This document shows, piece by piece, positions 1-64,000 of a DNA stretch of 64,000 nucleotides; position 1 is the stretch's first letter; every line of letters begins with the position of its first letter. Under the pieces are notes generated by a model. The model was not told the origin of the DNA, ran no database searches, and saw only the letters and a list, made by a program, of their open reading frames with translations. The DNA comes from Muribaculaceae bacterium (GTDB lineage: Bacteria > Bacillota > Clostridia > Lachnospirales > Lachnospiraceae). Location: contig JAMPCA010000009.1 in NCBI GenBank assembly GCA_023666425.1, positions 1-64,000 on the forward strand, given 5' to 3'. Made by a program: the position numbers and the translations under genes.

Positions 1-66
1 CAGGTATCAAAAAGTATAGAATTTATTGAAAAAAACACTTGACTATATGGAGAGGTGGTATGGAAG

Positions 67-342
67 ATGTCCAGATGGGAAACGCAGGTGCTTGAATCTG
101 TGTCTGGGATAGGCGAGGCATATAGAGAGCCTCTATTGGAGATTATCAGGGCATATGTCCGGTCTGTAAAGATAGGAAATCCTGATGTCGGCAAAATGGA
201 TTCGCAGAAACCATTATCTGACAAGAAAAAAGCGCTTATGAAAATGGAAGAACTGAGGGCAGAGTTTACTTTCCCTGCGGATTTTGATCCTGACAAAGAA
301 CTGGAAGAAGCGAGGGCAGCAAAATATGGTAGTATTGATTGA
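67..342 (+). CDS. Small antitoxin-like protein paired with a PIN toxin
   Basis: A 91-residue, charged, probably soluble protein with no family I can name with confidence. It lies directly upstream of, and overlaps by 17 bases, a PIN-domain gene, which is the usual layout of VapBC-like modules, so the antitoxin role is inferred from position. The C-terminal part (PADFDPDKELEEAR) is acidic and is the kind of tail that wraps a toxin. I chose the ATG at 67 because the GAGAGG motif near 50-55 is well spaced from it; a GTG at 55 is in frame but overlaps that motif. The gene could start further left only if the true start lies outside the window. Confidence 0.6.
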   Translation: MSRWETQVLESVSGIGEAYREPLLEIIRAYVRSVKIGNPDVGKMDSQKPLSDKKKALMKMEELRAEFTFPADFDPDKELEEARAAKYGSID

Positions 343-751
343 TACAAATGTAATTATTGATTACTACTGCGAAAGAGAAGAATTTTATAAAGCTTCTAAG
401 GCTGTAATGACATGGTGTGGTGAGGACGGTGTGGATGGGTATGTGGCATTCCATTCACTCCCGAACATCTGGTTTATATTGAGGAAATCGCCTGAAAAAA
501 TTCGCAGGGAGATATTATTGAATATTTGCAATCTACTTACCGTTGCAGGTGCAGATCAGGAAGAAGTGGTTAAGGCAATAGAAAATTCTGACTTTAAGGA
601 TTTTGAGGACTGTCTGCAGGACAGATGTGCTGTCAGCATATCGGCAGACTATATTGTGACCAGAAATGAGAAGGATTTTGCCACGGCAGAAACAAAAGCA
701 ATCACGCCGGAAGAGTTTTGCGAATTGATGAAAACGAGCAAAGAGACATGA
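326..751 (+). CDS. PIN-domain ribonuclease toxin (VapC-like)
   Basis: A 141-residue PIN domain protein. The N-terminus MVVLIDTNVIID carries the first catalytic aspartate (D6) in the classic DTN motif. Acidic residues around 92-95 (KDFED) and the late TRNEKDF motif near 112-118 supply the rest of the metal site. Members are Mg-dependent single-strand RNases, usually cutting tRNA or rRNA. The ATG at 326 fits the family N-terminus and has a GAGGG motif at 312-316; the longer in-frame start at 284 would add residues that no PIN protein needs. It overlaps the upstream antitoxin-like gene by 17 bases, so the two are probably translationally coupled, and it ends before a strong bidirectional terminator. 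Confidence 0.85.
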   Translation: MVVLIDTNVIIDYYCEREEFYKASKAVMTWCGEDGVDGYVAFHSLPNIWFILRKSPEKIRREILLNICNLLTVAGADQEEVVKAIENSDFKDFEDCLQDRCAVSISADYIVTRNEKDFATAETKAITPEEFCELMKTSKET

Positions 752-815
752 AAACTTTTATTACGAAAGCACACCGGGGAAAACCAAACCGCGGTTAGCC
801 CGAATTATGTACTAT

Positions 816-855
816 AAAATAGCCGCACAGTTTTCCAGACCAAGGCGGCTATTTT
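816..855. terminator. Bidirectional intrinsic terminator
   Basis: An 11-bp perfect stem, AAAATAGCCGC (816-826) with GCGGCTATTTT (845-855), separated by an 18-nt loop. T-rich tails occur on both strands. It sits between the rightward PIN module and the leftward 32-aa peptide gene, whose stop codon (849-851) lies inside the stem, so it can end both transcripts. Confidence 0.85.
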
Positions 856-947
856 TGTGTGTTATTACTATCTTTACCGAATGTATATCCGATTCCAAAG
901 CAGGTCAAGCCAAAACTTAACACAGCAATAAGTCCCCAAATATCCAT
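849..947 (-). CDS. 32-aa hydrophobic peptide, type I toxin-like (holin-like)
   Basis: Reading the minus strand from the ATG at 947 gives a 32-residue peptide: MDIWGLIAVLSFGLTCFGIG and then a short polar tail (YTFGKDSNNTQK). It has one hydrophobic segment (about residues 3-22), and an AGGAGGG motif lies just upstream (about 956-962). Its size, single membrane span, charged tail and stop codon embedded in a terminator stem resemble type I toxins of the TxpA/Fst/holin-like class. The family assignment is inference, because peptides this short give no firm homology. It is preceded by a long structured leader and faces the PIN toxin-antitoxin pair. Confidence 0.6.
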   Translation of the reverse strand: MDIWGLIAVLSFGLTCFGIGYTFGKDSNNTQK

Positions 948-1170
948 ATGGCACAGCCCTCCTCTCAAGAAATCAAAGACTTCTTTAGATTCCCTTGTGG
1001 GTTTCTATGTAATCGGAGGGGCGCACTGCGTCCGGTGGACGCAGGTTCTGCGCCGACCGAAACGGAGTGTAGAACACAGTCCCTCCGTAGAGGGCTAACC
1101 GCCTACCATCTTGGTAGCACCCGTAACGACAGTTTATCACTGTCAGCCACTTATTTCAACAACTTTTAAC
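948..1170 (-). promoter_or_regulatory. Structured leader or possible regulatory RNA upstream of the small peptide
   Basis: This non-coding stretch contains several strong hairpins. CTGCGTCC (1026-1033) pairs with GGACGCAG (1037-1044) over a 3-nt loop and is enclosed by GCGCA/TGCGC (1021-1053). CTACCA (1103-1108) pairs with TGGTAG (1112-1117), and GACAGT (1128-1133) with ACTGTC (1139-1144). A weak promoter-like pair (TTGTTG, then GATAAA) lies on the minus strand at roughly 1136-1165. A folded 5' region that hides the ribosome binding site is typical of type I toxin mRNAs, so this may be the toxin leader, an antisense RNA locus, or both. Confidence 0.5.
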
Positions 1171-1185
1171 AATGAAAAATCGTAT

Positions 1186-1227
1186 AAAAAAATTTACCCC
1201 ACAGACGCGGCTGCCGCATCTGTGGGG
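1186..1227 (-). terminator. Intrinsic terminator of the GH53 gene
   Basis: CCCCACAGA (1197-1205) pairs perfectly with TCTGTGGGG (1219-1227), with an inner GCGG/CCGC extension (1207-1217). On the minus strand it is followed by a T-rich run (1186-1195). It lies 13 bases beyond the stop codon of the galactanase gene. Confidence 0.9.
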
Positions 1228-1240
1228 TTGTTATTTTTGT

Positions 1241-4200
1241 TTATTTCACTTTGACTTTCATCTTGATGGTCTTGGTTGTACCGTTTTTCAGCGTTACCTT
1301 CGCCTTGACCGTCACGGTGCCGCTCTTCTTTGCGACAATCTTTCCGTTTTTATTTACGGTCGCAACCGACTTGTCGCTGGTCGTGTAGGTAATGGACTTG
1401 ATGTTGTCCTTGTTCGCCTTGTCGCTCAGCTTGAAGGTGGTGTTCTTCCCCTTCTTGACGCTTGTGCTGCTCTTCTTCGGCGTAATCGTTGCCTTGATTT
1501 CCTTGTCAATCTTTGCAGCCGTTTCCTTGTCCACCAGCGTGTAGGTCGCCTTCTTGCTCATGGATACGGACACATCGCCCTTGCTGTTTACCTCGTAGGT
1601 CTTGGCGTTGACCATGACATACTCGTTTGTCTTGGTATCCAGCTTGTAAATGTACAGCTCGTTGCCAGCCTTTAGATCCTTGGACTCCATCTGTACTTTA
1701 TACTTGGTATTTCCCGCCTTATCCTTTACAGTCATGGTAATGATAACGTTCGGAGTGCCTGCCGCCTCGGTAATCTGTCCCACGATGGAGGAAGGAATGC
1801 TCGTCTTGTTTCCCTTTTCCAGCGTCTTGCTGATGGATGCCTTGGCGGAGGTAATCTCTCCCTCGCCGTCCTTCTTTACCGTCACGGTGGTGCTGGTGGT
1901 GGCGGAGGACTGTGCAATCACAGACTTCTCTGTCACTGATGTTACCTTTCCCTCAGCGTCTGTCTTTGTGGTCGTGGTCACATCCACTTCCTTGCCCCGG
2001 CTGTTGACTTCGCTCTCGCTCACCTTTTCCACTGCGGAGCCGTCCACTGCCGTAACCTTTTCGGTTGTCTTAATCACCTCGCCGTTTGCCGCCGTCTCGG
2101 TCTTTGTCTCGGTCTTGCTTCCGTCTGTCGCGGTAGCCGTCACTGTCTCGGTCTTGCTTCCGTCTGTATTGGTGGTTGTCGTAGTCACGACCGTGGTGCC
2201 GTCCGGCTTTACCTCTGTGGTCGTCACCGGAGTGGTTGACGTGGTACTGCTGGAGCTTGTCGTGGTGGATCCTGTGGTGCCGGAGTTTACCGCATCGCCT
2301 ATACGATACAAGAATACATCGTCAACACTTCCCCATGCCCCTGCAACAGACTTTACTGTGATGGTAACTGTCACACGGTCGCCCGCCGCTGCGGAAATTC
2401 CTTCCGTTACCGGCTTCTGCCATACTGCCCAGCCCCTAAGCTGTGCATTTTTCTTAACAGAAGCGCCCGACGTCAGATTTGTGATAGAAATATTGATATC
2501 GTCTGCATCGCTTCCGTCTCCGCCCTGCAGCTGCATAGTCGCGCAATACATGCCGGCATTCGCCACGGTCACTGTCTGGGACATCGTAAAGTTCATATCA
2601 CTGCCGGAATAGAAATGCATGGCTCCGCTACCCCTTACCGGAGTGTCATTCCATTTGATTTCTACACCGTCTGCATTTGCAACCGTCCAGCCCGTACTTC
2701 CGCTCTCAAAATCTCCGTTTGTCAAAATAGAATTCGGTAAAACCAAAATCTCGCATTCGGCCTCTCCCTCATAGTTTTGTTCCTTATAGGAGCCAGACGC
2801 GGTTCCGGTAATTCTGTAAGTTCCAAAATCCGTGACCTTTGTATCCACCTCTTCGACATTCCATGTCGCTGCAAAAGGCACACGCTCGCCGTCGTTGAAG
2901 ATTGCGATTACATTCTCCGGCAGACCTGCCTTGATCTCTGCAAGTTTCGTCGTCACATCCGAGGTGTCCAGCAATATCTCCACCGAGCCGTCCTTTACGA
3001 CTTCCAGCTTAACGACCGGCCCCGTCCTTCCGGTACGAAGATCCTTAAACACGGTCAGAGAGTCTAATGGATTTCCCTCAAAGTCGAAAAACGCCTCATT
3101 ATCCTTCACGCTTCCGCCATAATAAGCGCCTCCATGCTCAGGATCATATTCATTTGAATAGCTGGACGCCCAGCCACTTCCAAATTCCTCCCATTTTTCC
3201 TGATTGCTCTCATAAATTGTCTCGATACGCTTCCCACCTTCATCATAGGCATACTCTACCGGAATCCATGTCGGCTCCCAGTAGAACACGCCGATAGAGG
3301 AGTTCGGCACTGTCTTATTGACATTGTTCACAGCCTCCACGACATCGCGAATCAGTGTTGCCTGACCCTGCACAGAAATATTGTAATCTGCATTTGTTCC
3401 CGGGTCGAAGCTCTGGGAATGCCCATCTCCATCTGCCGTTGTCCATGCCCATGAAGTCTCCGCAACCATCACCTTCTTATTATAAGTCTGCGCGATCTTC
3501 ACCAGCACAGAGGTCAGATTTTCCATCGAACCATGAATATTCGGGTAATATGAGGTGGCAAACACGTCATAGTCTACCCCGTATGTATCCAGCTGTGCAG
3601 TCACATTATCAAAATGACCGATGGTCTGCGGGTCGGTAAAGTGTACGGCCACAAGGATATTTTCATCTACGTCCCGAACTGCCCTGCTTCCGGCGCTGAA
3701 CAGCTTGCACATATCTTCCCAGCCGCTCACGCCCGCAATGCCGTTGTTGGTCTCATTTCCAACCTGCACCATACCGACATCTACACCATAATCCTCCAAT
3801 GCCTCCAGACTCTCCTTCGTAAAATTATAAAGAGCCTCCTCCTTCTGCGCAACCGTATAATCCTTCCATGCCTTAGGTGCATACTGTCTTTCCGGGTCTG
3901 CCCAGAAATCCGAATAATGGAAGTCAATCAGTACCCCCATTCCGGCGTCCGTTGCCAGCTTTCCAATCGTCTTTGCCTTTGCCAAATCGCTGTTTCCGCC
4001 GCCATAGCCTTTGCTATCTGCTGTATAAGGATCGTTCCATATCTTAATGCGCACATAATTGATACCGGAATCCTTAAGCAGGGTAAAAAACTCTGCATCA
4101 CTCAGTACATTCCCCTCGGAATCCTTAAATATCGCCCCGCTATCCTTCACACTTACATAGGAAGAGATATCAGCTCCGCAGATAAAATTCTCACTCAGAT

Positions 4201-5383
4201 TCTCCACTTGTTTGACAAAGATTCCACCTTCCTTGAGCCCCTTTACGGCTGCTTCCAGTGCTTCCAGCGCACTCGTAATCTCCGCCAGCTCCGCATCTGC
4301 CTTGCCCAATACGGTATTCGCATCTGTAAGAGCCGTCTGCAGCGCTGTCCACGAATCCGCCGTGTACACGCTCTCCTCATAATCTGCACAAGCCGTTACT
4401 ATCGTCTGCAGCTGTTCTTTCTCGTATGCAAGCTTCTCTGCAAGGCTGACTTTTTTTGAAAGAATAATATCATCAAAATCCAGCCAGCCTCCTGCATTAT
4501 ATGCGCAGGTAATCGTCGCGGTAATCGTGCCAGCCGCTGCAAGCGTCAGCGCATCAGTCGTGGTTTTTACACTGTTCCCCCATGCATTGATTGTGAGATC
4601 CTTATTGGCAGAATTCGTTCCGTCTGTCAGTGCAATGGAGCAGCTTCCCATAGTTCCGCCCACTGCCACAAGAGACATCGTGTAATCCCCTGCCGGCAAA
4701 TTATCAAAGTTCTTTGTAAATGTGGCCGTGTTTTCTGATTCCGACCATGTTTTCCAGCAATTCTCTCCAACCTCGTCCTTTGGACTCACCGTTGCATCTG
4801 CCCACACCGAATGCCAGCCGGTTGCAGATGCGGTGCTGTAATCCTCTTTGTAGTAGACAATGCTGTAGCCGTCTTCTCCCTCGTCGTCCTGGTTTCCCTC
4901 GTCAGTTACGACCTTTAGACTCATTCCAGAGAGGGTCACAGAGGTGTTCGCAGGCATCCAGATTGACCATCCGATATCTCCCGAATTATATGCTGTCCAG
5001 GACAGCTCTGCCCCCGCTGCGGTTGCCTCCACCGAATTAGACGACCATTTTTCATTATCATATGCATTTATCCATACACCTGAGTCAGAGCTCGTCGCCG
5101 TAACCGTACAGGTCGGCGTCACGCCATCCTCCAGCTCAATGTCTTGGGAAACAATAACATCACTACCCTCTCCATCATTCGTTAAAGTTAATGCATCATT
5201 GGCATAACTCTTTGTGACGGTCTGAACGTTTACTGTCCAGTCGTCTGCGCTCGTGTTCGTAAACAGTTCCGTCTCCTCCGCCTTCACAGCCATAAGTCCG
5301 CCGCTCCACGGCCCGAGCCCTGCTATCACCATAGCCAGAGCGAGCACAAGGCTGGTAACACGTTTTACCCATCTTTGCTTCAT
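1241..5383 (-). CDS. Secreted multidomain GH53 endo-beta-1,4-galactanase
   Basis: A 1380-residue secreted enzyme that should cut the beta-1,4-galactan side chains of pectin (arabinogalactan type I). Residues 1-35 are a signal peptide. Two jelly-roll, carbohydrate-binding-like regions (about 40-310) and a FIVAR-like helical segment (about 315-385) precede the GH53 barrel (about 398-790). The acid/base glutamate is in VQVGNETNNG (E544) and the nucleophile in VMVAETSW (E642). A BIG_4-like domain, another CBM-like module (about 885-1030), a long Thr/Lys-rich linker and a terminal BIG_2 domain follow. There is no LPXTG motif. ATG 5383 has GGGAGG at 5391-5396; the GTG 15 bases upstream has no such site. 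It is a single-gene unit with its own promoter and terminator. Confidence 0.93.
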   Translation of the reverse strand: MKQRWVKRVTSLVLALAMVIAGLGPWSGGLMAVKAEETELFTNTSADDWTVNVQTVTKSYANDALTLTNDGEGSDVIVSQDIELEDGVTPTCTVTATSSDSGVWINAYDNEKWSSNSVEATAAGAELSWTAYNSGDIGWSIWMPANTSVTLSGMSLKVVTDEGNQDDEGEDGYSIVYYKEDYSTASATGWHSVWADATVSPKDEVGENCWKTWSESENTATFTKNFDNLPAGDYTMSLVAVGGTMGSCSIALTDGTNSANKDLTINAWGNSVKTTTDALTLAAAGTITATITCAYNAGGWLDFDDIILSKKVSLAEKLAYEKEQLQTIVTACADYEESVYTADSWTALQTALTDANTVLGKADAELAEITSALEALEAAVKGLKEGGIFVKQVENLSENFICGADISSYVSVKDSGAIFKDSEGNVLSDAEFFTLLKDSGINYVRIKIWNDPYTADSKGYGGGNSDLAKAKTIGKLATDAGMGVLIDFHYSDFWADPERQYAPKAWKDYTVAQKEEALYNFTKESLEALEDYGVDVGMVQVGNETNNGIAGVSGWEDMCKLFSAGSRAVRDVDENILVAVHFTDPQTIGHFDNVTAQLDTYGVDYDVFATSYYPNIHGSMENLTSVLVKIAQTYNKKVMVAETSWAWTTADGDGHSQSFDPGTNADYNISVQGQATLIRDVVEAVNNVNKTVPNSSIGVFYWEPTWIPVEYAYDEGGKRIETIYESNQEKWEEFGSGWASSYSNEYDPEHGGAYYGGSVKDNEAFFDFEGNPLDSLTVFKDLRTGRTGPVVKLEVVKDGSVEILLDTSDVTTKLAEIKAGLPENVIAIFNDGERVPFAATWNVEEVDTKVTDFGTYRITGTASGSYKEQNYEGEAECEILVLPNSILTNGDFESGSTGWTVANADGVEIKWNDTPVRGSGAMHFYSGSDMNFTMSQTVTVANAGMYCATMQLQGGDGSDADDINISITNLTSGASVKKNAQLRGWAVWQKPVTEGISAAAGDRVTVTITVKSVAGAWGSVDDVFLYRIGDAVNSGTTGSTTTSSSSTTSTTPVTTTEVKPDGTTVVTTTTTNTDGSKTETVTATATDGSKTETKTETAANGEVIKTTEKVTAVDGSAVEKVSESEVNSRGKEVDVTTTTKTDAEGKVTSVTEKSVIAQSSATTSTTVTVKKDGEGEITSAKASISKTLEKGNKTSIPSSIVGQITEAAGTPNVIITMTVKDKAGNTKYKVQMESKDLKAGNELYIYKLDTKTNEYVMVNAKTYEVNSKGDVSVSMSKKATYTLVDKETAAKIDKEIKATITPKKSSTSVKKGKNTTFKLSDKANKDNIKSITYTTSDKSVATVNKNGKIVAKKSGTVTVKAKVTLKNGTTKTIKMKVKVK

Positions 5384-5445
5384 TCTAATACCTCCCACTT
5401 AAAATCCGGCCGCATTTCCCGCACCTCTCCGTCTTGGGAACTGAG

Positions 5446-5465
5446 TTTGCGCAGGTTGCGCAACC
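5446..5465. promoter_or_regulatory. Palindromic operator-like site downstream of the GH53 promoter
   Basis: The 12-bp palindrome GGTTGCGCAACC (5454-5465) overlaps a second TTGCGCA copy (5447-5453). It lies about 15-30 bases after the predicted start of transcription, where a LacI/AraC-type repressor of a polysaccharide-use gene would bind. The regulator is unknown and not encoded next to it. Confidence 0.5.
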
Positions 5466-5486
5466 GTTTGTCCTATTGCTGGTTTT

Positions 5487-5516
5487 ACTATAACACGATA
5501 CCCCCCCAAACTTCAA
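5487..5516 (-). promoter_or_regulatory. Sigma-A promoter of the GH53 gene
   Basis: On the minus strand TTGAAG (5511-5516) and TATAGT (5487-5492) are 18 bases apart, and the -10 has an extended TG motif (TGTTATAGT). Transcription would start near 5480, giving a leader of about 95 nt that includes the palindrome at 5454-5465. Confidence 0.65.
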
Positions 5517-5571
5517 TTGTGAATTCTGGCAATTTTTCCGTGGGATTTTTGTAGATATTTCCTAAAACCCG

Positions 5572-5611
5572 GAAAAAAATGCCAGACCTCCGGATTTTTG
5601 CTGGCGGTCTG
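5572..5611 (-). terminator. Terminator of the ATPase-nuclease pair
   Basis: CAGACC (5583-5588) pairs with GGTCTG (5606-5611), with a partial inner CCGG/CTGG stem. On the minus strand it runs into a seven-T tract (5573-5580). It lies about 30 bases after the stop of the nuclease-like gene. Confidence 0.7.
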
Positions 5612-5642
5612 ACACTTGTTTTTCAAATATTCAGTTTCTACA

Positions 5643-6284
5643 TCAATATGCAAATTTCTTTACAAATTCTTTTTCGAATAAACGTGGGGTATACACAAAG
5701 GCCTCATGGTAGACATACTTCTCCAGTTTTTTCATATATTCCGGTAAAAATTTCTCGCCTGCAAGCTCACAGTCATGCATTTTTTTCGTTTCTAAAGAAT
5801 TCTTTTCCTCGCTTACCACCAAAATATATATGATTCTGTCTTTCGCAAATGCAATCGGATTATCATAACGAAATGTCGGATAGGTACATGTTCCCATCAT
5901 TTCATATAAGATATCCATAAGCCAGTACCAGTTCGCATATGCTTTTTTTGTAACACTTTCCTTCGCCGCCGCAATCTTTTGGTCTTTAAATTCTATAAAA
6001 TACCATTTATCCTCCGCACTAATTAAAAATGCATCTATAGAAGCTGGCGCCTCCGACTCTTTCGTTGATTCCAAAAATCTTGAAACTCTGTATGGACTGT
6101 GCGCAATTGCATCCATATCCATGACCTTCAGGTTTTTGTATGGTCTATCGTACAGATATATGATTTTGTCTAAAATCGCATCATTTTTTGAGACTGTATA
6201 CAAATCAGATTCAACATTCGTATTCCTGGCATACTTCTCTGAAAAGCAGCTTAACAGGCGCTTCATCGCTTCGTAATTTGTCAT
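5643..6284 (-). CDS. Putative PD-(D/E)XK nuclease partner of an AAA ATPase
   Basis: A 213-residue protein of a family I do not recognise by name. Its middle contains ASIDAFLISAEDKWYFIEFK, where D84, E98 and K100 match the D-x(n)-E-x-K core of PD-(D/E)XK nucleases, with a hydrophobic strand before the ExK as expected. No signal peptide or membrane segment is visible. ATG 6284 is one base after the ATPase stop and has GAGGAG at 6295-6300, so the two are translationally coupled; the in-frame TTG at 6293 lacks a spaced site. By analogy with Septu, PARIS and other ATPase-effector pairs, it could be the effector of a two-gene defence module. That role is inferred. Confidence 0.6.
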   Translation of the reverse strand: MTNYEAMKRLLSCFSEKYARNTNVESDLYTVSKNDAILDKIIYLYDRPYKNLKVMDMDAIAHSPYRVSRFLESTKESEAPASIDAFLISAEDKWYFIEFKDQKIAAAKESVTKKAYANWYWLMDILYEMMGTCTYPTFRYDNPIAFAKDRIIYILVVSEEKNSLETKKMHDCELAGEKFLPEYMKKLEKYVYHEAFVYTPRLFEKEFVKKFAY

Positions 6285-6285
6285 T

Positions 6286-7578
6286 CTAGGCAAGCTCCTC
6301 TCTCAAATACTCTAAGAGCAATGCAGGAGAAACCATCTGTTTGTATATTTTCTCCAGCTCTCCCGTTACCTCCTCAAAGAAAATACCTTTTTCCTGCTGT
6401 CTCGTAAGGTAATATCTGCACTGTGCCTCTGTTTCATATTTTTTGGAAAACAATTCCACTGCCTCCATGAAATGTGAGCTATGGGTGGTAATAATAATAT
6501 GAAAATGAAAACGCTTTTGCAACAGCACGATAATCTGTGCATAAATCATCTGCCACTCCGGATGTAAATGTATCTCCGGCTCGTCCAGCACAATCACATC
6601 TTTTTCCTGAAGGCTGCCATTTAACAGCAATTGTTTTAATATGACGAACGCTTTTAATCCGGTAGACAAGGACGCTATATCCAGCTCCAGCGCCGTCTCC
6701 TCTGGCAAATGATACATATATCTCTGCCTGTGCGTCATCTGTCCCGCCGCTACCTGATTCAGAATCTCCATAATATCTTTCATACGCTCATTGATTAAAA
6801 GCTCATCTAATGCCGCCTCCTCCACACCTCTGTCTTCTTTTTCCAAAAGTTTTTTACACAGATTTTCCTCCATCACCGGAAGCTCCATGCTGGAATATAG
6901 CGAAATATTATTTAAGTAATCCAAAACAAACGGATTATCAATATATACAGAAGAATTTAACAAATCGAGCTGCCTTTCACAATGAATACACTCGTCCTTT
7001 TCAAATAAAAGATGTATCTCTTTCCCTTTTATTTGAAGCAATATCTCTGCGGTCTGTTCCTCCTCATAGATAGAATTTATCTGCTTGTGAAATACATCTC
7101 CAAAGTATCCGGTATAAATTCCCCTGCACAGCATATCCTCTGGAATTTGTTCAATTTCCCTGACACTACGACATAACTGCTCTATAAAAATGCTGTCTGC
7201 TTCCGTTTTTTCGTGCACATTCCTAAGATACTGCTCGTAAAAGAATTTGTGAAGGATTTCTGCACGCTCTGCCTCCGGCAAATTCAGCACTTGTGCCGAA
7301 AGCCTCAAAAATACTTCTAACGGATAGTATCTTCCTGCTCCTCCGTATATCTCTTTGGCCGACTCCTGCACAAATTTTTGGGACAAGCTTCTCGCGAGCC
7401 TCCTTACCCGCGCATTCTCCATCTTTCTGTCCAAATCTTTCCCCACATAAAACATAGAATCCAAAACTTTTCCAACTGTGCTTTTTCCAGTATTATTATT
7501 TCCTGCAATAACGGTGATTCCATCTATTTTAATATCGGCATGTGAAATTTTTGCAAAGTTTTTAATAATTATCCGCAT
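6286..7578 (-). CDS. AAA_15/AAA_21-type (OLD/SMC-like) ATPase
   Basis: A 430-residue ATPase of the ABC/SMC-like AAA_15/21 group. Walker A is GNNNTGKS (26-33). A signature-like SLSTGLKAF lies around 300, Walker B with catalytic glutamate is VIVLDEPEIHLHP (about 328-340), and the H-loop is in IIITTHSSHF (about 362-371). The middle is helical and unlike known families. It has no Toprim domain, unlike OLD nucleases, so nuclease activity would come from the downstream partner, one base away. ATG 7578 has GAGG a few bases upstream; GTG 7584 is less likely. An extended -10 promoter lies about 40 bases upstream. Such ATPases often sense phage or DNA damage in defence systems, but the trigger here is unknown. 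Confidence 0.85.
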   Translation of the reverse strand: MRIIIKNFAKISHADIKIDGITVIAGNNNTGKSTVGKVLDSMFYVGKDLDRKMENARVRRLARSLSQKFVQESAKEIYGGAGRYYPLEVFLRLSAQVLNLPEAERAEILHKFFYEQYLRNVHEKTEADSIFIEQLCRSVREIEQIPEDMLCRGIYTGYFGDVFHKQINSIYEEEQTAEILLQIKGKEIHLLFEKDECIHCERQLDLLNSSVYIDNPFVLDYLNNISLYSSMELPVMEENLCKKLLEKEDRGVEEAALDELLINERMKDIMEILNQVAAGQMTHRQRYMYHLPEETALELDIASLSTGLKAFVILKQLLLNGSLQEKDVIVLDEPEIHLHPEWQMIYAQIIVLLQKRFHFHIIITTHSSHFMEAVELFSKKYETEAQCRYYLTRQQEKGIFFEEVTGELEKIYKQMVSPALLLEYLREELA

Positions 7579-7619
7579 AGGCACCTCATAATTTTAATGT
7601 CAGGCATTTCTTTATTTCA

Positions 7620-7628
7620 ATCATAACA
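7620..7628 (-). promoter_or_regulatory. Extended -10 promoter for the ATPase-nuclease pair
   Basis: TGTTATGAT on the minus strand is an extended -10 element. The -35 region is weak. A start near 7613 would leave a 35-nt leader before the ATPase ATG. Confidence 0.45.
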
Positions 7629-7660
7629 CAAAAATGTAATCCTGAATAGGAGAATTTCTT

Positions 7661-8524
7661 TTATTCTCCCGTCCCCAGCACATCTGTCACCTCGGTGATG
7701 GTCACGAACGCATTTTTATCCTCTTCCCGCACTATGCTGCGCACCTTATTGATCTGAAAGCGGTTTACCACAAAGTAGATCAGTGTCTTGCCGGAATCCG
7801 AGTAGTAGCCTTTCGCGTCCAGCATCGTAATCCCGCTGCCAAACTCTCTGGAAAGGGCTTCACAGATTGCCTTGGGCTTATTTGTAATAATCATGGCAGA
7901 CTTCGCTTTGTCAAGACCCTCGGCAATGAAATCCACGGTTTTTAGCGCCGCCGCATATGCCACGACCGAGTATAGCGGCAGAATCCAGCTTGATTTTAAG
8001 GCTCCTGCCAAAATGTAGAGCACCACGTTATAGCCCATCACAAAGGTTCCCACAGACACGCCAAGTTTTTTGGCAAACAGCACTGCCAGCACCTCCACCC
8101 CGTCGATTGCCCCGCCAAAGCGGATGGTAAAGCCGCTCCCGATTCCTGAGATCAGCCCTCCGAAAATCGCGCACAGCAGCAGATCGCTCTCTGCCAGCGG
8201 GGAGGCCACGGAAACGTCCACCGGCAGCACATAGGTGATCAGCCACGCCCCGAGGGAATAAATGGCAATGGCGTAGGCCGAGTAGACGGTGAATGCCATT
8301 CCCATTTTTCTGTAGCCATAAAAAAACAAGGGAAGATTCAGAACCAGAAGAAATAAGGACAGGGGCACGCTCTCATTTGTCATCTGCGCCAGAAGCATAG
8401 ATGTGCCGGAAATCCCAGAGTCATACAAGTTCACCGGATATAAAAAAATCACAACGCCGAAGGCATTTACAAGCCCCGCCACTGTCAGCATAAAAAAGTT
8501 TTTTGCATTTAATATTTGTTTCAT
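7661..8524 (-). CDS. YitT family membrane protein (DUF161 + DUF2179)
   Basis: A 287-residue YitT-type protein. About five hydrophobic segments fill residues 8-200 (for example NFFMLTVAGLVNAFGVVIFL and the glycine-rich FGGLISGIGSGFTIRFGGAIDG). A soluble DUF2179 domain makes up the last 80 residues (SAMIITNKP and YYSDSGKTLIYFVVNRFQ to the end). The family is widespread in Firmicutes and its substrate is not established. GAGG precedes the ATG. A second YitT gene is at 55365-56240. It is followed by a short inverted repeat (GGAGAAT/ATTCTCC, 7649-7669) that spans the stop codon, and then by the ATPase promoter, so it is probably a separate unit. Confidence 0.9.
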   Translation of the reverse strand: MKQILNAKNFFMLTVAGLVNAFGVVIFLYPVNLYDSGISGTSMLLAQMTNESVPLSLFLLVLNLPLFFYGYRKMGMAFTVYSAYAIAIYSLGAWLITYVLPVDVSVASPLAESDLLLCAIFGGLISGIGSGFTIRFGGAIDGVEVLAVLFAKKLGVSVGTFVMGYNVVLYILAGALKSSWILPLYSVVAYAAALKTVDFIAEGLDKAKSAMIITNKPKAICEALSREFGSGITMLDAKGYYSDSGKTLIYFVVNRFQINKVRSIVREEDKNAFVTITEVTDVLGTGE

Positions 8525-8542
8525 CGTTACCTCTTTCGTGAA

Positions 8543-8806
8543 TCAGTGAAAATGGATAAACAGACACGCCCCAATCTGGAGCGCAAGTATGAGCGGCATC
8601 CCTGCCACAAAATACCAGTGTCTGGTCTTGTGGCGGAATACATACATCCCCAGCCATGTCCCGGCGCTGCCGCCGAGCAGGCTCACGAGAAAAAGCGTCC
8701 GCTCCGGGATTCGCCACGCGTGGGCTTTCGCCCTCTTCTTGTCTGTCCCCATAAGAAAAAAGCCTGCTATGTTCATAATAATAAAATATATCGCCGCCGC
8801 ATTCAT
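8543..8806 (-). CDS. DUF1294 small membrane protein
   Basis: An 87-residue protein with three predicted membrane spans. It matches DUF1294: a first helix ending in a basic TDKKRAKAHAWRIPE loop, then a glycine-rich helix (LVSLLGGSAGTWLGMYVFRHKT) and a last helix. The function is unknown. I moved the start to ATG 8806, which has GAGGAG at 8815-8820; the longer frame from 8830 has no ribosome binding site. It sits 18 bases upstream of yitT and is probably cotranscribed with it. Confidence 0.85.
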   Translation of the reverse strand: MNAAAIYFIIMNIAGFFLMGTDKKRAKAHAWRIPERTLFLVSLLGGSAGTWLGMYVFRHKTRHWYFVAGMPLILALQIGACLFIHFH

Positions 8807-8878
8807 CTCCGGCTCTCCTCCACTCGTCACACACCGTTAAATATACATTTTCCATTCGCAGCGTCTGGTATCTGTGCA

Positions 8879-9160
8879 CTATGCTGCATATAATACCACT
8901 TCCTTATGAATTTCTATCAAATCATTCGGCATAACCGGCCCATGCACTACATCCACTTTTAATCCCAGCATCTCCTCCAACTCAATCTGTACCATGGATA
9001 AAGTAATTAAAGAAACCGGTATGTTAAATTCTATAATCAAATCTACATCACTGTCATCACGGTTCGTCCCTTCCGCTCTCGATCCGAACAAAGTTACCTT
9101 TTTTATTGAATACTTCGTAATGATTTTTAATACTGCATTTGCAATCTCATCAATATGCAT
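8879..9160 (-). CDS. Minimal nucleotidyltransferase (MNT/MntA-like)
   Basis: A 93-residue MNT-fold protein. The signature GSRAEGTNRDDSDVDLIIEF (about 27-46) holds the GS motif and two catalytic aspartates (D-x-D), and a third acidic residue is expected in KVDVVH (about 69). MntA proteins AMPylate and neutralise a HEPN RNase toxin encoded next to them. Here no HEPN gene lies on either side: downstream is DUF1294 and upstream a DUF3791-like gene. It may be an orphan antitoxin or act on another partner. GGGGAGG lies 7-8 bases before the ATG. Confidence 0.85.
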   Translation of the reverse strand: MHIDEIANAVLKIITKYSIKKVTLFGSRAEGTNRDDSDVDLIIEFNIPVSLITLSMVQIELEEMLGLKVDVVHGPVMPNDLIEIHKEVVLYAA

Positions 9161-9194
9161 ATCCTTACCTCCCCATATGGCACTTTAAAAAATG

Positions 9195-9407
9195 TTAATC
9201 GCTAATACTTTGCATTTCTTCACAAAACAAACCAAATATATAAAGTGCCGACTGACCATACAGCCCTGTATTATCATCTGAAAAATTCTCCCCTGTTGCC
9301 GACAGATAAAATCGATCCAGCGCATCCTCTGTGCTCCAGTGAAATTTATCGCAGATCATATGAATAATATCCGGCAAAATTAAAGCCCTTACCGTACCAT
9401 GTGCCAT
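9195..9407 (-). CDS. Small DUF3791-like partner of the DUF3990 protein
   Basis: A 70-residue acidic protein with the pattern ALDRFYLSATGENFSDDNTGLYGQSALYIFGLFCEE, which I associate with small proteins encoded next to DUF3990; I am less sure of the exact family than for the first gene of the triplet. ATG 9407 has GAGGAG seven bases upstream. A start at 9422, overlapping the DUF3990 stop as ATGA, is also possible. It is the third gene of an overlapping triplet, which suggests a partner or antitoxin function. No membrane segment is visible. Confidence 0.7.
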   Translation of the reverse strand: MAHGTVRALILPDIIHMICDKFHWSTEDALDRFYLSATGENFSDDNTGLYGQSALYIFGLFCEEMQSISD

Positions 9408-9418
9408 CCTCGTTCTCC

Positions 9419-9913
9419 TCATTGCTTTACTACATAACTATTTATAAACTTTAAGCTCTGTAAAGATTTTTTTGTACAAAATGCAATTTGATTATTTATT
9501 TTTTCAAATTCCAGCCGCTTTAAAGCATCCTCTTTTCGCATAATTCCCTGCACCACATAAGAAATTGTTTCCCCCACATTATCATTGGCAATTTTACCGC
9601 AAACAACATCATAGTTATGCTGATAATCCAAATCGCTGCGACAATTTACCACCATATCTAACCATTCCATTGTAGCACCCTTCATTTGCAATATGTTCAG
9701 ATTCCACTCTTCAATCCACTCATATACATTAACAACAGCTTCTACTTCCTGCCTATCTTTTCTGTATTGGATTTTTGCTCTGCGGACAGCCCATCTCTCT
9801 GCCTGCTCTTTAATGTCTGTCGTATAAAATGCAAAGCCGAAATCCCGCCCGATCTCAGAGCGCAAAATCTTTGGTTCCATAATCCTGAGTGTCGTACCAT
9901 GATAAACAATCAC
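9419..9913 (-). CDS. DUF3990 protein, ADP-ribosyltransferase-like
   Basis: A 164-residue DUF3990 protein. The N-terminal MIVYHGTT and DFGFAFYTTDIKEQAERWA motifs match the first two elements (His and Tyr) of H-Y-E type ADP-ribosyltransferase folds, and the protein then has several acidic candidates for the third. DUF3990 is generally taken to belong to that superfamily, so NAD-dependent modification of a cell target is likely but unproven. The GTG start at 9913 overlaps the stop of the upstream gene as GTGA, and GGGGGAGG sits seven bases before it. The downstream gene begins at its 3' end. This packing on both sides suggests a toxin held between two small partners. Confidence 0.8.
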   Translation of the reverse strand: MIVYHGTTLRIMEPKILRSEIGRDFGFAFYTTDIKEQAERWAVRRAKIQYRKDRQEVEAVVNVYEWIEEWNLNILQMKGATMEWLDMVVNCRSDLDYQHNYDVVCGKIANDNVGETISYVVQGIMRKEDALKRLEFEKINNQIAFCTKKSLQSLKFINSYVVKQ

Positions 9914-10110
9914 TTGACTTCCTCCCCCAGATAATCACTACAAAACTGTATCAGATACTCGATTCCCATACCATGCAAATCTTCATAATCCTCTCTCAGA
10001 AGTTCCAGAAGTCCTTCTTTTTTGAATTGTTCATATACCTTACAGCTCTCACGATTTACCTTATCCGCATAATTCTCTATACAAAATACTTCAAAAGAAA
10101 GTCTGCTCAT
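9910..10110 (-). CDS. DUF3791 protein
   Basis: A 66-residue protein with the DUF3791 pattern: RLSFEVFCIENYADKVNRES, then YEQFKKEGLLELL, and DLHGMGIEYLIQFCSDYL. DUF3791 genes are commonly found beside DUF3990 genes. ATG 10110 has a weak AGG at the right distance (10119-10121); upstream extension to 10146 has no ribosome binding site. It is the first gene of the triplet and its stop overlaps the DUF3990 start by four bases. It may act as chaperone or antitoxin, which is inferred from position. Confidence 0.75.
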   Translation of the reverse strand: MSRLSFEVFCIENYADKVNRESCKVYEQFKKEGLLELLREDYEDLHGMGIEYLIQFCSDYLGEEVK

Positions 10111-10211
10111 ATCTGTTACCTGTCCCACTCCGTACAATTTTTGCATTCAAAGCGATTACCTTTAAAAATGTGTACCAGTTGTAACTTCTGATACACATTT
10201 CTAATAGTGGT

Positions 10212-11084
10212 CTATGCCAACTGCATAACCTCGGCTTCAATCCTCTTTATCTCGTCAAGAGACAAGTCTGGAACATAATCCGCAATTTCATCAAGTGTCA
10301 TCTTTCCTTTCCTTATCATCCGTTCCGCCGTCTCCCTTTCGATATTATCCTCAATATCCTTCGTATATGCTTTCAAGATCTGTTCATCATCAAACAATGT
10401 CATCATAATATCCACCACCTCCTGCTCTCTTTTCTCCAGATACTCCTTCAATACATTCCGGTCTTTACAGATACGAATTGTCTCTATAATTGCCTGCTTC
10501 TTATTGCCATATACCTTTCTCTGCTCATTATATACCTTGCAAAAAATTATATACTGTCCGATAATGTCCTTCTCGTTCTCCCGATACAATACCCTTACTT
10601 CCGCATCGATGGCAACCTTCTCCCCTCCGAAAAACTCCTCTGACAGCGATATAACCTCCGGTATATCTTCTCTTTCTCCCGTAAATATCACATACAGCTC
10701 CGGCTTTGGCATATTGGCTTTTTTGCTTCCATACAGATTTTGTGTCGTGCGCTTGAAATAATCGTGATAGGTCTGTATCAGATACATCAATGCACGGATA
10801 ATGATATTCATTGTCCATGTGGACTGGCTCTCCACCAGCACCATCAGCCGATTGCCTACCGAAAAACCTAAGTCGTTATAGTCCGCATCAACCAGCACAT
10901 GCTTCAATGTGACATCTGCGATTTCGTCCTCCGTCACACCGCTGTCCTCCGGATGGAGCGCCTGGTATAATTGCAGTAAATATCTTTTTTCCTGAAATAA
11001 ATTCGTAAATACACTATCTTTTATTTTTCGTTTTAGTAAATTCTCCACCCTTCCCCCTTGTTTCTTTACCCCGAATATTTCCAA
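10212..11084 (-). CDS. Rpn family PD-(D/E)XK nuclease/transposase-like protein
   Basis: A 290-residue Rpn/PDDEXK-family protein. The core DADYNDLGFSVGNRLMVLVE followed by SQ gives the catalytic D71, E85 and Q87 (E-x-Q variant of E-x-K). The C-terminal part has the helical EYLEKREQEVVDIMMTLFDDE and YTKDIEDNIERETAERMIRKGKMTLDEIA tail common in this family. Rpn proteins are Mg-dependent DNases that stimulate RecA-independent recombination in E. coli. The start is uncertain: TTG 11084 has GGAG five bases upstream, and GTG 11048 with GGGGG upstream fits the family N-terminus equally well. It appears to be a single-gene unit. Confidence 0.8.
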   Translation of the reverse strand: MEIFGVKKQGGRVENLLKRKIKDSVFTNLFQEKRYLLQLYQALHPEDSGVTEDEIADVTLKHVLVDADYNDLGFSVGNRLMVLVESQSTWTMNIIIRALMYLIQTYHDYFKRTTQNLYGSKKANMPKPELYVIFTGEREDIPEVISLSEEFFGGEKVAIDAEVRVLYRENEKDIIGQYIIFCKVYNEQRKVYGNKKQAIIETIRICKDRNVLKEYLEKREQEVVDIMMTLFDDEQILKAYTKDIEDNIERETAERMIRKGKMTLDEIADYVPDLSLDEIKRIEAEVMQLA

Positions 11085-11185
11085 GCCTGCTCCGCTTTTA
11101 CCTTCCTGAAATCACGCTATTCCCCGCTACACTCTCATTATATAAAAAATTCTCCTTCTACACAATCCTATTTGTAAAATTTCAT

Positions 11186-11992
11186 TCAGTCCGCAATCTG
11201 CTTCCCGGTCACGTCCATATGGTAATTCTCCCGCATGATCAGCTCGGAGATCGGCACGATCGTATACCCCTGCTCCTCTAGATTCGTAAGCATCGTATCC
11301 AGCGCATCCGCCGTATATTTCGCCCCGTTATGGCAGAGAATGATAGCCCCCGGCTCCAGTGCCTTGTGGTTACAAACAGTATTGATAATGGAATCCACCC
11401 CATAGTCCTTCCAGTCCAGACTGTCCACCGACCACTGAATCGGATAATACTTAAGCCCGTACACGGTAGTGATAACCGAATTGTCATAGGCGCCGTAGGG
11501 CGGCCGAAACAGAAACATCTCATAGCCCGTGAGCTCCTTCACCTTATTATGTACCTCCATGACCTCCTGCTCCTGCTCTTTTTTGGAGATGGTCGTCATA
11601 TCATAGTGATGCTGGCTGTGATTGCCCAGATCATGTCCCCGCTTCACCAGATCCTTCACGCAGTCCGGGTTGTCGTCCACCCAGCCTCCCGTCATAAAAA
11701 AAGTCACCTTGACATTATGCTTTTCCAGAACCTCCATAATCCGCGGAAAATCCTCCGCTCCCCATGCCGCATCAAAGCTCAGCGCAACCTTCTTTTCCGT
11801 GGTATCCACACAGTAGATGGGAAGCTCCCTGTCACCGTAGGTCGCACTCGTGACCACCGCCCGGGTCGCCTGATAGGATGCAAAAACCAGACATGCAAAA
11901 AGAGCCAGTGCTACAGCTCCCTTCGGAAGCCGCCTGCGCGACTCTCTCTGCCCATTCGTATTTTTCTGAAACCGTTCCCAGAATTCTTTCAT
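11186..11992 (-). CDS. pdaB: PdaB-like polysaccharide deacetylase (CE4, sporulation type)
   Basis: A 268-residue membrane-anchored NodB/CE4 protein. A basic N-terminus (1-24) and one hydrophobic segment (25-47) are followed by the deacetylase domain. Motif 1 is LSFDAAWGAED (D74), the form typical of PdaB rather than the usual TFDDGP. Motif 2 is NHSQHH (H125, H129), motif 3 RPPYGAYD (about 170) and the late motif ILCHN. PdaB in Bacillus is needed to maintain spores after the late stages of sporulation, so this supports a spore-forming host. Its neighbours give no operon. PdaB versus a vegetative peptidoglycan deacetylase is decided only by the motif 1 form. Confidence 0.85.
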   Translation of the reverse strand: MKEFWERFQKNTNGQRESRRRLPKGAVALALFACLVFASYQATRAVVTSATYGDRELPIYCVDTTEKKVALSFDAAWGAEDFPRIMEVLEKHNVKVTFFMTGGWVDDNPDCVKDLVKRGHDLGNHSQHHYDMTTISKKEQEQEVMEVHNKVKELTGYEMFLFRPPYGAYDNSVITTVYGLKYYPIQWSVDSLDWKDYGVDSIINTVCNHKALEPGAIILCHNGAKYTADALDTMLTNLEEQGYTIVPISELIMRENYHMDVTGKQIAD

Positions 11993-12071
11993 TATCCACC
12001 AACATAAAATAGCTCTTAGCCTATTCTATGCCGCCGGGAAAACTCTTATGCAGGCTCTGCGCCCAAAAGAC

Positions 12072-12155
12072 TTACGCCAGTTCCTCCGCTCCCGCGATAA
12101 ACTCAAAAAGCACTTACACCAGTTCCTCCGCCCTCGCGATAAACTCTAAAATCAC
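12072..12155. repeat. Tandem 42-bp duplication at the 3' end of mtnN
   Basis: Two adjacent 42-base copies, 12072-12113 and 12114-12155, differ at five positions. The right copy is the last 14 codons of mtnN with its stop. The left copy is in the same frame directly after that stop and would encode nearly the same residues (VLFEFIAGAEELA, then stop). It is a small in-frame duplication of the gene's tail, now untranslated unless the first stop is read through. Confidence 0.9.
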
Positions 12156-12809
12156 CTCCACGGCCTGCTGCGCCGCCTGCTCGGAAAATGTCGCATAATC
12201 CATGGCTCCGCCTTCGCCGTCGGAAATCGAGCGCAGCACCGCAAAAGGCACCGCATTCACATGACAGACATGCCCGATGCTGCCTCCCTCCATCTCTCCG
12301 GCAATCGCCCCGAAGCGCGTATGCAGCAGCGCCTTCTGGGTCGGCTTCTGCAGGAAAAGATCTCCCGTGGCGATTGTCCCCACCTTGTAATGAATTCCCT
12401 TGTCCGTGATACACTCACACAGAAGCTTCCGCATCTTCTCATCTGCGGGCAGAAACACCTGATTCAGCCCGGAGAGCAGACCGATGGGATCTCCCAGCGC
12501 AGAAGTATTCATATCGTGCTGCACCACCTGATCCGCCACGGCCATATCCATAACCCCCAGCTCTTTCGTGAGCGTTCCCGCCACACCAATGTTGACGATC
12601 ATGTCCACATGGTACATGAGAATCATGGCCTCCGTGCAGATGGCCGCAAAAACCTTGCCGATTCCGCTGACCGCCGCCACGATCTCCTTCTCCCCGATGG
12701 TTCCGCTCACAAAGGTCACGCCGCTGTACTCCTCCTTCGTGATCCCCTCCATGGCCTCCATCAGGTTGTCAACCTCCATCTGCATTGCTCCAATTACCCC
12801 AATTTTCAT
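12114..12809 (-). CDS. mtnN: 5'-methylthioadenosine/S-adenosylhomocysteine nucleosidase
   Basis: A 231-residue MTA/SAH nucleosidase (Pfs). The family signatures are present: MKIGVIGAMQMEVDNL at the start, NIGVAGTL near 73, the substrate-binding GEMEGGSIGHVC near 171 and the catalytic aspartate region LRSISDGEG near 195. It releases adenine from SAH to give S-ribosylhomocysteine, the substrate of LuxS, which is encoded 14 bases upstream. Together they form the detoxification branch of the activated methyl cycle and make the AI-2 precursor. AGGAGG precedes the ATG. The 3' end carries the tandem duplication described at 12072-12155. Confidence 0.97.
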   Translation of the reverse strand: MKIGVIGAMQMEVDNLMEAMEGITKEEYSGVTFVSGTIGEKEIVAAVSGIGKVFAAICTEAMILMYHVDMIVNIGVAGTLTKELGVMDMAVADQVVQHDMNTSALGDPIGLLSGLNQVFLPADEKMRKLLCECITDKGIHYKVGTIATGDLFLQKPTQKALLHTRFGAIAGEMEGGSIGHVCHVNAVPFAVLRSISDGEGGAMDYATFSEQAAQQAVEVILEFIARAEELV

Positions 12810-12823
12810 ACCGCTCCTCCTTT

Positions 12824-13285
12824 CTACACCGGATAAGTAAACTCCATATTTTTCTGCGCCTCCAGGACAGCCAGATAGCCCTTTGCCTCGGTCTGCGCCG
12901 CCTCCAGGGACAGATTTTCATAATGTCCGCACTCCGCCGCCGATGCGCCAAATACCGCGCCCTCGTGGTCAATGGTCTGGCGCAGCACCTGCTTCGTCAT
13001 CTCAAACACCTCCCGCGGGCTCCTCGTATCCCTCACCAGCAGATAGAAGCCGGTCTGACAGCCCATCGGTCCAAAGTACACCACATCCTCCGACATTTCC
13101 GAATTGCGGATAAAAGTCGCAAACATATGCTCTAAGGAATGCATCGTAGGGTTGTCCATATAATCCCCCGCATTCGGCTTTCTCGTCCTTAAGTCGTAGG
13201 TGGTCACATCCTTATCCTTCCGGGAGATATAAAATCCCGGCGTCAGTATATCGTGATTGATCTCAAAGCTCTTGATTCTCTCCAT
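12824..13285 (-). CDS. luxS: S-ribosylhomocysteine lyase (AI-2 synthase)
   Basis: A 153-residue LuxS of normal length. The metal-binding HSLEH (H49, H53) and the third ligand in AAECGHYE (C119) are intact, as is the catalytic cysteine in MGCQTG (C76). It converts S-ribosylhomocysteine to homocysteine and DPD, which cyclises to AI-2. AAGGGAG precedes the ATG. It lies 21 bases after pepF and 14 before mtnN, so it is probably part of a larger leftward operon. Confidence 0.98.
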   Translation of the reverse strand: MERIKSFEINHDILTPGFYISRKDKDVTTYDLRTRKPNAGDYMDNPTMHSLEHMFATFIRNSEMSEDVVYFGPMGCQTGFYLLVRDTRSPREVFEMTKQVLRQTIDHEGAVFGASAAECGHYENLSLEAAQTEAKGYLAVLEAQKNMEFTYPV

Positions 13286-13306
13286 ATCGCGCTCCCTTCT
13301 CTGCCG

Positions 13307-15112
13307 TTACGCCGTCATTTGTTCGAACATATCCAGATATTCCTCAAACACGCCCAGCGCATCGTCGATGGGCTTTGGCGTGCGCATATCCACTCCCGCA
13401 GCCGCCAGCAGGTCAATAGGATCCTTTGAACAGCCGCCGCTTAAGAAATTCTTCACATAGCGCTCCACCGCCGGCTGCCCCTCTGTCAGAATCTTCTTAG
13501 AAAAAGCGATTGCCGCCGAAAAGCCCGTGGCGTACTGGTACACATAAAAGGAGGTGTAAAAATGCGGGATCCGCATCCACTCCCAGTCAATCCGCTCGTC
13601 CACCACCATATCCGACCCGTAATACAGCACATTCAGATCGTGGTAGATGCGGTTAAAGTCCTCCTTTGTCAGCGCCTCGCCCTCTGCCAGCTTCTTATGC
13701 ACGATCATCTCAAACTCCGCAAACATCGTCTGCCGAAACAGCGTGGTGCGGAAAGCGTCCAGATAGTGGGCGGTCAGAAACCTGCGTTTTTTCCCATCCG
13801 TCTCATTCTCCAAAAGGTAGTGGTTCAGCAGCGCCTCGTTGCAGGTGCTCGCCACCTCCGCCACGAAAATCAGATACTCCGCATAGGTCACGGGCTGGTT
13901 TTTATTGGAGTAGTAGGTATGGATCGCATGCCCCATCTCATGTGCCAGCGTGAACACACTCTCCAGATCGTCCTGATGATTCAAAAGCACATAGGGGTGC
14001 GTGCCGTATGCCCCCCAGGAATAGGCGCCGCTGCGCTTATTCTCATTCTCGTACACATCAATCCAGCCGTTGTCGTAGCCCTCCCGCAGAATGGAGACAT
14101 ACTCCTCACCCATCGGCTCCAGCGCCTTTGCCACAGTCTCCTTTGCCTCCGCGTAACTGTAATGATCCTCTGCCTGCTCTGCCAGCGGCGCAAACAGGTC
14201 ATACATATGCAGCTCGTCAACACCCAGTACTTTTTTGCGGACAGCCATATACCGGTGCATAGCCGGAAGATGTCTGTGCACCGTCTCAATCAGATTGTCG
14301 TACACGGACTCCGGCACATTGCCGCTGTCCAGATGCATCGCCCTCACACCCGGAAAACGCCGCATCCTCGCATAAAAACTCTCCTGCTTCAGATGTGCCA
14401 GAAAGGTCGCCGCGATCGTATTGCCATACCGGGCATAAGTGTCGTACATATCGTTGAATGCCTGCCTGCGCACATCGCGGTTCTTCGAGCACAGGAAACG
14501 AATATAATTTCCATGGGTGAGCTGCACCGTATTCCCCTCCTCGTCGGTGAGGAACGGAAACTTAAGATCCGCGTCGTTAAACATATCATAGATATTCGAG
14601 GGCGCTGTGGACAGCTCTCCCGCCTCCGCCAGAATCCTCTCCTCCGCGGCGGAGAGCGTGTGCGGCCTTCCCCTTAAAATCTCGTCGATTGCCCGGCGGT
14701 ATTTTGCAAGCTCCGGCTCCTGCCGGTAGAACTCCGCCAGCCGCTCTTCCTCAAGCCCCAAAAGCTCCGGGGCGGCAAAGCTCGCCGCACTCCCCGCCGT
14801 GACCATCAGCGTGTCCGAGAGGGACGCATAGCCCTGATACTTTGACACCGCCGTATCCTCATGCCAGCGCTCGTTCGCGTACACATACACCCTGAGCAGA
14901 TGCAGATTCAGCTCATCCTGCTTCTTCATAAAGGAAAGAAGCGACCCGGCGCTCTCCCCGAGCCTGCCTTCGTATACCTTCACTTCTGCCGCCAGCGTCT
15001 CCACCAGCCTGCTTTCTGCCTCCCAATCTTCGTCGGAGGAAAACAGATCCTCCAGCCTCCACTTATATTCCTCCGCAACCTCGCTGCGTTTTTTTACTGT
15101 CTTTTCCGCCAT
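13307..15112 (-). CDS. pepF: Oligoendopeptidase F
   Basis: A 601-residue M3B metallopeptidase. The zinc motif lies in TLAHEMGHAIHTYYS (HExxH at about 390), with the third ligand expected in the following EYLIFVAEVAST helix. N-terminal helices (about 1-200) form the usual lid. PepF is cytosolic and cuts oligopeptides of roughly 7-17 residues. ATG 15112 has AAGGGAG at a normal distance. The start is 16 bases after arcC and the end is 21 bases before luxS. Confidence 0.96.
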   Translation of the reverse strand: MAEKTVKKRSEVAEEYKWRLEDLFSSDEDWEAESRLVETLAAEVKVYEGRLGESAGSLLSFMKKQDELNLHLLRVYVYANERWHEDTAVSKYQGYASLSDTLMVTAGSAASFAAPELLGLEEERLAEFYRQEPELAKYRRAIDEILRGRPHTLSAAEERILAEAGELSTAPSNIYDMFNDADLKFPFLTDEEGNTVQLTHGNYIRFLCSKNRDVRRQAFNDMYDTYARYGNTIAATFLAHLKQESFYARMRRFPGVRAMHLDSGNVPESVYDNLIETVHRHLPAMHRYMAVRKKVLGVDELHMYDLFAPLAEQAEDHYSYAEAKETVAKALEPMGEEYVSILREGYDNGWIDVYENENKRSGAYSWGAYGTHPYVLLNHQDDLESVFTLAHEMGHAIHTYYSNKNQPVTYAEYLIFVAEVASTCNEALLNHYLLENETDGKKRRFLTAHYLDAFRTTLFRQTMFAEFEMIVHKKLAEGEALTKEDFNRIYHDLNVLYYGSDMVVDERIDWEWMRIPHFYTSFYVYQYATGFSAAIAFSKKILTEGQPAVERYVKNFLSGGCSKDPIDLLAAAGVDMRTPKPIDDALGVFEEYLDMFEQMTA

Positions 15113-15128
15113 GCAAAAACTCCCTTTC

Positions 15129-16061
15129 TTATTTTTTAATCAGCGTTCCCATGCCGCCCACCAGCTCCGCTTCCCCTTTGTTCAGCTTCGTAATCAGCAC
15201 GGAGCGGATTGCCGAATCGCCAATAAAGCCTATCGCCGCCTCGATCTTCGGCGCCATCGTGCCCTCCCCGAACTCGCCTGCCGCCAGATACTTTTTCGCC
15301 TCGGCGACGGACATGGTCTTTAGCGGAGTCTCGTCCTCCCTGCCGTAGTTCAGGCACACCGCGTCCACACTCGTCAGAATCACCAGCATATCTGCATCCA
15401 AAAGCTCGGCCAGACGGCCTGCCGCCAGATCCTTCTCAATGACCGCGCTTGCTCCCTGCAGGCGGTTGTTCTGCGCCAGCACCGGAATCCCGCCGCCGCC
15501 GCAGGCAATCACCACCTGATCTGCGTCGGACAAGGCGCGTATGGCGTCAATCTCTACGATATCCATGGGCTTCGGGGACGCCACTACCCTGCGGTAGCCG
15601 CCCTCCACAGCCACCACATGGTTGCCCTTTTTCTCTTCTTCCCCTGCTTCCTCCTTTGTCATCACCCTGCCGATTACCTTTGCGGGCTCATAAAAGGCCT
15701 CGTCGTAGGGATCCACGACCACCTGCGTCAGAATCGTGGATACCGGCTTGTAGATCCCCCGGTTCAAAAGCTCTGTGCGGATCGCGCTCTGCAGATCGTA
15801 GCCGATATAGCCCTGGCTCATGGCCGAACACACCGCCGTGGGCGTGCTGGTATACTCCGGGTAGAGCCTGCAAAACTCGCTCATGGCCGTGTGGATCATA
15901 CCCACCTGCGGGCCGTTGCTGTGGGTGATCACGACCTGGTAATCCTCCCTGATAAAATCCGCCACTGCCCGGGCGGTACGCGCCGCCGCCTCCTGCTGCT
16001 CCGGCAGGGTGCTCCCCAGCGCCTCGTGCCCCAGCGCAATGACAATTTTTTTCTTTTTCAT
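15129..16061 (-). CDS. arcC: Carbamate kinase
   Basis: A 310-residue carbamate kinase of the amino acid kinase fold. Signatures are ITHSNGPQVG (about 45-54), CSAMSQGYIGYDLQ (about 82) and CGGGGIPVL (about 212). It makes ATP from carbamoyl phosphate, normally at the end of arginine or purine-derived fermentation. The N-terminal nucleotide loop reads ALGHEALG rather than the common ALGGNAL, a variant I have seen in clostridial members. No arcA or arcB is present in the window, so the source of carbamoyl phosphate is not shown. AGGAGG precedes the ATG; pepF follows after 16 bases. Confidence 0.94.
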   Translation of the reverse strand: MKKKKIVIALGHEALGSTLPEQQEAAARTARAVADFIREDYQVVITHSNGPQVGMIHTAMSEFCRLYPEYTSTPTAVCSAMSQGYIGYDLQSAIRTELLNRGIYKPVSTILTQVVVDPYDEAFYEPAKVIGRVMTKEEAGEEEKKGNHVVAVEGGYRRVVASPKPMDIVEIDAIRALSDADQVVIACGGGGIPVLAQNNRLQGASAVIEKDLAAGRLAELLDADMLVILTSVDAVCLNYGREDETPLKTMSVAEAKKYLAAGEFGEGTMAPKIEAAIGFIGDSAIRSVLITKLNKGEAELVGGMGTLIKK

Positions 16062-16089
16062 TCTGCTTACCTCCTAACTGTGACGCTAT

Positions 16090-16482
16090 CTATGCCTCCA
16101 AAAACAGCTTTCGGGAAAGAAAATTGTAGACGGTGACCAGCAGCGTAGAAAATATCTTCGCCAGCGCATAAAAAATCTGGAAAAATTCCACCGCAATCCA
16201 CATGATCATCTGGTTTAGGCCAAGCCCCAGCGCGCTTAACACCAGAAAGACTGTCATCTCCGCCCACTTGCTTCTGTCATCCTTACTCTTAAAGACAAAG
16301 CGCATACTCAGTACATAATTCACTATCACCGATATGATAAAGGATATTGCCGAGGAAGCGAAATACGGAATTCCAAACCGCGCCGTCAGCAGCACCATAA
16401 TGCCATAATCAATGCAAAAGCAAAGCGTTCCGACTAAGCCGAACTTGCAAAACTGCGTAAACAGCCGCTTAACTCTACTCAT
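16090..16482 (-). CDS. GtrA-like flippase-type membrane protein
   Basis: A 130-residue GtrA family protein with four hydrophobic segments. The typical N-terminus (QFCKFGLVGTLCFCIDYGIM) and the last helix ending in NFLSRKLF are both present. GtrA members are thought to move lipid-linked sugars across the membrane or to help such transfer; the partner glycosyltransferase is not adjacent. It begins just after the htrA terminator and ends 28 bases before arcC, so it may be the first gene of the arcC-pepF-luxS-mtnN unit, though with no clear functional link. Confidence 0.88.
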   Translation of the reverse strand: MSRVKRLFTQFCKFGLVGTLCFCIDYGIMVLLTARFGIPYFASSAISFIISVIVNYVLSMRFVFKSKDDRSKWAEMTVFLVLSALGLGLNQMIMWIAVEFFQIFYALAKIFSTLLVTVYNFLSRKLFLEA

Positions 16483-16493
16483 GTTTATCCCCT

Positions 16494-16531
16494 AAAAAAT
16501 AATAGATTGCCTTATTCAGACAATCTATTAT
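16494..16531 (-). terminator. Terminator of htrA
   Basis: An 11-bp perfect stem, ATAATAGATTG (16499-16509) with CAATCTATTAT (16521-16531). On the minus strand it is followed by six T residues (16494-16499). It sits between the htrA stop and the gtrA start. Confidence 0.9.
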
Positions 16532-16560
16532 ACCGCATTTTTGCTGTTTCAGCAACTCGT

Positions 16561-18075
16561 TTATCTCTGCTTTCCGCCTCCATTCTGGGAGCCGAGCGTC
16601 ACGGTGATCTCCTGCTCCATATAGCCGCCGTCCTCTCCGCCGAGACGCTGCACGGTCACTGTCACCTCCTGGCCAGCCTTGTAATATTCCAAAAGCTCTG
16701 CAAGGCTGTTCATGGTGGAAACAGACTGGCCGTCAAAGGCCGTGATGATGTCGCCCTGGTGAATGCCCGCATTCTCTGCCGGGGAACCGGGAATCACCTG
16801 ATAGATATAGATTCCTTCCGGCATATTGTAGGCCTCTGCCACGTCCGCGGAGAAATCCTGCCCCCGGATGCCAAGGTATGCGCTCTGGGACGGGTCTACC
16901 TTCTCCCGCGTGATCAGCTGCTCTACGATCGGCATGGCGTCCGACATCGGGATTGCATAGCCGACGCCCTCCACATCGGTGTCAGAATACTTGGAAGCAT
17001 TGATTCCAATCACCTCTCCGCTGGCGTTCAAAAGTGCGCCGCCGCTGTTGCCCGGATTGATGGCCGCGTCGGTCTGGATCATATTGTTGTTCACGATCAC
17101 CTGCCCGGTCGTCTCGTCCTGGATCGTGACTGTCCTGCCCAGCGCACTGATATGTCCGCAGGAAAGCGACTGTCCGTAGCCCAGCGCGTTGCCGATGGCG
17201 ATTGCCGGGTGTCCGACCTTCAACGCCTCGGAATCCCCGATGGATGCAACCTTGATACTCCCCAGCGTGTCTGGCTCGATACTGTCCAAATCCACCCTGA
17301 CCACCGCGAGGTCGTCCGCCTGATCGCTTCCCTTGATCTCGCAGCTCACGGTCGTCTCGTCAAAAAACTGCACCGTCAGCGTGTCGGAATTTTCCACCAC
17401 ATGGTTGTTCGTCACGATGTAGAGATACGCATCGTCCTGGCGGACGATAATGCCGGAGCCGCAGCTCTCACTCTGGTATTCCTGCGCCCCCCAGAAGGTC
17501 TGGTAGGTGATCGTTCCGGTGTTCGTGATGGCCACAATGCTGGGCATCACCTCGTCCACGATCGCGGACACGTCTGATAAGTCCTTCGCCTCTCCCGTGG
17601 CGGTCTGCTGCACCTTCGTCTCTCCCTTTACGCTCTCCGGTCTGTCCCCGCCGCTCTCTCCGGCCTCCTGCGGCCCCGTGATTCCGAGCGCTCTCGTCCC
17701 GGCATAGCTCACACCCGTGAACACGCCTCCTGCCACCAGCCCGAATACCAGAGCGATGGCCGCGCATTTGACGAGCTTCATGCCAAAGCTGTTCTTTTTC
17801 TTCTTCGGCGGCGCAGCGTATGCCTGCTGATAGGGATTGTAGGCGTTTCCCGCCATCTGGCTGTAGCCGTTCCCCGCCGTCTGCGCCGTCTGGTTATAAG
17901 CGTTTCCTGCCGTCTGCGCCGTCTGGTTATAAGCGTTTCCCGCTGTCTGGTTATAAGCGTTTCCTGCCGTCTGCGCCGTCTGGTTATAAGCGCTCCCCGA
18001 CGTCTGGCTGTAGCCGTTTCCCTGACTGCGGCCGTTGTCGCTCCCGTAATTGTTCATATTGTAATTGTTATCCAT
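16561..18075 (-). CDS. htrA: HtrA/DegP-like membrane-anchored serine protease with PDZ domain
   Basis: A 504-residue HtrA protease. Residues 1-90 are an Asn/Gln/Ala/Tyr-rich cytoplasmic tail built on an 11-residue repeat (AYNQTAQTAGN). A basic patch (PPKKKKNSFG) and one membrane span (about 100-128) follow. The trypsin-like domain has its triad in VTNNHVVEN (His), DDLAVVRVD (Asp) and GNSGGALLN (Ser). A C-terminal PDZ domain (about 400-500) includes GSPAENAGIHQGDIITAFDG. It should degrade misfolded envelope proteins outside the membrane. AAGGAG precedes the ATG. It is a single-gene unit between its own terminator and glmS. Confidence 0.94.
   Translation of the reverse strand: MDNNYNMNNYGSDNGRSQGNGYSQTSGSAYNQTAQTAGNAYNQTAGNAYNQTAQTAGNAYNQTAQTAGNGYSQMAGNAYNPYQQAYAAPPKKKKNSFGMKLVKCAAIALVFGLVAGGVFTGVSYAGTRALGITGPQEAGESGGDRPESVKGETKVQQTATGEAKDLSDVSAIVDEVMPSIVAITNTGTITYQTFWGAQEYQSESCGSGIIVRQDDAYLYIVTNNHVVENSDTLTVQFFDETTVSCEIKGSDQADDLAVVRVDLDSIEPDTLGSIKVASIGDSEALKVGHPAIAIGNALGYGQSLSCGHISALGRTVTIQDETTGQVIVNNNMIQTDAAINPGNSGGALLNASGEVIGINASKYSDTDVEGVGYAIPMSDAMPIVEQLITREKVDPSQSAYLGIRGQDFSADVAEAYNMPEGIYIYQVIPGSPAENAGIHQGDIITAFDGQSVSTMNSLAELLEYYKAGQEVTVTVQRLGGEDGGYMEQEITVTLGSQNGGGKQR
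17838..17994 (-). repeat. Tandem 33-bp coding repeats in the HtrA N-terminal tail
   Basis: Near-identical 33-base units encoding the AYNQTAQTAGN motif, some shortened to AYNQTAGN, occur about five times in a row. They form a low-complexity tail before the membrane span. The number of units could vary by slippage. Confidence 0.8.
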
Positions 18076-18205
18076 ATGATAAGCTCTCCTTTCGCTTCTT
18101 TTATTCTGTTCGATGAGGAAAATTCTAATCGCTATCTGTGTCCAAAATGTGATAAAAAAATGTAAACTTTATTATCATTTTCTTCCCCATTCAGAAAAAA
18201 GAGGC

Positions 18206-20041
18206 TCACTCCACCGTGACGGACTTCGCGAGATTCCGCGGCTTATCCACGTCCAGCCCGCGCCCTACAGACACATAATAGCCGAAGAGCTGCAGCGGAA
18301 TGATTGCCAGCGAATTCGTGAAATAGCGGTTGGTCTTCGGCACATAGATCACACAGTCCGCCGTCTTTTCGATGTCGATATTGTCGTCGTTGGTGACCGC
18401 CAGCACATAGGCTCCCCTCGACTTGACCTCCACGATATTGCTGATGGTCTTTTTATACAGTGCCTCCTGCGTCACCACGGCAGCCACCAGCGTGCCGTCC
18501 TCGATCAGGGAAATCGTGCCGTGCTTTAACTCCCCGGCGGCGTAGGCCTCCGAGTGAATGTAGGAGATTTCCTTGAGTTTAAGCGAGCCTTCAAGCGAAA
18601 TGGCATAGTCGATGCCCCTTCCGATGAAAAACACATCCCTCGCCGCCACATAGCGGTTCGCAAACTTCTGGATCTTCTGCTTGTTCTCAAGCAGCGCCTC
18701 GATCTGGTTCGGAAGCATCTCGATTTCCTTTAAGTACTCCTTAAGCTCCTCTTCCGTAATCCTGCCGCGCACCTGGGCAAACTTGAGCGCGAGCAGATAC
18801 TGGGCCACAAGCTGGCAGCTGTACGCCTTGGTGGTGGCTACCGATATCTCCGGCCCCGCCCATGTGTACATCACTTTGTCGGCCTCCCGCGCGATCGAGC
18901 TTCCCACGACATTGACGATGCCAAGCGTCTTCACGCCGCGCTCCTTCGCCAGGCGCAGAGCCGCCAGAGAGTCCGCCGTCTCCCCGGACTGGCTGATAAT
19001 AATGACCAGTGCTCCCGGGTCGAGGATTGGGTCGCGGTAGCGGAATTCCGAGGCCAGATCCACCTCCACCGGAATCCGCGCCAGCCCCTCAAACACATAC
19101 TTGCTGGTCACGCCGGTGTGGTATGCGCTGCCGCAGGCCACGATGTAGAGCTTCTCCACCGCACGGATCTCCTCATCCGTCATGCCAAGCTCCTCTATGA
19201 CAATCTCATCGTCCCTGATGCGCGGACTGATGGTGTCCCGCACCGCCTTTGGCTGCTCGTAGATTTCTTTTAGCATGAAGTGCTCGTAGCCGCCCTTCTC
19301 CGCCGCATTGATATCCCAGTCGATATGTTTGGATTCTTTTTTGATCGGATCCCCGTCCACATTGAAGAAGGTGATGCCCTCCTCCGTGAGCCTTGCGACC
19401 TCCTCATTCTCGATAAAATATACATCTCTCGTATATTTGAGCACCGCAGGCACATCGGAGGCGATCAGATTTCCCTCCTCGCCCAGACCCACGATCAGCG
19501 GCGAGTCCTTCCGAACCGCGTAAACCTCGTCCGGGTGCTCCGCAAAAAGGATTCCCAGCGCATAGGAGCCCTCCACTCTGTGGATTACCTTCGTCACCGC
19601 TGTCAGCGGATCCTTGTCGTACTTATTGTAGTAATAATCCAGAAGATGCGCCACGACCTCGGTGTCCGTATCGGAAGTAAAGGAATAGCCCCTGTCCGCC
19701 AGCACCTTCCGGAGCTTGATATAGTTCTCGATGATCCCGTTGTGCACCACCGCGATTGTCCTGTCTTTATTAAAATGCGGGTGTGCATTGGAATCCGAGG
19801 GCTCTCCGTGGGTCGCCCAGCGGGTGTGCCCGATCCCGATATGTCCCGGCATCGTCGCGCCGTCATGCGTCAGCTCGCTCAACGCCTTCAATCTGCCAAT
19901 CGACTTGTTGATGAGAATCTTCTCCCCGTCATACACCGCCATTCCGGCGGAGTCGTAGCCCCGGTATTCCAGCCTGGACAAACCGTCCAGAAGAATCGGC
20001 GCCGCCTGCTTTTTGCCAATATAACCTACAATTCCACACAT
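18206..20041 (-). CDS. glmS: Glutamine-fructose-6-phosphate aminotransferase (isomerizing)
   Basis: A 611-residue GlmS of normal length. The N-terminal glutaminase domain begins MCGIVGYIG, with Cys2 as the nucleophile after removal of Met1, and contains HTRWATHGEPS (about 72). Two SIS domains (about 285-425 and 455-600) carry CGSAYHTG, SQSGETADS and ISYIHSEAYAAGELKHG. The C-terminus ends KSVTVE. It makes glucosamine-6-phosphate, the first step towards UDP-GlcNAc; glmM is at 39909-41267 and a UDP-HexNAc pyrophosphorylase gene lies 16 bases upstream. No glmS ribozyme is possible in that 16-base gap, so control must differ from that in Bacillus. Confidence 0.98.
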   Translation of the reverse strand: MCGIVGYIGKKQAAPILLDGLSRLEYRGYDSAGMAVYDGEKILINKSIGRLKALSELTHDGATMPGHIGIGHTRWATHGEPSDSNAHPHFNKDRTIAVVHNGIIENYIKLRKVLADRGYSFTSDTDTEVVAHLLDYYYNKYDKDPLTAVTKVIHRVEGSYALGILFAEHPDEVYAVRKDSPLIVGLGEEGNLIASDVPAVLKYTRDVYFIENEEVARLTEEGITFFNVDGDPIKKESKHIDWDINAAEKGGYEHFMLKEIYEQPKAVRDTISPRIRDDEIVIEELGMTDEEIRAVEKLYIVACGSAYHTGVTSKYVFEGLARIPVEVDLASEFRYRDPILDPGALVIIISQSGETADSLAALRLAKERGVKTLGIVNVVGSSIAREADKVMYTWAGPEISVATTKAYSCQLVAQYLLALKFAQVRGRITEEELKEYLKEIEMLPNQIEALLENKQKIQKFANRYVAARDVFFIGRGIDYAISLEGSLKLKEISYIHSEAYAAGELKHGTISLIEDGTLVAAVVTQEALYKKTISNIVEVKSRGAYVLAVTNDDNIDIEKTADCVIYVPKTNRYFTNSLAIIPLQLFGYYVSVGRGLDVDKPRNLAKSVTVE

Positions 20042-20057
20042 ATTCTGACCTCACATT

Positions 20058-21263
20058 TTACAATTCAATTCCATTCTCTTTTAACAGCTCTCTGGCGGAC
20101 TCCACGGAATCCACGCCCGTGGGATTTTTCACCGGGGCGAACTCCTTCCCGCGCTCCACCTCGAAGGAGAGACAGTCGTCCATCAGATACACCATGTCAA
20201 GTATCAGCGTCTCAAACTTATAGGCGTTGGGCTCTGCCGGCTTCCTGTAATGCCCGTCCTCGTCCAGATAGGGCACTTTTTTCTCTGCGATGTGCACCGG
20301 GAGCTGCCGGCGCACCACGGACATCAGCGTATCGACCTTAAAGAGATAGTTTAAAATCACGCCGAAGCCATAGAGCAGCGTCCCGTTCCCGTCCACGGCC
20401 TCCGCCATCTCCGGCGTCAGCTCATAATACTCCACAATGGACGGCCTGCCGTTCTCAAGGCAGAGCGCCCCCACCCGCTCATAGGGGTCGTTCTTTTTTA
20501 CCACCTTCGCCCCGCTGACACAGCCGGACGCGATGGTGGCTCCGAGAAACACGGGGTCTGCAATCTGCTGCAGCACATTGTCCACGGCAAAGACATTCAG
20601 CCATTCCACGCCCTTCTCGCGCAGATCTGCATCCAGCCCCGCCGCAAGCAGGGACTTAAACCAGCCGCCGTTGCCGTTGGGCGACATCGCCAGCGAATCC
20701 TCGGACTCCATGAGCACATTTCCGTCAAAATCCACTGCCGGAGCCATCTCCTGCACAAAGAATTTCACATATGCCGGATCGTAGCCGAAAAAATCATGCG
20801 CCTCAAAAAAGTCCCGCGTCTCCCTGTCGTTCTTCTCACTGGTCATAATATACAGCGGCAGAACGCCCGCCCGTTTCGTCACTTTTTTCAGGTTTTCCAT
20901 GAGCTGTTCGAATATATACAGCTCACGGCTGACCCCGATATTGTACATGCCCTTCGCCTTATCAAAGCCCAGCCTCGTGCCCTGCCCTCCGGCCAGAAGG
21001 ATCGCGCCGAGCTTCCCCTCACGCAGGGCGGCAAGTCCAAGCTCCTCAAACTCCCCGCGCCGTCCGGCAATCTCCTCCTTCGTGAGCGCGCCAAGCGGCG
21101 CAATCTCTCCCCGCTCCTGTTCTTTTTTGCCGAGCAGCTTAAGAGCCGACCAGTCCATACGGGCAAGCTGCGCTTCCAGCCGTTTGGGGAGCGGCCGGTC
21201 CAGCAGCTTCTTCAAATATCGCTGGTTCGTCTCCAGAATCTGTCTTTTTGTCTCGTTATCCAT
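20058..21263 (-). CDS. UDP-N-acetylhexosamine pyrophosphorylase, eukaryotic (UAP/UDPGP) type
   Basis: A 401-residue UDPGP-family nucleotidyltransferase. The loop LAGGQGTRLGFDKAKGMY (about 83-100) has the GGQGTRLG form of UAP/AGX enzymes rather than the NGGLGT form of UDP-glucose pyrophosphorylases. Also present are MTSEKND (about 138), MSPNGNGGWFKSLL (about 190), and VDNVLQQIADPVFLG (about 223). It probably makes UDP-GlcNAc/GalNAc from the hexosamine-1-phosphate, which fits its place 16 bases upstream of glmS. UDP-glucose specificity cannot be excluded. I chose ATG 21263; the longer frame begins with TTG inside an inverted repeat. Confidence 0.88.
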   Translation of the reverse strand: MDNETKRQILETNQRYLKKLLDRPLPKRLEAQLARMDWSALKLLGKKEQERGEIAPLGALTKEEIAGRRGEFEELGLAALREGKLGAILLAGGQGTRLGFDKAKGMYNIGVSRELYIFEQLMENLKKVTKRAGVLPLYIMTSEKNDRETRDFFEAHDFFGYDPAYVKFFVQEMAPAVDFDGNVLMESEDSLAMSPNGNGGWFKSLLAAGLDADLREKGVEWLNVFAVDNVLQQIADPVFLGATIASGCVSGAKVVKKNDPYERVGALCLENGRPSIVEYYELTPEMAEAVDGNGTLLYGFGVILNYLFKVDTLMSVVRRQLPVHIAEKKVPYLDEDGHYRKPAEPNAYKFETLILDMVYLMDDCLSFEVERGKEFAPVKNPTGVDSVESARELLKENGIEL

Positions 21264-21304
21264 AATCCCTGCAAAGCCTCCTTCCGCCCCCTGTATGGAA
21301 GCAA

Positions 21305-21332
21305 AGTAGACCAATCACACGATTGGTCTACT
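21305..21332. repeat. 12-bp inverted repeat between the LCP gene and the UAP gene
   Basis: AGTAGACCAATC (21305-21316) pairs perfectly with GATTGGTCTACT (21321-21332) across a 4-nt loop. On the minus strand it is followed only by a short T stretch, so it is a weak terminator at best. It lies 42 bases before the UAP start and could instead be an operator or attenuator for the UAP-glmS pair. Confidence 0.8.
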
Positions 21333-21341
21333 CCTATTACA

Positions 21342-22478
21342 TTATTCGGTACTCTTTTGAATATTGTCTGTCCCGTTCGCCCCCACTGTCTCATTATAAC
21401 CGGAGGTGTCGATCAGCGCGGCGTCCTTTGTCACGCCCGTCTGCTGCACAATCGTGTCGCTTATCATCCGAACCGTCTCGGAGGGAACATAACTGCTCTC
21501 CCCAAACATATACTCGTGCAGCTCCTGCACATTGTTGTAAAGCTCCACCGGAATGACGGAATCTCCTCCGGTGATCGTCTTCGTGGTCAGCTCGAAGGGG
21601 AAGCCCGTCGTGCTCTTAATGTTGTATGAGCGCACATCCTTGGCAAGGCTTAGGATCTCCTCGGTGGAGAGCGTCGTGGAGACGTCGTCCACGACAGAAT
21701 TTACAATTGTAAGCAGCGTACCCACGTCCGCCTTTTTCGCTTTTTCCAGCATGGCCTGCAGCACGATTCTCTGCCTGCTCGCCCTCTTGAAATCATCTCC
21801 GGCCAGCTTGCGGATTCTGGCATAGGTCGTCGCCTGCGTGCCGTCCAGATGCACCAGCCCGTACTGTGTCACATTCGGAGTGATTAACCCCGTCACCTCG
21901 TCAACATCTTTCTTGTATTTGTTGATCTGGTTCATCTCTCCCTGCGTAATCTCCAGATCCAGGCCGCCCAGCGCGTCGATAACCTCCACCATGGCCGCCC
22001 AGTCCACACAGATATACTCGGTGATATCGAGATCCAGATTCGTGTTGAGCATCTGCACCGCCTGCTTCGCCCCGCCGTTCGCGTAGGCGGAATTGGCCTT
22101 GCGGTACTTGCCGTTGCCGATGCTTAAGCAGGTGTCGCGGTAGACGGATACCAGCCTGACTTCCTTCGTCTTATTGTCAATGCTGGCAATCATAATCACA
22201 TCGGAATTACCGGACTGGTAATTGTTGCTGCTGCGGTTGTCCAGACCGAAGATGGCGATATTGGTGTAACCCTCCAGCGTCTCCAGCGTCTCTTTGTCCA
22301 GATCCTTGTTGATGCCTGCCTCGGTGTTGTCCATGCTCTGATAGTCAATCTTGTTCAGCAGCCCGAAAAGATATGCCATAATCAGAAGCACTGCCAGCAG
22401 CAGAACCTCAAAGACCAGCAGCAGAATCTTTCTGCTCTTCTTTTTCTTTTTTCTTTTTTTGCTGTTTGCTCGTGCCAT
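21342..22478 (-). CDS. LytR-CpsA-Psr (LCP) family glycopolymer transferase
   Basis: A 378-residue LCP protein. A very basic N-terminus (KKRKKKKKSRK) and one membrane span (about 17-42) put the LCP domain outside the cell. The domain has NIAIFGLDNRSSNNYQSGNSD (about 73-93), the arginine in SVYRDTCLSI, and TTYARIRKLAGDDFKRASRQR (about 222-242). These residues bind the polyprenyl pyrophosphate head group. LCP enzymes attach teichoic acids or capsule to peptidoglycan, so this one may serve the surface polymer made at 28951-39599. A small zinc-ribbon gene lies five bases upstream. Confidence 0.94.
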   Translation of the reverse strand: MARANSKKRKKKKKSRKILLLVFEVLLLAVLLIMAYLFGLLNKIDYQSMDNTEAGINKDLDKETLETLEGYTNIAIFGLDNRSSNNYQSGNSDVIMIASIDNKTKEVRLVSVYRDTCLSIGNGKYRKANSAYANGGAKQAVQMLNTNLDLDITEYICVDWAAMVEVIDALGGLDLEITQGEMNQINKYKKDVDEVTGLITPNVTQYGLVHLDGTQATTYARIRKLAGDDFKRASRQRIVLQAMLEKAKKADVGTLLTIVNSVVDDVSTTLSTEEILSLAKDVRSYNIKSTTGFPFELTTKTITGGDSVIPVELYNNVQELHEYMFGESSYVPSETVRMISDTIVQQTGVTKDAALIDTSGYNETVGANGTDNIQKSTE

Positions 22479-22483
22479 AATTC

Positions 22484-22684
22484 CTAACCCTTTTGCCTGT
22501 TATGTATGTAAAGCCAGGCGTCTGCATAGCTGACCCGCTCGTCCTCGGACATGTCGGAGTATTTCCCCAGATCCAGATTCGTAAGGCGCATCTGCTTATT
22601 CTCACACTGATGGCATTCCACCGCCTTGCGTCTGGACACCATACGCAGCCCACCACACTGCGGGCATATATAAATTTTCATCAT
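22484..22684 (-). CDS. Small zinc-ribbon protein
   Basis: A 66-residue protein with CPQCG (about 7-11) and CHQCENK (about 24-27), which should form one zinc ribbon. A DMSEDERVSYADAWLYIHNRQ tail follows. No family name is known to me. The two ATG codons at 22684 and 22681 are both possible starts, with only a weak ribosome binding site. It lies five bases before the LCP gene and is probably cotranscribed. Confidence 0.75.
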   Translation of the reverse strand: MMKIYICPQCGGLRMVSRRKAVECHQCENKQMRLTNLDLGKYSDMSEDERVSYADAWLYIHNRQKG

Positions 22685-22718
22685 CGCTTATACCATATCA
22701 TGCTCTCAAAATGCCAGA

Positions 22719-24443
22719 TTACTCAAAATTCTTAAGCACATCCTCCTTCAATTCTGAAAGAAGCTTCTCCGCCTGCTCTAAGGAGCTGCCCTTCACGCCC
22801 ACATAGAACTTGATCTTCGGCTCTGTGCCGGAGGGGCGCACACAGCACCACGCATTGTCTGAAAGCTCATAGTAAAGCACGTTGGAAGCCGGCAGCCCGG
22901 TAGCTGTCTCCTCCCCGGTCACAAGATCCTTTCTGACGTCCGCCTTGTAATCCCGCACTGCCAGCACGTCAAAGGCGCCGAGCTTCTTCGGCGAACTGCT
23001 TCTCGCACGCTCCATAATCTCCTGAATCTGCGCCGCACCGTCGATGCCCTTAAGGGTCATGGTGGCGATGCCCTCTCTGTAATAGCCATACTTCTCGTAA
23101 AGCTCAATCATGCCGTCCCACAGCGTCTTTCCCTGCGACTTGTAGAAAGCCGCAACCTCGCAGAGCATACACACAGCGGCAGGCGCGTCCTTGTCCCTCG
23201 CGTAAGTGCCGGGCAGGCAGCCGTAGCTCTCCTCGAAACCGAACACATAGTTATTGCAGCCGGTCTTTTCGAATTTGAGCATCTGCTCCCCGATATACTT
23301 AAATCCGGTCAGTACCTCGATCAGCTCCACGCCGTACTCTGCGGCGATCGCCTTCGCCATGTCGGTGGACACGATGGACTCCACAAGCGCCGGATTCTCC
23401 GGCATCGTCCCCATCGCCGCCTTCTGCCCTAAAATATATTCTGCAATCAGCATCGCAGACATATTCCCGGTAAAGGTCACATATTCGCCGGACTTCGTAT
23501 CCTTGCAATACACGCCGAGACGGTCTGCGTCCGGGTCGGTGGCCAGCACCAGATCCGCGTCCTTTTCTTTCGCAAGCTTTAATGCGAGCGTCCACGCCTC
23601 CGGATTCTCCGGGTTCGGGTAGGGAGCCGTGGGGAAATGTCCGTCCGCCACCGCCTGCTGTGGCTCGATGTAGACATTCTCAAATCCCAGATCCTTTAAT
23701 ACCCGCTGTACCGGGCCAAGACCTGTGCCGTGCAATGGCGTGTAGACGATTTTGATCTCCTTCGCCATCTGCTTAATGATCTCCGGGTGAATGGAGAGAC
23801 TGCGGAGCGTCGCAAAATATTCCTCGTCCACGGAATCGTCGATCACGTTGTACAGACCGGCCGAAACAGCGGCCTCTTTATCCATAGTTTTCACCATATC
23901 GAAGGAAGTAACCTTGCCAACTTCTTCCATGATATTGCCATCGTGGGGAGGCGTCACCTGCGCGCCGTCCTCCCAGTATACCTTGTAGCCGTTGTACTCT
24001 CTGGGATTATGGCTCGCCGTAATCACGATTCCGGCGATGCAGCCCAGCCTGCGGAGGGCAAAGGACAGCTCCGGCACCGGGCGAAGGCTCTTGAACACAT
24101 ACGCTTTGATGCCGTTCGCCGCCAGGCACAGCGCCGCCGCATCGGTGAACTCGTCCGCCATCAGGCGGGAATCATGGGCGATCGCCACGCCCCGGCTCTC
24201 CCCCTTCTGGGACAGTATGTAATTCGCCAGCCCCTGCGTCGCCTGCCGTACCGTATAGACATTCATGCGGTTCGTGCCTGCGCCAATCACGCCGCGCAGA
24301 CCCGCCGTGCCGAACTCCAGCGTCCGGTAAAAGCGGTCCTCTATCTCCTTTTCGTCTTTCTCTATCGCCAAAAGCTCTTCTCTCGTTGCCTCGTCAAAAT
24401 ACGGGTCTGTGCACCACTTTTCGTATTCTTTTCTGTAATCCAT
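22719..24443 (-). CDS. pgcA: Alpha-phosphoglucomutase/phosphohexomutase
   Basis: A 574-residue alpha-D-phosphohexomutase of the long PgcA class. The active-site serine loop is TASHNPREYNGYKVYW (about 144-159), the metal loop is TDPDADRLG (about 290), the sugar loop is FGFEESYG (about 385), and the phosphate-binding loop near the C-terminus is RPSGTEPKIKFY (about 540). It interconverts glucose-6-phosphate and glucose-1-phosphate and so feeds UDP-glucose and glycolipid synthesis. The gene is upstream of the zinc-ribbon/LCP pair, with a 34-base gap. An extended -10 motif lies about 50 bases before the ATG. Confidence 0.95.
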   Translation of the reverse strand: MDYRKEYEKWCTDPYFDEATREELLAIEKDEKEIEDRFYRTLEFGTAGLRGVIGAGTNRMNVYTVRQATQGLANYILSQKGESRGVAIAHDSRLMADEFTDAAALCLAANGIKAYVFKSLRPVPELSFALRRLGCIAGIVITASHNPREYNGYKVYWEDGAQVTPPHDGNIMEEVGKVTSFDMVKTMDKEAAVSAGLYNVIDDSVDEEYFATLRSLSIHPEIIKQMAKEIKIVYTPLHGTGLGPVQRVLKDLGFENVYIEPQQAVADGHFPTAPYPNPENPEAWTLALKLAKEKDADLVLATDPDADRLGVYCKDTKSGEYVTFTGNMSAMLIAEYILGQKAAMGTMPENPALVESIVSTDMAKAIAAEYGVELIEVLTGFKYIGEQMLKFEKTGCNNYVFGFEESYGCLPGTYARDKDAPAAVCMLCEVAAFYKSQGKTLWDGMIELYEKYGYYREGIATMTLKGIDGAAQIQEIMERARSSSPKKLGAFDVLAVRDYKADVRKDLVTGEETATGLPASNVLYYELSDNAWCCVRPSGTEPKIKFYVGVKGSSLEQAEKLLSELKEDVLKNFE

Positions 24444-24489
24444 GCCCTATGTCCCTCCTATAATCTCGTGACTCGCGTTATAATTTAAC

Positions 24490-24498
24490 ATTCTAGCA
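24490..24498 (-). promoter_or_regulatory. Possible extended -10 promoter for pgcA
   Basis: TGCTAGAAT on the minus strand matches an extended -10 element. The -35 box is not convincing. The position fits a short leader before pgcA. Confidence 0.35.
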
Positions 24499-24547
24499 CA
24501 ATTGGATTTATTTGGGAAGATTCTATATGAAATATTAGAATCTCTTA

Positions 24548-24580
24548 AGAATTAAAACGGGCATAGCACGCTATGCCCGT
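24548..24580 (-). terminator. Terminator at the end of the surface-polymer/secreted-protein cluster
   Basis: ACGGGCATAGC (24557-24567) pairs perfectly with GCTATGCCCGT (24570-24580). On the minus strand it is followed by TTTTAATTCTT. It ends the transcript of the secreted Ig-domain gene. Confidence 0.9.
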
Positions 24581-24609
24581 CTGTCTGCCTGTATTCCTCT
24601 CAAATACTA

Positions 24610-25491
24610 TCAGTATGTCTTAAAATAAAGACACTTCTCAATCTCATAGTGGTCGTAATCCGTGTACACATAGGAGACGTCAATCTTCACGGTCTCCGTG
24701 TCCGTAGCGCTGCCCTTGATATAAAATGACACCGGGCGGGTTCCGATCTTATTCCCCTGCGCATCATAGAGCACAATGGATACTTTTCCCTTAACGCTTT
24801 TGCTCGACGTGTTTTTCGCCTTCACTGTCACTGTCGCATAGCCCGGATTCTTCTCCATATCCACCGAATCCGTAACTTTCACCTTGGATTCCGCATTCTT
24901 GTATGTGGCTGTAAAACTGCGGGTGACTTCTTTGGCTTTGGCGGAGCACTGTTCTATATCAACGGTATAGCTGTAAGAGCTGTAAGTGATATTGGCATAG
25001 CTCATCTTTCCCGGCATAGAATCGTCAAGCAGCTTTGTATCCTCGGCGAGTACCTCGCCGTCCGCTCCCTTAAGCGTGTACTTCACCTCTACATAATCAA
25101 AGATCTGCTTCGTGTTGTTCTTCACGCTCATCAGAATGTTTCCTTCGCTGATCTTGGTCAGGGTAACGTCAAAATCCAGCTTTTTCACGGTCACTGTGTA
25201 TACGGACGTGCCGCTCTTGGTCTTGATGGTCACCTTGGATTTGCCCGCCTTCTTCGCGGTCAGATTCGCGTGCGTGTTGTTCTTCTTGTCCTTTGCCACT
25301 TTTACCACGTCGCTCTTGGAGGATTTGACGCTTGTGACCTTACTGTAGTTCGTAAAGTAGATGGCCTCCCCCACATACAGGGTAAGGTTCTCCTTCTTGG
25401 TGTCCGCCTGCGCATCCACGACCGGGAGCACGGCGGCGAGCATCGCCAGCGCAAGAAATGCCGACAGCAGCCGTTTGCTTAGTTTCTTCAT
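24610..25491 (-). CDS. Secreted protein with BIG_2-like domain
   Basis: A 293-residue secreted protein. Residues 1-30 are a signal peptide ending near VDAQA. Residues 35-105 look like a BIG_2 Ig-like domain (LTLYVGEAIYFTNYSKVTSVKSSK ... NLTAKKAGKSKVTIK, with a TVTVKK strand). Two further beta-rich regions (about 105-200 and 205-293) look like FxLYD-type immunoglobulin folds with VSVKNNTKQ-like strands. There is no catalytic signature or wall anchor. AGGAG lies six bases before ATG 25491. It is the last gene before a strong terminator and probably belongs to the transcript of its upstream neighbours. Confidence 0.8.
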   Translation of the reverse strand: MKKLSKRLLSAFLALAMLAAVLPVVDAQADTKKENLTLYVGEAIYFTNYSKVTSVKSSKSDVVKVAKDKKNNTHANLTAKKAGKSKVTIKTKSGTSVYTVTVKKLDFDVTLTKISEGNILMSVKNNTKQIFDYVEVKYTLKGADGEVLAEDTKLLDDSMPGKMSYANITYSSYSYTVDIEQCSAKAKEVTRSFTATYKNAESKVKVTDSVDMEKNPGYATVTVKAKNTSSKSVKGKVSIVLYDAQGNKIGTRPVSFYIKGSATDTETVKIDVSYVYTDYDHYEIEKCLYFKTY

Positions 25492-25543
25492 GTTTGTCTC
25501 CTTTCCTGACATCACACCTATATGTACACGTCGCTGCCCTCAC

Positions 25544-26887
25544 CTATTTCTTTACGCGGACGGTGCAGGCGTAGGACTTTTTCCCCATCTTCATGGTGAT
25601 GGTTGCTGTTCCCGCGCCTTTGGCAGTGACTTTTCCGCTCTTGTCTACCGTGGCTACCTTACTGTTGCTGCTGCTCCATGTAAGGCCGCTCTTATTCGCG
25701 CCGAAGCTTCCGGTCTTTCCGACCTTTAGCGTCAGCATGTTTTTCTTTAGTACCACGGAGCCGACATTGGTGGTCGTCACTGTCTGATCCGCCGCTTTGA
25801 CAGATGTAAGCCCGGAGAGCTTATAGCTCTTTGAACCAAGCTTTACGGTATTGGTCATGGTATCTCCCTCCGCGACCACTTTGACGCTCAGCCCGTAGCC
25901 CGAGAGAATCTTCTGGTATGCCTTTGCGTAACCCGTGGCGGAGGCGCTTTTCAGCTCAAAGGCCGCCTTTGCGGTATCGGCGTAGCCGTCCTTTTTTACA
26001 TTCTCCTCCATCCATGCAAGCGCCGCGACGGCTTTCTCGTAGTCGCTCATGCCCGCGGTCACATAGTTCTTTTTAATGACCTTTAAAACATTCTCCTCGG
26101 TGCGCTTTAGCACCTTGAATGTGTAGCTGTAATTCTTGCTTCCAATCGTGGCGGTAATCTTCGCCGTCCCCGCCTGGTTCGCCGTCACGCAGCCGACGGG
26201 GTCTACCGAGGCCACCGAGGGTCTGCTGCTCTTCCAGCGGATATCATCCCCGCAGTTGTAGACCGCGATTTTTTTGCTCTCGCCGGCATACATCGTAGTT
26301 GCCCCGGGCACGACCTTTAAACTTTTGCTGTTCGTATAGTGAATCCCGTGCGCTTTTGCGTAAGTCTCCGCTGCAGAGCCGTAGGGCGTGACAAAGGTGA
26401 GCCGGTCGAAATCGCAGCCGTCAAAGGCATTTTCCCCGATTTTGGTGACGCTCTCCGGTATCTCGATACGGTAGAGGGCGGTCTGGTTCTGGAACGCGCC
26501 GGACTTGCCGCCGTCCCCGGATTCGATCGACTTGTAGCCCGAGGGAATCTTCACTGTGGTGAGGCTTGCCATATTGCCGAGGAAGGGGATCATGCTCGAA
26601 AAGCTCTTCTCCACCCCCGTCACCTTGTAGGAGCCGCAGGTCTTGGGCAGCACCACGTCGGAGCTTTTGCCCCCGTATACATAGACCTTGCACTTCTTCT
26701 CCTTTTTCTGCGCCCCTGTGGCCAGATAGTAGAAGCCCTGCGCGTCCTCCTCCGTCACATAGTTCCCATCGCTGTCGAGGACAAAATCCATCGCCTGCGC
26801 TGTCCCGGGGCACAGCGCAAGCACAAGCGATGCGGCGAGCGCCGCCGCGAGACATTTTCTTATGTTTCTGATACGCGGTTTTCTCAT
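25544..26887 (-). CDS. Secreted BspA-type LRR / BIG_2 protein with a degenerate transglutaminase-like domain
   Basis: A 447-residue secreted protein with a signal peptide (1-32). A BspA/LRR_5-like region (about 70-185) has LTTVKIPSGYKSIE and YRIEIPESVTKIGENAFDGC. A BIG_2 domain spans about 190-262. A transglutaminase-like region (about 275-345) follows, but the Cys of the CxGYA motif is Ala317 (ASATGYAKAY), so it should be catalytically dead. A second BIG_2 domain (about 380-447) ends at VRVKK. Its ATG overlaps the stop of the choline-binding-type gene as ATGA, so the two are coupled. The role is probably surface binding. Confidence 0.8.
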   Translation of the reverse strand: MRKPRIRNIRKCLAAALAASLVLALCPGTAQAMDFVLDSDGNYVTEEDAQGFYYLATGAQKKEKKCKVYVYGGKSSDVVLPKTCGSYKVTGVEKSFSSMIPFLGNMASLTTVKIPSGYKSIESGDGGKSGAFQNQTALYRIEIPESVTKIGENAFDGCDFDRLTFVTPYGSAAETYAKAHGIHYTNSKSLKVVPGATTMYAGESKKIAVYNCGDDIRWKSSRPSVASVDPVGCVTANQAGTAKITATIGSKNYSYTFKVLKRTEENVLKVIKKNYVTAGMSDYEKAVAALAWMEENVKKDGYADTAKAAFELKSASATGYAKAYQKILSGYGLSVKVVAEGDTMTNTVKLGSKSYKLSGLTSVKAADQTVTTTNVGSVVLKKNMLTLKVGKTGSFGANKSGLTWSSSNSKVATVDKSGKVTAKGAGTATITMKMGKKSYACTVRVKK

Positions 26888-28935
26888 GCGGCTTCCTCCT
26901 CCGTCACTTTTTTCATTACGCCGTTCCCGTCACAGTAATAGATGTTTCCGCTGGGGAAAGTCACATAATCCTTGCGGATCATTATGCCGTCCTCATCAAA
27001 ATAGTAGCGCTTGCCGTCAATCGTGACCACCTTGTCCATTACCATTTTACCGTTTTTGTTAAAATAATAGTATCTGCTGCCGATCTTGATCTTTTTGTCT
27101 TTTACCATCTCTCCGTTCTTGTCGAAATAGTAGTAATCCTCGTCCAGCATTTTCTTTTTGCTGATGACCATCTCCCCCGAGCTGCCAAAATAGTAGGTTT
27201 TCCCTTTGTAGTCGATCAGCATGTCATATGCCATCACGCCGTTCACGTCGAAGTAATACCTGCAGCCGTCCACGGTCGCGATATAGTCTTTTTTCATGTT
27301 GCCGTCGCTGCCGAAATAGTATTCGTCGCCGCCGAAGGGAACGATCTCGGAGATCTGGATATCCCCGCCCGATGCGATCGCGTAGGTTTTCCCCAGATAG
27401 TCATACTCGATAAAATCCTCGTCTCCGGCTCTGACCACGGAGCCATCCTCCAGGAAAATAAAGTACCGCTTGCCAACTTTCTTTTTCCCGTCCTTTAGGA
27501 TGTGTCCCTTGGCGTCCGCATAGTACTTTTTTCCGTCGATATAGAAAAATGTGCTGTGCTTGATGATGCCCGTTTTACCCATCAGGTACTCGTATCCGCC
27601 CATCGTGACAAAGCTTTTATCTTCCTCGGCCACCATGCGGTAGCCCTCCTCGTCGAAGTAATACAGATGGTTGTTCACCAGCTGGAATCCGACCTGCATC
27701 TCGGCAAACAGGCCGTCCTCCGACAGCATGTAGCAGCGCTTCCCCTTGTCATAATTTCTCCACGGGGAGTACTCTCCCGAATCATTATAGGCTCCAAAGA
27801 TCATCGCTCCCGAGCTGTCAAAATTGTAGTAAGCGCCTTTAATCTTATGAACGCCGGTCACGGGCGTCCCTGCGCCGTCAAAGTAGTAGGTATCCACGGT
27901 ACGGTTCTTCCCGTCAGCGCCGTAGAAATGCTGCCAGCCGGTCAGACGGTCGGCGTCAAACATATTTTTTCCCTGATAGAGGGTGATATTGCCGTCCTCC
28001 ACATGGTAGATCAAAGTCTTTTTCTCATTTCCGGTCAGATAGCACATGCCGTATTTGGAAGCGTTCTTTGTGGCGGCGTAGGTGAGCCAGTGGCCGTTTG
28101 TGTCCTTCACGCCGGTCTGCCCGGTATTCTGGGCAAAGGCATACTTTGGCGCGATCAGGTCAATGAGCGCCTCGGAGTTGCCCGAGCCCGTGCCGTGGTG
28201 GTTCAGCTTCATAATGTCGCATTTGAGCCGCGTGCCGTAGGAGCGCACCAGCATGTCCGCTTCCTCGTCCATACAGTCTCCCGCCGTAAAGAAGCGGGTG
28301 GAGCCGCAGCTAAAGATGGCCGCCAGACAACAGTTGTTCTCATAATGCGTCATGGCGTCGTCCTCCGCCTCCCCGTGGGTGGTGGACAGGCTGTAGACAT
28401 TTAACGGCCCGATGATCTCTCCGGTCGCGTTCCCCACCTGGATACGGTCCCCGACATTCAGGTAGGTGATGGTGTAATTTCCCGGCGCGTAATTCTCCAG
28501 CGCCTGAAAACGGTAGGTGTACCTTGGCGACTTCGGAATCAGCGTGGGGCTGGGCAGGTACACCTGGTCAATGGCGATTCCCGCACTGACCAGCCTGCGG
28601 AGCCCATAGGCGTAATCACTGCCATCCGGCGCGCCGAGGTGGTCTATGTGCAGATGGCTGAAATAGCAGGACACCCGGCTTACGCCAATCTCCTTCAGAT
28701 GCGATATGACCGCATCCACATGTACGTCTGCGCCAAGATCCATGAGCAGATACTTTCCCCGGGATTCTAAAAGCACTGAATCCCCCTTGACGTCCTCCTC
28801 CAGGTACAGCGCATAAATATTCATCTCATTTGTCGCTGCCTTCGCCCGCAGCGGTGCTCCCACCAGAATAAAAATCTGGAGTATGCATAAAAGCATGACA
28901 AGCGGCAGCCTTTTCATCTTTTTGATCTCTCTCAT
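26884..28935 (-). CDS. Secreted metallo-beta-lactamase-fold protein with choline-binding-type repeats (Pce/CbpE-like)
   Basis: About 683 residues. A signal peptide (about 1-33) is followed by an MBL-fold domain (about 38-325) with the metal motif FSHLHIDHLG (H94, H96, D98, H99), FTAGDCMDE and MKLNHHGTGSGNS. The rest is a long run of aromatic repeats such as RYYYFNKNGKMV and KRYYFDEDGIMI, of the choline-binding/glucan-binding type. Pneumococcal phosphorylcholine esterase Pce/CbpE has the same order of parts. Here the repeats use Tyr/Phe more than Trp, so choline binding is likely but not certain. The start is uncertain: TTG 28944, ATG 28935 and ATG 28917 are all possible. It directly follows the surface-polymer genes, which include two licD genes. 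Confidence 0.82.
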   Translation of the reverse strand: MREIKKMKRLPLVMLLCILQIFILVGAPLRAKAATNEMNIYALYLEEDVKGDSVLLESRGKYLLMDLGADVHVDAVISHLKEIGVSRVSCYFSHLHIDHLGAPDGSDYAYGLRRLVSAGIAIDQVYLPSPTLIPKSPRYTYRFQALENYAPGNYTITYLNVGDRIQVGNATGEIIGPLNVYSLSTTHGEAEDDAMTHYENNCCLAAIFSCGSTRFFTAGDCMDEEADMLVRSYGTRLKCDIMKLNHHGTGSGNSEALIDLIAPKYAFAQNTGQTGVKDTNGHWLTYAATKNASKYGMCYLTGNEKKTLIYHVEDGNITLYQGKNMFDADRLTGWQHFYGADGKNRTVDTYYFDGAGTPVTGVHKIKGAYYNFDSSGAMIFGAYNDSGEYSPWRNYDKGKRCYMLSEDGLFAEMQVGFQLVNNHLYYFDEEGYRMVAEEDKSFVTMGGYEYLMGKTGIIKHSTFFYIDGKKYYADAKGHILKDGKKKVGKRYFIFLEDGSVVRAGDEDFIEYDYLGKTYAIASGGDIQISEIVPFGGDEYYFGSDGNMKKDYIATVDGCRYYFDVNGVMAYDMLIDYKGKTYYFGSSGEMVISKKKMLDEDYYYFDKNGEMVKDKKIKIGSRYYYFNKNGKMVMDKVVTIDGKRYYFDEDGIMIRKDYVTFPSGNIYYCDGNGVMKKVTEEEAA

Positions 28936-28950
28936 TCTTTTCAACTTCTA

Positions 28951-30135
28951 TCACTTTCCTTTTATCTTATGATAAACACTTTTCATCAACTGGTCAAACG
29001 ATTCTTTTACGCCCACCGGCGGCGTGCCCAGCGACTGGGGCAGCTCCCCGCCGTTCATCTGCCGGATGGTTTTCTCGAGCTGCGCGCATCTCTTTTTGTA
29101 TTTGTCCTTCTCCTCCAGCAGACCGCGGTTTTTGTGCAGCCATGTATCCAGCGTCCAGTGCATCAGCTCATTCTGCCATGCCCTGGCCTCCGCCTCCGTG
29201 TAGGTCGCCTTCGTAATCTCCTCTATGGGGGCGTCAAGGTGTTCTGTCTGGCGGATAAATTCCCCGATACTCTGCATCAGGCTCTCCCTGGTGCTTAAGT
29301 ATGTGGTCTTGTTGGCAGGCGGATTGGAAAAATCGTATACCGGCTCTCCGCTCTTAAAATCCTCCTCGGCAATGCTGTGCACCCAGTCATAGTAGGGCGC
29401 CCATCTGGTGGTATTCCCCTTGTCCTTCATATTCACGATACAAAATACCGGCGTCTCCAGCGCCAGGCAGGGAAGCGCCACATGCAGCCTGCGGGTGATC
29501 ACAAGCTTTGCGTTCTGGTACTGTGTCAGCGTCCGCTCCACCTCCGCAAAGCGCTCCTCCATGGTGGCCGTCGATTTGCGGTAGTCACAGTGATGGGTCA
29601 TCACCCGGATCTCCAGCCCCGTATCCGCTAAAATCTCCCGCGCCCGCTTTTCCAGATCGGGCTTTAAATCCACCAGACACACATAGGTTCCGGCATCCTC
29701 TGTCTTTGGCATTTTGGGCAAAGTCAGCGTCACGCAGCCGCTGAAATACGCCTCAAAGCCCCTCTCTGTAAAGAAGTCCAGCGTGGTCTGGTCACGGCAG
29801 CCTATGGGGCCGTTTGCCCGGAAGAAATCGCCCCCGACGCCCTGCAGCCACTCGTCCTGAATGGGGGAGCCCTTCCGGTAAATACCGTAATTGTTCATAT
29901 GCATACTGACAAGCTTTGGCACAATGCACTCTGCCGGCGGCCAGTTCCATTTCTGCCACATCCACCATGCGCTCATAATGACGCCGACCGGCTCGTTGTT
30001 CTCTGACCGGAAGGAGTCAATATTCTCCCTGTCCACTATATAGTCGGTATGGGGCAAAAATCTCGATGACGCATAGGACTGAATATCGTCTCCCAGATTC
30101 ATGGTCGTCTTGTGCATCAGCACTCCGTATTTCAT
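28951..30135 (-). CDS. Polysaccharide pyruvyl transferase family protein
   Basis: A 394-residue protein of the CsaB/polysaccharide pyruvyl transferase superfamily. MHKTTMNLGDDIQSYA (about 7-22) is the N-terminal motif, GPIGCRDQTTLDFF (about 107-120) the central one, and ITRRLHVALPCLALETPV (about 211-228) the C-terminal nucleotide-binding region. Family members add ketal pyruvate from PEP to sugars. It overlaps the upstream epimerase gene as ATGA, with GGGAGG at a normal distance. A C-terminal coiled coil (about 330-360, LEEKDKYKKRCAQLEKTIRQM) is an extra. It would modify the polymer built by the neighbouring genes. Confidence 0.88.
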   Translation of the reverse strand: MKYGVLMHKTTMNLGDDIQSYASSRFLPHTDYIVDRENIDSFRSENNEPVGVIMSAWWMWQKWNWPPAECIVPKLVSMHMNNYGIYRKGSPIQDEWLQGVGGDFFRANGPIGCRDQTTLDFFTERGFEAYFSGCVTLTLPKMPKTEDAGTYVCLVDLKPDLEKRAREILADTGLEIRVMTHHCDYRKSTATMEERFAEVERTLTQYQNAKLVITRRLHVALPCLALETPVFCIVNMKDKGNTTRWAPYYDWVHSIAEEDFKSGEPVYDFSNPPANKTTYLSTRESLMQSIGEFIRQTEHLDAPIEEITKATYTEAEARAWQNELMHWTLDTWLHKNRGLLEEKDKYKKRCAQLEKTIRQMNGGELPQSLGTPPVGVKESFDQLMKSVYHKIKGK

Positions 30136-31205
30136 ATTGATTCCTCCCTTTCAAAGCCCTCTATCATTCTGACAAACATCTGCTTTAGATCCACTGTCGC
30201 CTTCCAGCCCAGCGCCGTCAGCTTTTTTGTGTCCAGCTTTATCACCATCTCGGGATTGTAGCCGAACGCCTCCAGATCCCCGGGCAGATCGAATTCCACC
30301 CCGATGCCGCTCTCCGGAAAAGCGTCGCAGACACACTGCGCCATCTCCCGTATCGTGACCGCCGTATCCGGGTTGGTCACATTGTACGCGCTTCCCGCCT
30401 CTCCCCGGACGAGGATCACAAGCAGCGCGCTTATGGCGTCCTTTGTATAACAGTACGTCCGCAGGGTATTTCCCGCCGTGTGCAGGACGATATTTCTTTT
30501 CTCCACTGCGCACCGGGCAAACTCTGCAAACACCCTCCCGTCGTTGTATTCGACCCCCGCACCGAAGGTCTGGGACAGACGGGCGATCTTCACGGGCACG
30601 CCATACTCCTTGGCATAGGAGGCGCAAAGGCATTCCACCATGCGCTTGCCCTCGGAGTAGCTGCTGCGGGGACTTAAGGGATCAATGTATCCGTAATCCT
30701 CCTCTGTCACTGTCCCGTCCTTCGTCCGGGGAATCCCATACACCTCGAGGGAGGAGAGATAAACCATTCCCCTGACCTCTTTTTCCCTCGCCAGCTCCAG
30801 CACATTTTTCGTCCCTTCGACTGCCGTCATAATGGTCTCCACCGGATTCGAGACAAAGTATTTGGAGCTGGTCGGGCTTGCACAGTGGAAAATGTAGTGC
30901 AGGGGCTCCCCCATCTCCACACGCGCACCGATATCACCCAAAACAAGCTTTACGTCCCCTCTGTCCAACAGTCCGCCAAACACACGCTCCGCTTTACCTT
31001 TGCTCCGCACGAGGCCATAAACTGTGGTATTCAGCCCCTTTAAGCGGTTGGCACAGGCAAGCGTCTTTACAAGCTGTGAGCCGATCAGCCCGGTCGCGCC
31101 CGTGACCAGCACAGAACTGTCCCGCAGCTCTTCCAGCGGGCAGCCGCTTTTCACGATTTCCTCTATATCCTCCTGCAGCACAGGATTTGCCGCGCTCTCT
31201 GTCAT
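30132..31205 (-). CDS. NAD-dependent epimerase/dehydratase (extended SDR)
   Basis: A 357-residue extended SDR. The Rossmann motif is VTGATGLIGSQL (about 33-44); the catalytic serine is in YLSSLEVYG (about 150) and the catalytic YxxxK is YSEGK (about 181). A downstream TFGAGVEYNDGRVF region binds the sugar nucleotide. The exact substrate cannot be set from sequence. Because it lies 15 bases after the TarI/IspD-like gene, it could take part in making a CDP-alditol (reductase role) or a UDP-sugar, but it is not the TarJ-type alcohol dehydrogenase. Confidence 0.88.
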   Translation of the reverse strand: MTESAANPVLQEDIEEIVKSGCPLEELRDSSVLVTGATGLIGSQLVKTLACANRLKGLNTTVYGLVRSKGKAERVFGGLLDRGDVKLVLGDIGARVEMGEPLHYIFHCASPTSSKYFVSNPVETIMTAVEGTKNVLELAREKEVRGMVYLSSLEVYGIPRTKDGTVTEEDYGYIDPLSPRSSYSEGKRMVECLCASYAKEYGVPVKIARLSQTFGAGVEYNDGRVFAEFARCAVEKRNIVLHTAGNTLRTYCYTKDAISALLVILVRGEAGSAYNVTNPDTAVTIREMAQCVCDAFPESGIGVEFDLPGDLEAFGYNPEMVIKLDTKKLTALGWKATVDLKQMFVRMIEGFEREESI

Positions 31206-31220
31206 TCTTTTTCCCTCCCG

Positions 31221-31982
31221 TCAGTCTCTGTGCCGCTTTGCGTCCATACGGTTGGTGAGGCCTAAACCAAACGCCTGCTCGTTTTCTTTGTAATTGAGCA
31301 ATGCCCTGTACATATACACATCCTCCGGCGTAGTGACTTTTATATTGCCCCGGTTTCCCGGAATCATGTGCACGTCCAGCCCCTGGCTCTTTAAAATCGT
31401 GCAGGCGTCCACCATGTTCTCGTAGCCCTCGGGTCTTGCCCGCACCACGTCGTGCGCCGCGATGATATCCTTCAGGTAAAAGCTCTGGGGCGCCTGCGCC
31501 GCAAAGGTTTCCCTGCGGTAGGGAACGGAATCCACCTGATCCCCGTCCTTGCTGAGCAGGATCGTCTCATAGCAGGCGGTGCAGGTGATTGCGTTGCCGT
31601 ATTCTTTCACGCCCCGGATATTGTCCGCGATCACATCATAGGACACAAAGGGGCGGACGCCGTCGTGCAGCAGGACAATGGAATCTTCGGAATTCTCAGC
31701 CGCCGCCCGCTTTAAAGCGTTGTAGATGGAATCCTGCGCGGTCTCTCCCCCCTCGATCACTGCCGCCGTCTTTTTCAGGCGGTACTCCTCCACCAGCTCC
31801 TTCATATAGGACACATACTCTTTTAACACGGAAATATAGATTTTGTCAATCTGGTCGTGGTACTGGAACAGCTGCAGCGTATGGACAATGATCGGTTTTC
31901 CGTTGATCTCCAGAAACTGCTTGGGCACTCCGGCTCCCATGCGCACGCCGCTTCCTCCGGCAAAAATAATTGCAATATTCAT
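31221..31982 (-). CDS. TarI/IspD-like cytidylyltransferase
   Basis: A 253-residue cytidylyltransferase of the IspD/TarI family. The nucleotide loop is FAGGSGVRMGAGVPKQF (about 7-23), with VEEYRLKKTAAVIEGGETAQDSI (about 64-86), LLHDGVRPF (about 103-111), and KVTTPEDVYM near the C-terminus. The teichoic-acid setting favours ribitol-5-phosphate cytidylyltransferase (TarI, making CDP-ribitol) over the isoprenoid enzyme IspD. It sits between the polymerase and the SDR, with 15-22 base gaps. The GGAGAAAGACT before the ATG is a good ribosome binding site. Confidence 0.88.
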   Translation of the reverse strand: MNIAIIFAGGSGVRMGAGVPKQFLEINGKPIIVHTLQLFQYHDQIDKIYISVLKEYVSYMKELVEEYRLKKTAAVIEGGETAQDSIYNALKRAAAENSEDSIVLLHDGVRPFVSYDVIADNIRGVKEYGNAITCTACYETILLSKDGDQVDSVPYRRETFAAQAPQSFYLKDIIAAHDVVRARPEGYENMVDACTILKSQGLDVHMIPGNRGNIKVTTPEDVYMYRALLNYKENEQAFGLGLTNRMDAKRHRD

Positions 31983-32003
31983 AGTCTTTCTCCTTTTCCT
32001 TCT

Positions 32004-33770
32004 CTAGGTCTCTGTCTGCTCCTCCTGCCCGTCGGACTCCTCCTCGGCCACCAGATCCTCGTCGTAGATCTCAAAGATGGTTCTCTGCATACGGATATTG
32101 GCCACTTCCTCCTTTAAGAGTGCATCGTGCACCTCGTCCGGAACCGGCCCTATGATCAGCCAGTCGATGACCCGGTCGCTTGCGTGGGTGTCGATATAGT
32201 CAAAGTGGTGATCCACATACTGTTTGACTTTTTCCTCCTCGAAGTCCTTCTTTTCGATGGCTTCCAGCAGCTCTTCAAAGGTGTAGCACACCTTTCCGGG
32301 CGCCGACTCCTCGTAGGCTCTGTGGAAGCCTCTGGAAAAGGAATACTGGATTTTGTCAAAGGCGAAAAACAGCATCGGCCTTCCCATCAGGGAGTACTCG
32401 AAAATATTGGAGGAGTAATCCGTAATCAGCAGATCCGTAATATAAAAGAGGTCGTTGATATTCGGGTAAAGGTTCACATCTATAAACTTATCCCTGCACG
32501 ACTCCGGAACGGGCACCGGCTTAGCGACCCACGGATGCATCTTAAACAGCACCACATACTCTTCGCCGCACAGCTTATAGAATTTTTCAAAGTCAATCAG
32601 CTCGTAGGGATAGTAGGCGGTGCGCTTATTCCTCCCCCGGTAGGTCGGGGCGAACAGAATCACCTTTTTCCCCTTACATGCCGGAAATTCTTTGTAGAGC
32701 TCCTGCACCTTCGCCGCTTTGTACGTCTCGTCTAAATATTCGTCCATGCGGGGCATTCCCGTGGCCAGCACCTGCTCGTCTTTGATTCCCCACACCTCGG
32801 AAAAGAAGGGGGCAATGTTTTTGGAGCCTGCGATGCCATATTTGTACTGTCTGTGCGCGCTGTGGGGCGCCGGACAGCCCTCATGTCCCCAGCGGCTGTA
32901 TCCGGAGGATTTAAAGCCCGCACCTGCGTGCCAGAGCTGGATCAGCTTTGTCCTCTCATCCAGTGTCAGCCAGTCCAGAACCGGCGCGTGGTCGTCCACC
33001 ACCACCACCGTGCTCTTTGCCAGTTTCTTAATGACGGTAAACCATGAGCGCATGGACTGATGCTCCGCCGCCGCGGGCCGCATCGACTCTAAAATCGTAT
33101 ATTCCCCCTCAAGCCCCCGCTCCTTCATTCTTTTGATAACAGCCGTCTGGTTGCCGCCAAGCTTCCCGCTCTGCTCCGACATAAACAAGACGGTTTTGCT
33201 TTTTTTGCGGTACCGCTTACTGTAATGGCTGTACAGCGCCCGCAGGAACGGACGGCGGTTTTTGTTGATCATCTTTTTGAGCGACGTATGGTTTCTCTGG
33301 AACAGCTTCTCGGTCGGCGCGCCAAATCCGGTCTTGGCCGCCGGAAGCACCAGCATCCGGAAGGGCAGGGTATCCTCCCCCTCCGAGACATAGAAGGTAA
33401 TGGAAAACACTTTTTTCCGCCCGCTGTACAAAAAGCCCCGCGAGCGTTCTTCGAGGTACGGCACCAGTTCCACCCCCGTCTCGCACACGCCCAGCGGCCG
33501 CTCTTTCTCGCAGGCGACGATCCAGTGGTCGCCGTAGGCTATGCACTTGTTTTCCCCCTGATTCGTGATATTTAAAGTCAGGCTGTAATGCCCGTTGTCC
33601 AGTATTTTCTGTTTAAATCTGGCATTCGCCACGCCGTTTTCATCGACTGCATAGAAGAGGAGGTCTTCCCTGCCTCCCTCTACCGCCACCTCCAGCGTCA
33701 TAAAAATGCGCTCCCATGATATCGCCACAACCGTCGCTTTCACAGAGTTCTCTGTAATCACCTTCTTCAT
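32004..33770 (-). CDS. CDP-glycerol/CDP-ribitol polymer transferase (TagF/TarL-like)
   Basis: A 588-residue protein with an N-terminal beta-rich domain (about 1-170) and the TagF/TarL catalytic domain (about 190-530). Signatures are LWHAGAGFKSSGY (about 287), ILFAPTYRGRNKR (about 370), FKMHPW (about 415) and LLITDYSSNIFEYSLMGRP (about 450), which correspond to the conserved HAG, PTYRG, HP and TDYSS elements. It should extend a poly(glycerol- or ribitol-phosphate) chain on a membrane-bound linker. An acidic tail (EEESDGQEEQTET) ends it. Choice between glycerol and ribitol rests on the neighbouring TarI-like gene. Confidence 0.92.
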   Translation of the reverse strand: MKKVITENSVKATVVAISWERIFMTLEVAVEGGREDLLFYAVDENGVANARFKQKILDNGHYSLTLNITNQGENKCIAYGDHWIVACEKERPLGVCETGVELVPYLEERSRGFLYSGRKKVFSITFYVSEGEDTLPFRMLVLPAAKTGFGAPTEKLFQRNHTSLKKMINKNRRPFLRALYSHYSKRYRKKSKTVLFMSEQSGKLGGNQTAVIKRMKERGLEGEYTILESMRPAAAEHQSMRSWFTVIKKLAKSTVVVVDDHAPVLDWLTLDERTKLIQLWHAGAGFKSSGYSRWGHEGCPAPHSAHRQYKYGIAGSKNIAPFFSEVWGIKDEQVLATGMPRMDEYLDETYKAAKVQELYKEFPACKGKKVILFAPTYRGRNKRTAYYPYELIDFEKFYKLCGEEYVVLFKMHPWVAKPVPVPESCRDKFIDVNLYPNINDLFYITDLLITDYSSNIFEYSLMGRPMLFFAFDKIQYSFSRGFHRAYEESAPGKVCYTFEELLEAIEKKDFEEEKVKQYVDHHFDYIDTHASDRVIDWLIIGPVPDEVHDALLKEEVANIRMQRTIFEIYDEDLVAEEESDGQEEQTET

Positions 33771-33789
33771 TTCTGTAACCTCGTTTCAT

Positions 33790-34614
33790 TTATTCTGACA
33801 GCCACACCTGCATTCTGTGATCCACTCTCTTCTCTGCGGGCGGAAGCTGCATATAGTCTCCGTAAATCTGTGTCAGATAGTCCTCATAGCCACCCGGGGC
33901 ATTGTAACTTTTCCCCTCAAATTCCACCTGCGCGGGGGCGGCCACCGCCTCTTTTTTGCAGCGCTCACCGCTTCCATACAATCCGTAGGTGACGGCTCCC
34001 ACATACTTAGAGGTATCGTAATCATATTTGCAGGCGATCCGGTTCATGGAATCCAGGATACGCCTTGTCCCCACACATCTCGCGAAGAGAATGAGGGGCA
34101 GCTTTGCCAGACGCCTTGGCAGGGAAGTGCCCTGCCCCAGCCTTGCCCGGCTGTTCTGCAGCAGATAGCGCATACGCTTCATTTTAGCAGACAGCCGTCC
34201 GGCTTCCTTCGCATCCTCCGGCCAGCCGTCCTGCGGAATAATGTCGATAAACAGCTGCGTGATGAGACAGTCTGCGCGGATATACTCCGCGGTCTTTCGC
34301 TCCAGCCTTGTCTTTGTGTGCACCAGCTCCGCAAAGGGCAGGCTGCAGGTGTGCATCCGGTCTGAGACCAGCTTAAGTTCGGGTGCAATGGGTTCTTTTT
34401 GCTCCAGCTGCAAAAGCCTCTCATAATCCTTCCTTGGCATCCCGATATCAATATCGTCGTCCCATGGAATGAAGCCCTTGTGGCGCACCGCCCCCAGCAG
34501 CGTGCCGCCGACCAGGTAGTAGCGCAGGCCGTGGCGTTCCAGATACGCCGTCAGCACGTCCAGCATATGCACTAACAGCATCTGTGTTTCTCTCTTAGAC
34601 AATTGTTTTTCCAA
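33790..34614 (-). CDS. LicD family phosphotransferase 1
   Basis: A 274-residue LicD protein. YYLVGGTLLGAVRHKGFIPW with the following DDDIDIGMPR motif (about 31-62) contains the nucleotidyltransferase-fold GG and three aspartates of the active site. Members transfer phosphocholine or related groups from CDP-linked donors to surface sugars. The TTG start at 34614 has GGGAG seven bases upstream. It follows the second LicD gene by 13 bases and shares with it a 48-base identical stretch in the active-site codons (34444-34491 versus 35294-35341). Confidence 0.92.
   Translation of the reverse strand: MEKQLSKRETQMLLVHMLDVLTAYLERHGLRYYLVGGTLLGAVRHKGFIPWDDDIDIGMPRKDYERLLQLEQKEPIAPELKLVSDRMHTCSLPFAELVHTKTRLERKTAEYIRADCLITQLFIDIIPQDGWPEDAKEAGRLSAKMKRMRYLLQNSRARLGQGTSLPRRLAKLPLILFARCVGTRRILDSMNRIACKYDYDTSKYVGAVTYGLYGSGERCKKEAVAAPAQVEFEGKSYNAPGGYEDYLTQIYGDYMQLPPAEKRVDHRMQVWLSE
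34444..34491. repeat. 48-bp stretch identical between the two licD genes, copy 1
   Basis: A 48-base segment (GATATCAATATCGTCGTCCC and onward on the plus strand) is identical to 35294-35341. It encodes the AVRHKGFIPWDDDIDI active-site motif of LicD 1. The flanking sequences diverge. Confidence 0.95.
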
Positions 34615-34627
34615 TTAGATTCTCCCA

Positions 34628-35521
34628 TCAGAGCTTTAGCCGGTAAATGACATGATGCTCCCGCTCCCCCTCGGGCGGCAGCTTTTCGTAATCCCCGTAC
34701 AAAGCCCGCAGATAGCTGTCATAATCCTTCGATACCGGAAAACTTTTTCCCTCAAACTCAGCCGGAATGGTCTGCGTGTAGGCCTGCCTCGGGTATACCT
34801 CCCCAAAAAAGTGCTTCCGTCCGGAAGGGATCACGACATAACCGCTGTCCTCGTCCCTGCAGGCCATCAGACAGTTCTGCACCCGCCTGTACCAGAAGCG
34901 GTGCCCGGGTGCAAAAAACATGCCGATACATGCCTTGGCGCAGACGAGGGCTCTCGCTTTTTTCGCGCCCTTTGTCAGTGCAAAAAATTCTTTCCTCCAT
35001 GCGTACATGCGGTAGCAGGAGAGAAGAAGCAGGCCTGCCTCGCAGCGGACGCCGTGCCAGAATCTTCTCAGCTTTCCCGTGTAGGTATTCTCCACCGGGA
35101 ATATGTCGATCTTGATTCCGCAATGCTCCTCCTTCTGCACCAGATATTCCTGGAACACCGTCCCGTTTTTGTGAATCTGGATAAAGGAGCTCAGATAGCC
35201 CTCCGTGCGCAGCGGCGCCTCAATATAGTATTTACCGCCGTAGGTATTCTCAATCGCATCCAAAAGTCTGTCAATGTATTTTCTCTGAACATTGATATCA
35301 ATATCGTCGTCCCATGGAATGAAGCCCTTGTGGCGCACCGCGCCAAGCAGGGTGCCGCCGCCCAGCATATAGGGGATGTTCTGCGCCTCACACACCGCTG
35401 CGACGTCGCACAGAATCTCAAGGGTAATTCTCTTGACCGCCGCCAGCTCTTCATCCGTCAGCTGATGCTTTGTCCTCGACAGCTCTCTCTTGAACAGTTC
35501 GTTTGTCTCCAGTGTTGCCAT
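34628..35521 (-). CDS. LicD family phosphotransferase 2
   Basis: A 297-residue LicD protein. The active site, with the motif GGGTLLGAVRHKGFIPWDDD at about 53-72, matches LicD 1 exactly over AVRHKGFIPWDDDIDI. The remainder is diverged, so the two likely have different acceptors or donors. The ATG at 35521 lies 71 bases inside the 3' end of tagH and has no good ribosome binding site. No other start occurs before the LicD domain, so either translation is coupled by the overlap or a CTG is used. It belongs to the leftward surface-polymer operon. Confidence 0.88.
   Translation of the reverse strand: MATLETNELFKRELSRTKHQLTDEELAAVKRITLEILCDVAAVCEAQNIPYMLGGGTLLGAVRHKGFIPWDDDIDINVQRKYIDRLLDAIENTYGGKYYIEAPLRTEGYLSSFIQIHKNGTVFQEYLVQKEEHCGIKIDIFPVENTYTGKLRRFWHGVRCEAGLLLLSCYRMYAWRKEFFALTKGAKKARALVCAKACIGMFFAPGHRFWYRRVQNCLMACRDEDSGYVVIPSGRKHFFGEVYPRQAYTQTIPAEFEGKSFPVSKDYDSYLRALYGDYEKLPPEGEREHHVIYRLKL
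35294..35341. repeat. 48-bp stretch identical between the two licD genes, copy 2
   Basis: The second copy of the identical 48-base segment, in LicD 2. It encodes the same AVRHKGFIPWDDDIDI motif as 34444-34491. Confidence 0.95.
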
Positions 35522-36380
35522 TTAGTTTTTCTTTTTCCTCTAATTTTTTTAGACGGGCGTCTGCCAGCGCCTGCTTCTGCTTTTTCTTTTTCCGCCTGCG
35601 GGCGCGCCTTGCCTCGATGGACTCTCCCCAGTGCTCTTCCAGAATCGCCTCATACTGCGTCGCCACCTCGTCGATATCCCCAAACGCAAGCATTTTCCCG
35701 TGATCCAATATCATCGCCTTATTGCAGATTCTGCGCACCTGGGCGAGGGAATGGGAGACAAAGAGCACGGTCACGCCGCTGTCGAACATATCCATGATCT
35801 TCTTCTCACTCTTTTTCTTAAAACGGGCGTCGCCGACCGAGAGCACCTCGTCGAGGATCAGGATATCGGGATTCACCGCCGTACACATGGCAAAGCCCAG
35901 CCTTGAGCGCATACCCGAGGAAAAATTCTTGATGGGGACGTCCAGAAACTCCTCCAGCTCCGCAAATGCCACGATCTCGTCGAATTTCTCCTCGATGAAT
36001 TTCTTCGTGTAACCCAGCTCCGCCCCATAGAGGAAGATATTTTCCCTCGCGGTGTACTCCTTCTCAAATCCGGCTCCAAGCTCCAAAAGCGGCGCAAGCT
36101 TTCCCCTTTTGATGACCGTTCCCTCCGTCGGCTTGTACACGCCCGCGACCACCTTTAACAGCGTGCTCTTTCCCGCGCCGTTTAAGCCGAGAATGCCCAG
36201 CCGGTCTCCGCGCTTTAGCGCAAAGCTCACGTCCTTAAGCCCCCAGAACTCCGTTCCCGGCTTCTTCTTACGGAAGATATTGACCATGTACTCCTTTAGG
36301 GAATCCAGTTTCTCCCCGCTCAGATTGAACTTAATGCTCACATGGTCTACTTTTACTACAACCTTCTTTTCTTTTCCCAT
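35451..36380 (-). CDS. tagH: Teichoic acid/polysaccharide ABC exporter, ATP-binding subunit
   Basis: A 309-residue ATPase. Walker A is GLNGAGKS (about 60), the signature is FSSGMRSRLGFA (about 160), Walker B is ILILDEVLSVGD (about 180), and the H-loop is in LFVSHSLAQ (about 215). The N-terminal VDHVSIKFNLSGEKLDSLKEYM is typical of TagH/Wzt-type polymer exporters. The C-terminal 50 residues are a basic/charged coiled tail (ARRARRRKKKKQKQ) of unknown use. ATG 36380 has GAGG five bases upstream. The 3' end overlaps licD 2 by 71 bases. With tagG it exports the surface polymer. Confidence 0.94.
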   Translation of the reverse strand: MGKEKKVVVKVDHVSIKFNLSGEKLDSLKEYMVNIFRKKKPGTEFWGLKDVSFALKRGDRLGILGLNGAGKSTLLKVVAGVYKPTEGTVIKRGKLAPLLELGAGFEKEYTARENIFLYGAELGYTKKFIEEKFDEIVAFAELEEFLDVPIKNFSSGMRSRLGFAMCTAVNPDILILDEVLSVGDARFKKKSEKKIMDMFDSGVTVLFVSHSLAQVRRICNKAMILDHGKMLAFGDIDEVATQYEAILEEHWGESIEARRARRRKKKKQKQALADARLKKLEEKEKLNGNTGDKRTVQERAVEDKASADG

Positions 36381-36388
36381 ACGCACCT

Positions 36389-37165
36389 CTACAGATGAAG
36401 AATGAAGTCATCCTGCTTTTTCTTAAAGAAGACAATTCCCACGGCTAAGGAGCCAAAGGCCCAGAGCGCGGTATAGGCAACTGCCTCCAGGCTTATGGAG
36501 TAGCCCAGAAATGCCCCCCTGCACATATTGATCACATGGTACAGCGGATTGTACTTTAAAATCCATGCATAACCGCTGTCCAGAAGCTTCTCCGGGTAAT
36601 AGAAAATCGCGCTCATGTACATGATGAGAAGCATCGCGACGTTCCAGAGATACTCGATATCGCGGAAAAATACATTCAGGGTCGCCAGGATCATTCCAAT
36701 GCCCATGGACATCACAAGGAGCAGGCACAGCGCCGGAAAAATCTCCAGAATATGCCAGGTGGGAATCACGGCGCAGTAGATATCAACCGGAACCAGCACG
36801 ATCAGGGAAATCAGATAAATCACAAAGTTGTACAGAATCGCGGACAACGGATACAGGTATTTGGGCACATAGATTTTCTTGATCATTGAGGCGTTGGACT
36901 GTATGGACTTAGAAGCCGCCTTGGTCGCTCCGTTAAAAAAGGAGTAGGTCAGCCGGCCGATGATCAGGTACATGGGAAAATCCCTGCCTCCCCTGCCGAG
37001 CAGGGTGCCAAAGACGATCACCCACACGCAGGTCGTGAGGAGCGGCTCTATGAGCGACCAGAGGACGCCCAGATAGGAGCGCCGGTATTTGAGCCGGATG
37101 CCCTTCTTCACGAGCTCGCCCAGCAAAAACGTATAGTCCAAAAATCCCTTAATATATTTCTTCAA
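36389..37165 (-). CDS. tagG: Teichoic acid/polysaccharide ABC exporter, permease subunit
   Basis: A protein of about 258 residues with six membrane spans, matching the ABC-2 type TagG/Wzm permeases (GIRLKYRRSYLGVLWSLIEPLL near the start). The start is the TTG at 37165, which has GGAGG exactly five bases upstream (37171-37175) and gives the family N-terminus; GTG 37177 is the alternative. The much longer frame from 37258 would overlap the GT2 gene by 79 bases. The tagH gene starts nine bases after its stop. It forms the exporter channel. Confidence 0.93.
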   Translation of the reverse strand: MKKYIKGFLDYTFLLGELVKKGIRLKYRRSYLGVLWSLIEPLLTTCVWVIVFGTLLGRGGRDFPMYLIIGRLTYSFFNGATKAASKSIQSNASMIKKIYVPKYLYPLSAILYNFVIYLISLIVLVPVDIYCAVIPTWHILEIFPALCLLLVMSMGIGMILATLNVFFRDIEYLWNVAMLLIMYMSAIFYYPEKLLDSGYAWILKYNPLYHVINMCRGAFLGYSISLEAVAYTALWAFGSLAVGIVFFKKKQDDFILHL

Positions 37166-37179
37166 AACTTCCTCCACAT

Positions 37180-38235
37180 TTATCTTCCCGCTTTCAGCTT
37201 CGCGAAAAGCTTTGTATTCCGCTCCTTTACGGTCGTAATCACTGCCGACTCCAGCCATGTAAGATATGTGTTCTTCGCACGGATGGGAAGCAGCATGAGC
37301 TTCATATAGCGCGAGTGCGGCCTGGCAAAAGCCAGAGCCTTATCCACCCTCGGATTGTGAAGCATCTCACGGATTGCCTGTCTGCGCTGCGCTGTGGTGA
37401 GCGTACATTTGGAGCTTGTCACGTTCGCGATACAGCCCACCAGCCGCTCGATATAGCGGCGGGAAATCATCTCGCGCGTGCCCGCATTATCGACGCCCCA
37501 CTCTCTGTAGAGGGCGAGCATCCAGCCGTGCTCCTCCTCCCGCTTCTCGTACATATTTGCACAGTAGGCGCTGGTCTCCGAGTCCGCCCGCGCCCGGATA
37601 AAGTGGTAGAAAGCCTCCGTAGAAAAGACCACGCGCCCTGCCTGCCGCAGATAACTTAAATTAAAGGGGAAATCGTCCCACAGCGTATCCGGGAAATACA
37701 GACCGTGCTCCCGCAGAATATCCATGCGGTAGAGCTTATTCCACGGCGTGTAGAGCATATTGCGGTCAAAGTAGCGGTAGGACTCCTCGCGAAAGCTTCC
37801 TGCGTCCTCATAGACCTTATCGTCCACACAGATTTTCTCTGTCAGATGCCTGTCCCCGTAATAGGTGTCGATATAAAAGCCCGTCACTACAAGGTCTGCC
37901 CTGTGCTCCTGCGCCAGCGCGTACATGCGCGCCAGCATCCCCTCTTCTGCCCAGTCGTCGGAGTCCATAAAATAGGCATATTCCCCGGCGGCTATGTCTA
38001 TGGCCGCATTCCTTGCGCTGGGCGCCCCTCCGTTCTCCTTGTGTATGACGCGGATGCGGGCGTCCTTTTTCGCATATTCGTCGCAGATTTCCCCGCTTCT
38101 GTCCTTCGTCCCGTCGTCAACGATCAGCAGCTCATACTCTGTGAAGGTCTGTGCCAGCACACTCTCGATGGCCTTTCCCACATATTTTTCTACATTGTAC
38201 ACCGGCATAATGACGCTGATCTTAATATCACCCAT
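37180..38235 (-). CDS. Family 2 glycosyltransferase
   Basis: A 351-residue GT-A enzyme. The N-terminus ISVIMPVYNVEKYVGKAIES is the classic GT2 start. ELLIVDDGTKDRSGEICDEYA and YAYFMDSDDWAEEGML carry the nucleotide-binding aspartate and the DxD-like motif (about 92-96). The remainder (about 220-351) is a helical region that probably binds the acceptor. No membrane span is evident. It sits between the initiating transferase and tagG and should add a sugar to the growing polymer. The sugar is unknown. Confidence 0.93.
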   Translation of the reverse strand: MGDIKISVIMPVYNVEKYVGKAIESVLAQTFTEYELLIVDDGTKDRSGEICDEYAKKDARIRVIHKENGGAPSARNAAIDIAAGEYAYFMDSDDWAEEGMLARMYALAQEHRADLVVTGFYIDTYYGDRHLTEKICVDDKVYEDAGSFREESYRYFDRNMLYTPWNKLYRMDILREHGLYFPDTLWDDFPFNLSYLRQAGRVVFSTEAFYHFIRARADSETSAYCANMYEKREEEHGWMLALYREWGVDNAGTREMISRRYIERLVGCIANVTSSKCTLTTAQRRQAIREMLHNPRVDKALAFARPHSRYMKLMLLPIRAKNTYLTWLESAVITTVKERNTKLFAKLKAGR

Positions 38236-38246
38236 GTCGCTCTCCT

Positions 38247-39599
38247 TTATTTGATCGCCGTCGTCTGGCTCTCGTCCACTCCTTCGGTATTCTCCCGCAC
38301 AAAGAGGATTTTGAAGGTCAAAAACAAAATCCGGATATCCTGCCAGAGAGAATAGTTCTCGATATAGGTCAGATCCAGCTTGAGTTTATCGTAGGGCGTG
38401 GTATTGTACTTGCCGTAGACCTGCGCATAGCCGGTCAGTCCCGCCTTTACCTTAAGGCGCAGCACAAATTCCGGTATCGACTCCGTGTACTGGTCGGCGA
38501 TCTCCTGCCGCTCCGGCCTCGGCCCCACCACGGACATCTCGCCCTTTAGAATATTGAAAAGCTGGGGAAGCTCGTCAAAATGAATGGCGCGGATCACCCG
38601 CCCCACCGGCGTAACCCTTGCATCCCCCTTGGCCGCAAGCCTCGCCCCCGCCTCCTCGGAGTCAACCGACATACTGCGGAATTTGTAGATCATAAAGTGC
38701 TTCCCGTCCTTGGTCAGCCTCTCCTGCTTGTACAAAACCGGGCCTCTGTCACAGAGCTTGATTCCCAGAACAATGAGGAGCATGAAGGGCGATGCGATCA
38801 CGATCCCAATCAGTGAAACGACGATATCCATCACCCGCTTCACAAACAGCTCCACGATGCTTAAGCCCTGGTTCCGCGACAAAAGAAGCGGTGTGTCAAA
38901 CAGATGGATGTCATCGGCTCCCCGGAATAATATATCCGAAATCTTTGGAGTCACATAGGTGCGGATCGACTCCTGATAGCAGAATTTCATAATCTGGTTG
39001 CGCGCCTCCGCAGGCAGGTCGCAGAGCACGACCGCACTGTATTTTCTGATCATGGGATAGAGCTCCTGGTAGCCCACGCAATAGCTCACGGAACCGCAAA
39101 TGTCATACTTGTCCCTTCTGGTATTGATCTTTTCAATCAGATTGTCCGGGGAGTAGTTCCCGTAAATAACCAGAAGCTGTCTCGGGGGATAAAGCCTCTG
39201 GTAGCCCCTTCGAACCAGTATCACCCACGGAACGATGAAAACGATCTCCATAAACGTCATCGCTGCCAGCGGGTGGACGGGCAGATAGTCGTTCGCCACC
39301 AGACAGATTTCCAGGTAGGCCACTCCGGCGGCCAAAACCACCGCCAGAATCTGGGACAGGATAATATCCGACACCCGCATATAGCCGATCTTGTAGCCCC
39401 CGAATACCTTTGTGAAAAAGAATACAAACAGCACATATAAACCGATTACCGCCCAGTTACCCCGGCGGTAAAGCGCATTCTCCTTGTCGAGCATGGGCAC
39501 ATAGCGCACATACCAGATCCAGCCGAACATAGCGGCCTCCACGGTCAGCGTCAGCACATTTGCGACAAAATTAAGTAAGTGTTTATATCTTTCCTTCAT
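38247..39599 (-). CDS. Polyprenyl glycosylphosphotransferase (WcaJ/undecaprenyl-phosphate sugar phosphotransferase)
   Basis: A 450-residue initiating enzyme. About five membrane spans (1-130), a CoA-binding-like soluble region (130-240), and the bacterial sugar transferase domain (about 250-440) follow one another. KRVMDIVVSLIGIVIASPFML is the membrane re-entrant segment; KFRSMSVDSEEAG (about 323) and GEMSVVGPRPERQEI (about 385) are catalytic motifs. It attaches the first sugar-1-phosphate to undecaprenyl phosphate, so it is the entry step of this operon. It begins 40 bases after the HPr gene. Confidence 0.93.
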   Translation of the reverse strand: MKERYKHLLNFVANVLTLTVEAAMFGWIWYVRYVPMLDKENALYRRGNWAVIGLYVLFVFFFTKVFGGYKIGYMRVSDIILSQILAVVLAAGVAYLEICLVANDYLPVHPLAAMTFMEIVFIVPWVILVRRGYQRLYPPRQLLVIYGNYSPDNLIEKINTRRDKYDICGSVSYCVGYQELYPMIRKYSAVVLCDLPAEARNQIMKFCYQESIRTYVTPKISDILFRGADDIHLFDTPLLLSRNQGLSIVELFVKRVMDIVVSLIGIVIASPFMLLIVLGIKLCDRGPVLYKQERLTKDGKHFMIYKFRSMSVDSEEAGARLAAKGDARVTPVGRVIRAIHFDELPQLFNILKGEMSVVGPRPERQEIADQYTESIPEFVLRLKVKAGLTGYAQVYGKYNTTPYDKLKLDLTYIENYSLWQDIRILFLTFKILFVRENTEGVDESQTTAIK

Positions 39600-39639
39600 A
39601 CTGATAATTTTCCTCTATCATGTAAAAAATATACGCAGG

Positions 39640-39903
39640 CTACTCTCCCAGACCGCTCTCAATAAACGCTACCAGCGTCTTAAGCGCCTCCTTTTCATCC
39701 TCTCCCTCGCACACCAGCGTAATCTTGTCGCCGGACTTGATACATGCGCCCAGCACACTTAACACGCTCTTCGCATTGGCAATATTGCCGCTGTACTCAA
39801 AGGTCACCTTGCATCGGAACTTCATCGCCTCTTTGCACAGATTTCCCGCCGGACGCAGATGAAGCCCGGTGGGATTTGTGATCTTCACATCTTCTGATAC
39901 CAC
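39640..39903 (-). CDS. ptsH: HPr family phosphocarrier protein
   Basis: An 87-residue HPr. NPTGLHLRPAGNLC contains the phosphorylated His15, and NAKSVLSVLGACIKSG contains the Ser46 target of HPr kinase; both are intact. It relays phosphate in the PTS and, as P-Ser-HPr, works with CcpA in carbon catabolite repression. The GTG start has GGGGAGG eight bases upstream. It follows glmM by five bases, so it is in the cdaA operon rather than with ptsI; no ptsI is in the window. Confidence 0.9.
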   Translation of the reverse strand: MVSEDVKITNPTGLHLRPAGNLCKEAMKFRCKVTFEYSGNIANAKSVLSVLGACIKSGDKITLVCEGEDEKEALKTLVAFIESGLGE

Positions 39904-39908
39904 GTCAA

Positions 39909-41267
39909 TTACCTCCCCTGTGACATTACTTTTGTAATCAGCTCCGCGAGCCGTCCTGCTTCCTCCTCGACCGTCCGCTGGTCCTTCCCCTCGATCATTA
40001 CGCGCACCAGCGGTTCCGTGCCGGAGGGACGGATCAGAACCCTTCCCTCTCCCGCGAATTTCTCCTCAAGAGCCCTGACCGCCTCCGCGATCTGCTCATA
40101 CTCCATGTAACTCTCCTGCCTGCCGTTTGGCACTGCCGCATTGACTAAGGCCTGCGGAAGCACCTCCATCACAGCCGCGAGCTCCGAGAGCTTCTTTTTG
40201 GTGGACGTCATCACCTGCAGCAGATGCAGCGCGGTGAGCAGGCCGTCCCCAGTAGTGTTATCGTCAAGAAAAATTACATGCCCCGACTGCTCTCCCCCGA
40301 GATTGTAGCCGTTCTCCAGCATGTTTTCCAGAACATAGCGATCCCCCACCTTCGTCTTTTCCACATGTATGCCCTGCCGCTCTCCCATCAGGGAAAAACC
40401 GAGATTCGTCATCACCGTGACCACGATGGTATCCTTTTTCAGCTTCCCGGTATCCTTCAGGTAGTTTCCGCAGATTGCCATGATCCTGTCTCCGTCCACC
40501 AGCTTTCCCTTCTCGTCCACCGCCAGCATCCGGTCAGCGTCCCCGTCAAAAGCGATACCGGCGTCCGCCCCCTCGGCGACCACCCGCTCCATCAGCTCAT
40601 CCATGTGCGTGCTGCCGCACGCCGCGTTGATATTGGTTCCGTCCGGGCTCGTGTGGATGGCAACGAGCTCTGCCCCAAGCTCCTTTAGCGCCTTTACAGA
40701 AGTGTAGGAACTCGCCCCTTCTGCACAGTCCACCACCAGCTTCAGCCCCGACAGATCCACCGGAACCGTCGCTTTCTCAAAGGCGACATACTCATCTACC
40801 ATGTCAAACTGGTAGCTGACCCTGCCGATTCCCGCTCCCACCGGAAATTCGATGCCCTCCAGCCCGTTGGCGATCAGCGTCTCAATCTCGTCCTCCAGTG
40901 CGTCGGAAAGCTTATAACCATCCTCGTTAAAAAACTTGATCCCGTTAAACTCCATGGGATTGTGGGAGGCGGAGATCACCACTCCCGCATCCACCCGGTG
41001 CGTCTTTGTCAGATAGGCAATTGCCGGAGTCGGCGCGACTCCCACATAAATCGCATTTGCCCCAACTGAACAGATTCCAGCCATCAGCGCATTCGCAAGC
41101 ATTCCCCCGGAAATCCGGGTGTCACAGCCCACAATGATGGTCGGCTGGTGCGACTTCTCCTTCGTCAGGACGCAGGCGCCCGCCTGCCCCAGCTTCGTCG
41201 CCAGCCCGATCGTGAGCTCTGTACCCGCAACGCCTCTCACGCCGTCAGTTCCAAACATTCTAGCCAT
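39909..41267 (-). CDS. glmM: Phosphoglucosamine mutase
   Basis: A 452-residue GlmM. MARMFGTDGVRGVAG is the family start. The active-site serine is in ISASHNPMEFNG (about 98-109), the metal loop is DGDADRML (about 240), and RPSGTEPLVRVMIEG (about 408) binds phosphate. It makes glucosamine-1-phosphate for UDP-GlcNAc. In Firmicutes GlmM can bind and inhibit the diadenylate cyclase CdaA, whose gene is two genes upstream here, in the standard cdaA-cdaR-glmM order. Confidence 0.98.
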   Translation of the reverse strand: MARMFGTDGVRGVAGTELTIGLATKLGQAGACVLTKEKSHQPTIIVGCDTRISGGMLANALMAGICSVGANAIYVGVAPTPAIAYLTKTHRVDAGVVISASHNPMEFNGIKFFNEDGYKLSDALEDEIETLIANGLEGIEFPVGAGIGRVSYQFDMVDEYVAFEKATVPVDLSGLKLVVDCAEGASSYTSVKALKELGAELVAIHTSPDGTNINAACGSTHMDELMERVVAEGADAGIAFDGDADRMLAVDEKGKLVDGDRIMAICGNYLKDTGKLKKDTIVVTVMTNLGFSLMGERQGIHVEKTKVGDRYVLENMLENGYNLGGEQSGHVIFLDDNTTGDGLLTALHLLQVMTSTKKKLSELAAVMEVLPQALVNAAVPNGRQESYMEYEQIAEAVRALEEKFAGEGRVLIRPSGTEPLVRVMIEGKDQRTVEEEAGRLAELITKVMSQGR

Positions 41268-41287
41268 AGCTTCTAATTCCTTTTCCT

Positions 41288-42646
41288 TTATTGATTTTGA
41301 TTTTCATTCTCCGCGCTGTCCGGGGCATTGCCCTCTTCCTCTCCCGGCGCTTCCCCGGAATCTCCTCCGGCATTCTCCCCCGGCTCCTCTGCTCCCGCCT
41401 CCGCGATGTGCACCGTCACCGTCGTCACCTGATATGCATAATTCTCCTCGTTCAGCTCCAGCACCAGAACGACCTGATGCGTCCCTTCCGTAAGTCCCGT
41501 CACATCAATGCTTGCGGCAATCTCCTCCATGCTGAGCAGATTCAGATCCCTCTGCAGCGCGCTGACCGTCACATAGACCGATGCATCCGGGAAAGAGAGC
41601 TCGTAGCCTTCCTCCAGTCCCACCACCTGAATCCGGTCAGTGCTTATCATATATCTCTGGGTCTTGTACGGCTCAATCCGCACGGTCACAGAAACCCTGC
41701 CGTCCGCGGCGTCCACCAGTTCCACGCCGTCCGGCAAAAATTCCGTAATGTCGATTGTCGTGGAGATGCTCTCCGTCGCTCCGGTCACATCAATGATATC
41801 CTCCGGAATGACCAGCGACATGATGGGATTGAGCACCGAGGAGGCACCCTTCACCTCCACCACCTGCGGATCGCTGGTGATGCCCACCACGCTGTAATCC
41901 CCCTCCGGCGTCCCCGTCGTGGAGAAGGATAAGGGCAGCTCCTTGATCACAAGAATCCTCGCCGATACCGTCACACTGGAAGCGCTCAGGGTAAGCCTTG
42001 TGGTGTCGATTTCCTTGCCGTTTGCATCGTACAGAACCGGCATCACCGTATCCGACAGATTCACCGACATACCATCTACATCAATCGTCGCTACCACGCT
42101 GGCAACTTTCTCCACAATGGATTCCGGCCCGGAAATCCTGAGCCGGCTCGGATTCACCACCGTCACTTCGCCGAGGGCATAGCCTTGCGCCACCGTGCCG
42201 CTGGTGTCCGCGGTGATCATCACCCGCTTCTCCGCCAGATTCTCCAGAGAGAGCTTTAAGTATTTCTTATTCGGATAATTTAAGGCATTATTTGAACGCA
42301 CACTGCTGATCTCAATCGGCACGCTGGCGGTCGTGCCGCCCTCCTCGATCATCATGCGGGTCAGATCCGCCACCGCGCGAAAATCCGTATCCTCCAGATT
42401 CTTTAGAACGCTCCGCTTTGCCGTCACCGCAAAGGTCACGATATTGGAATTGTCCAGCACCTCGTAGCATTTATTCTGCTCCGTAACCGCAGAGACATTC
42501 TCCACCGTCACATTCGTGGTAAATGTCTGGGTGATTTTAGGGTCATCAATATTATATACGACCAGCCAGAGAATAAATGCAAGGCCAACCGCAAGAATTT
42601 TAAATGGCAGATTATTCGTTACTATGCCCAGAAGCTTTCTTGCCAT
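41288..42646 (-). CDS. cdaR: YbbR-domain regulator of c-di-AMP synthesis
   Basis: A 452-residue protein with one N-terminal membrane span (about 8-30) and several extracytoplasmic YbbR domains (about 45-400) rich in short beta strands (VRVSGPE-like segments, for example RLRISGPESIVEKV). An acidic linker tail (GEEPGENAGGDSGEAPGE...) ends it. CdaR regulates the adjacent CdaA. Its ATG overlaps the 3' end of cdaA by 35 bases, with AAGGAGG at a good distance, so the two are coupled. The glmM gene follows after 20 bases. Confidence 0.93.
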   Translation of the reverse strand: MARKLLGIVTNNLPFKILAVGLAFILWLVVYNIDDPKITQTFTTNVTVENVSAVTEQNKCYEVLDNSNIVTFAVTAKRSVLKNLEDTDFRAVADLTRMMIEEGGTTASVPIEISSVRSNNALNYPNKKYLKLSLENLAEKRVMITADTSGTVAQGYALGEVTVVNPSRLRISGPESIVEKVASVVATIDVDGMSVNLSDTVMPVLYDANGKEIDTTRLTLSASSVTVSARILVIKELPLSFSTTGTPEGDYSVVGITSDPQVVEVKGASSVLNPIMSLVIPEDIIDVTGATESISTTIDITEFLPDGVELVDAADGRVSVTVRIEPYKTQRYMISTDRIQVVGLEEGYELSFPDASVYVTVSALQRDLNLLSMEEIAASIDVTGLTEGTHQVVLVLELNEENYAYQVTTVTVHIAEAGAEEPGENAGGDSGEAPGEEEGNAPDSAENENQNQ

Positions 42647-43517
42647 TCTTCAACCTCCTTTTTAAGAGCTCCAGCCCCGCCGCCTCGTGGCTTTTGGTCT
42701 GCAGGTATGTGAGCTTCTCCCGAAGCTCCGTCTGATCGACATCATGGAAAATCTGTCCACGCATGGCAACGGATACCTTCCCGGTCTCCTCGGAGACGAC
42801 AATCGTCATGGAATCGCTGACCTCGCTGATCCCCACCGCCGCGCGGTGGCGGGTGCCTAAGTCCTTACTCAGGGAAAGACTGTCCGACAAGGGCAGATAG
42901 CAGGTGGCGGATACCACCCGGTCTCCCCGGACAATAATTGCGCCGTCGTGCAGCGGCGTATTCTTCTCGAAAATATTGATCAACAGCTGGCTCGTCAGTA
43001 TGGCGTCCACGTCGATTCCCGTCCGCACATACTCGCTTAAAAGGATTTCGTCCTCAATCACGATCAGCGCTCCCGTCTTTACCTTTCCCATTGCAAAGCA
43101 GGCCTTTATAAGCTCATCCACTGTCTTATCCGAAAATTTATAATCGTCGGTTTTGCCGATGCTGAACCATCTCCCGAAAAAATTCTTTCCACCCAGGTTC
43201 TCCAGCGCCTTTCTAAGCTCCGGCTGAAAGATGATCACGAGAGCCACAAGTCCGACGCTCAGCATATTCTGCGCCAGCCAGAGAATGGTGTTCATCTGGA
43301 AGAAAGCCGCAATCAGCACAAACAGCAAAATCGCCATCAGTCCCTTGAACAGATTCCACGCCCGGGTATTTTTCACCCACAAAAGCATATGATAAAAGAG
43401 AAAGGATATAATGATGATCTCGACAATATCCACCCATGACACAATGATATCCGGCAGGTTAAGGACTGCCGACGCCTTGTCATAGAATTCACTCAGCTTT
43501 CCAGAAAAATCCTGCAT
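42612..43517 (-). CDS. cdaA: Diadenylate cyclase CdaA
   Basis: A 301-residue protein with three membrane helices (about 20-100) and a DisA_N domain (about 105-265). The catalytic DGA (LHDGAIIV, about 177) and RHRAAVG (about 210) motifs are both present. It makes cyclic di-AMP from two ATP. The first residues MQDFSGKLSEFYDKA are an extra amphipathic start before the usual membrane region. GGGAG precedes the ATG. The signal molecule controls potassium and osmotic balance and cell-wall turnover, which fits the many wall genes in this window. Confidence 0.96.
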   Translation of the reverse strand: MQDFSGKLSEFYDKASAVLNLPDIIVSWVDIVEIIIISFLFYHMLLWVKNTRAWNLFKGLMAILLFVLIAAFFQMNTILWLAQNMLSVGLVALVIIFQPELRKALENLGGKNFFGRWFSIGKTDDYKFSDKTVDELIKACFAMGKVKTGALIVIEDEILLSEYVRTGIDVDAILTSQLLINIFEKNTPLHDGAIIVRGDRVVSATCYLPLSDSLSLSKDLGTRHRAAVGISEVSDSMTIVVSEETGKVSVAMRGQIFHDVDQTELREKLTYLQTKSHEAAGLELLKRRLKNGKKASGHSNE

Positions 43518-43543
43518 ATGCGCTCCCTTCGCATGTATCCATC

Positions 43544-44590
43544 CTATTTCAGCAGATTCTCGTCAATATCCAGCTCCCTGGCGATCACCTTCCGGCTCGT
43601 CGCCTCCTGCTCGTCATTCAGCGTCTGCTTCGTGCGCTCGATACGCCGCCCCATATTGGAGGTATTCCCGAAATGCTTCACCTTAACCTCCCTGGTCGCC
43701 ACCAGCTTCTTGGGCACAGCCTTCACATAATAATAGTATTCATCGTCCTCAAACTGGACGCGCTCTGTCCGGTCATAATCCAGATTCATAAATAAAAATT
43801 CCAGCAAAAAGGCAATCAGCAGGGAAATCAGGTTCCCAATCAAAAGCCACAGCGTCTTCTGTGAAATATTGAGCACCAGATAGCCCACGAACAGACCCGC
43901 AAGCTCGATCAGCACGCCCGAAATAATCGCCAGCGTCCACGCGTGATCGACCTCCAGCCGCCGCACCACATAAACGACCGTCGCGGTCACGACGAAGATT
44001 GCAAGCACGAGATACATCTCCTTGTTGTTTACAATCTGCCCCACGCAGATGCTGAACTTTGAGGAGACAGCTTCCTCCCCGGTCTCCACCGCCACCAGCG
44101 CGCCCTCATTCCGCTTGATGCCGTCGAGGAAAAAGTAGATGACCGTGCCGCAGACCACCGCGATCACGGAATACACTTCCCGCAGCAGCCCGGTGACCAG
44201 TGGCATCACATAAGGGATATGAAAGTGGAAGCAGACCGGTGTGAGAAGCGCCGCGATCCCGTCCTTCGGTGAAAACCGGAAATACACCAGCAGAAGCACC
44301 GCAAAAAGCACCAGCGCCGTGACCGCCGCTTCCAGAGACAGGGCATAGAGATCGGCAAGCACAATCAACACCACAAACCAGATCATGGCATAGACCGGGA
44401 ACACCGCGCACACCAGAGACAGAACCAGAGCCACCGTAAGGGTGCTGATCCTCTCCATATAACCAATATTTGCATTGATCGTCGAAAAAATCAAAAACGC
44501 CAGAATAAATTTAACCACAGGGAACAGGTATGTCTCATATTTTCCATAGAAACGAATCATCCTGTCCCTGATCTCCAATATTTTCGTCAT
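43544..44590 (-). CDS. Conserved multi-span membrane protein upstream of cdaA
   Basis: A 348-residue protein with about nine hydrophobic segments (for example YLFPVVKFILAFLIFSTIN, LFAVLLLVYFRF and LWLLIGNLISLLIAFLLEFLF). A cytosolic C-terminal tail of about 70 residues (YDRTERVQFEDDEYYYYVKAVPKK and beyond) is basic. I do not recognise the family. GGGAGG lies four bases before the ATG. It is the second gene of the unit that continues into cdaA (27-base gap), so it may be part of c-di-AMP or cell-envelope control; this is inferred from position alone. Confidence 0.8.
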   Translation of the reverse strand: MTKILEIRDRMIRFYGKYETYLFPVVKFILAFLIFSTINANIGYMERISTLTVALVLSLVCAVFPVYAMIWFVVLIVLADLYALSLEAAVTALVLFAVLLLVYFRFSPKDGIAALLTPVCFHFHIPYVMPLVTGLLREVYSVIAVVCGTVIYFFLDGIKRNEGALVAVETGEEAVSSKFSICVGQIVNNKEMYLVLAIFVVTATVVYVVRRLEVDHAWTLAIISGVLIELAGLFVGYLVLNISQKTLWLLIGNLISLLIAFLLEFLFMNLDYDRTERVQFEDDEYYYYVKAVPKKLVATREVKVKHFGNTSNMGRRIERTKQTLNDEQEATSRKVIARELDIDENLLK

Positions 44591-44599
44591 AAAACCTCC

Positions 44600-45004
44600 C
44601 TACGACTTCAAACGGTCTTCCCGCTTGTATAATTTGCGGGCTCTCGTCATATGTCCCTCGTAGTTCTTAAGCCGTCTTCTGCCATGGCGGTAGCGCATAT
44701 AGTACACGAGCAGCGTCGCGAGCAGATAGAGCGCCATAAAGCCGGCATACAGCATGAGAAGCCGTACACCCAGATCCAAAAGCTCCAGATTATTGACAAG
44801 GAGCGTGACGCCCTCGATGTCACTCATCACCCACAAAAGCACCAGCAGGGCATAGGCCATGGTTCCGGTGATAAAGCTTTTTAACAGCTCCTTGCTGACA
44901 TAATCCCACATATAATACTGCCCCATCTGCCGGTCGGTCCTGTCCTTGTGGACGTCGTACACCGCCATATGATACAGCTCTTTTACGCGCTCCTCATCAA
45001 TCAT
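44600..45004 (-). CDS. Small membrane protein at the start of the cdaA operon
   Basis: A 134-residue protein with two hydrophobic segments (about 45-63 and 78-100) and a basic C-terminus (RYRHGRRRLKNYEGHMTRARKLYKRE). There is no recognised family. The start has TAAGGAG upstream, and the TTGAAA/TATAAT promoter at 45036-45063 gives a leader of about 25 nt. It is followed after nine bases by the larger membrane protein gene and then by cdaA. Confidence 0.75.
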   Translation of the reverse strand: MIDEERVKELYHMAVYDVHKDRTDRQMGQYYMWDYVSKELLKSFITGTMAYALLVLLWVMSDIEGVTLLVNNLELLDLGVRLLMLYAGFMALYLLATLLVYYMRYRHGRRRLKNYEGHMTRARKLYKREDRLKS

Positions 45005-45035
45005 ACGGACTCCTTAGATTTAAACCTTTGGATTC

Positions 45036-45063
45036 ATTATACCATACATGTCATATTTTTCAA
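45036..45063 (-). promoter_or_regulatory. Sigma-A promoter of the cdaA/cdaR/glmM operon
   Basis: TTGAAA (45058-45063) and TATAAT (45036-45041) on the minus strand are 16 bases apart. It is placed directly after the terminator of the upstream comFC/yvyF unit and before the first membrane protein gene. Confidence 0.8.
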
Positions 45064-45096
45064 ACAAAAATAAGCCCCCGACGTCTGCCGAAGGCT
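45064..45096 (-). terminator. Terminator of the comFC/YvyF-like unit
   Basis: AGCCCCCGA (45073-45081) pairs with CCGAAGGCT (45088-45096) with three wobble pairs. A T-rich run follows on the minus strand (45064-45071). It is next to the promoter of the cdaA operon. Confidence 0.75.
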
Positions 45097-45122
45097 AAAA
45101 ACAGCTAAAAATTCAGTAAAAA

Positions 45123-45527
45123 CTACAAAAAACGCATTCTGTCGCGATCCTTATCCTTGGAAGGCCTGGGCTGTTCCGGCTGCTTGGGCTTATCCATCAC
45201 GCTCATAAGATCGTTCGTCATGTTCTTCCGACAGTTATCGCAGAATCTCCCGGTGCGGATCAGCTTGCCGCACTTCTCGCACTCAATCCCCTCCATGGAA
45301 TCCTCGGAAAAGCTAAGCCTCTCCTCCCTGACCCACTGCTTGATCTGCTTGACCGACACGTCGTTCTCCTTAGAAACCTCATCGATCGAGGCTCCCTTGT
45401 GCTCATTGATGTAATTCTTTACATCCTGAAACTTGTCCTCCATCGCCTGCCTGCAGGCCGGACACAGCCTCTCATTTGCCAGCACGTTAAATAATCTGCC
45501 ACAGTTCTTACAATTTCTGACATCCAT
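45123..45527 (-). CDS. YvyF/TIGR03826-like zinc-ribbon protein
   Basis: A 134-residue protein of the YvyF/TIGR03826 type. MDVRNCKNCGRLFN with CPACRQ gives the first zinc site. A helix-turn-helix-like part (GASIDEVSKENDVSVKQIKQWVREERL, about 46-72) follows, then a second ribbon (CEKCGKLIRTGRFCDNC, about 84-100). In Bacillus this gene follows comFC in the flagellar late operon, and the same order is seen here. No flagellar gene is in the window. ATG 45527 has AGGAGG seven bases upstream; the gap to comFC is 11 bases. Confidence 0.85.
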   Translation of the reverse strand: MDVRNCKNCGRLFNVLANERLCPACRQAMEDKFQDVKNYINEHKGASIDEVSKENDVSVKQIKQWVREERLSFSEDSMEGIECEKCGKLIRTGRFCDNCRKNMTNDLMSVMDKPKQPEQPRPSKDKDRDRMRFL

Positions 45528-45538
45528 TCTCCAACCTC

Positions 45539-46291
45539 CTATAGTCCCCTGCCTATGCACGCCGCGAGAAAATAAACCTGTTCCACCCCCGCTCTGCGCA
45601 GCTCTTTCGCCGCAGCTTCCACGGTGCTTCCGGTCGTGTAGATATCGTCCACCAAAAGGACTCTCTTATATTGTACTATAAATGGCGCCGTCTGAAAAGC
45701 ATTTTTCAGATTATTTTTTCTTTCTTCGACATTTAATTTTTTCTGCGGTCTTGTATTTACCGTCCTTTTTAAGGCTCTGCTCTCACAGACGAGCCCCATG
45801 CGGCCTGCCAGCTCCCCTGCAAAAAGCTCCGCCTGGTCATAGCCCCTGCGCCGTTTCTTTCCCCGGTACATCGGCACCGGGACAACCGCCTCTATACCGT
45901 TTGCAAAAATCCAGTCTCCCCAGCGCCTGGCGGCCGCTTCTCCCAGAAAGGCGGCATATTCCCTGCGGTTGGAGTATTTAAAGCGGTACATGGTCTTTTT
46001 GACAGCCCCGCGGTACTCAAACACGCCCCTGCCCTGCACAATATAAGAAATCTCCCCGCTCCCGGCGCGTCCATGAAAAAAGCGCCCTGCACAGTCCAGA
46101 CAGTACTCTTTACCGCCGCCCAGGGGCTGCCCGCAATGCATACAAAAACTCTCCCCCACGGGAAACAGCTTTTTCCCGCAGGCTCCATGGATTCCCGCAG
46201 AAAATTCCTCCGCGGCAAGCAGGCCGTCGCAGACGGCGCACCTCGGAGGAAACAGAAGCTGCAGCAGCGGTTCCGCCACCCTGCCCACCAT
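45539..46291 (-). CDS. comFC: ComF family amidophosphoribosyltransferase-like protein
   Basis: About 250 residues. An N-terminal zinc ribbon (CAVCDG ... CMHCGQP ... CLDC) is followed by a phosphoribosyltransferase domain with VPVPMYRGKKRRRGYDQAE (about 142) and the PRPP loop VLLVDDIYTTGSTVEAA (about 210). ComFC is needed for natural DNA uptake in several species, though it occurs in bacteria not known to be competent. The start is probably ATG 46291 with GGGAA upstream; TTG 46315 would overlap hom by eight bases. Confidence 0.9.
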   Translation of the reverse strand: MVGRVAEPLLQLLFPPRCAVCDGLLAAEEFSAGIHGACGKKLFPVGESFCMHCGQPLGGGKEYCLDCAGRFFHGRAGSGEISYIVQGRGVFEYRGAVKKTMYRFKYSNRREYAAFLGEAAARRWGDWIFANGIEAVVPVPMYRGKKRRRGYDQAELFAGELAGRMGLVCESRALKRTVNTRPQKKLNVEERKNNLKNAFQTAPFIVQYKRVLLVDDIYTTGSTVEAAAKELRRAGVEQVYFLAACIGRGL

Positions 46292-46307
46292 GCCTTTTCC
46301 CGGAAAA

Positions 46308-47501
46308 CTATCCAAGCCGGATACGGTTCTTCACGTCGATATTCGCCGCACGCATCGCAAAATCCGCCTCCGTCATCGCCTCCGTGGTAAAGCCGGATTC
46401 CCCTTCCACGCCCGCATCCACATAGGAAACCGCGCCAAATGCCGACTCCACCGCCGCCCGGTCTGCGCCGGTGCGCACAAAGAAGCGGTTCACACTGTCC
46501 TTATAATCCACCAGCGCAAGTTTCTCCTGCTGCCAGTTGATATAGATATTTACATGGGTATGCTTCACCAGATCCACCAGATCCGCCACGACCGCGCTTG
46601 CCGTGGGAAGCTTTCCCGCGCCGCTGCCGTAAAACATCGCGTCTCCCAGCACGTTGCCGTGCACGAAGATACCGTTAAACACGCCGTTCACATTGCACAG
46701 CGGATGCTCCGCCGGAAGCAAAAAGGGCGCCACCATGCAGGAGTAACTGTCTCCCTGCTTGCGGCTCATGGCAAGAAGCTTGATGGAGCACTTCATCGCC
46801 TTTGCATAAATGAAATCCTCCGCCGTGAGCTTCGTGATTCCCTCACAGTGTATATCCTCGTAATCCACCTGCTGTCCACAGACTAAGGAGGTCAGGATCG
46901 CAATTTTGCGGCAGGGGTCGTGCCCCTCAATATCCGCTGTGGGATCCTTCTCCGCATAGCCCTTTTCCTGCGCATCCTTTAACACCTCGTCAAAGTCTGC
47001 GCCCTCCTCCGCCATCTTCGTGAGCATATAGTTGGTGGTGCCATTTAAGATTCCGGTGATCTCCTCGATCTCGTCCGCTGTCAGACACTTGTTTAACGGG
47101 CGGATGATCGGGATTCCGCCGCCCACGCTTGCCTCAAACTGGAAGTTGACTCCCTGCTCACGCGCAAGCTTAATCAGCTCCGCACCCTTTGCCGCCACAA
47201 GATTTTTGTTGCTGGTAGTCACCTGCTTGCCCGCAAGGAGCATCTCCTTCACGAAGGTGTAGGCAGGCTCCACGCCGCCCATCGTCTCCACCACAATGCC
47301 GACCTCCGGGTCGTTCACGATCGTCTGGTAATCGTGAATGATCTTATCCTCCATCGGATCCCCGGGAAAATCCCTGAGATCCAGAATATACTTGACCTCC
47401 ACCGGCTGTCCCGCGCGCTCCGCGATCCTGCCCTGGTTGATCTTCAATACCTCGACCACACCGGAGCCGATGGTTCCGTAACCCATTACTGCTATCTTCA
47501 T
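46308..47501 (-). CDS. hom: Homoserine dehydrogenase
   Basis: A 397-residue homoserine dehydrogenase. The NAD(P) loop is VMGYGTIGSGV (about 5-15), KNLVAAKGAELIKLA (about 98) is the linker region, and GILNGTTNYMLTKM (about 150-163) with YAEKDPTADIEGHD (about 186-199) is the catalytic signature. It reduces aspartate semialdehyde to homoserine for Thr and Met. The C-terminus ends soon after the catalytic domain, in a short ACT-like remnant (NRFFVRTG...GFTTEAMTE), so feedback control may differ from the longer form. It begins 12 bases after the SPFH gene. Confidence 0.96.
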   Translation of the reverse strand: MKIAVMGYGTIGSGVVEVLKINQGRIAERAGQPVEVKYILDLRDFPGDPMEDKIIHDYQTIVNDPEVGIVVETMGGVEPAYTFVKEMLLAGKQVTTSNKNLVAAKGAELIKLAREQGVNFQFEASVGGGIPIIRPLNKCLTADEIEEITGILNGTTNYMLTKMAEEGADFDEVLKDAQEKGYAEKDPTADIEGHDPCRKIAILTSLVCGQQVDYEDIHCEGITKLTAEDFIYAKAMKCSIKLLAMSRKQGDSYSCMVAPFLLPAEHPLCNVNGVFNGIFVHGNVLGDAMFYGSGAGKLPTASAVVADLVDLVKHTHVNIYINWQQEKLALVDYKDSVNRFFVRTGADRAAVESAFGAVSYVDAGVEGESGFTTEAMTEADFAMRAANIDVKNRIRLG

Positions 47502-47513
47502 ATTTTTTACTCC

Positions 47514-48764
47514 CTATCTTCTCGGCTTGCCGCACTCACTGCAGAACTTGCCCGTATTCACCGTGCCGCACTCGCATGTCCACTCGCCCGCAGGCATCGG
47601 CTTGCCGCACTCACTGCAGAACCTGCCCGTATTCACCGTGCCGCACTCGCACGTCCATCCGCCCGCAGGCTGCTGCACCGGCTGCCCGGCTCCAGCCCCC
47701 ATGGCGGGATTTGGCTGCCCGGCTCCTCCCATGGCGGGATTTGGCTGCCCGGCTCCTCCCATGGGATAGCCCTGCTGCATCTGCATCTGTGCGAGATTGG
47801 TGGCAGAGGTCGCGCCCGCCATATTGCCCATGGCGTTCATACCCATGCCCATGCCCATGAAGCCTGCCATCGCACCGTTCGCGTTGGAGCCTGCCGCCTC
47901 CATGCCGCGCGCCATTGCGCCCTGCACATAGCCCTCCCGGACGGTGGGGTCAGAGAGCATCGCACCCTGATTGCGCATATTGATAAGCTTCTGGGATTCC
48001 TCATCGTAGGAGAGGCTTGCGATTCCGACCGCCTGGATCTCCATGCCCCTCGTCTGGTTCCAGTCCTCGTCCAGGATGGAGGACATGTACTTGCCCAGCT
48101 CCCTCGCCTTGCTGGTGACAAAGGAAATCCTCTGTCCCTCCGCAGACATCTGGTTGATTGCCGACTGCAGCGCCTCTAAAAACTCGGAGAGATACTGCTC
48201 GTTGATCTCCGTGATATCCACATGATCCTTATTTCTCGGAACTGCCTCCGCATAGAACTGCAGGGGATTCACGATCTTTATGGAGTATGTCCCGTGCGCC
48301 CGCAAAAACAGCTCTGAATTGTAGAAGGAATCAAAATAGTTGATCGGCTGTCTCGTGCCGAACTTGATGCCCTTGATCTCCTGCAGATTGATAAAGAACA
48401 CCTTCTGCGCCTTGGGGGTCTGTCCGCCGAACTTGATGCGGTTAAAGGACTCCTGCAGCGTCTCTCCGAACTCCCCGTTAAACAGCGAGGGCATGGAGGA
48501 ATTGTCCACCTTGTAATAGCCCGGCTCCGCCGTGTAGTCCACCACCTTGCCTCCGTCTACCAGAAGCATAAACTGGTTGTCATATACATGGATGATGGAG
48601 CCGTTGCTCACCGTGTCCTCCGTCCCCTTCTTATTCTGTCCCCTGCGCATCAGCACGCCTCTGGAAAAGACGGTCTGGTCGCTCATGGCGTCCGCCTCAT
48701 ACACCTCCAGCCACTGATCCGAAAAGCCGCCTCCGATTGCCTTTCCAATTGCTCTGATAATTCC
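47514..48764 (-). CDS. SPFH/YdjI-like protein with two C-terminal zinc ribbons
   Basis: A 416-residue protein. MGIIRAIGKAIGG begins an SPFH (band 7) domain (about 20-270) of the YdjI/virion-core-like type. A methionine/glycine-rich linker (MGMGMGMNAMGN) and proline-rich repeats (MGGAGQPNPA) lead to two near-identical zinc ribbons, each WTCECGTVNTG-K/R-FCSECGKP. ATG 48764 has AGGAGG eight bases upstream. In Bacillus the ydj genes respond to envelope stress; whether that holds here is unknown. The upstream zinc/Tim44-like gene is 33 bases away and could encode a partner. Confidence 0.88.
   Translation of the reverse strand, partial: GIIRAIGKAIGGGFSDQWLEVYEADAMSDQTVFSRGVLMRRGQNKKGTEDTVSNGSIIHVYDNQFMLLVDGGKVVDYTAEPGYYKVDNSSMPSLFNGEFGETLQESFNRIKFGGQTPKAQKVFFINLQEIKGIKFGTRQPINYFDSFYNSELFLRAHGTYSIKIVNPLQFYAEAVPRNKDHVDITEINEQYLSEFLEALQSAINQMSAEGQRISFVTSKARELGKYMSSILDEDWNQTRGMEIQAVGIASLSYDEESQKLINMRNQGAMLSDPTVREGYVQGAMARGMEAAGSNANGAMAGFMGMGMGMNAMGNMAGATSATNLAQMQMQQGYPMGGAGQPNPAMGGAGQPNPAMGAGAGQPVQQPAGGWTCECGTVNTGRFCSECGKPMPAGEWTCECGTVNTGKFCSECGKPRR
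47523..47672 (-). repeat. Tandem 75-bp repeat encoding two zinc ribbons
   Basis: Two 75-base units (47523-47597 and 47598-47672) code for the paired zinc ribbons of the SPFH protein. The core 50 or so bases differ by only a few changes. A shorter 30-base repeat encoding MGGAGQPNPA lies just beyond (about 47700-47760). Confidence 0.85.
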
Positions 48765-48797
48765 CATAACCTGTTCCTCCTTTATCTTTCCTGCCAC

Positions 48798-49571
48798 TTA
48801 CACATGGTGATAATCGACCTCGTAGTATTTGTTCAGCGACCACACCTTAATATTGACCGGCGTGACCGCCGACCCGCAATATTCACATACCATTCTTCCC
48901 AGATTCCTGATGGGCGCGCCACAGTTCGGGCAGACCGTGCCCACGGCGCTTCCGCCCACAGCGTCTGCGTCCTGTATGTAGAGAAGCTCCAGATTGTACT
49001 TCGTCTGCTCCTTGCGCTCCCGCGAGCCCTCCGTGACCCGGTCGCCGCAGACTTTATAATGATAGTACTCCACCGCGCTCTGAATGGTGATGACGCACTT
49101 CCCGCCGCCTTTTCTATAGTTCGCGATCTCGGTCTGGTGAATCCGGATATCGTCGTACACCTCCCGGACCGACGCCGCCTGATTTGCGGCAATCACATTT
49201 TCCACCTGCCGCCGCACTTCCCCGGAGGCGTCCGTCAGGCGGTCAATGTTCCCTGAGGAAATCGCAAGCAGCGCGGATGTCAGCATATTTTCAGCCTTAT
49301 GCTTAAACTCCCGCCACACGAAATCCGGGAAATCGCGGGCAATCTGCGGTTCCATAAGCCTCGTCATGCCGGAGACAGATTTCGGTGTCGCCGCCAGCTC
49401 GTCTGCCTGCCGGTTCAGCCCCTCGGCCAGACTGTCCGTGCCGAAGGCCACCCGGGAAAAATCCCGTATTTTATTCCGGAGCACAAGGGCTCCCACTCCG
49501 GCCGCCACAAGGACTGCGGCGAACACGCCGAGCCCCACGGCGGCTCCGATGCTGACTGCAAGACAAATCAC
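48798..49571 (-). CDS. Membrane-anchored zinc-ribbon protein with Tim44-like domain
   Basis: About 257 residues. One N-terminal membrane span (about 2-28) is followed by a helical region and a Tim44-like domain (about 80-205), then a C-terminal zinc ribbon (CPNCG ... CEYCG, about 218-235). GTG 49571 has GGGGAGG seven bases upstream and gives a clean membrane-anchor start; the longer ATG frame would run into prfB by 49 bases. The role is unknown; the SPFH/zinc-ribbon gene beside it suggests a shared membrane function. Confidence 0.72.
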   Translation of the reverse strand: MICLAVSIGAAVGLGVFAAVLVAAGVGALVLRNKIRDFSRVAFGTDSLAEGLNRQADELAATPKSVSGMTRLMEPQIARDFPDFVWREFKHKAENMLTSALLAISSGNIDRLTDASGEVRRQVENVIAANQAASVREVYDDIRIHQTEIANYRKGGGKCVITIQSAVEYYHYKVCGDRVTEGSRERKEQTKYNLELLYIQDADAVGGSAVGTVCPNCGAPIRNLGRMVCEYCGSAVTPVNIKVWSLNKYYEVDYHHV

Positions 49572-49573
49572 AT

Positions 49574-50711
49574 CTATTCCTCCCCGCTGTCCATGCTCCT
49601 GGGACATCCCAGGCTCAGCCATTTGAGATAGCCATTGATAAAGGGATCAATCGCCCCGTCCATGACTGCGTTTACATTGCCGCTCTCCGTCCCGGTGCGG
49701 TGATCCTTCACCAGCGTATAGGGCTGCATCACATAGGAACGGATCTGGTTGCCCCAGCCGATCTCCGTGACTTCGCCCCGGATCCCCTCCGCAAGCGCCG
49801 CGTTCTCCTCCTGCTTCAACAGGAAAAGCCTCGCCTTTAACATCTGCATGGCCTTATCCTTATTCATATGCTGGGAACGCTCATTCTGACACTGCACCAC
49901 AATCCCGGTGGGATAGTGGGTGATGCGGATCGCAGAACTCGTCTTATTGATATGCTGACCTCCGGCGCCGCTGGAACGGAAGGTGTCGATGCGGATATCT
50001 TCGTCCTTAATCTCCACATCCAGATCCTCCTCGATATCCGGCATCACATCGCAGGAAACAAAGGATGTCTGACGCTTCCCCGCCGCGTTGAATGGCGAGA
50101 TGCGCACCAGCCGGTGCACCCCCTTCTCTGATTTGAGGCAGCCGTATGCATTGTCCCCGTTTACCTGAAAGGTGATGGACTTGATGCCCGCCTCGTCGCC
50201 GTCCAGGGAATCGAGGACTTCCAGGCTGTAACCCTTCTTGTCCGCCCACTTCGAGTACATGCGGAACAGCATCGCCGCCCAGTCGCAGGACTCCGTACCG
50301 CCGGCTCCGGCATGGAGCGAGAGGATTGCATTCCCGCCGTCGTATTCCCCGGACAGAAGCGTCTTCATGCGGATGCTCTCGTATTCGCTCTCCAGCTCTG
50401 TAAGCATCTGCTCCACCTCCGGAACCAGCGAGGCGTCGTTCTCCTCGTTGCCCATCTCGATCATCGTCTCTATGTCCTCATAGTCCTGCATGAGTTTTCT
50501 ACAGACAGCCACATCGTCCTTTAAGCTCTTGAGCTTTTTCATCTTCTCCTGCGAGACTACCGGATCATTCCAGAAATCCGGCGCCTCCATCTCCCGCTCC
50601 AGCTCTTCGATCTGCTGCGTCCTGCCCGCTAAGTCAAAGTGAATCCCTCACTTCCTGCAGCGGCGCTTTGTAGGCGGTAAGCCGCCCCTTAAAATTGTCG
50701 AATTCGACCAC
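49574..50711 (-). CDS. prfB: Peptide chain release factor 2 (programmed +1 frameshift)
   Basis: RF2, made from two frames. The first frame starts at GTG 50711 (GAGGTG six bases upstream) and reads 25 codons to an in-frame TGA at 50634-50636. A +1 shift at CTTTGAC continues in the second frame from 50635 to the stop at 49574, giving about 378 residues in all. The GGQ motif lies in SSGAGGQHINKTSSAIR, and the SPF anticodon-like tripeptide in VHRLVRISPFNAAGKRQTSF. It ends translation at UGA and UAA. If the shift fails, a 25-residue peptide results. Confidence 0.97.
50634..50650 (-). promoter_or_regulatory. prfB: prfB programmed frameshift site
   Basis: On the minus strand GAGGG is followed after five bases by CTTTGAC, with the in-frame UGA at 50634-50636. 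Slippage of tRNA-Leu from CUU to UUU, helped by the internal Shine-Dalgarno-like GAGGG and by slow UGA reading, gives the +1 shift. This is the autoregulatory site known from most bacterial prfB genes. Confidence 0.95.
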
Positions 50712-50716
50712 AGAAA

Positions 50717-51232
50717 TCACCTCTTTTTTCTTTTTTGTCTATTGTAACAATTTGTGAACAGAAATACAACCAGTAATCCGAGGAAAGCGCCGCAGGCATC
50801 AATGAGCACGTCCCGGAGCTGCCCCGCCCGTCCGGGCACAAAACGCTGGTGCAGCTCGTCTGTACCGGCATAGCACACCGCAATTCCAAAGGCAAGTCCA
50901 TACCGGAGCAGCCGTCTTCTGTGCCACTCCCCGCGGTACTTCCGAAAGGTGAGCACAAAGAGGATTAAGGAGGCAAGAATGGCGTACTCTGTCATGTGGG
51001 CCGCCTTGCGCACCGGAAATTCAATGCGCAGCGCCTTCTCTTCAAGCTGCTGCTGCGAAAGCTCCAGATGCAGGGCAATGTTCACGCCCTCCACGATCCG
51101 GTAGCTGACGCTGCCGCTGACCTCGGCGGACGCTGTGTCCGGCTGGGCGGAAAAGATGAAGATCACCATCATCCATGCCAGCGCTGCAAGAAGCGCCGCC
51201 TCGAAAAAGGTTCTGCTTCCACCGCTTTTCAA
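50717..51232 (-). CDS. VanZ family membrane protein
   Basis: A 171-residue VanZ-like protein with about four membrane spans. The family motif FPVRKAAHMTEYAILASL (about 72) and GTDELHQRFVPGRAGQLRDVLIDACGAFLG (about 122-151) are clear. VanZ from Tn1546 raises teicoplanin resistance, but chromosomal members like this one have unknown roles. The TTG start at 51232 overlaps the ctpA stop as TTGA, with GGGG eight bases upstream. The prfB ribosome binding site lies inside its stop region, so the genes are packed into one unit. Confidence 0.88.
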   Translation of the reverse strand: MKSGGSRTFFEAALLAALAWMMVIFIFSAQPDTASAEVSGSVSYRIVEGVNIALHLELSQQQLEEKALRIEFPVRKAAHMTEYAILASLILFVLTFRKYRGEWHRRRLLRYGLAFGIAVCYAGTDELHQRFVPGRAGQLRDVLIDACGAFLGLLVVFLFTNCYNRQKRKKR

Positions 51233-52521
51233 TGGAGCATCCCCCGCATCTCGTCTATGGCATACTGGAGCTGGTTGTCGTAGCGCATGTCGTAGGGCTT
51301 CGTCCTGTCGCCCCCGTACTCGTACTCCACGACTTCGTCCGGCTCAATTCCCGTGCCGTGGATATTGTTGCCATTTGGCGTGTAGTATTTCGCTGTCGTG
51401 AGCTTTACCGCGTCCCCGTCCTCCAGCGGAAAAATCGACTGCACAATGCCCTTTCCAAAGGTCGTCGTGCCCACCAGCGTCCCGTAATCATAATCCTTGA
51501 CGGCTCCCGCAAAAATCTCGGAAGCGCTTGCGCTGCCCTTATCCACAAGCACCACCAGCGGATAGTCCATACAGCGCTTGTCGGAGCTGTAGGTCTCCCG
51601 GTTGCCGAATTTGTCCTCCGTGTACACGATGGTTCCCTCCGGCAGAATGTCGTCCGCGATGCGCACCACTGAATCAATCAGTCCTCCCGGATTGTCCCTT
51701 AAGTCTACGATCATGCCCTCCATCCCCTGCTCTTCCAGCTCTCTGACCTGCTCCTCAAACTGCTCCGGGGTATTCGACTGGAATTCGCTGATCTGGATAT
51801 AACCGATATTTCCCTCCAAAAGCTCCGAAGATACGCTGGAAAGCTGCACATTGCGGCGCTCCACGTCAAATTCCAGGGATTCATCCGTGTCCTCCCTGTA
51901 GACGAGCAGATGCACCGTCGTCCCCTCCTTCCCGCGGATCTTCTGCACCAGCGCCGTAAGCTCCATGCTCGTGGCCTCAATATCATCGACCATAAGGATT
52001 TTGTCTCCGTTTTTGAGCCCGGCCTCCTCCGCCGGAGTCTCCTCATAGACCTTTGTGATCGTCACCTCCATCGTCTCGGCGTTCTGCGTAAGTCCCGCGC
52101 CGATGCCGTAGTAGGCGCCGGAGGTGTCCACCCGGATGCTCGCGTACTCGTCCGGTGTATAATAGACAGAATACGGATCGTCCAGCCCCTCCAGCGTACC
52201 CGCCAGAATGGATTCCCTGACCTTCTCCTTATCGTAATCTTCATAATAGTAGATATCCATGTAGGCCAGAAGCTCCTGCTGTTTTTCCAGCGTGTCCCGG
52301 TTCAAAACCGATGAATTGTCGGAGGTGACTCCCCCTTTTTTCGGCCCAAAAATCAGATACTGCCTCGTGATGCCCGTATACAGCTTTACGCCGGCGGCCA
52401 GAAGCACAGCGATGACCAGAACGCCGACGATAAGCCCCGAGCAGAATCCTGAGCCAAAGCCCGGCGATTGCTTCTTCGGATACTCCGGCTGCATCCCCGG
52501 CTGCATATATTGTCTGTCCAT
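51229..52521 (-). CDS. ctpA: S41 family C-terminal processing peptidase (CtpA-like)
   Basis: A 430-residue protease. A short cytosolic tail, one membrane span (about 27-48), a PDZ domain (about 125-210, YYGIGAGLTQN ... AGLKNGDKILMVDD) and an S41 domain (about 225-400) follow one another. The catalytic serine is in KGSASASEIFAGA and the lysine in TTFGKGIVQS. It should process or degrade envelope proteins outside the membrane. GGAGGG precedes the ATG. It follows ftsX by 13 bases, the common ftsE-ftsX-ctpA order. Confidence 0.95.
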   Translation of the reverse strand: MDRQYMQPGMQPEYPKKQSPGFGSGFCSGLIVGVLVIAVLLAAGVKLYTGITRQYLIFGPKKGGVTSDNSSVLNRDTLEKQQELLAYMDIYYYEDYDKEKVRESILAGTLEGLDDPYSVYYTPDEYASIRVDTSGAYYGIGAGLTQNAETMEVTITKVYEETPAEEAGLKNGDKILMVDDIEATSMELTALVQKIRGKEGTTVHLLVYREDTDESLEFDVERRNVQLSSVSSELLEGNIGYIQISEFQSNTPEQFEEQVRELEEQGMEGMIVDLRDNPGGLIDSVVRIADDILPEGTIVYTEDKFGNRETYSSDKRCMDYPLVVLVDKGSASASEIFAGAVKDYDYGTLVGTTTFGKGIVQSIFPLEDGDAVKLTTAKYYTPNGNNIHGTGIEPDEVVEYEYGGDRTKPYDMRYDNQLQYAIDEMRGMLH

Positions 52522-52534
52522 ATCTTTCCCTCCG

Positions 52535-53443
52535 CTAAACCTTTAGGTGCTTGCGAATCGTGAGCTGGCTCCCCACAAAGCCGATACCCACGCCAAGCAC
52601 GACCGCAACGGGTATCAGCGTCGAAAACACTTCCTGTACCGAGACGAACTTCATCATGGAACCGATGAAGCTGAACGTATCCGTAATATATACCATGATC
52701 CTCTGGTAGAGAACATACAGAAGGCTGAGCGGGATTGCAGCGCCCACCAGCCCGATCAGCATACCCTCCACCACAAAAGGCGCCCTCACCAGAAAATCCG
52801 TCGCGCCGATCAGCTTCATAATTGCGATCTCCTCTCTGCGGACAGAGATTCCCACCGTGACCGTGTTGCTGATCAGAAAGACCGCGACGCAGAGCAGAAT
52901 CAGAATGATGCCCGCGGACACATAGCCCACCAGCCGGTTAAAATCGCTTAAGGTGTTCGCCACCAGCTCCGACTGTTTTACTTCCCGGACGCCGGGGATG
53001 GACTCTAAGTAAGTGACCAGAGAGCTCTGCATGGAAACGTCGTTCAGATAGATCTGGTAATTCGCGGAGTTCGCCAGCGGATTGTCCCCGACAAAGCCCG
53101 CCGCCAGCTCCTCACGTCCCTCAAAATAGACTTCCTTGTAGTAATTCCACGCATCCTCCGCCGACACATACTCCACACGGCTGACCTCGGTGCGCTTTTC
53201 AACCTGGCTGCCGATGTCGAGAATCTGGCTCTCCGTCAGCCCCTTGTCAAAAAATATGGAGACGGAAACGCCCTCCTCTATGCCCCGCACCGCCGCGCTG
53301 AAATTGGTGATGATCATATAAAATATGCCAAACATAAAAATGCAGGCCGCCATGGTCGCAATGGAGGCCAGAGAAAACATTTTATTGCGGAAAATACTCT
53401 GAAAACCCTGCTTCATAGAATAAAAAAAGGTGTTAATTCTCAT
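52535..53443 (-). CDS. ftsX: Cell division ABC transporter permease FtsX
   Basis: A 302-residue FtsX. One N-terminal helix (about 20-45), a large extracellular loop (about 50-165) and three C-terminal helices follow, with the family motif [31 protein letters not shown] (about 204-234). It and FtsE control cell-wall hydrolase activity from the membrane, often through the loop. I chose ATG 53443 ([14 protein letters not shown]), which has AGGAGG at nine bases; the ATG at 53449 is too close. It overlaps ftsE by 11 bases. Confidence 0.95.
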
Positions 53444-54119
53444 CGTCATACTCCTCCTGCCTGCTGTCGCTGACGATCGTACCCTTTTTCACGGTAATGA
53501 CCCTCTTCTTCATCACCTTGACGATCTCCATATTGTGGGTGACCACGATCACCGTCGTGCCCTTGTCGTTGATCTCCTCCAGAAGCTTCATAATCTCCCA
53601 CGCATTGTTATTGTCCAGATTCCCAGTGGGCTCATCCGCCAGAAGAATGCTGGGCTCGTTGATCAGCGCCCTCGCGATCGCCACCCGCTGCTGCTCGCCG
53701 CCGGAAAGCTGGCTGGGGTAGGAGCGGTACTTGGCCGCAAGCCCCACCATCGAGAGGGTGATCGGAACCTTTTTCCGTATCCGGCTGTTCGATTCCCCGA
53801 TCACTTTCTGGGCAAATGCCACATTATCATATACATTTCTGTCCTTTAACAAACGGAAATCCTGAAATACCACGCCAAGGCTCCGGCGGAATTTCGGGAT
53901 CTGCTTCCGTTTGATCCTGCCGAGGATCCTGCCCCCGATCGTGATGGTTCCCTCGGTCGGCTCGAGCTCCTTTAAAAGGAGCTTGATCATCGTCGATTTG
54001 CCGGAACCACTGTCCCCGACAATAAATACAAACTCTCCATCTTCAATTTCAAGGCTTACATCGTTCAATGCCGGCACTCCCTCAGAGTAGGTCTTGCTGA
54101 CATGCTGCAGTTTAATCAT
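53433..54119 (-). CDS. ftsE: Cell division ATP-binding protein FtsE
   Basis: A 228-residue ABC ATPase. Walker A is [10 protein letters not shown] (about 34-43), the signature is [15 protein letters not shown] (about 139), Walker B is [11 protein letters not shown] (about 160) and the H-loop is VVTHNMEIV (about 195). The [20 protein letters not shown] start matches FtsE. It drives FtsX, which regulates peptidoglycan hydrolases. AAGGAG precedes the ATG by five bases. The regulator gene upstream is 12 bases away. Confidence 0.97.
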
Positions 54120-54131
54120 CTTTTCTCCTTA

Positions 54132-55220
54132 CTAATAGTCCAAGGATTCCATGTACTTCATGTACTTCACAACCATGAGAGCAATCTTAAAGGTGATGGC
54201 GTCCTCGAACACGCGAAGATCCAGCCCGGTGCTCTTCTGCAGCTTATCCAGCCTGTACACCAGCGTGTTCCGGTGGATATAGAGCTGTCTGGAAGTCTCG
54301 GACACATTCAGACTGTTCTCGAAAAACTTATTGATCGTGGAAAGAATCTCCTCATCGTACTCATCGGGAGCCTTCCCGTCAAAAATCTCTTTGATAAACA
54401 TTTTACACAGCGGGATCGGAAGCTGGTAGATCAGTCTGCCGATTCCAAGCTGGGAGTAGGCGATCACATTGCGGTCTTCGAAAAAGATCTTGCCCACATC
54501 AAGCGCCATGCGGGCCTCCTTGTAGGAGCGCGATACCTCCTTCAGCTCCCCGACCACGGTTCCGTAGGCGATATGCACATTGCTGTACGCATCGGAGCGG
54601 AACAGATTCAGGATCACCTCCGCCGTCTTGTTCAGCTCCTCATAGGATTCGTTCTCCGCCAGTTCCTTGACCAGAATGATATTTTTCTCGTCCACAGCCG
54701 TCACGAAATCCCTGGATTTACCGCCGAACAGTCCGCGTATCCTCTCCAGCTCATTGCCGTCCTTCTCCCGGTTGATCTCCACCAGAAATACCACCCGGCG
54801 CACTTCGATCTCGATATGGAGCTTTTTGGCACGGTTATAGATATCCACAAGAAGCAGATTGTCCAGAATCAGATTCTTGATAAAATTATCCTTGTCGAAG
54901 CGCTCCTTGTACGCCACCAGAAGGTTCTGGATCTGAAAGCCCGCGATCTTGCCGATCATATAGGCGTCCTCGCTGTCCCCGCAAATCAGCAGAATGTATT
55001 CCAGCTGGTGATCGTCAAACACCTTGAAAAACTGGCATCCGTTTACCACCTGGGAGTCCGCAGGAGAGGACACGAAAGACTGGGCCGGCTCTATGAACTG
55101 CTCTGCATCCGCAAATGTGGCGGCAAGTATCTTCCCCTCCACGTCCATCACACACAGATCCATTCTCGTAATCCCCTTAAGACCATCAATCGTATTCTGA
55201 AGTATCTGATTGGAAATCAT
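54132..55220 (-). CDS. PucR/CdaR-type transcriptional regulator
   Basis: A 362-residue regulator. The N-terminal part (1-120) resembles the sugar-diacid-recognition region (QNTIDGLKGITRMDLCVMDVEGKILA). A GGDEF-like-fold middle (about 130-270) follows, and the C-terminal HTH_30 contains LNVSETSRQLYIHRNTLVYRLDKLQ (about 308-332). Such proteins activate genes for sugar acids, amino acids or purines; the ligand cannot be predicted here. It is 12 bases upstream of ftsE, so it may be cotranscribed with ftsEX, which is unusual for this family. AAGGAG lies eight bases before the ATG. Confidence 0.9.
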   Translation of the reverse strand: MISNQILQNTIDGLKGITRMDLCVMDVEGKILAATFADAEQFIEPAQSFVSSPADSQVVNGCQFFKVFDDHQLEYILLICGDSEDAYMIGKIAGFQIQNLLVAYKERFDKDNFIKNLILDNLLLVDIYNRAKKLHIEIEVRRVVFLVEINREKDGNELERIRGLFGGKSRDFVTAVDEKNIILVKELAENESYEELNKTAEVILNLFRSDAYSNVHIAYGTVVGELKEVSRSYKEARMALDVGKIFFEDRNVIAYSQLGIGRLIYQLPIPLCKMFIKEIFDGKAPDEYDEEILSTINKFFENSLNVSETSRQLYIHRNTLVYRLDKLQKSTGLDLRVFEDAITFKIALMVVKYMKYMESLDY

Positions 55221-55302
55221 AAATGTTTCTCCTTATCCCCATATTTACTAACGCTTTTTGCAATTTGCATAAATGCCTTTTTTCATTTTAATACAAAAAC
55301 AC

Positions 55303-55344
55303 AAAAAAAGAAAGAGGAAATGTGCATTTTTTATGCATTTCCTC
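55303..55344 (-). terminator. Terminator after the second yitT gene
   Basis: GAGGAAATG (55314-55322) pairs with CATTTCCTC (55336-55344). On the minus strand it is followed by TTTCTTTTTTT (55303-55313). It separates the yitT gene from the regulator gene. Confidence 0.85.
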
Positions 55345-55364
55345 TAACAATCAGGAAATATAAA

Positions 55365-56240
55365 CTAAACATCCTTATGATATTCTAAAAAACCTTCTCC
55401 CAGCACCTCGCGGACGTCGGAGACGATCACAAAAGCATCCGGGTCTACCTCTCCCACGATATCCTTCACGCTGACAATTTCCTTGCGGGACACCACACAG
55501 TAGAGCACGCATTTGTTCCTGTGGGTGTACATCCCCTTTGCATCCAGCCCGGTGACGCCCCTGTCCAGCTCCCGCATGAGCCTGCCCGCCACCTCCTCGT
55601 ACCGGTTCGTGATGATCAGGGCGGCCTTGGAACTCTTAAATCCTTCCAGAAAAGAATCCCCCATCTTCGTCGTCACAAAAATCGCCACCACTGCATACAG
55701 CGCCGGACGCAGGCCGAACACATACAAGCCCAAAAGCACGACCAGACCGTCGATCACCTGCATGATCTGCACCACCGAGTAATGCCTGAGTCCCGGCTGG
55801 ATCAGCGCCGCCACCAGATCCGTGCCCCCGGTGGTCGCCCCCGCCCTGAGCACAAGGCCAAAGCCTATACCGGTAAACACACCGCCGAAGAGCGCCGCCA
55901 GAAGGTAATCCCCCTCTGCCAGATCCATCGGCGGAATCAGATACAGCCACAGCGACAGCAGCAGCGTCCCGAAAAATGTCCTGCCCACATAGCCAGCCCC
56001 AAACTTCCGGTACGCACACAAAAATACCGGGACATTGAGAAGCAGGTTCGTCAGCCACAGCGGAACTCCCCCCGGAACCAGCCCGTCCGTCAGATTCCTG
56101 ACAAGAATGGCAATCCCGGAAAAGCCTCCGGTGACCAGCCCAATGGGGTCGTAGATACAGCTGATGGCGAGCGCCATCATCCCCGTCCCCAAAACGATCA
56201 GCAAAAGTTCCCAGCACAGCCTTTTTTTATTTCTGTTCAT
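55365..56240 (-). CDS. YitT family membrane protein 2
   Basis: A 291-residue YitT protein with about five membrane spans (for example LLLIVLGTGMMALAISCIY and LLAALFGGVFTGIGFGLVLRAG) and a C-terminal DUF2179 domain that begins near AALIITNRYEEV. It parallels the yitT at 7661-8524 in length and order but is clearly diverged. I chose ATG 56240 with GGAAAG eight bases upstream; it overlaps the TagA gene by 14 bases. The function of the family is not known. Confidence 0.9.
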   Translation of the reverse strand: MNRNKKRLCWELLLIVLGTGMMALAISCIYDPIGLVTGGFSGIAILVRNLTDGLVPGGVPLWLTNLLLNVPVFLCAYRKFGAGYVGRTFFGTLLLSLWLYLIPPMDLAEGDYLLAALFGGVFTGIGFGLVLRAGATTGGTDLVAALIQPGLRHYSVVQIMQVIDGLVVLLGLYVFGLRPALYAVVAIFVTTKMGDSFLEGFKSSKAALIITNRYEEVAGRLMRELDRGVTGLDAKGMYTHRNKCVLYCVVSRKEIVSVKDIVGEVDPDAFVIVSDVREVLGEGFLEYHKDV

Positions 56241-56910
56241 CCTCCACACTTTCCTGCCGGAAGCTGTCAATCTGCCTCTCCAGCTTGCGGGTGCGAATCA
56301 GACGCTGGATCATTCCAAGGATACCGCGCCGCTGCACCTCCGGGTTCATACTTCCGATCCCGTACCAGAGATTCGCCGAAAGCCTGTCCTTATTCTCCAG
56401 CAGAAACTCCTCCTGCAGGGGGCTTGGCAGAATGCTCAGAATCACGTCCGGCGTCACCACATTGATCTCATTGACCAGAGAGTCCGCCTTTCCCTCGAAA
56501 TCCTCCAGCGCATAGCTGATAAGCTCACACCGGGGAAAGCGGGCAAGAAGCATCTCCTCCATCTTCTGTACCTTCGCGCTCTCCTCCCCGATCAGGCAGA
56601 GCTTTTTCCGGTTCCTCTCGATCCGCCGCAGAAGCTCATAGAAAAAATCATGATGCTCCACCTCGCGCCTGCGCTGGTAGCTGTCCGCCCCCACCGCCTC
56701 TAAGACTGCGACTTCCGAGATCACCGTATGCTCCATCGCCGTAAGCGCCGCGCGGACGCTGTCGTTTGTGGCCGCAAGCATCAGCGTGTCCGTATTCACT
56801 TCCTCTATCGTGTGGAACCCCTGATCGGATATCTCGCGGTCCAGACACATAATTGCTTCCCGGACCGTACAATTATCCAGTTGGATTCCGGCAACATCAA
56901 TCACCTTCAT
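56227..56910 (-). CDS. WecG/TagA/CpsF family glycosyltransferase
   Basis: About 227 residues. MKVIDVAGIQLDNCTVREAI (1-20) is the family start, with NTDTLMLAATND (about 40), a Rossmann-like KLCLIGEESAKV (about 105) and DVILSILPSPLQEEFLLENKD (about 152-172). TagA members add ManNAc to a lipid-linked GlcNAc to prime teichoic acid; GT26 relatives add other sugars. Its distance from the main polymer locus (28951-39599) leaves the acceptor open. Two adjacent ATG codons (56913 and 56910) could start it; 56910 is five bases from the GGGG motif and preferred. Confidence 0.85.
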   Translation of the reverse strand: MKVIDVAGIQLDNCTVREAIMCLDREISDQGFHTIEEVNTDTLMLAATNDSVRAALTAMEHTVISEVAVLEAVGADSYQRRREVEHHDFFYELLRRIERNRKKLCLIGEESAKVQKMEEMLLARFPRCELISYALEDFEGKADSLVNEINVVTPDVILSILPSPLQEEFLLENKDRLSANLWYGIGSMNPEVQRRGILGMIQRLIRTRKLERQIDSFRQESVEDEQK

Positions 56911-57055
56911 CATAACCCCACAAGTATACCAAATTTGTCTGCATTTGGCAACTGCTGAATTTTCCTCCCCCAACCGGCATTGTACGACAATTTCCGACAT
57001 TGTATTGCATTATTTTTACATTTAAAATGTCAATTCCTTTTTCAAAATTTTCCAG

Positions 57056-57207
57056 TTATCGACAAACTTTATTATTTTTTAACAAAACGTCTGTTCTGAT
57101 TTCGTCGGCTTTTCAAGACCAAAAACCCTTTTTCTTATGTGGATAACGTGCATAACTTCGTGCATAACTCGTTTTTTCGGTATTTCAGGCTCCAAAATTG
57201 TGGATAA
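57056..57207. promoter_or_regulatory. Intergenic cluster of DnaA-box sequences
   Basis: The 373-base gap between the amidase and TagA genes (56911-57283) is AT-rich and holds no convincing gene. It contains two perfect boxes, TGTGGATAA (57138-57146 and 57199-57207; the complement of TTATCCACA), and two CGTGCATAA copies (57147-57155, 57159-57167; complement of TTATGCACG, one mismatch). The first two are directly adjacent, and all four point the same way. A further TTATCGACA (57056-57064) lies nearby. It may titrate DnaA or place the neighbouring wall-hydrolase or glycosyltransferase genes under DnaA control. Confidence 0.65.
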
Positions 57208-57283
57208 CTTTTTTGCCAGTTCTTCCCCTTTTCCGCCAAAATATTTTCTTATGGGAAAAATTTTGTGCAACTTTTTTATCATC

Positions 57284-58585
57284 CTATTCTGTTTCTATTG
57301 TATCCGTAACTCCCGGCGTATATGCTCCCGTAATCTTTATATTTTCACACTTCACATAAGCGCATACCTGATATTCATAGCTGTGCTCCACATCGGCGCC
57401 CGCATCCGTCCAGACAAGCGTGCCGCTGTCCAGCTCTGCCACCACAAGGAAGCTCTCCTCACTGTTTGCCCTGCGGGCAATGAGATAACCGTCCGCCCCG
57501 TCCACAGAAGTAAAGGCAAGCTGCACCTGCCCGGTATCGGAACGGCTGACTGCCACAAGGGATGGCGCGCCTATCGTCGTGACTGACAGTGTGTTGGAGA
57601 CGTCCGTGTAGAAGGTTCTGTCCTGCCCTGCCACATAGGCGCGCATACAGTACTCGTAGGTCTGTCCCCCTGCCACGGTCGTATCCAGATAGCTGCTGCT
57701 GTCACTTCCGCTCACGACCGCAAACGCCTCGTAAGCCTCCTCCCCCACGCTGCGCCGGAAGAGCACATAACCGTCCGCCCACGCACATTTGCTCCAGGAT
57801 AGACTCACCGCATTCCCCTCCGCAAGCTTTACGCTCTTTAATACCGGGGTCTTTCCCTTTACCAGGCCGTATGCTTCCGCGATCCCTGCCGCGTCCGCCA
57901 CCCCCAGCTTTTTCAGTTTCGCGGGCGTGCTTAAGTATTTCCGGCAGTCCGAAGGGTTGCTGACATAGGCATGTTCCACGATCAGGCCGGGAAAGCCCTC
58001 CTCCTTGCTGAGCTTGATCACACGGTAGTAATCGGCCAGCTTTTTGTCCGGGTACTTCGTGCGGTTCTCGGAATTGCGGTAGGCCACGCCCAGATTCTTA
58101 AGCCCCAGAGACGTCAGCTTATTCTCGATACTGACGGCGACCCTGCGTCCCTCTGCGCCAATCTCCTTTTTATAATTGTAATTCGGGTAAAACACGCAGG
58201 CGCCGTTGCTGGACGTCTTGTAATCCGCATTGTTATGCAGGCTCACAAAAAGGTCGGCGCCCATCTGCTTTGCAAACAGTACCCTCTCATCTAAGGAGAC
58301 ATAGACGTCGCTTGTGCGCGTCATATAGACCTTCACGCCCGCATATTTCTCCAGCTCCGCCTTACACGCCTTCGCAATCGCAAGATTCAGCTGCTTCTCC
58401 TTATAGCGCTTGCCGCTCCATGTGCGGCAGGCGCCGCCGTCGCTGCCGCCATGTCCCGCATCCAGCACGATCACAAAGGGATCTGTCTGCGCCTGCTTCT
58501 GCGCGGCCTCCGCTGTATCCGGCTGCGCGCAGACCGTCAGAAAGCCGATGACCAGTGCCAGTAATACCCCTATACCTCTTTTCAT
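57284..58585 (-). CDS. Secreted N-acetylmuramoyl-L-alanine amidase (Amidase_3) with Fn3-like domains
   Basis: A 433-residue secreted amidase. A signal peptide (1-27) is followed by the Amidase_3 domain (about 37-245) with the zinc ligands in LDAGHGGSDGG (His), KEKQLNLAIA (Glu) and VSLHNNAD (His), and the catalytic Glu in IVEHAYVSNPSD. Two Fn3-like domains (about 250-340 and 343-430) follow. It removes stem peptides from peptidoglycan. The gene follows the GH25 gene after 33 bases, so two wall-cutting enzymes are made together. The DnaA-box region lies just beyond its 3' end. Confidence 0.95.
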   Translation of the reverse strand: MKRGIGVLLALVIGFLTVCAQPDTAEAAQKQAQTDPFVIVLDAGHGGSDGGACRTWSGKRYKEKQLNLAIAKACKAELEKYAGVKVYMTRTSDVYVSLDERVLFAKQMGADLFVSLHNNADYKTSSNGACVFYPNYNYKKEIGAEGRRVAVSIENKLTSLGLKNLGVAYRNSENRTKYPDKKLADYYRVIKLSKEEGFPGLIVEHAYVSNPSDCRKYLSTPAKLKKLGVADAAGIAEAYGLVKGKTPVLKSVKLAEGNAVSLSWSKCAWADGYVLFRRSVGEEAYEAFAVVSGSDSSSYLDTTVAGGQTYEYCMRAYVAGQDRTFYTDVSNTLSVTTIGAPSLVAVSRSDTGQVQLAFTSVDGADGYLIARRANSEESFLVVAELDSGTLVWTDAGADVEHSYEYQVCAYVKCENIKITGAYTPGVTDTIETE

Positions 58586-58618
58586 ATCTCTTCCCCAAAT
58601 CCCTTCTTTTCCACAGGT

Positions 58619-60595
58619 TTATTTTGCTTTCAGCTTCACCGCATCCGAAAAGCTTCCATAATAATTGCTTCCGTTATAGCTTACATACGCGCGTACCTTG
58701 TAGGTGTAGGACGTGCCTTTTTTCAGCCCGGTATCCTTGTAGGAGAAAGTGCTGTTGCCCTTCACGGTCGCCACCTTCTCATACTTCCCGGTCTTGGTGT
58801 TCAGGCGGTAGATCTGATAGCCGCTGACACGCGGGACTTTGTCCCACTTTAACGTGATGGCGCCGGACTTCGTGCTCAGCTTTAGGTTCTTCACCTTGGC
58901 AGGCTTCGTCTTCGCGCTCCCGACAGCAGAGAACGATCCATAATAGTTGCTGCCCTCATAGCTTAAGTATGCCCGAACCTTGTAGCTGTATTCTGTCGCG
59001 CTCTTTAAGCCGCTGTCCGTATAATCAAAAGTCTTGTTGCCCTTTACGGTCGCAAGCTTTTCGTATTTTCCGGTGTCGGCATTCAGACGGTAAATCTGAT
59101 AGCCTGTCGCCCTCGGCACCTTATTCCAGCTTAAGTCAATCGCGCTGGTGGAAGCCGTGTCTGCCGCAAACTCCTTCGCCTTCGCCGGTTCTGTCACCGC
59201 CGCACATGCCCCGCTGTTTGCACCCCAGTAAGTCGTGCCTTCAAATTTGCGGAAGCCTTTTACCTTAAACTGGTACTCCTTCGCCCCGGAAAGTCCGGCG
59301 ACTTCATAGCTCAGGGAACCGTCCGTCACATCTGCAAGCTTTACGAATTTGTCCTCGTCTTCATCGTAGCTGTATATCCGGTAACCGTCCGCCCCGTGCA
59401 GCTTATCCCAGCTGACCGTAATGGAACTTGCCGTCTGATCCTCTGCGCCAAGCTCTTTCACCTGCCCCGGCAGCGTGATCGCAGTCAGAACGTCGGAATA
59501 TTTGCCATAATAGTTCGTACCGCCGACTGTCCAGTAGCAGCGCACCTTGTACTGATACGTCTCTCCCGCCGCAAGCCCTGCGTCGGTATAGCTCTTGCCC
59601 GCAGTGCTCTTCACCGATACATACTTGTCCTGTTCGCTGTCATAGCGGTACAGACGGTATTTCCAGGCGTCCCCCGCCCTGCTCCACTTAAGACTCACGG
59701 CGTCCGCGGCGTTGGCGGTCATCTGCAGGTTCTTCGTCTTGACGTCTGTATTCAGATACCAGAAATCCACGTCCAGATCCTTGGCATATCCGTCCACCCT
59801 CCCCGAGGAGGAATACTGCCAGAACTCGTATTCATAGCCGGAGAGCTTTGTATAGGTCAGGGCGCCCGTCGGCATGTCCGTGGAATTGTTGTAGCGTGCC
59901 AGCCAGAGCTTGCAGCCGCTTTCCGCAAGCCGGTTCGTATTGATATAGTTCACGACCCAGTTGGCGCTGGCATACACCATCGGGGTATAGCCCGCCCCCG
60001 AAATCACGCTGGAAAAGGCACAGCAGATGTTCGTCTCCTTCGTCTTGGACAGCTTTCCGGCCGTCAGACGCTTGTAGCTTCCCGCCTCCCTGTCCATCAC
60101 GACCGGCATGGTCACATCCCATCCGTAATCGTCCAGAAGCTCCAGCACAAACTCGGCTTCCTCCTCCGCCTCCTCTTCGTTCAGAGCCTGCGAAAATATG
60201 TACAGTCCCACGTTGATATCATTCTCCAGCGCGCCCTGGATATGCGCATCCGCGCAGGTATCCTCGTAAATGCTTCCGTCCGCCGTATCTCTGGAACCAA
60301 CCCGGACAAAGGCGAAATCAATGCCTGCCTCATGCACCTGCTCCCAGTCCAGATTCGAGACGGAGCTGCCCTTTCCGTCTCCCTGCCACCATGACACGTC
60401 GATGCCGTTTAGCAGCTGGGTTCCCTCCAGCTCGCTTCTATGATAATAGGTAGGGCTTGTGTACTGTCCGTCTGTCGTCCACGCCTCCTCGATATACTCC
60501 TCGTAGGTGTCCGCCGCCTTTATTCCGGCCGGCAATGCCAGCGCCGCCGCGATCAGTAAGCCTCCCAGTATCCTTTTTCTTCCTGCTGCCAACAA
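58619..60595 (-). CDS. Secreted GH25 muramidase with Fn3-like repeats
   Basis: A 658-residue secreted protein. The signal peptide (1-29) is followed by a GH25 lysozyme domain (about 60-280): NGIDVSWWQG, DFAFVRVGSRD and MPVVMDREAG, where the aspartate and glutamate of DxE (D-R-E here) form the active site. Four Fn3-like domains (about 285-658) with repeated W/Y-x-K-x-P-R-x-x-GYQIYRL and YSYKVRAYLSYEGSNYYGSFS units make up the rest. The TTG at 60595 has AGGAGG eight bases upstream. It cleaves the MurNAc-GlcNAc bond in peptidoglycan. Confidence 0.93.
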   Translation of the reverse strand: MLAAGRKRILGGLLIAAALALPAGIKAADTYEEYIEEAWTTDGQYTSPTYYHRSELEGTQLLNGIDVSWWQGDGKGSSVSNLDWEQVHEAGIDFAFVRVGSRDTADGSIYEDTCADAHIQGALENDINVGLYIFSQALNEEEAEEEAEFVLELLDDYGWDVTMPVVMDREAGSYKRLTAGKLSKTKETNICCAFSSVISGAGYTPMVYASANWVVNYINTNRLAESGCKLWLARYNNSTDMPTGALTYTKLSGYEYEFWQYSSSGRVDGYAKDLDVDFWYLNTDVKTKNLQMTANAADAVSLKWSRAGDAWKYRLYRYDSEQDKYVSVKSTAGKSYTDAGLAAGETYQYKVRCYWTVGGTNYYGKYSDVLTAITLPGQVKELGAEDQTASSITVSWDKLHGADGYRIYSYDEDEDKFVKLADVTDGSLSYEVAGLSGAKEYQFKVKGFRKFEGTTYWGANSGACAAVTEPAKAKEFAADTASTSAIDLSWNKVPRATGYQIYRLNADTGKYEKLATVKGNKTFDYTDSGLKSATEYSYKVRAYLSYEGSNYYGSFSAVGSAKTKPAKVKNLKLSTKSGAITLKWDKVPRVSGYQIYRLNTKTGKYEKVATVKGNSTFSYKDTGLKKGTSYTYKVRAYVSYNGSNYYGSFSDAVKLKAK

Positions 60596-60730
60596 TCTGT
60601 GTACCTCCTGTGTATTTTCCCAAATTTCGTTCCCTTTTATACTAACTGTTTCCCGCACGGCTTGTCAACGAAAAATCCGCAGAAAATACTTCCAATTTCG
60701 ACAACGCCGGGAGCCCCCGCAGGCCATGCA

Positions 60731-60765
60731 AAACAAAAAGAGACGAATCCGCCGGATTCGTCTCT
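60731..60765 (-). terminator. Terminator of the NlpC/P60 gene
   Basis: AGAGACGAATCC (60739-60750) pairs perfectly with GGATTCGTCTCT (60754-60765) over a 3-nt loop. On the minus strand it is followed by TTTTTGTTTTG. It separates the NlpC/P60 and GH25 genes. Confidence 0.95.
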
Positions 60766-60786
60766 CTGCTCATTCATATAATCTCA

Positions 60787-61980
60787 TTAGAAGATTCTTC
60801 TCACCGCAAGAATTGCACGGTAGCTTACATTGGAAATCTTAATGCCGTCTCTTTCGTTGCTCGCATGTACAATCTGTCCGCCACCGATGTAGATCCCTAC
60901 ATGGCCGCTGTAGCAGACGATGTCGCCTGCCTGCATATTGGAAGTGCTGACGCCATAGCCGCAGCTTCTAAGTGCGCTGGAGCTGTGCGGAAGGCTTACA
61001 CCGAAATTCGCATACACGCTCATTACAAAGCCTGAACAGTCAGTGCCGTTGGTCAGGCTGGAGCCTCCATATACATAAGGATTGCCGACGAACTGGCAGG
61101 CAAAAGCCGCCACATCTGCCCCGGTAGAGCCTGTCGGGGGCGTATAGCTTGTCCCACTGCCGGAAGAGCTTCCGCCGGAGGAGCCTCCCGAGGAACCGCC
61201 GGAATTACTATCCTGCTGTGCTGCAGCCGCCGCTGCCTGCCGCGCCTCTTCTTCTTTTCTAAGGCGTGCCTCCTCTTCCTCTTTCGACTCCGCATAAGTA
61301 TATTCGGTAGTCACCTCGACGAAATCGCTGGATACATAGCCGTCGCCCTCTTCCACGGACACGCCTACCCAGCCGTCGATGGACTCGTCCACAACTGTCA
61401 GATCCTCGCCCTCGGGAACCATGCCCATCACAGATTCGTCTGTGGAGGCTCCCTTTCTCACAAACAGCGTCTCCGTGTTCACGATCGCGACGCGTCTGCC
61501 CGCTTTCTTGAGCTTCTTCTCATCGCCAACGGCAACGTATTCGCCCTTTACATATCCGGTCACATTGCCGGACTTGATTTTATACCAGCCGTTCTTCTCT
61601 CCGACTACCTTGCCGACATTGTTCTTATAGAGCTTGCCGACAACCTCGCCCTTCTTCGATGCCTTGGAACGTACATTCACATAATCATCGACCGTGGCGA
61701 CCGCCATATCCTCATAATCTGCTGTCACGGTCGGCGCGTCATTCCCGGACACAACCGGCTGCGCGCTCGCAATAATCTCCTGATCTGTCGTAGAAGCCGC
61801 ACACTCACTCATGGCAAGCGAGATACCTGCCGTCGGCAGAGCGGAAGATGTAACAATACTTGATGTATAGTCTGAAATACCTGCTCCCGGCGCTGCTGCC
61901 GTCCCAAACGGAAAGCTTCCAAGCGTAAGCACTCCAGCCAAACCACATGCAGTTACCTTCCATACACTTTTGCGATTCAT
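60787..61980 (-). CDS. Secreted SH3-domain NlpC/P60 endopeptidase
   Basis: A 397-residue wall hydrolase. A signal peptide (about 1-29) and two SH3_3-like domains (about 92-150 and 158-222; VNVRSKASKKGEVVGKLYK and LFVRKGASTDESVMG) are followed by a charged coil and Gly/Ser linker (about 225-280). The NlpC/P60 domain (about 283-397) has the catalytic Cys in GTDCSGFVMS and the His in SGHVGIYIGGG, with HASNERDG supplying the third polar residue. It cuts stem-peptide bonds. ATG 61980 has GGAGG five bases upstream, and the promoter is a perfect consensus. Confidence 0.95.
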   Translation of the reverse strand: MNRKSVWKVTACGLAGVLTLGSFPFGTAAAPGAGISDYTSSIVTSSALPTAGISLAMSECAASTTDQEIIASAQPVVSGNDAPTVTADYEDMAVATVDDYVNVRSKASKKGEVVGKLYKNNVGKVVGEKNGWYKIKSGNVTGYVKGEYVAVGDEKKLKKAGRRVAIVNTETLFVRKGASTDESVMGMVPEGEDLTVVDESIDGWVGVSVEEGDGYVSSDFVEVTTEYTYAESKEEEEARLRKEEEARQAAAAAAQQDSNSGGSSGGSSGGSSSGSGTSYTPPTGSTGADVAAFACQFVGNPYVYGGSSLTNGTDCSGFVMSVYANFGVSLPHSSSALRSCGYGVSTSNMQAGDIVCYSGHVGIYIGGGQIVHASNERDGIKISNVSYRAILAVRRIF

Positions 61981-62047
61981 AGTATCCTCCAAATTCATTC
62001 GTAGAACAGATAGTTTGTTACAGATTTGTTACAATTATTACGGTGCT

Positions 62048-62076
62048 ATTATAGCAAAGCTACATATATGTGTCAA
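62048..62076 (-). promoter_or_regulatory. Consensus sigma-A promoter of the NlpC/P60 gene
   Basis: On the minus strand TTGACA (62071-62076) and TATAAT (62048-62053) both match the consensus exactly, with a 17-base spacer. The leader to the ATG at 61980 is about 60 nt and too short for a c-di-AMP riboswitch. It is among the strongest promoters in the window by sequence. Confidence 0.95.
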
Positions 62077-62215
62077 CCCTAAATTTTTATGGAAAAATAA
62101 GGATTTTGTCCGGGTTTTTGTTGCATTTTTATGGCTTTTATGGCATACTATAGTGGAGATAATAGCAGAAGCTCCGATACATCTATCAGGAAAAGAACCA
62201 AGGAGGTGCAGAGGC

Positions 62216-62410
62216 ATGGAGATTTCAGGAGTGAATACCGCACTCAGTGCATTGTCTGCTTCCGAGCCGTCCACCCTGGGCAATGCCGTAAGCATGAAGA
62301 TGCTGGACAAGGCGCTGGATATGAGCGAGACGATGAACGACGGCCTGCGGAAAATGATGGAGCTGTCCGTCAATCCCAGTGTCGGCAGCAATTTTGATAT
62401 GTCGGTATAA
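62216..62410 (+). CDS. YjfB family protein
   Basis: A 64-residue protein of the YjfB type. MEISGVNTALSALSA is followed by VSMKMLDKALDMSETMNDGLRKMMELSVNP and ends GSNFDMSV, matching the short helical family known in motile and non-motile Firmicutes. It is sometimes tied to motility, but no flagellar gene is near. ATG 62216 has AGGAGG nine bases upstream. It is one of only three clear genes on the plus strand and has its own terminator. Confidence 0.85.
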   Translation: MEISGVNTALSALSASEPSTLGNAVSMKMLDKALDMSETMNDGLRKMMELSVNPSVGSNFDMSV

Positions 62411-62416
62411 CAGCAG

Positions 62417-62448
62417 ACCCCCGGACACAGATACTGTCCGGGGGTTTT
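62417..62448 (+). terminator. Terminator of the YjfB gene
   Basis: ACCCCCGGACA (62417-62427) pairs perfectly with TGTCCGGGGGT (62435-62445) and is followed by TTTTC on the plus strand. The reverse direction lacks a T-run, so it mainly serves the YjfB gene. Confidence 0.9.
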
Positions 62449-62456
62449 CATGTCCT

Positions 62457-62834
62457 CTATTCTTTTGTGGCAAGCGCCTCGATTTCCAGCATAACGTCCT
62501 TCGGCAGCCTTGCCACCTCGACACAGCTTCTCGCCGGGAATGGCGAGGAGAAAAACTCAGCGTACACCTCATTGATGGCGGCAAAATCGTTCATCTCCCT
62601 GATGAACACCGTGGTCTTGACCACGAGCTCCATACTGCTCCCCGCCGCCTCTAAAAGATTCGCCAGATTGGTGAATGCCTGCCTCGCCTGCGCCACAGAG
62701 CCCTCCGGGATCTCCCCCGTCGCCGGGTCTACCGGGATCACGCCGGAGGTATATACCATATGGTTTACCTCGATGGCCTGCGAATACGGCCCGATTGCCG
62801 CCGGTGCTTTGTCTGTGCTGATTACATTTTTCAT
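62457..62834 (-). CDS. ridA: RidA family enamine/imine deaminase
   Basis: A 125-residue RidA/YjgF protein. KAPAAIGPYSQAIEV is the N-terminal signature. The arginine in ARSCVEVARLPKDVMLEIEALA (about 101-122) is the catalytic one that hydrolyses reactive 2-aminoacrylate and related imines. It protects PLP enzymes from damage. The ATG is preceded by GAAGGA. It sits in the gap between the YjfB and CvfB genes. Confidence 0.96.
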   Translation of the reverse strand: MKNVISTDKAPAAIGPYSQAIEVNHMVYTSGVIPVDPATGEIPEGSVAQARQAFTNLANLLEAAGSSMELVVKTTVFIREMNDFAAINEVYAEFFSSPFPARSCVEVARLPKDVMLEIEALATKE

Positions 62835-62882
62835 ACCGTTTTCCTTCTTTCTTATATGATTTTAACTACTGCATCGCCTGTT

Positions 62883-63725
62883 TTACGACTCTGCCCGCAG
62901 GCGGATTTTTCCGCCGTCGAGCGAAATCCTGTGCTCCTTGTACAGTCTTCCGACCGCACGCTTGAAGGCGGCCTTGCTCAGCCCCGTCTCCCTGCGGATC
63001 ACCTCCGGGTCTGCCTTTTCCGTAAAGGGAAGCACGCCTCCATATGCTTCCAGAAGCTCCAGAATTTTTTGTGCATCCGCATCCATCTGCAGATATGCCC
63101 TCTCCCGGAGCGTCAGATCCAGCTTGCCGTCCGGCTTTACGTCCGTGACTCTCGCCGCGACCAAATCCCCGATCCTTAAAAAGCTGTGATCTTCGGAAGC
63201 TGCAATCCTCCCCGAATAGCGGTCGTCCACAGCTACAAAAGCGCCGAAGTTGTCCGAGAATTCGTACACGCGCCCCTGCACCATGTCTCCCTTCTGATAG
63301 GGCGACGATTTTTCCAGCAGGTCGTAAATCCCCTTCATGCTGGCGCACAGGCGCCCGCTCTTGTCGATATAGAGCGTGGCCAGCACCTCGTCCCCCGCCT
63401 CGATGCGCCCGTTCATTTCCTTATAGGGGAGAAACAGATCCTTCTCAAGCCCCCAGTCCAAAAACGCGCCGATTTTTCCTACTTCCTTGACTGCCAGGGC
63501 GGCACAGCCTCCCAGCGTGAGCTTTGGCGCTCTGGTGGTGGCGATCAGACGATCCTTCGAGTCCTTATATAAAAATACGGACAGCCTGTCCCCGATCCGA
63601 AGCTCCCCCGGCACCTGGGCGGCGGGAAGCAGCACCCTCTGGTCGCTGTTCCTCTCCTCAGCCAGATAAATCCCGAAGTTCACCTGCTTCACATAGTACA
63701 ATTCCTGCCATTCACCTAATCTCAT
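62883..63725 (-). CDS. cvfB: S1-domain RNA-binding protein CvfB
   Basis: A 280-residue protein of the CvfB/YitL family. It has three S1-like OB folds (about 1-60, 65-130 and 143-205; for example VGKIGAFLDWGLEKDLFLPY and YEFSDNFGAFVAVDDRYSGRI) and a C-terminal winged-helix part (about 215-280, YLQMDADAQKILELLEAYGG). Members influence virulence factor expression in Staphylococcus and bind RNA. The ATG at 63725 overlaps the thioesterase stop as ATGA, so the two are coupled. Confidence 0.93.
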   Translation of the reverse strand: MRLGEWQELYYVKQVNFGIYLAEERNSDQRVLLPAAQVPGELRIGDRLSVFLYKDSKDRLIATTRAPKLTLGGCAALAVKEVGKIGAFLDWGLEKDLFLPYKEMNGRIEAGDEVLATLYIDKSGRLCASMKGIYDLLEKSSPYQKGDMVQGRVYEFSDNFGAFVAVDDRYSGRIAASEDHSFLRIGDLVAARVTDVKPDGKLDLTLRERAYLQMDADAQKILELLEAYGGVLPFTEKADPEVIRRETGLSKAAFKRAVGRLYKEHRISLDGGKIRLRAES

Positions 63726-64000
63726 AACGTTTTCCCCGATATCTCTCTCCAAAATTCTGTCACCGCATAAGGAGTCTTATCCTCTGCGCACAGGGCGACC
63801 ACCACCTTCTCTTTTGTGACTGTCACCCGCGGAAGCATCACATCCGCCTGCTTTGCCGCCCTTCTGTACTCCACCCGGATCTCTCCCACAGAAAAATCCT
63901 CCGGGACATACTGGAGGGAAACCTGCACATAACGGCTGTTGTTCATATGCTGGTTCGTATCAATAAAGTAAGGGGGCACCACAAAGGGCTCCTTTTCCTC
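63722..64000 (-). CDS. Acyl-ACP thioesterase, C-terminal part (runs off the window)
   Basis: The last 92 residues of a FatA/FatB-type acyl-ACP thioesterase. VPPYFIDTNQHMNNSRYVQVSLQYVPE is the second hot-dog domain motif with the conserved Asn and His. The start lies to the right of the window. Bacterial members end fatty-acid synthesis by hydrolysing acyl-ACP. Its stop overlaps the cvfB start. Confidence 0.85.
   Translation of the reverse strand, partial: EEKEPFVVPPYFIDTNQHMNNSRYVQVSLQYVPEDFSVGEIRVEYRRAAKQADVMLPRVTVTKEKVVVALCAEDKTPYAVTEFWREISGKTL

Follow-up and report, generated by a model that had tools for sequence, protein, structure and literature searches.

A short open reading frame near the start of the window (the whole stretch of 64,000 nucleotides that was analysed) poses the question of whether it encodes the toxin of a type I toxin-antitoxin module and, if so, which RNA restrains it. 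The preliminary description had proposed it as a type I toxin candidate; comparison among relatives strengthens this proposal with a conserved hydrophobic peptide led by a Shine-Dalgarno (SD) sequence, a leader predicted to sequester that sequence and, in nearly all relatives, a convergent antisense RNA gene. The peptide is, with high probability, a type I toxin paired with a convergent antitoxin RNA, and in its family a short RNA from the opposite strand very probably keeps the toxin switched off. The features of the locus are collected in Table 1.

Table 1. Features of the toxin module and its neighbours, in window positions.
Positions	Strand	Feature	Basis or remark
55..342	+	95-aa ORF lying upstream in the PIN pair, presumably the protein antitoxin	Overlaps the PIN ORF
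326..751	+	PIN-domain toxin of a type II toxin-antitoxin pair	PF13470 (PIN_3), E 1.1e-16; a congener has a homologue with 88% identity
735..790	+	Junction homologous to neither neighbour; the antitoxin lacks its promoter and the first half of its motif	Homology ends at 734, restarts at 792
791..856	+	Antitoxin RNA body: truncated 5′ motif GCGGTTAGCCC (791-801), A/U-rich spacer, terminator	Homology to other modules from 792
816..855		Bidirectional intrinsic terminator; stem AAAATAGCCGC (816-826) / GCGGCTATTTT (845-855)	Sequence; covarying stems in relatives
849..947	-	Toxin ORF, 32 aa, MDIWGLIAVLSFGLTCFGIGYTFGKDSNNTQK	Translation; unannotated
957..963	-	SD sequence AGGAGGG of the toxin ORF	Sequence; predicted almost fully paired
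948..1124	-	Structured leader of the toxin mRNA	5′ end set by the predicted promoter; folding; family alignment A1
992..1001	-	Hairpin H3, CCC-ACAA-GGG	Covariation in A1
1014..1087	-	Hairpin H2, arms CGGAGGG (1087-1081) / CCCTCCG (1020-1014), separated by an inserted palindrome	Compensatory arm changes in the family
1021..1074	-	REP-like palindromic insertion in the H2 loop, 54 nt	Homologous copies in other modules
1092..1122	-	Conserved 5′ element GGGTGCTACCAAGATGGTAGGCGGTTAGCCC: hairpin H1 and anti-SD segment	In 145/156 modules
1131..1159	-	Toxin promoter TTGAAA-17-TAAACT	Predicted; position conserved in the family
1196..1228	-	Strong terminator belonging to the gene that precedes the toxin	Keeps read-through away from the toxin promoter

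The peptide has one predicted membrane-spanning segment and a polar or charged C-terminus. Both the strong ribosome binding site of this short hydrophobic ORF and the position of its stop codon (851-849) inside the terminator stem had been recognized at the outset and are confirmed. Homologues of the leader-plus-peptide region were found in 52 of 194 relatives, with up to 29 of the 32 residues identical. Conservation of the reading frame had been named as a check on the candidate, and the frame is indeed conserved across dozens of genomes: the differences from 49 relatives of equal length fall on codon positions 1, 2 and 3 in the numbers 199, 138 and 577, a strong third-position excess, and the mean dN of 0.127 against a mean dS of 1.007 indicates strong purifying selection; for the closest peptide, that of locus L004, the values are 0.04 and 0.24. 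A small hydrophobic peptide under coding selection, as expected of a type I toxin, is present. The source genome holds a single copy of the module; another module (L013, of genome G050) is contained within a Roseburia porci record (L183), of the same genus as the source bacterium. Searches of Pfam and PHROGs with the window peptide gave zero matches, and those in NCBIfam were at chance level only. Three points weigh against the toxin reading, namely that the window peptide matches no known toxin family, that the antitoxin motif and the toxin initiation region pair no better than expected by chance, and that the antitoxin promoter is missing from the window copy.

The predicted promoter puts the start of the toxin mRNA near position 1124, which gives a leader of about 177 nt; the earlier estimate of about 220 nt was too long, while the structure ascribed to the leader is borne out by folding, the RNA being more stable than 100 of 100 shuffled sequences (z -3.6). 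Across the family, the toxin-leader motif GCTACC-loop-GGTAGGCGGTTAGYCC was found in 145 of 156 modules, and in 106 of those 145 the toxin promoter scored at least 9 (controls, 11 and 12). Hairpin H1 lies at the predicted 5′ end of the mRNA, with the start site taken from the promoter, and 97% of its cells are paired. H3 shows 31 cells in alignment A1 with both sides changed, where shuffling gives 10 on average (0 of 500 shuffles). H2 was overlooked by RNAalifold on the whole leader alignment because it is misaligned there; it was examined in each sequence with the arms selected for complementarity, so that the argument for it rests on the recurrence of different arm pairs, which vary yet stay complementary (CGGAGGG/CCCTCCG, CAGAGGG/CCCTCTG, CACAGG/CCTGTG and others). 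Most relatives are without the 54-nt palindrome that separates the H2 arms in the window, and the retention of these arms around the insertion gives independent support for H2. By calculation, the leader buries the SD sequence: in 39 diverse toxin mRNAs its mean unpaired probability is 0.055, versus 0.309 with shuffled leaders, and is lower in 37 of the 39, while in the window it is 0.001-0.06 per base. The predicted pairing partner is the segment after GCGGTT (35%) or the 3′ arm of H2 (43%). The full-length toxin mRNA is thus predicted to fold into a translationally inactive form, as is characteristic of type I systems.

The inserted palindrome belongs to a REP-like element, TTCTACACTCCGTTTCGGTCGGCGC...GCGCCCC, that is dispersed in Lachnospiraceae (the window copy, L017, L021, L024, L029, L030 and L031). 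It occurs in the H2 loop of several other modules, in either orientation, and also alone elsewhere; in the source genome the window copy is the sole full one. As a dispersed palindrome present in both orientations, it was rejected as a conserved part of the leader RNA.

No antitoxin figured in the preliminary description; however, nearly all relatives carry on the opposite strand a convergent short RNA gene, comprising a sigma-70-type promoter, the motif GCTACCGATAGACGGTTAGCCC, an A/U-rich spacer and a terminator that ends at the toxin stop and is the same bidirectional terminator as that of the toxin mRNA. The motif was detected as a pattern (at most 2 mismatches) in 85 of 397 family genomes, where the reversed pattern, used as a control, gave 0 matches, and (at most 1 mismatch) in 2 of 398 genomes sampled across the phylum; named genomes contain it in at least 119 stretches, the majority from Lachnospiraceae and a few from others, e.g., Anaerovibrio. 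Coprococcus comes, Eubacterium ramulus and Roseburia porci are among the species with intact modules, from which an antitoxin RNA of 75-85 nt would be expected. Once redundancy was removed, 220 occurrences remained, and 156 of them lie opposite a hydrophobic, SD-led ORF (22-50 aa) whose end is 25-75 nt from the motif, versus 0 on the other flank and 1 in shuffled DNA, counts that rest on related sequences and analyst-set thresholds. The antitoxin promoter scored at least 9 in 112 of 155 cases (controls, 10-12). A second class of antitoxin, with 47 loci, has an extra 5′ hairpin ahead of the motif and an extended -10 promoter further upstream; this hairpin, of the GGACATCTG...CAGATGTCC type, was seen in L004, L014, L015, L039, L050 and about 40 other loci. 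The members have 104 distinct terminator stems in which complementarity is kept, and the A/U tracts on both sides of the stem make termination possible on both strands.

The 5′ elements of the toxin mRNA and of the antitoxin RNA are related to each other, and cognate pairs are more alike than swapped ones (13.14 versus 12.55 identical letters of 15; 0 of 2000 shuffles), a likeness that may reflect function or merely common descent. Pairing of the antitoxin motif with the toxin initiation region was calculated at -12.88 kcal/mol, versus -12.92 for shuffled targets, and was better in 37 of 83 cases with no cognate preference; the pairing with the toxin SD that can be drawn in some loci (TTAGCCC/GGGCTAA) was rejected as a family-wide feature, being no better than with shuffled targets. 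With the leader the motif pairs at -19.1, versus -16.0 for shuffled leaders (better in 71 of 83, again with no cognate preference), because both elements share complementary arms. An antisense RNA gene is present at the level of the family, whereas the window copy has its body and the overlap and lacks a promoter of its own. The facing-ORF counts, the related 5′ elements, the folding away of the SD and the covarying H2, H3 and terminator hairpins argue for a type I toxin-antitoxin family centred on Lachnospiraceae.

At the level of sequence, the comparison establishes two convergent gene structures, conserved promoters, a shared covarying terminator and a conserved peptide, and the following course of events may be proposed for an intact module. 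The toxin mRNA would start at the GGTGCTACC element, with the conserved hairpin element first, and would fold with either the segment GCGGTTAGCCCTC or the 3′ arm of H2 covering its SD. The antitoxin RNA, from its own promoter, would begin with the same kind of element and end in the same bidirectional terminator; since this is common to both, the 3′ ends of the two RNAs, for about 40 nt, are fully complementary. We infer that contact starts at this overlap and leads to a duplex, which may be removed by RNase III and/or keep the mRNA silent through a translation block. Once the antitoxin is gone the peptide would be made, and would presumably enter the membrane and stop growth.

As proposed here, the antitoxins of the Bacillus subtilis pairs txpA/RatA and bsrG/SR4 bind the toxin mRNA at its 3′ end and act via RNase III, but their overlap is of about 100 nt or more, versus about 40 nt here, and their peptides differ. 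A parallel is found in the Fst/par family, with a toxin of about 32-33 aa, convergent promoters, a shared bidirectional terminator providing 3′ complementarity and a leader that buries the SD; in par of pAD1, antisense contact is described as starting at the shared terminator region (PMC7472228). This organization could mean that the modules belong to Fst/par with a diverged peptide, since convergent promoters (in the family; the window copy lacks that of the antitoxin), bidirectional terminator and SD sequestration are as in par (PMC7472228). Such membership is nevertheless very unlikely: the window peptide is not homologous to Fst, lacks the PXXXG motif and contains no proline at all; no Fst model was among the matches of 59 family peptides; no Rfam Fst antitoxin family matched any of six relatives at E<=1. 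In Fst/par an upstream helix also sequesters the 5′ end of the mRNA, a part that H1 may or may not play here. Direct-repeat complementarity of the DRa/DRb type at the initiation site was not found, and a par-type direct-repeat step is unsupported, because the antitoxin motif pairs with the toxin initiation site no better than chance. Moreover, in the new family both RNAs begin with related 5′ elements, and the family is absent from Rfam. It is therefore organized like Fst/par yet without two of the defining features of par. The type I modules of Clostridioides difficile (CD2517.1-RCd8 and others) are also similar in their convergent toxin and antisense RNA genes, their small hydrophobic toxins and their occurrence in Clostridia, often on mobile elements (PMC6563280, PMC7699646); their characterized toxins have 34-53 aa with lysine-rich tails, and a review names no relatives in Lachnospiraceae genera (PMC6563280, PMC7699646).

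The peptides borne on this RNA scaffold are highly diverse: their sequence is replaced entirely while the two-RNA scaffold persists, and the scaffold therefore unites peptides that sequence alone would not. Two siblings match Hol_Tox (PF16935, putative holin-like toxin) above the Pfam cut-off, with 26.5 and 27.5 versus 23.3 bits, whereas the window peptide and its close relatives are unmatched; another resembles PepG1 (NCBIfam NF041589), a named type I toxin, at E 4.6e-5, although far below the curated cut-off (22.9 versus 70 bits), and here too the window peptide is unmatched. Neighbouring genes are diverse and include some restriction-specificity, integrase and helix-turn-helix genes. A non-toxic small membrane peptide under regulation, for instance a stress or envelope regulator with the cis-antisense RNA as an ordinary regulator, would agree with a peptide that is conserved and that no toxin model matched; it is nonetheless improbable, since complete peptide turnover on a constant two-RNA scaffold is the pattern of a toxin module, the modules are dispersed and sometimes multi-copy beside unrelated genes including restriction and integrase genes, and some of the siblings are Hol_Tox or, in one case, PepG1-like. 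L061, L089 and L167 each hold a tandem pair of complete modules, in a span of about 1 kb at most, whose toxins are similar or different.

The toxin reading being preferred, the state of the window copy has to be considered. The ORF had been described as facing the PIN pair and sharing its terminator; the pair is real and the stretch from the PIN stop (751) to the shared terminator yielded no other one, but the first facing neighbour of the toxin is its own damaged antitoxin gene. The region 816-855 is thus the terminator common to toxin mRNA, antitoxin RNA and PIN operon, as well as the antisense overlap. The PIN operon, whose upstream 95-aa ORF has zero Pfam matches, is homologous from 50 to 734 (90%) to the congener locus L281, where the sequence that follows is unrelated and provides, about 100 nt on, a hairpin-plus-T stretch of that operon's own. 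As homology to L281 ends at 734 and homology to the type I modules begins at 792, the antitoxin promoter and the first half of the motif are missing; the best promoter score in the region is 7 of 12. Judging from these breakpoints, the PIN pair was brought against the type I module by a rearrangement. A second PIN gene, 51% identical to that of the window, is found elsewhere in the source genome (G000:C6:24486-24896). On the other side of the toxin, 1241-5398 (minus strand) encodes a 1385-aa secreted protein, whose centre looks glycoside-hydrolase-like by eye (galactanase-like motifs, e.g., RIKIWNDPY) and which has a long C-terminal repeat region.

With no terminator found after the PIN stop ahead of the shared one, the antitoxin body is expected to form the 3′ end of the PIN mRNA, and with the promoter lost any antitoxin in the window must come from PIN read-through. 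Either, then, the 3′ UTR of the PIN mRNA supplies the antitoxin, or the copy is decaying. That the antitoxin RNA has been turned into the 3′ UTR of the type II mRNA and holds the type I toxin down is a tentative and somewhat doubtful proposal; if true, the type I toxin would be set free whenever the type II operon was silenced or lost. That the copy is a decaying remnant, with its antitoxin promoter lost, its leader interrupted by the REP-like insertion and its toxin silenced by its own leader alone, is a substantial possibility, if short of probable: the promoter and part of the 5′ motif are absent, H2 carries the insertion and the SD is almost fully buried, but the toxin ORF, SD, promoter and terminator are all intact, the dN of the peptide against its closest relative L004 is low beside the dS, and the insertion is evidently tolerated, because it is present in H2 of relatives with an intact antitoxin motif. 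Family-wide, the gene upstream of the antitoxin (median distance 98 nt) is co-directional in 99 cases and opposite in 37, while the gene beyond the toxin side is co-directional in 49 and divergent in 67, a difference with a Fisher p of 1e-6 that is optimistic because the members are related. Antitoxin genes are thus found preferentially after a co-directional gene, and coupling between antitoxin and host gene may be a general trait. A terminator barrier general to the toxin side and not to the antitoxin side was rejected (4/44 versus 4/93, p = 0.27), the terminator test being insensitive.

Outside Lachnospiraceae the motif was observed in L151 and L218, from records named Anaerovibrio lipolyticus, where the module is confirmed, and Megasphaera (motif only); its presence there suggests horizontal transfer. 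Plasmid and phage record collections gave zero DNA matches, and 16 of 2.9 million viral contigs contain the motif. In Rfam, the whole window had 0 matches at the gathering cut-off, and six relatives searched at E<=1 gave only scattered, far sub-threshold matches to unrelated families. In the literature searched, which includes few subscription papers, no paper contained the motif sequence and none joined type I toxin-antitoxin systems, Fst and Lachnospiraceae. The family is new to the databases and papers searched, and may have been described earlier.

A toxin-antitoxin family undescribed in Rfam would thus be present in about a fifth or more of the sampled genomes of Lachnospiraceae, a dominant gut family. 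Protein annotation is likely to overlook such peptides; the conserved RNA motif detects the toxins whatever their sequence and can therefore serve as a means of cataloguing unrelated peptide toxins. The shared 5′ element and the exchange of peptides on one scaffold raise testable questions about how an antitoxin recognizes its target, and the PIN junction offers a natural case in which one toxin-antitoxin system may depend on another.
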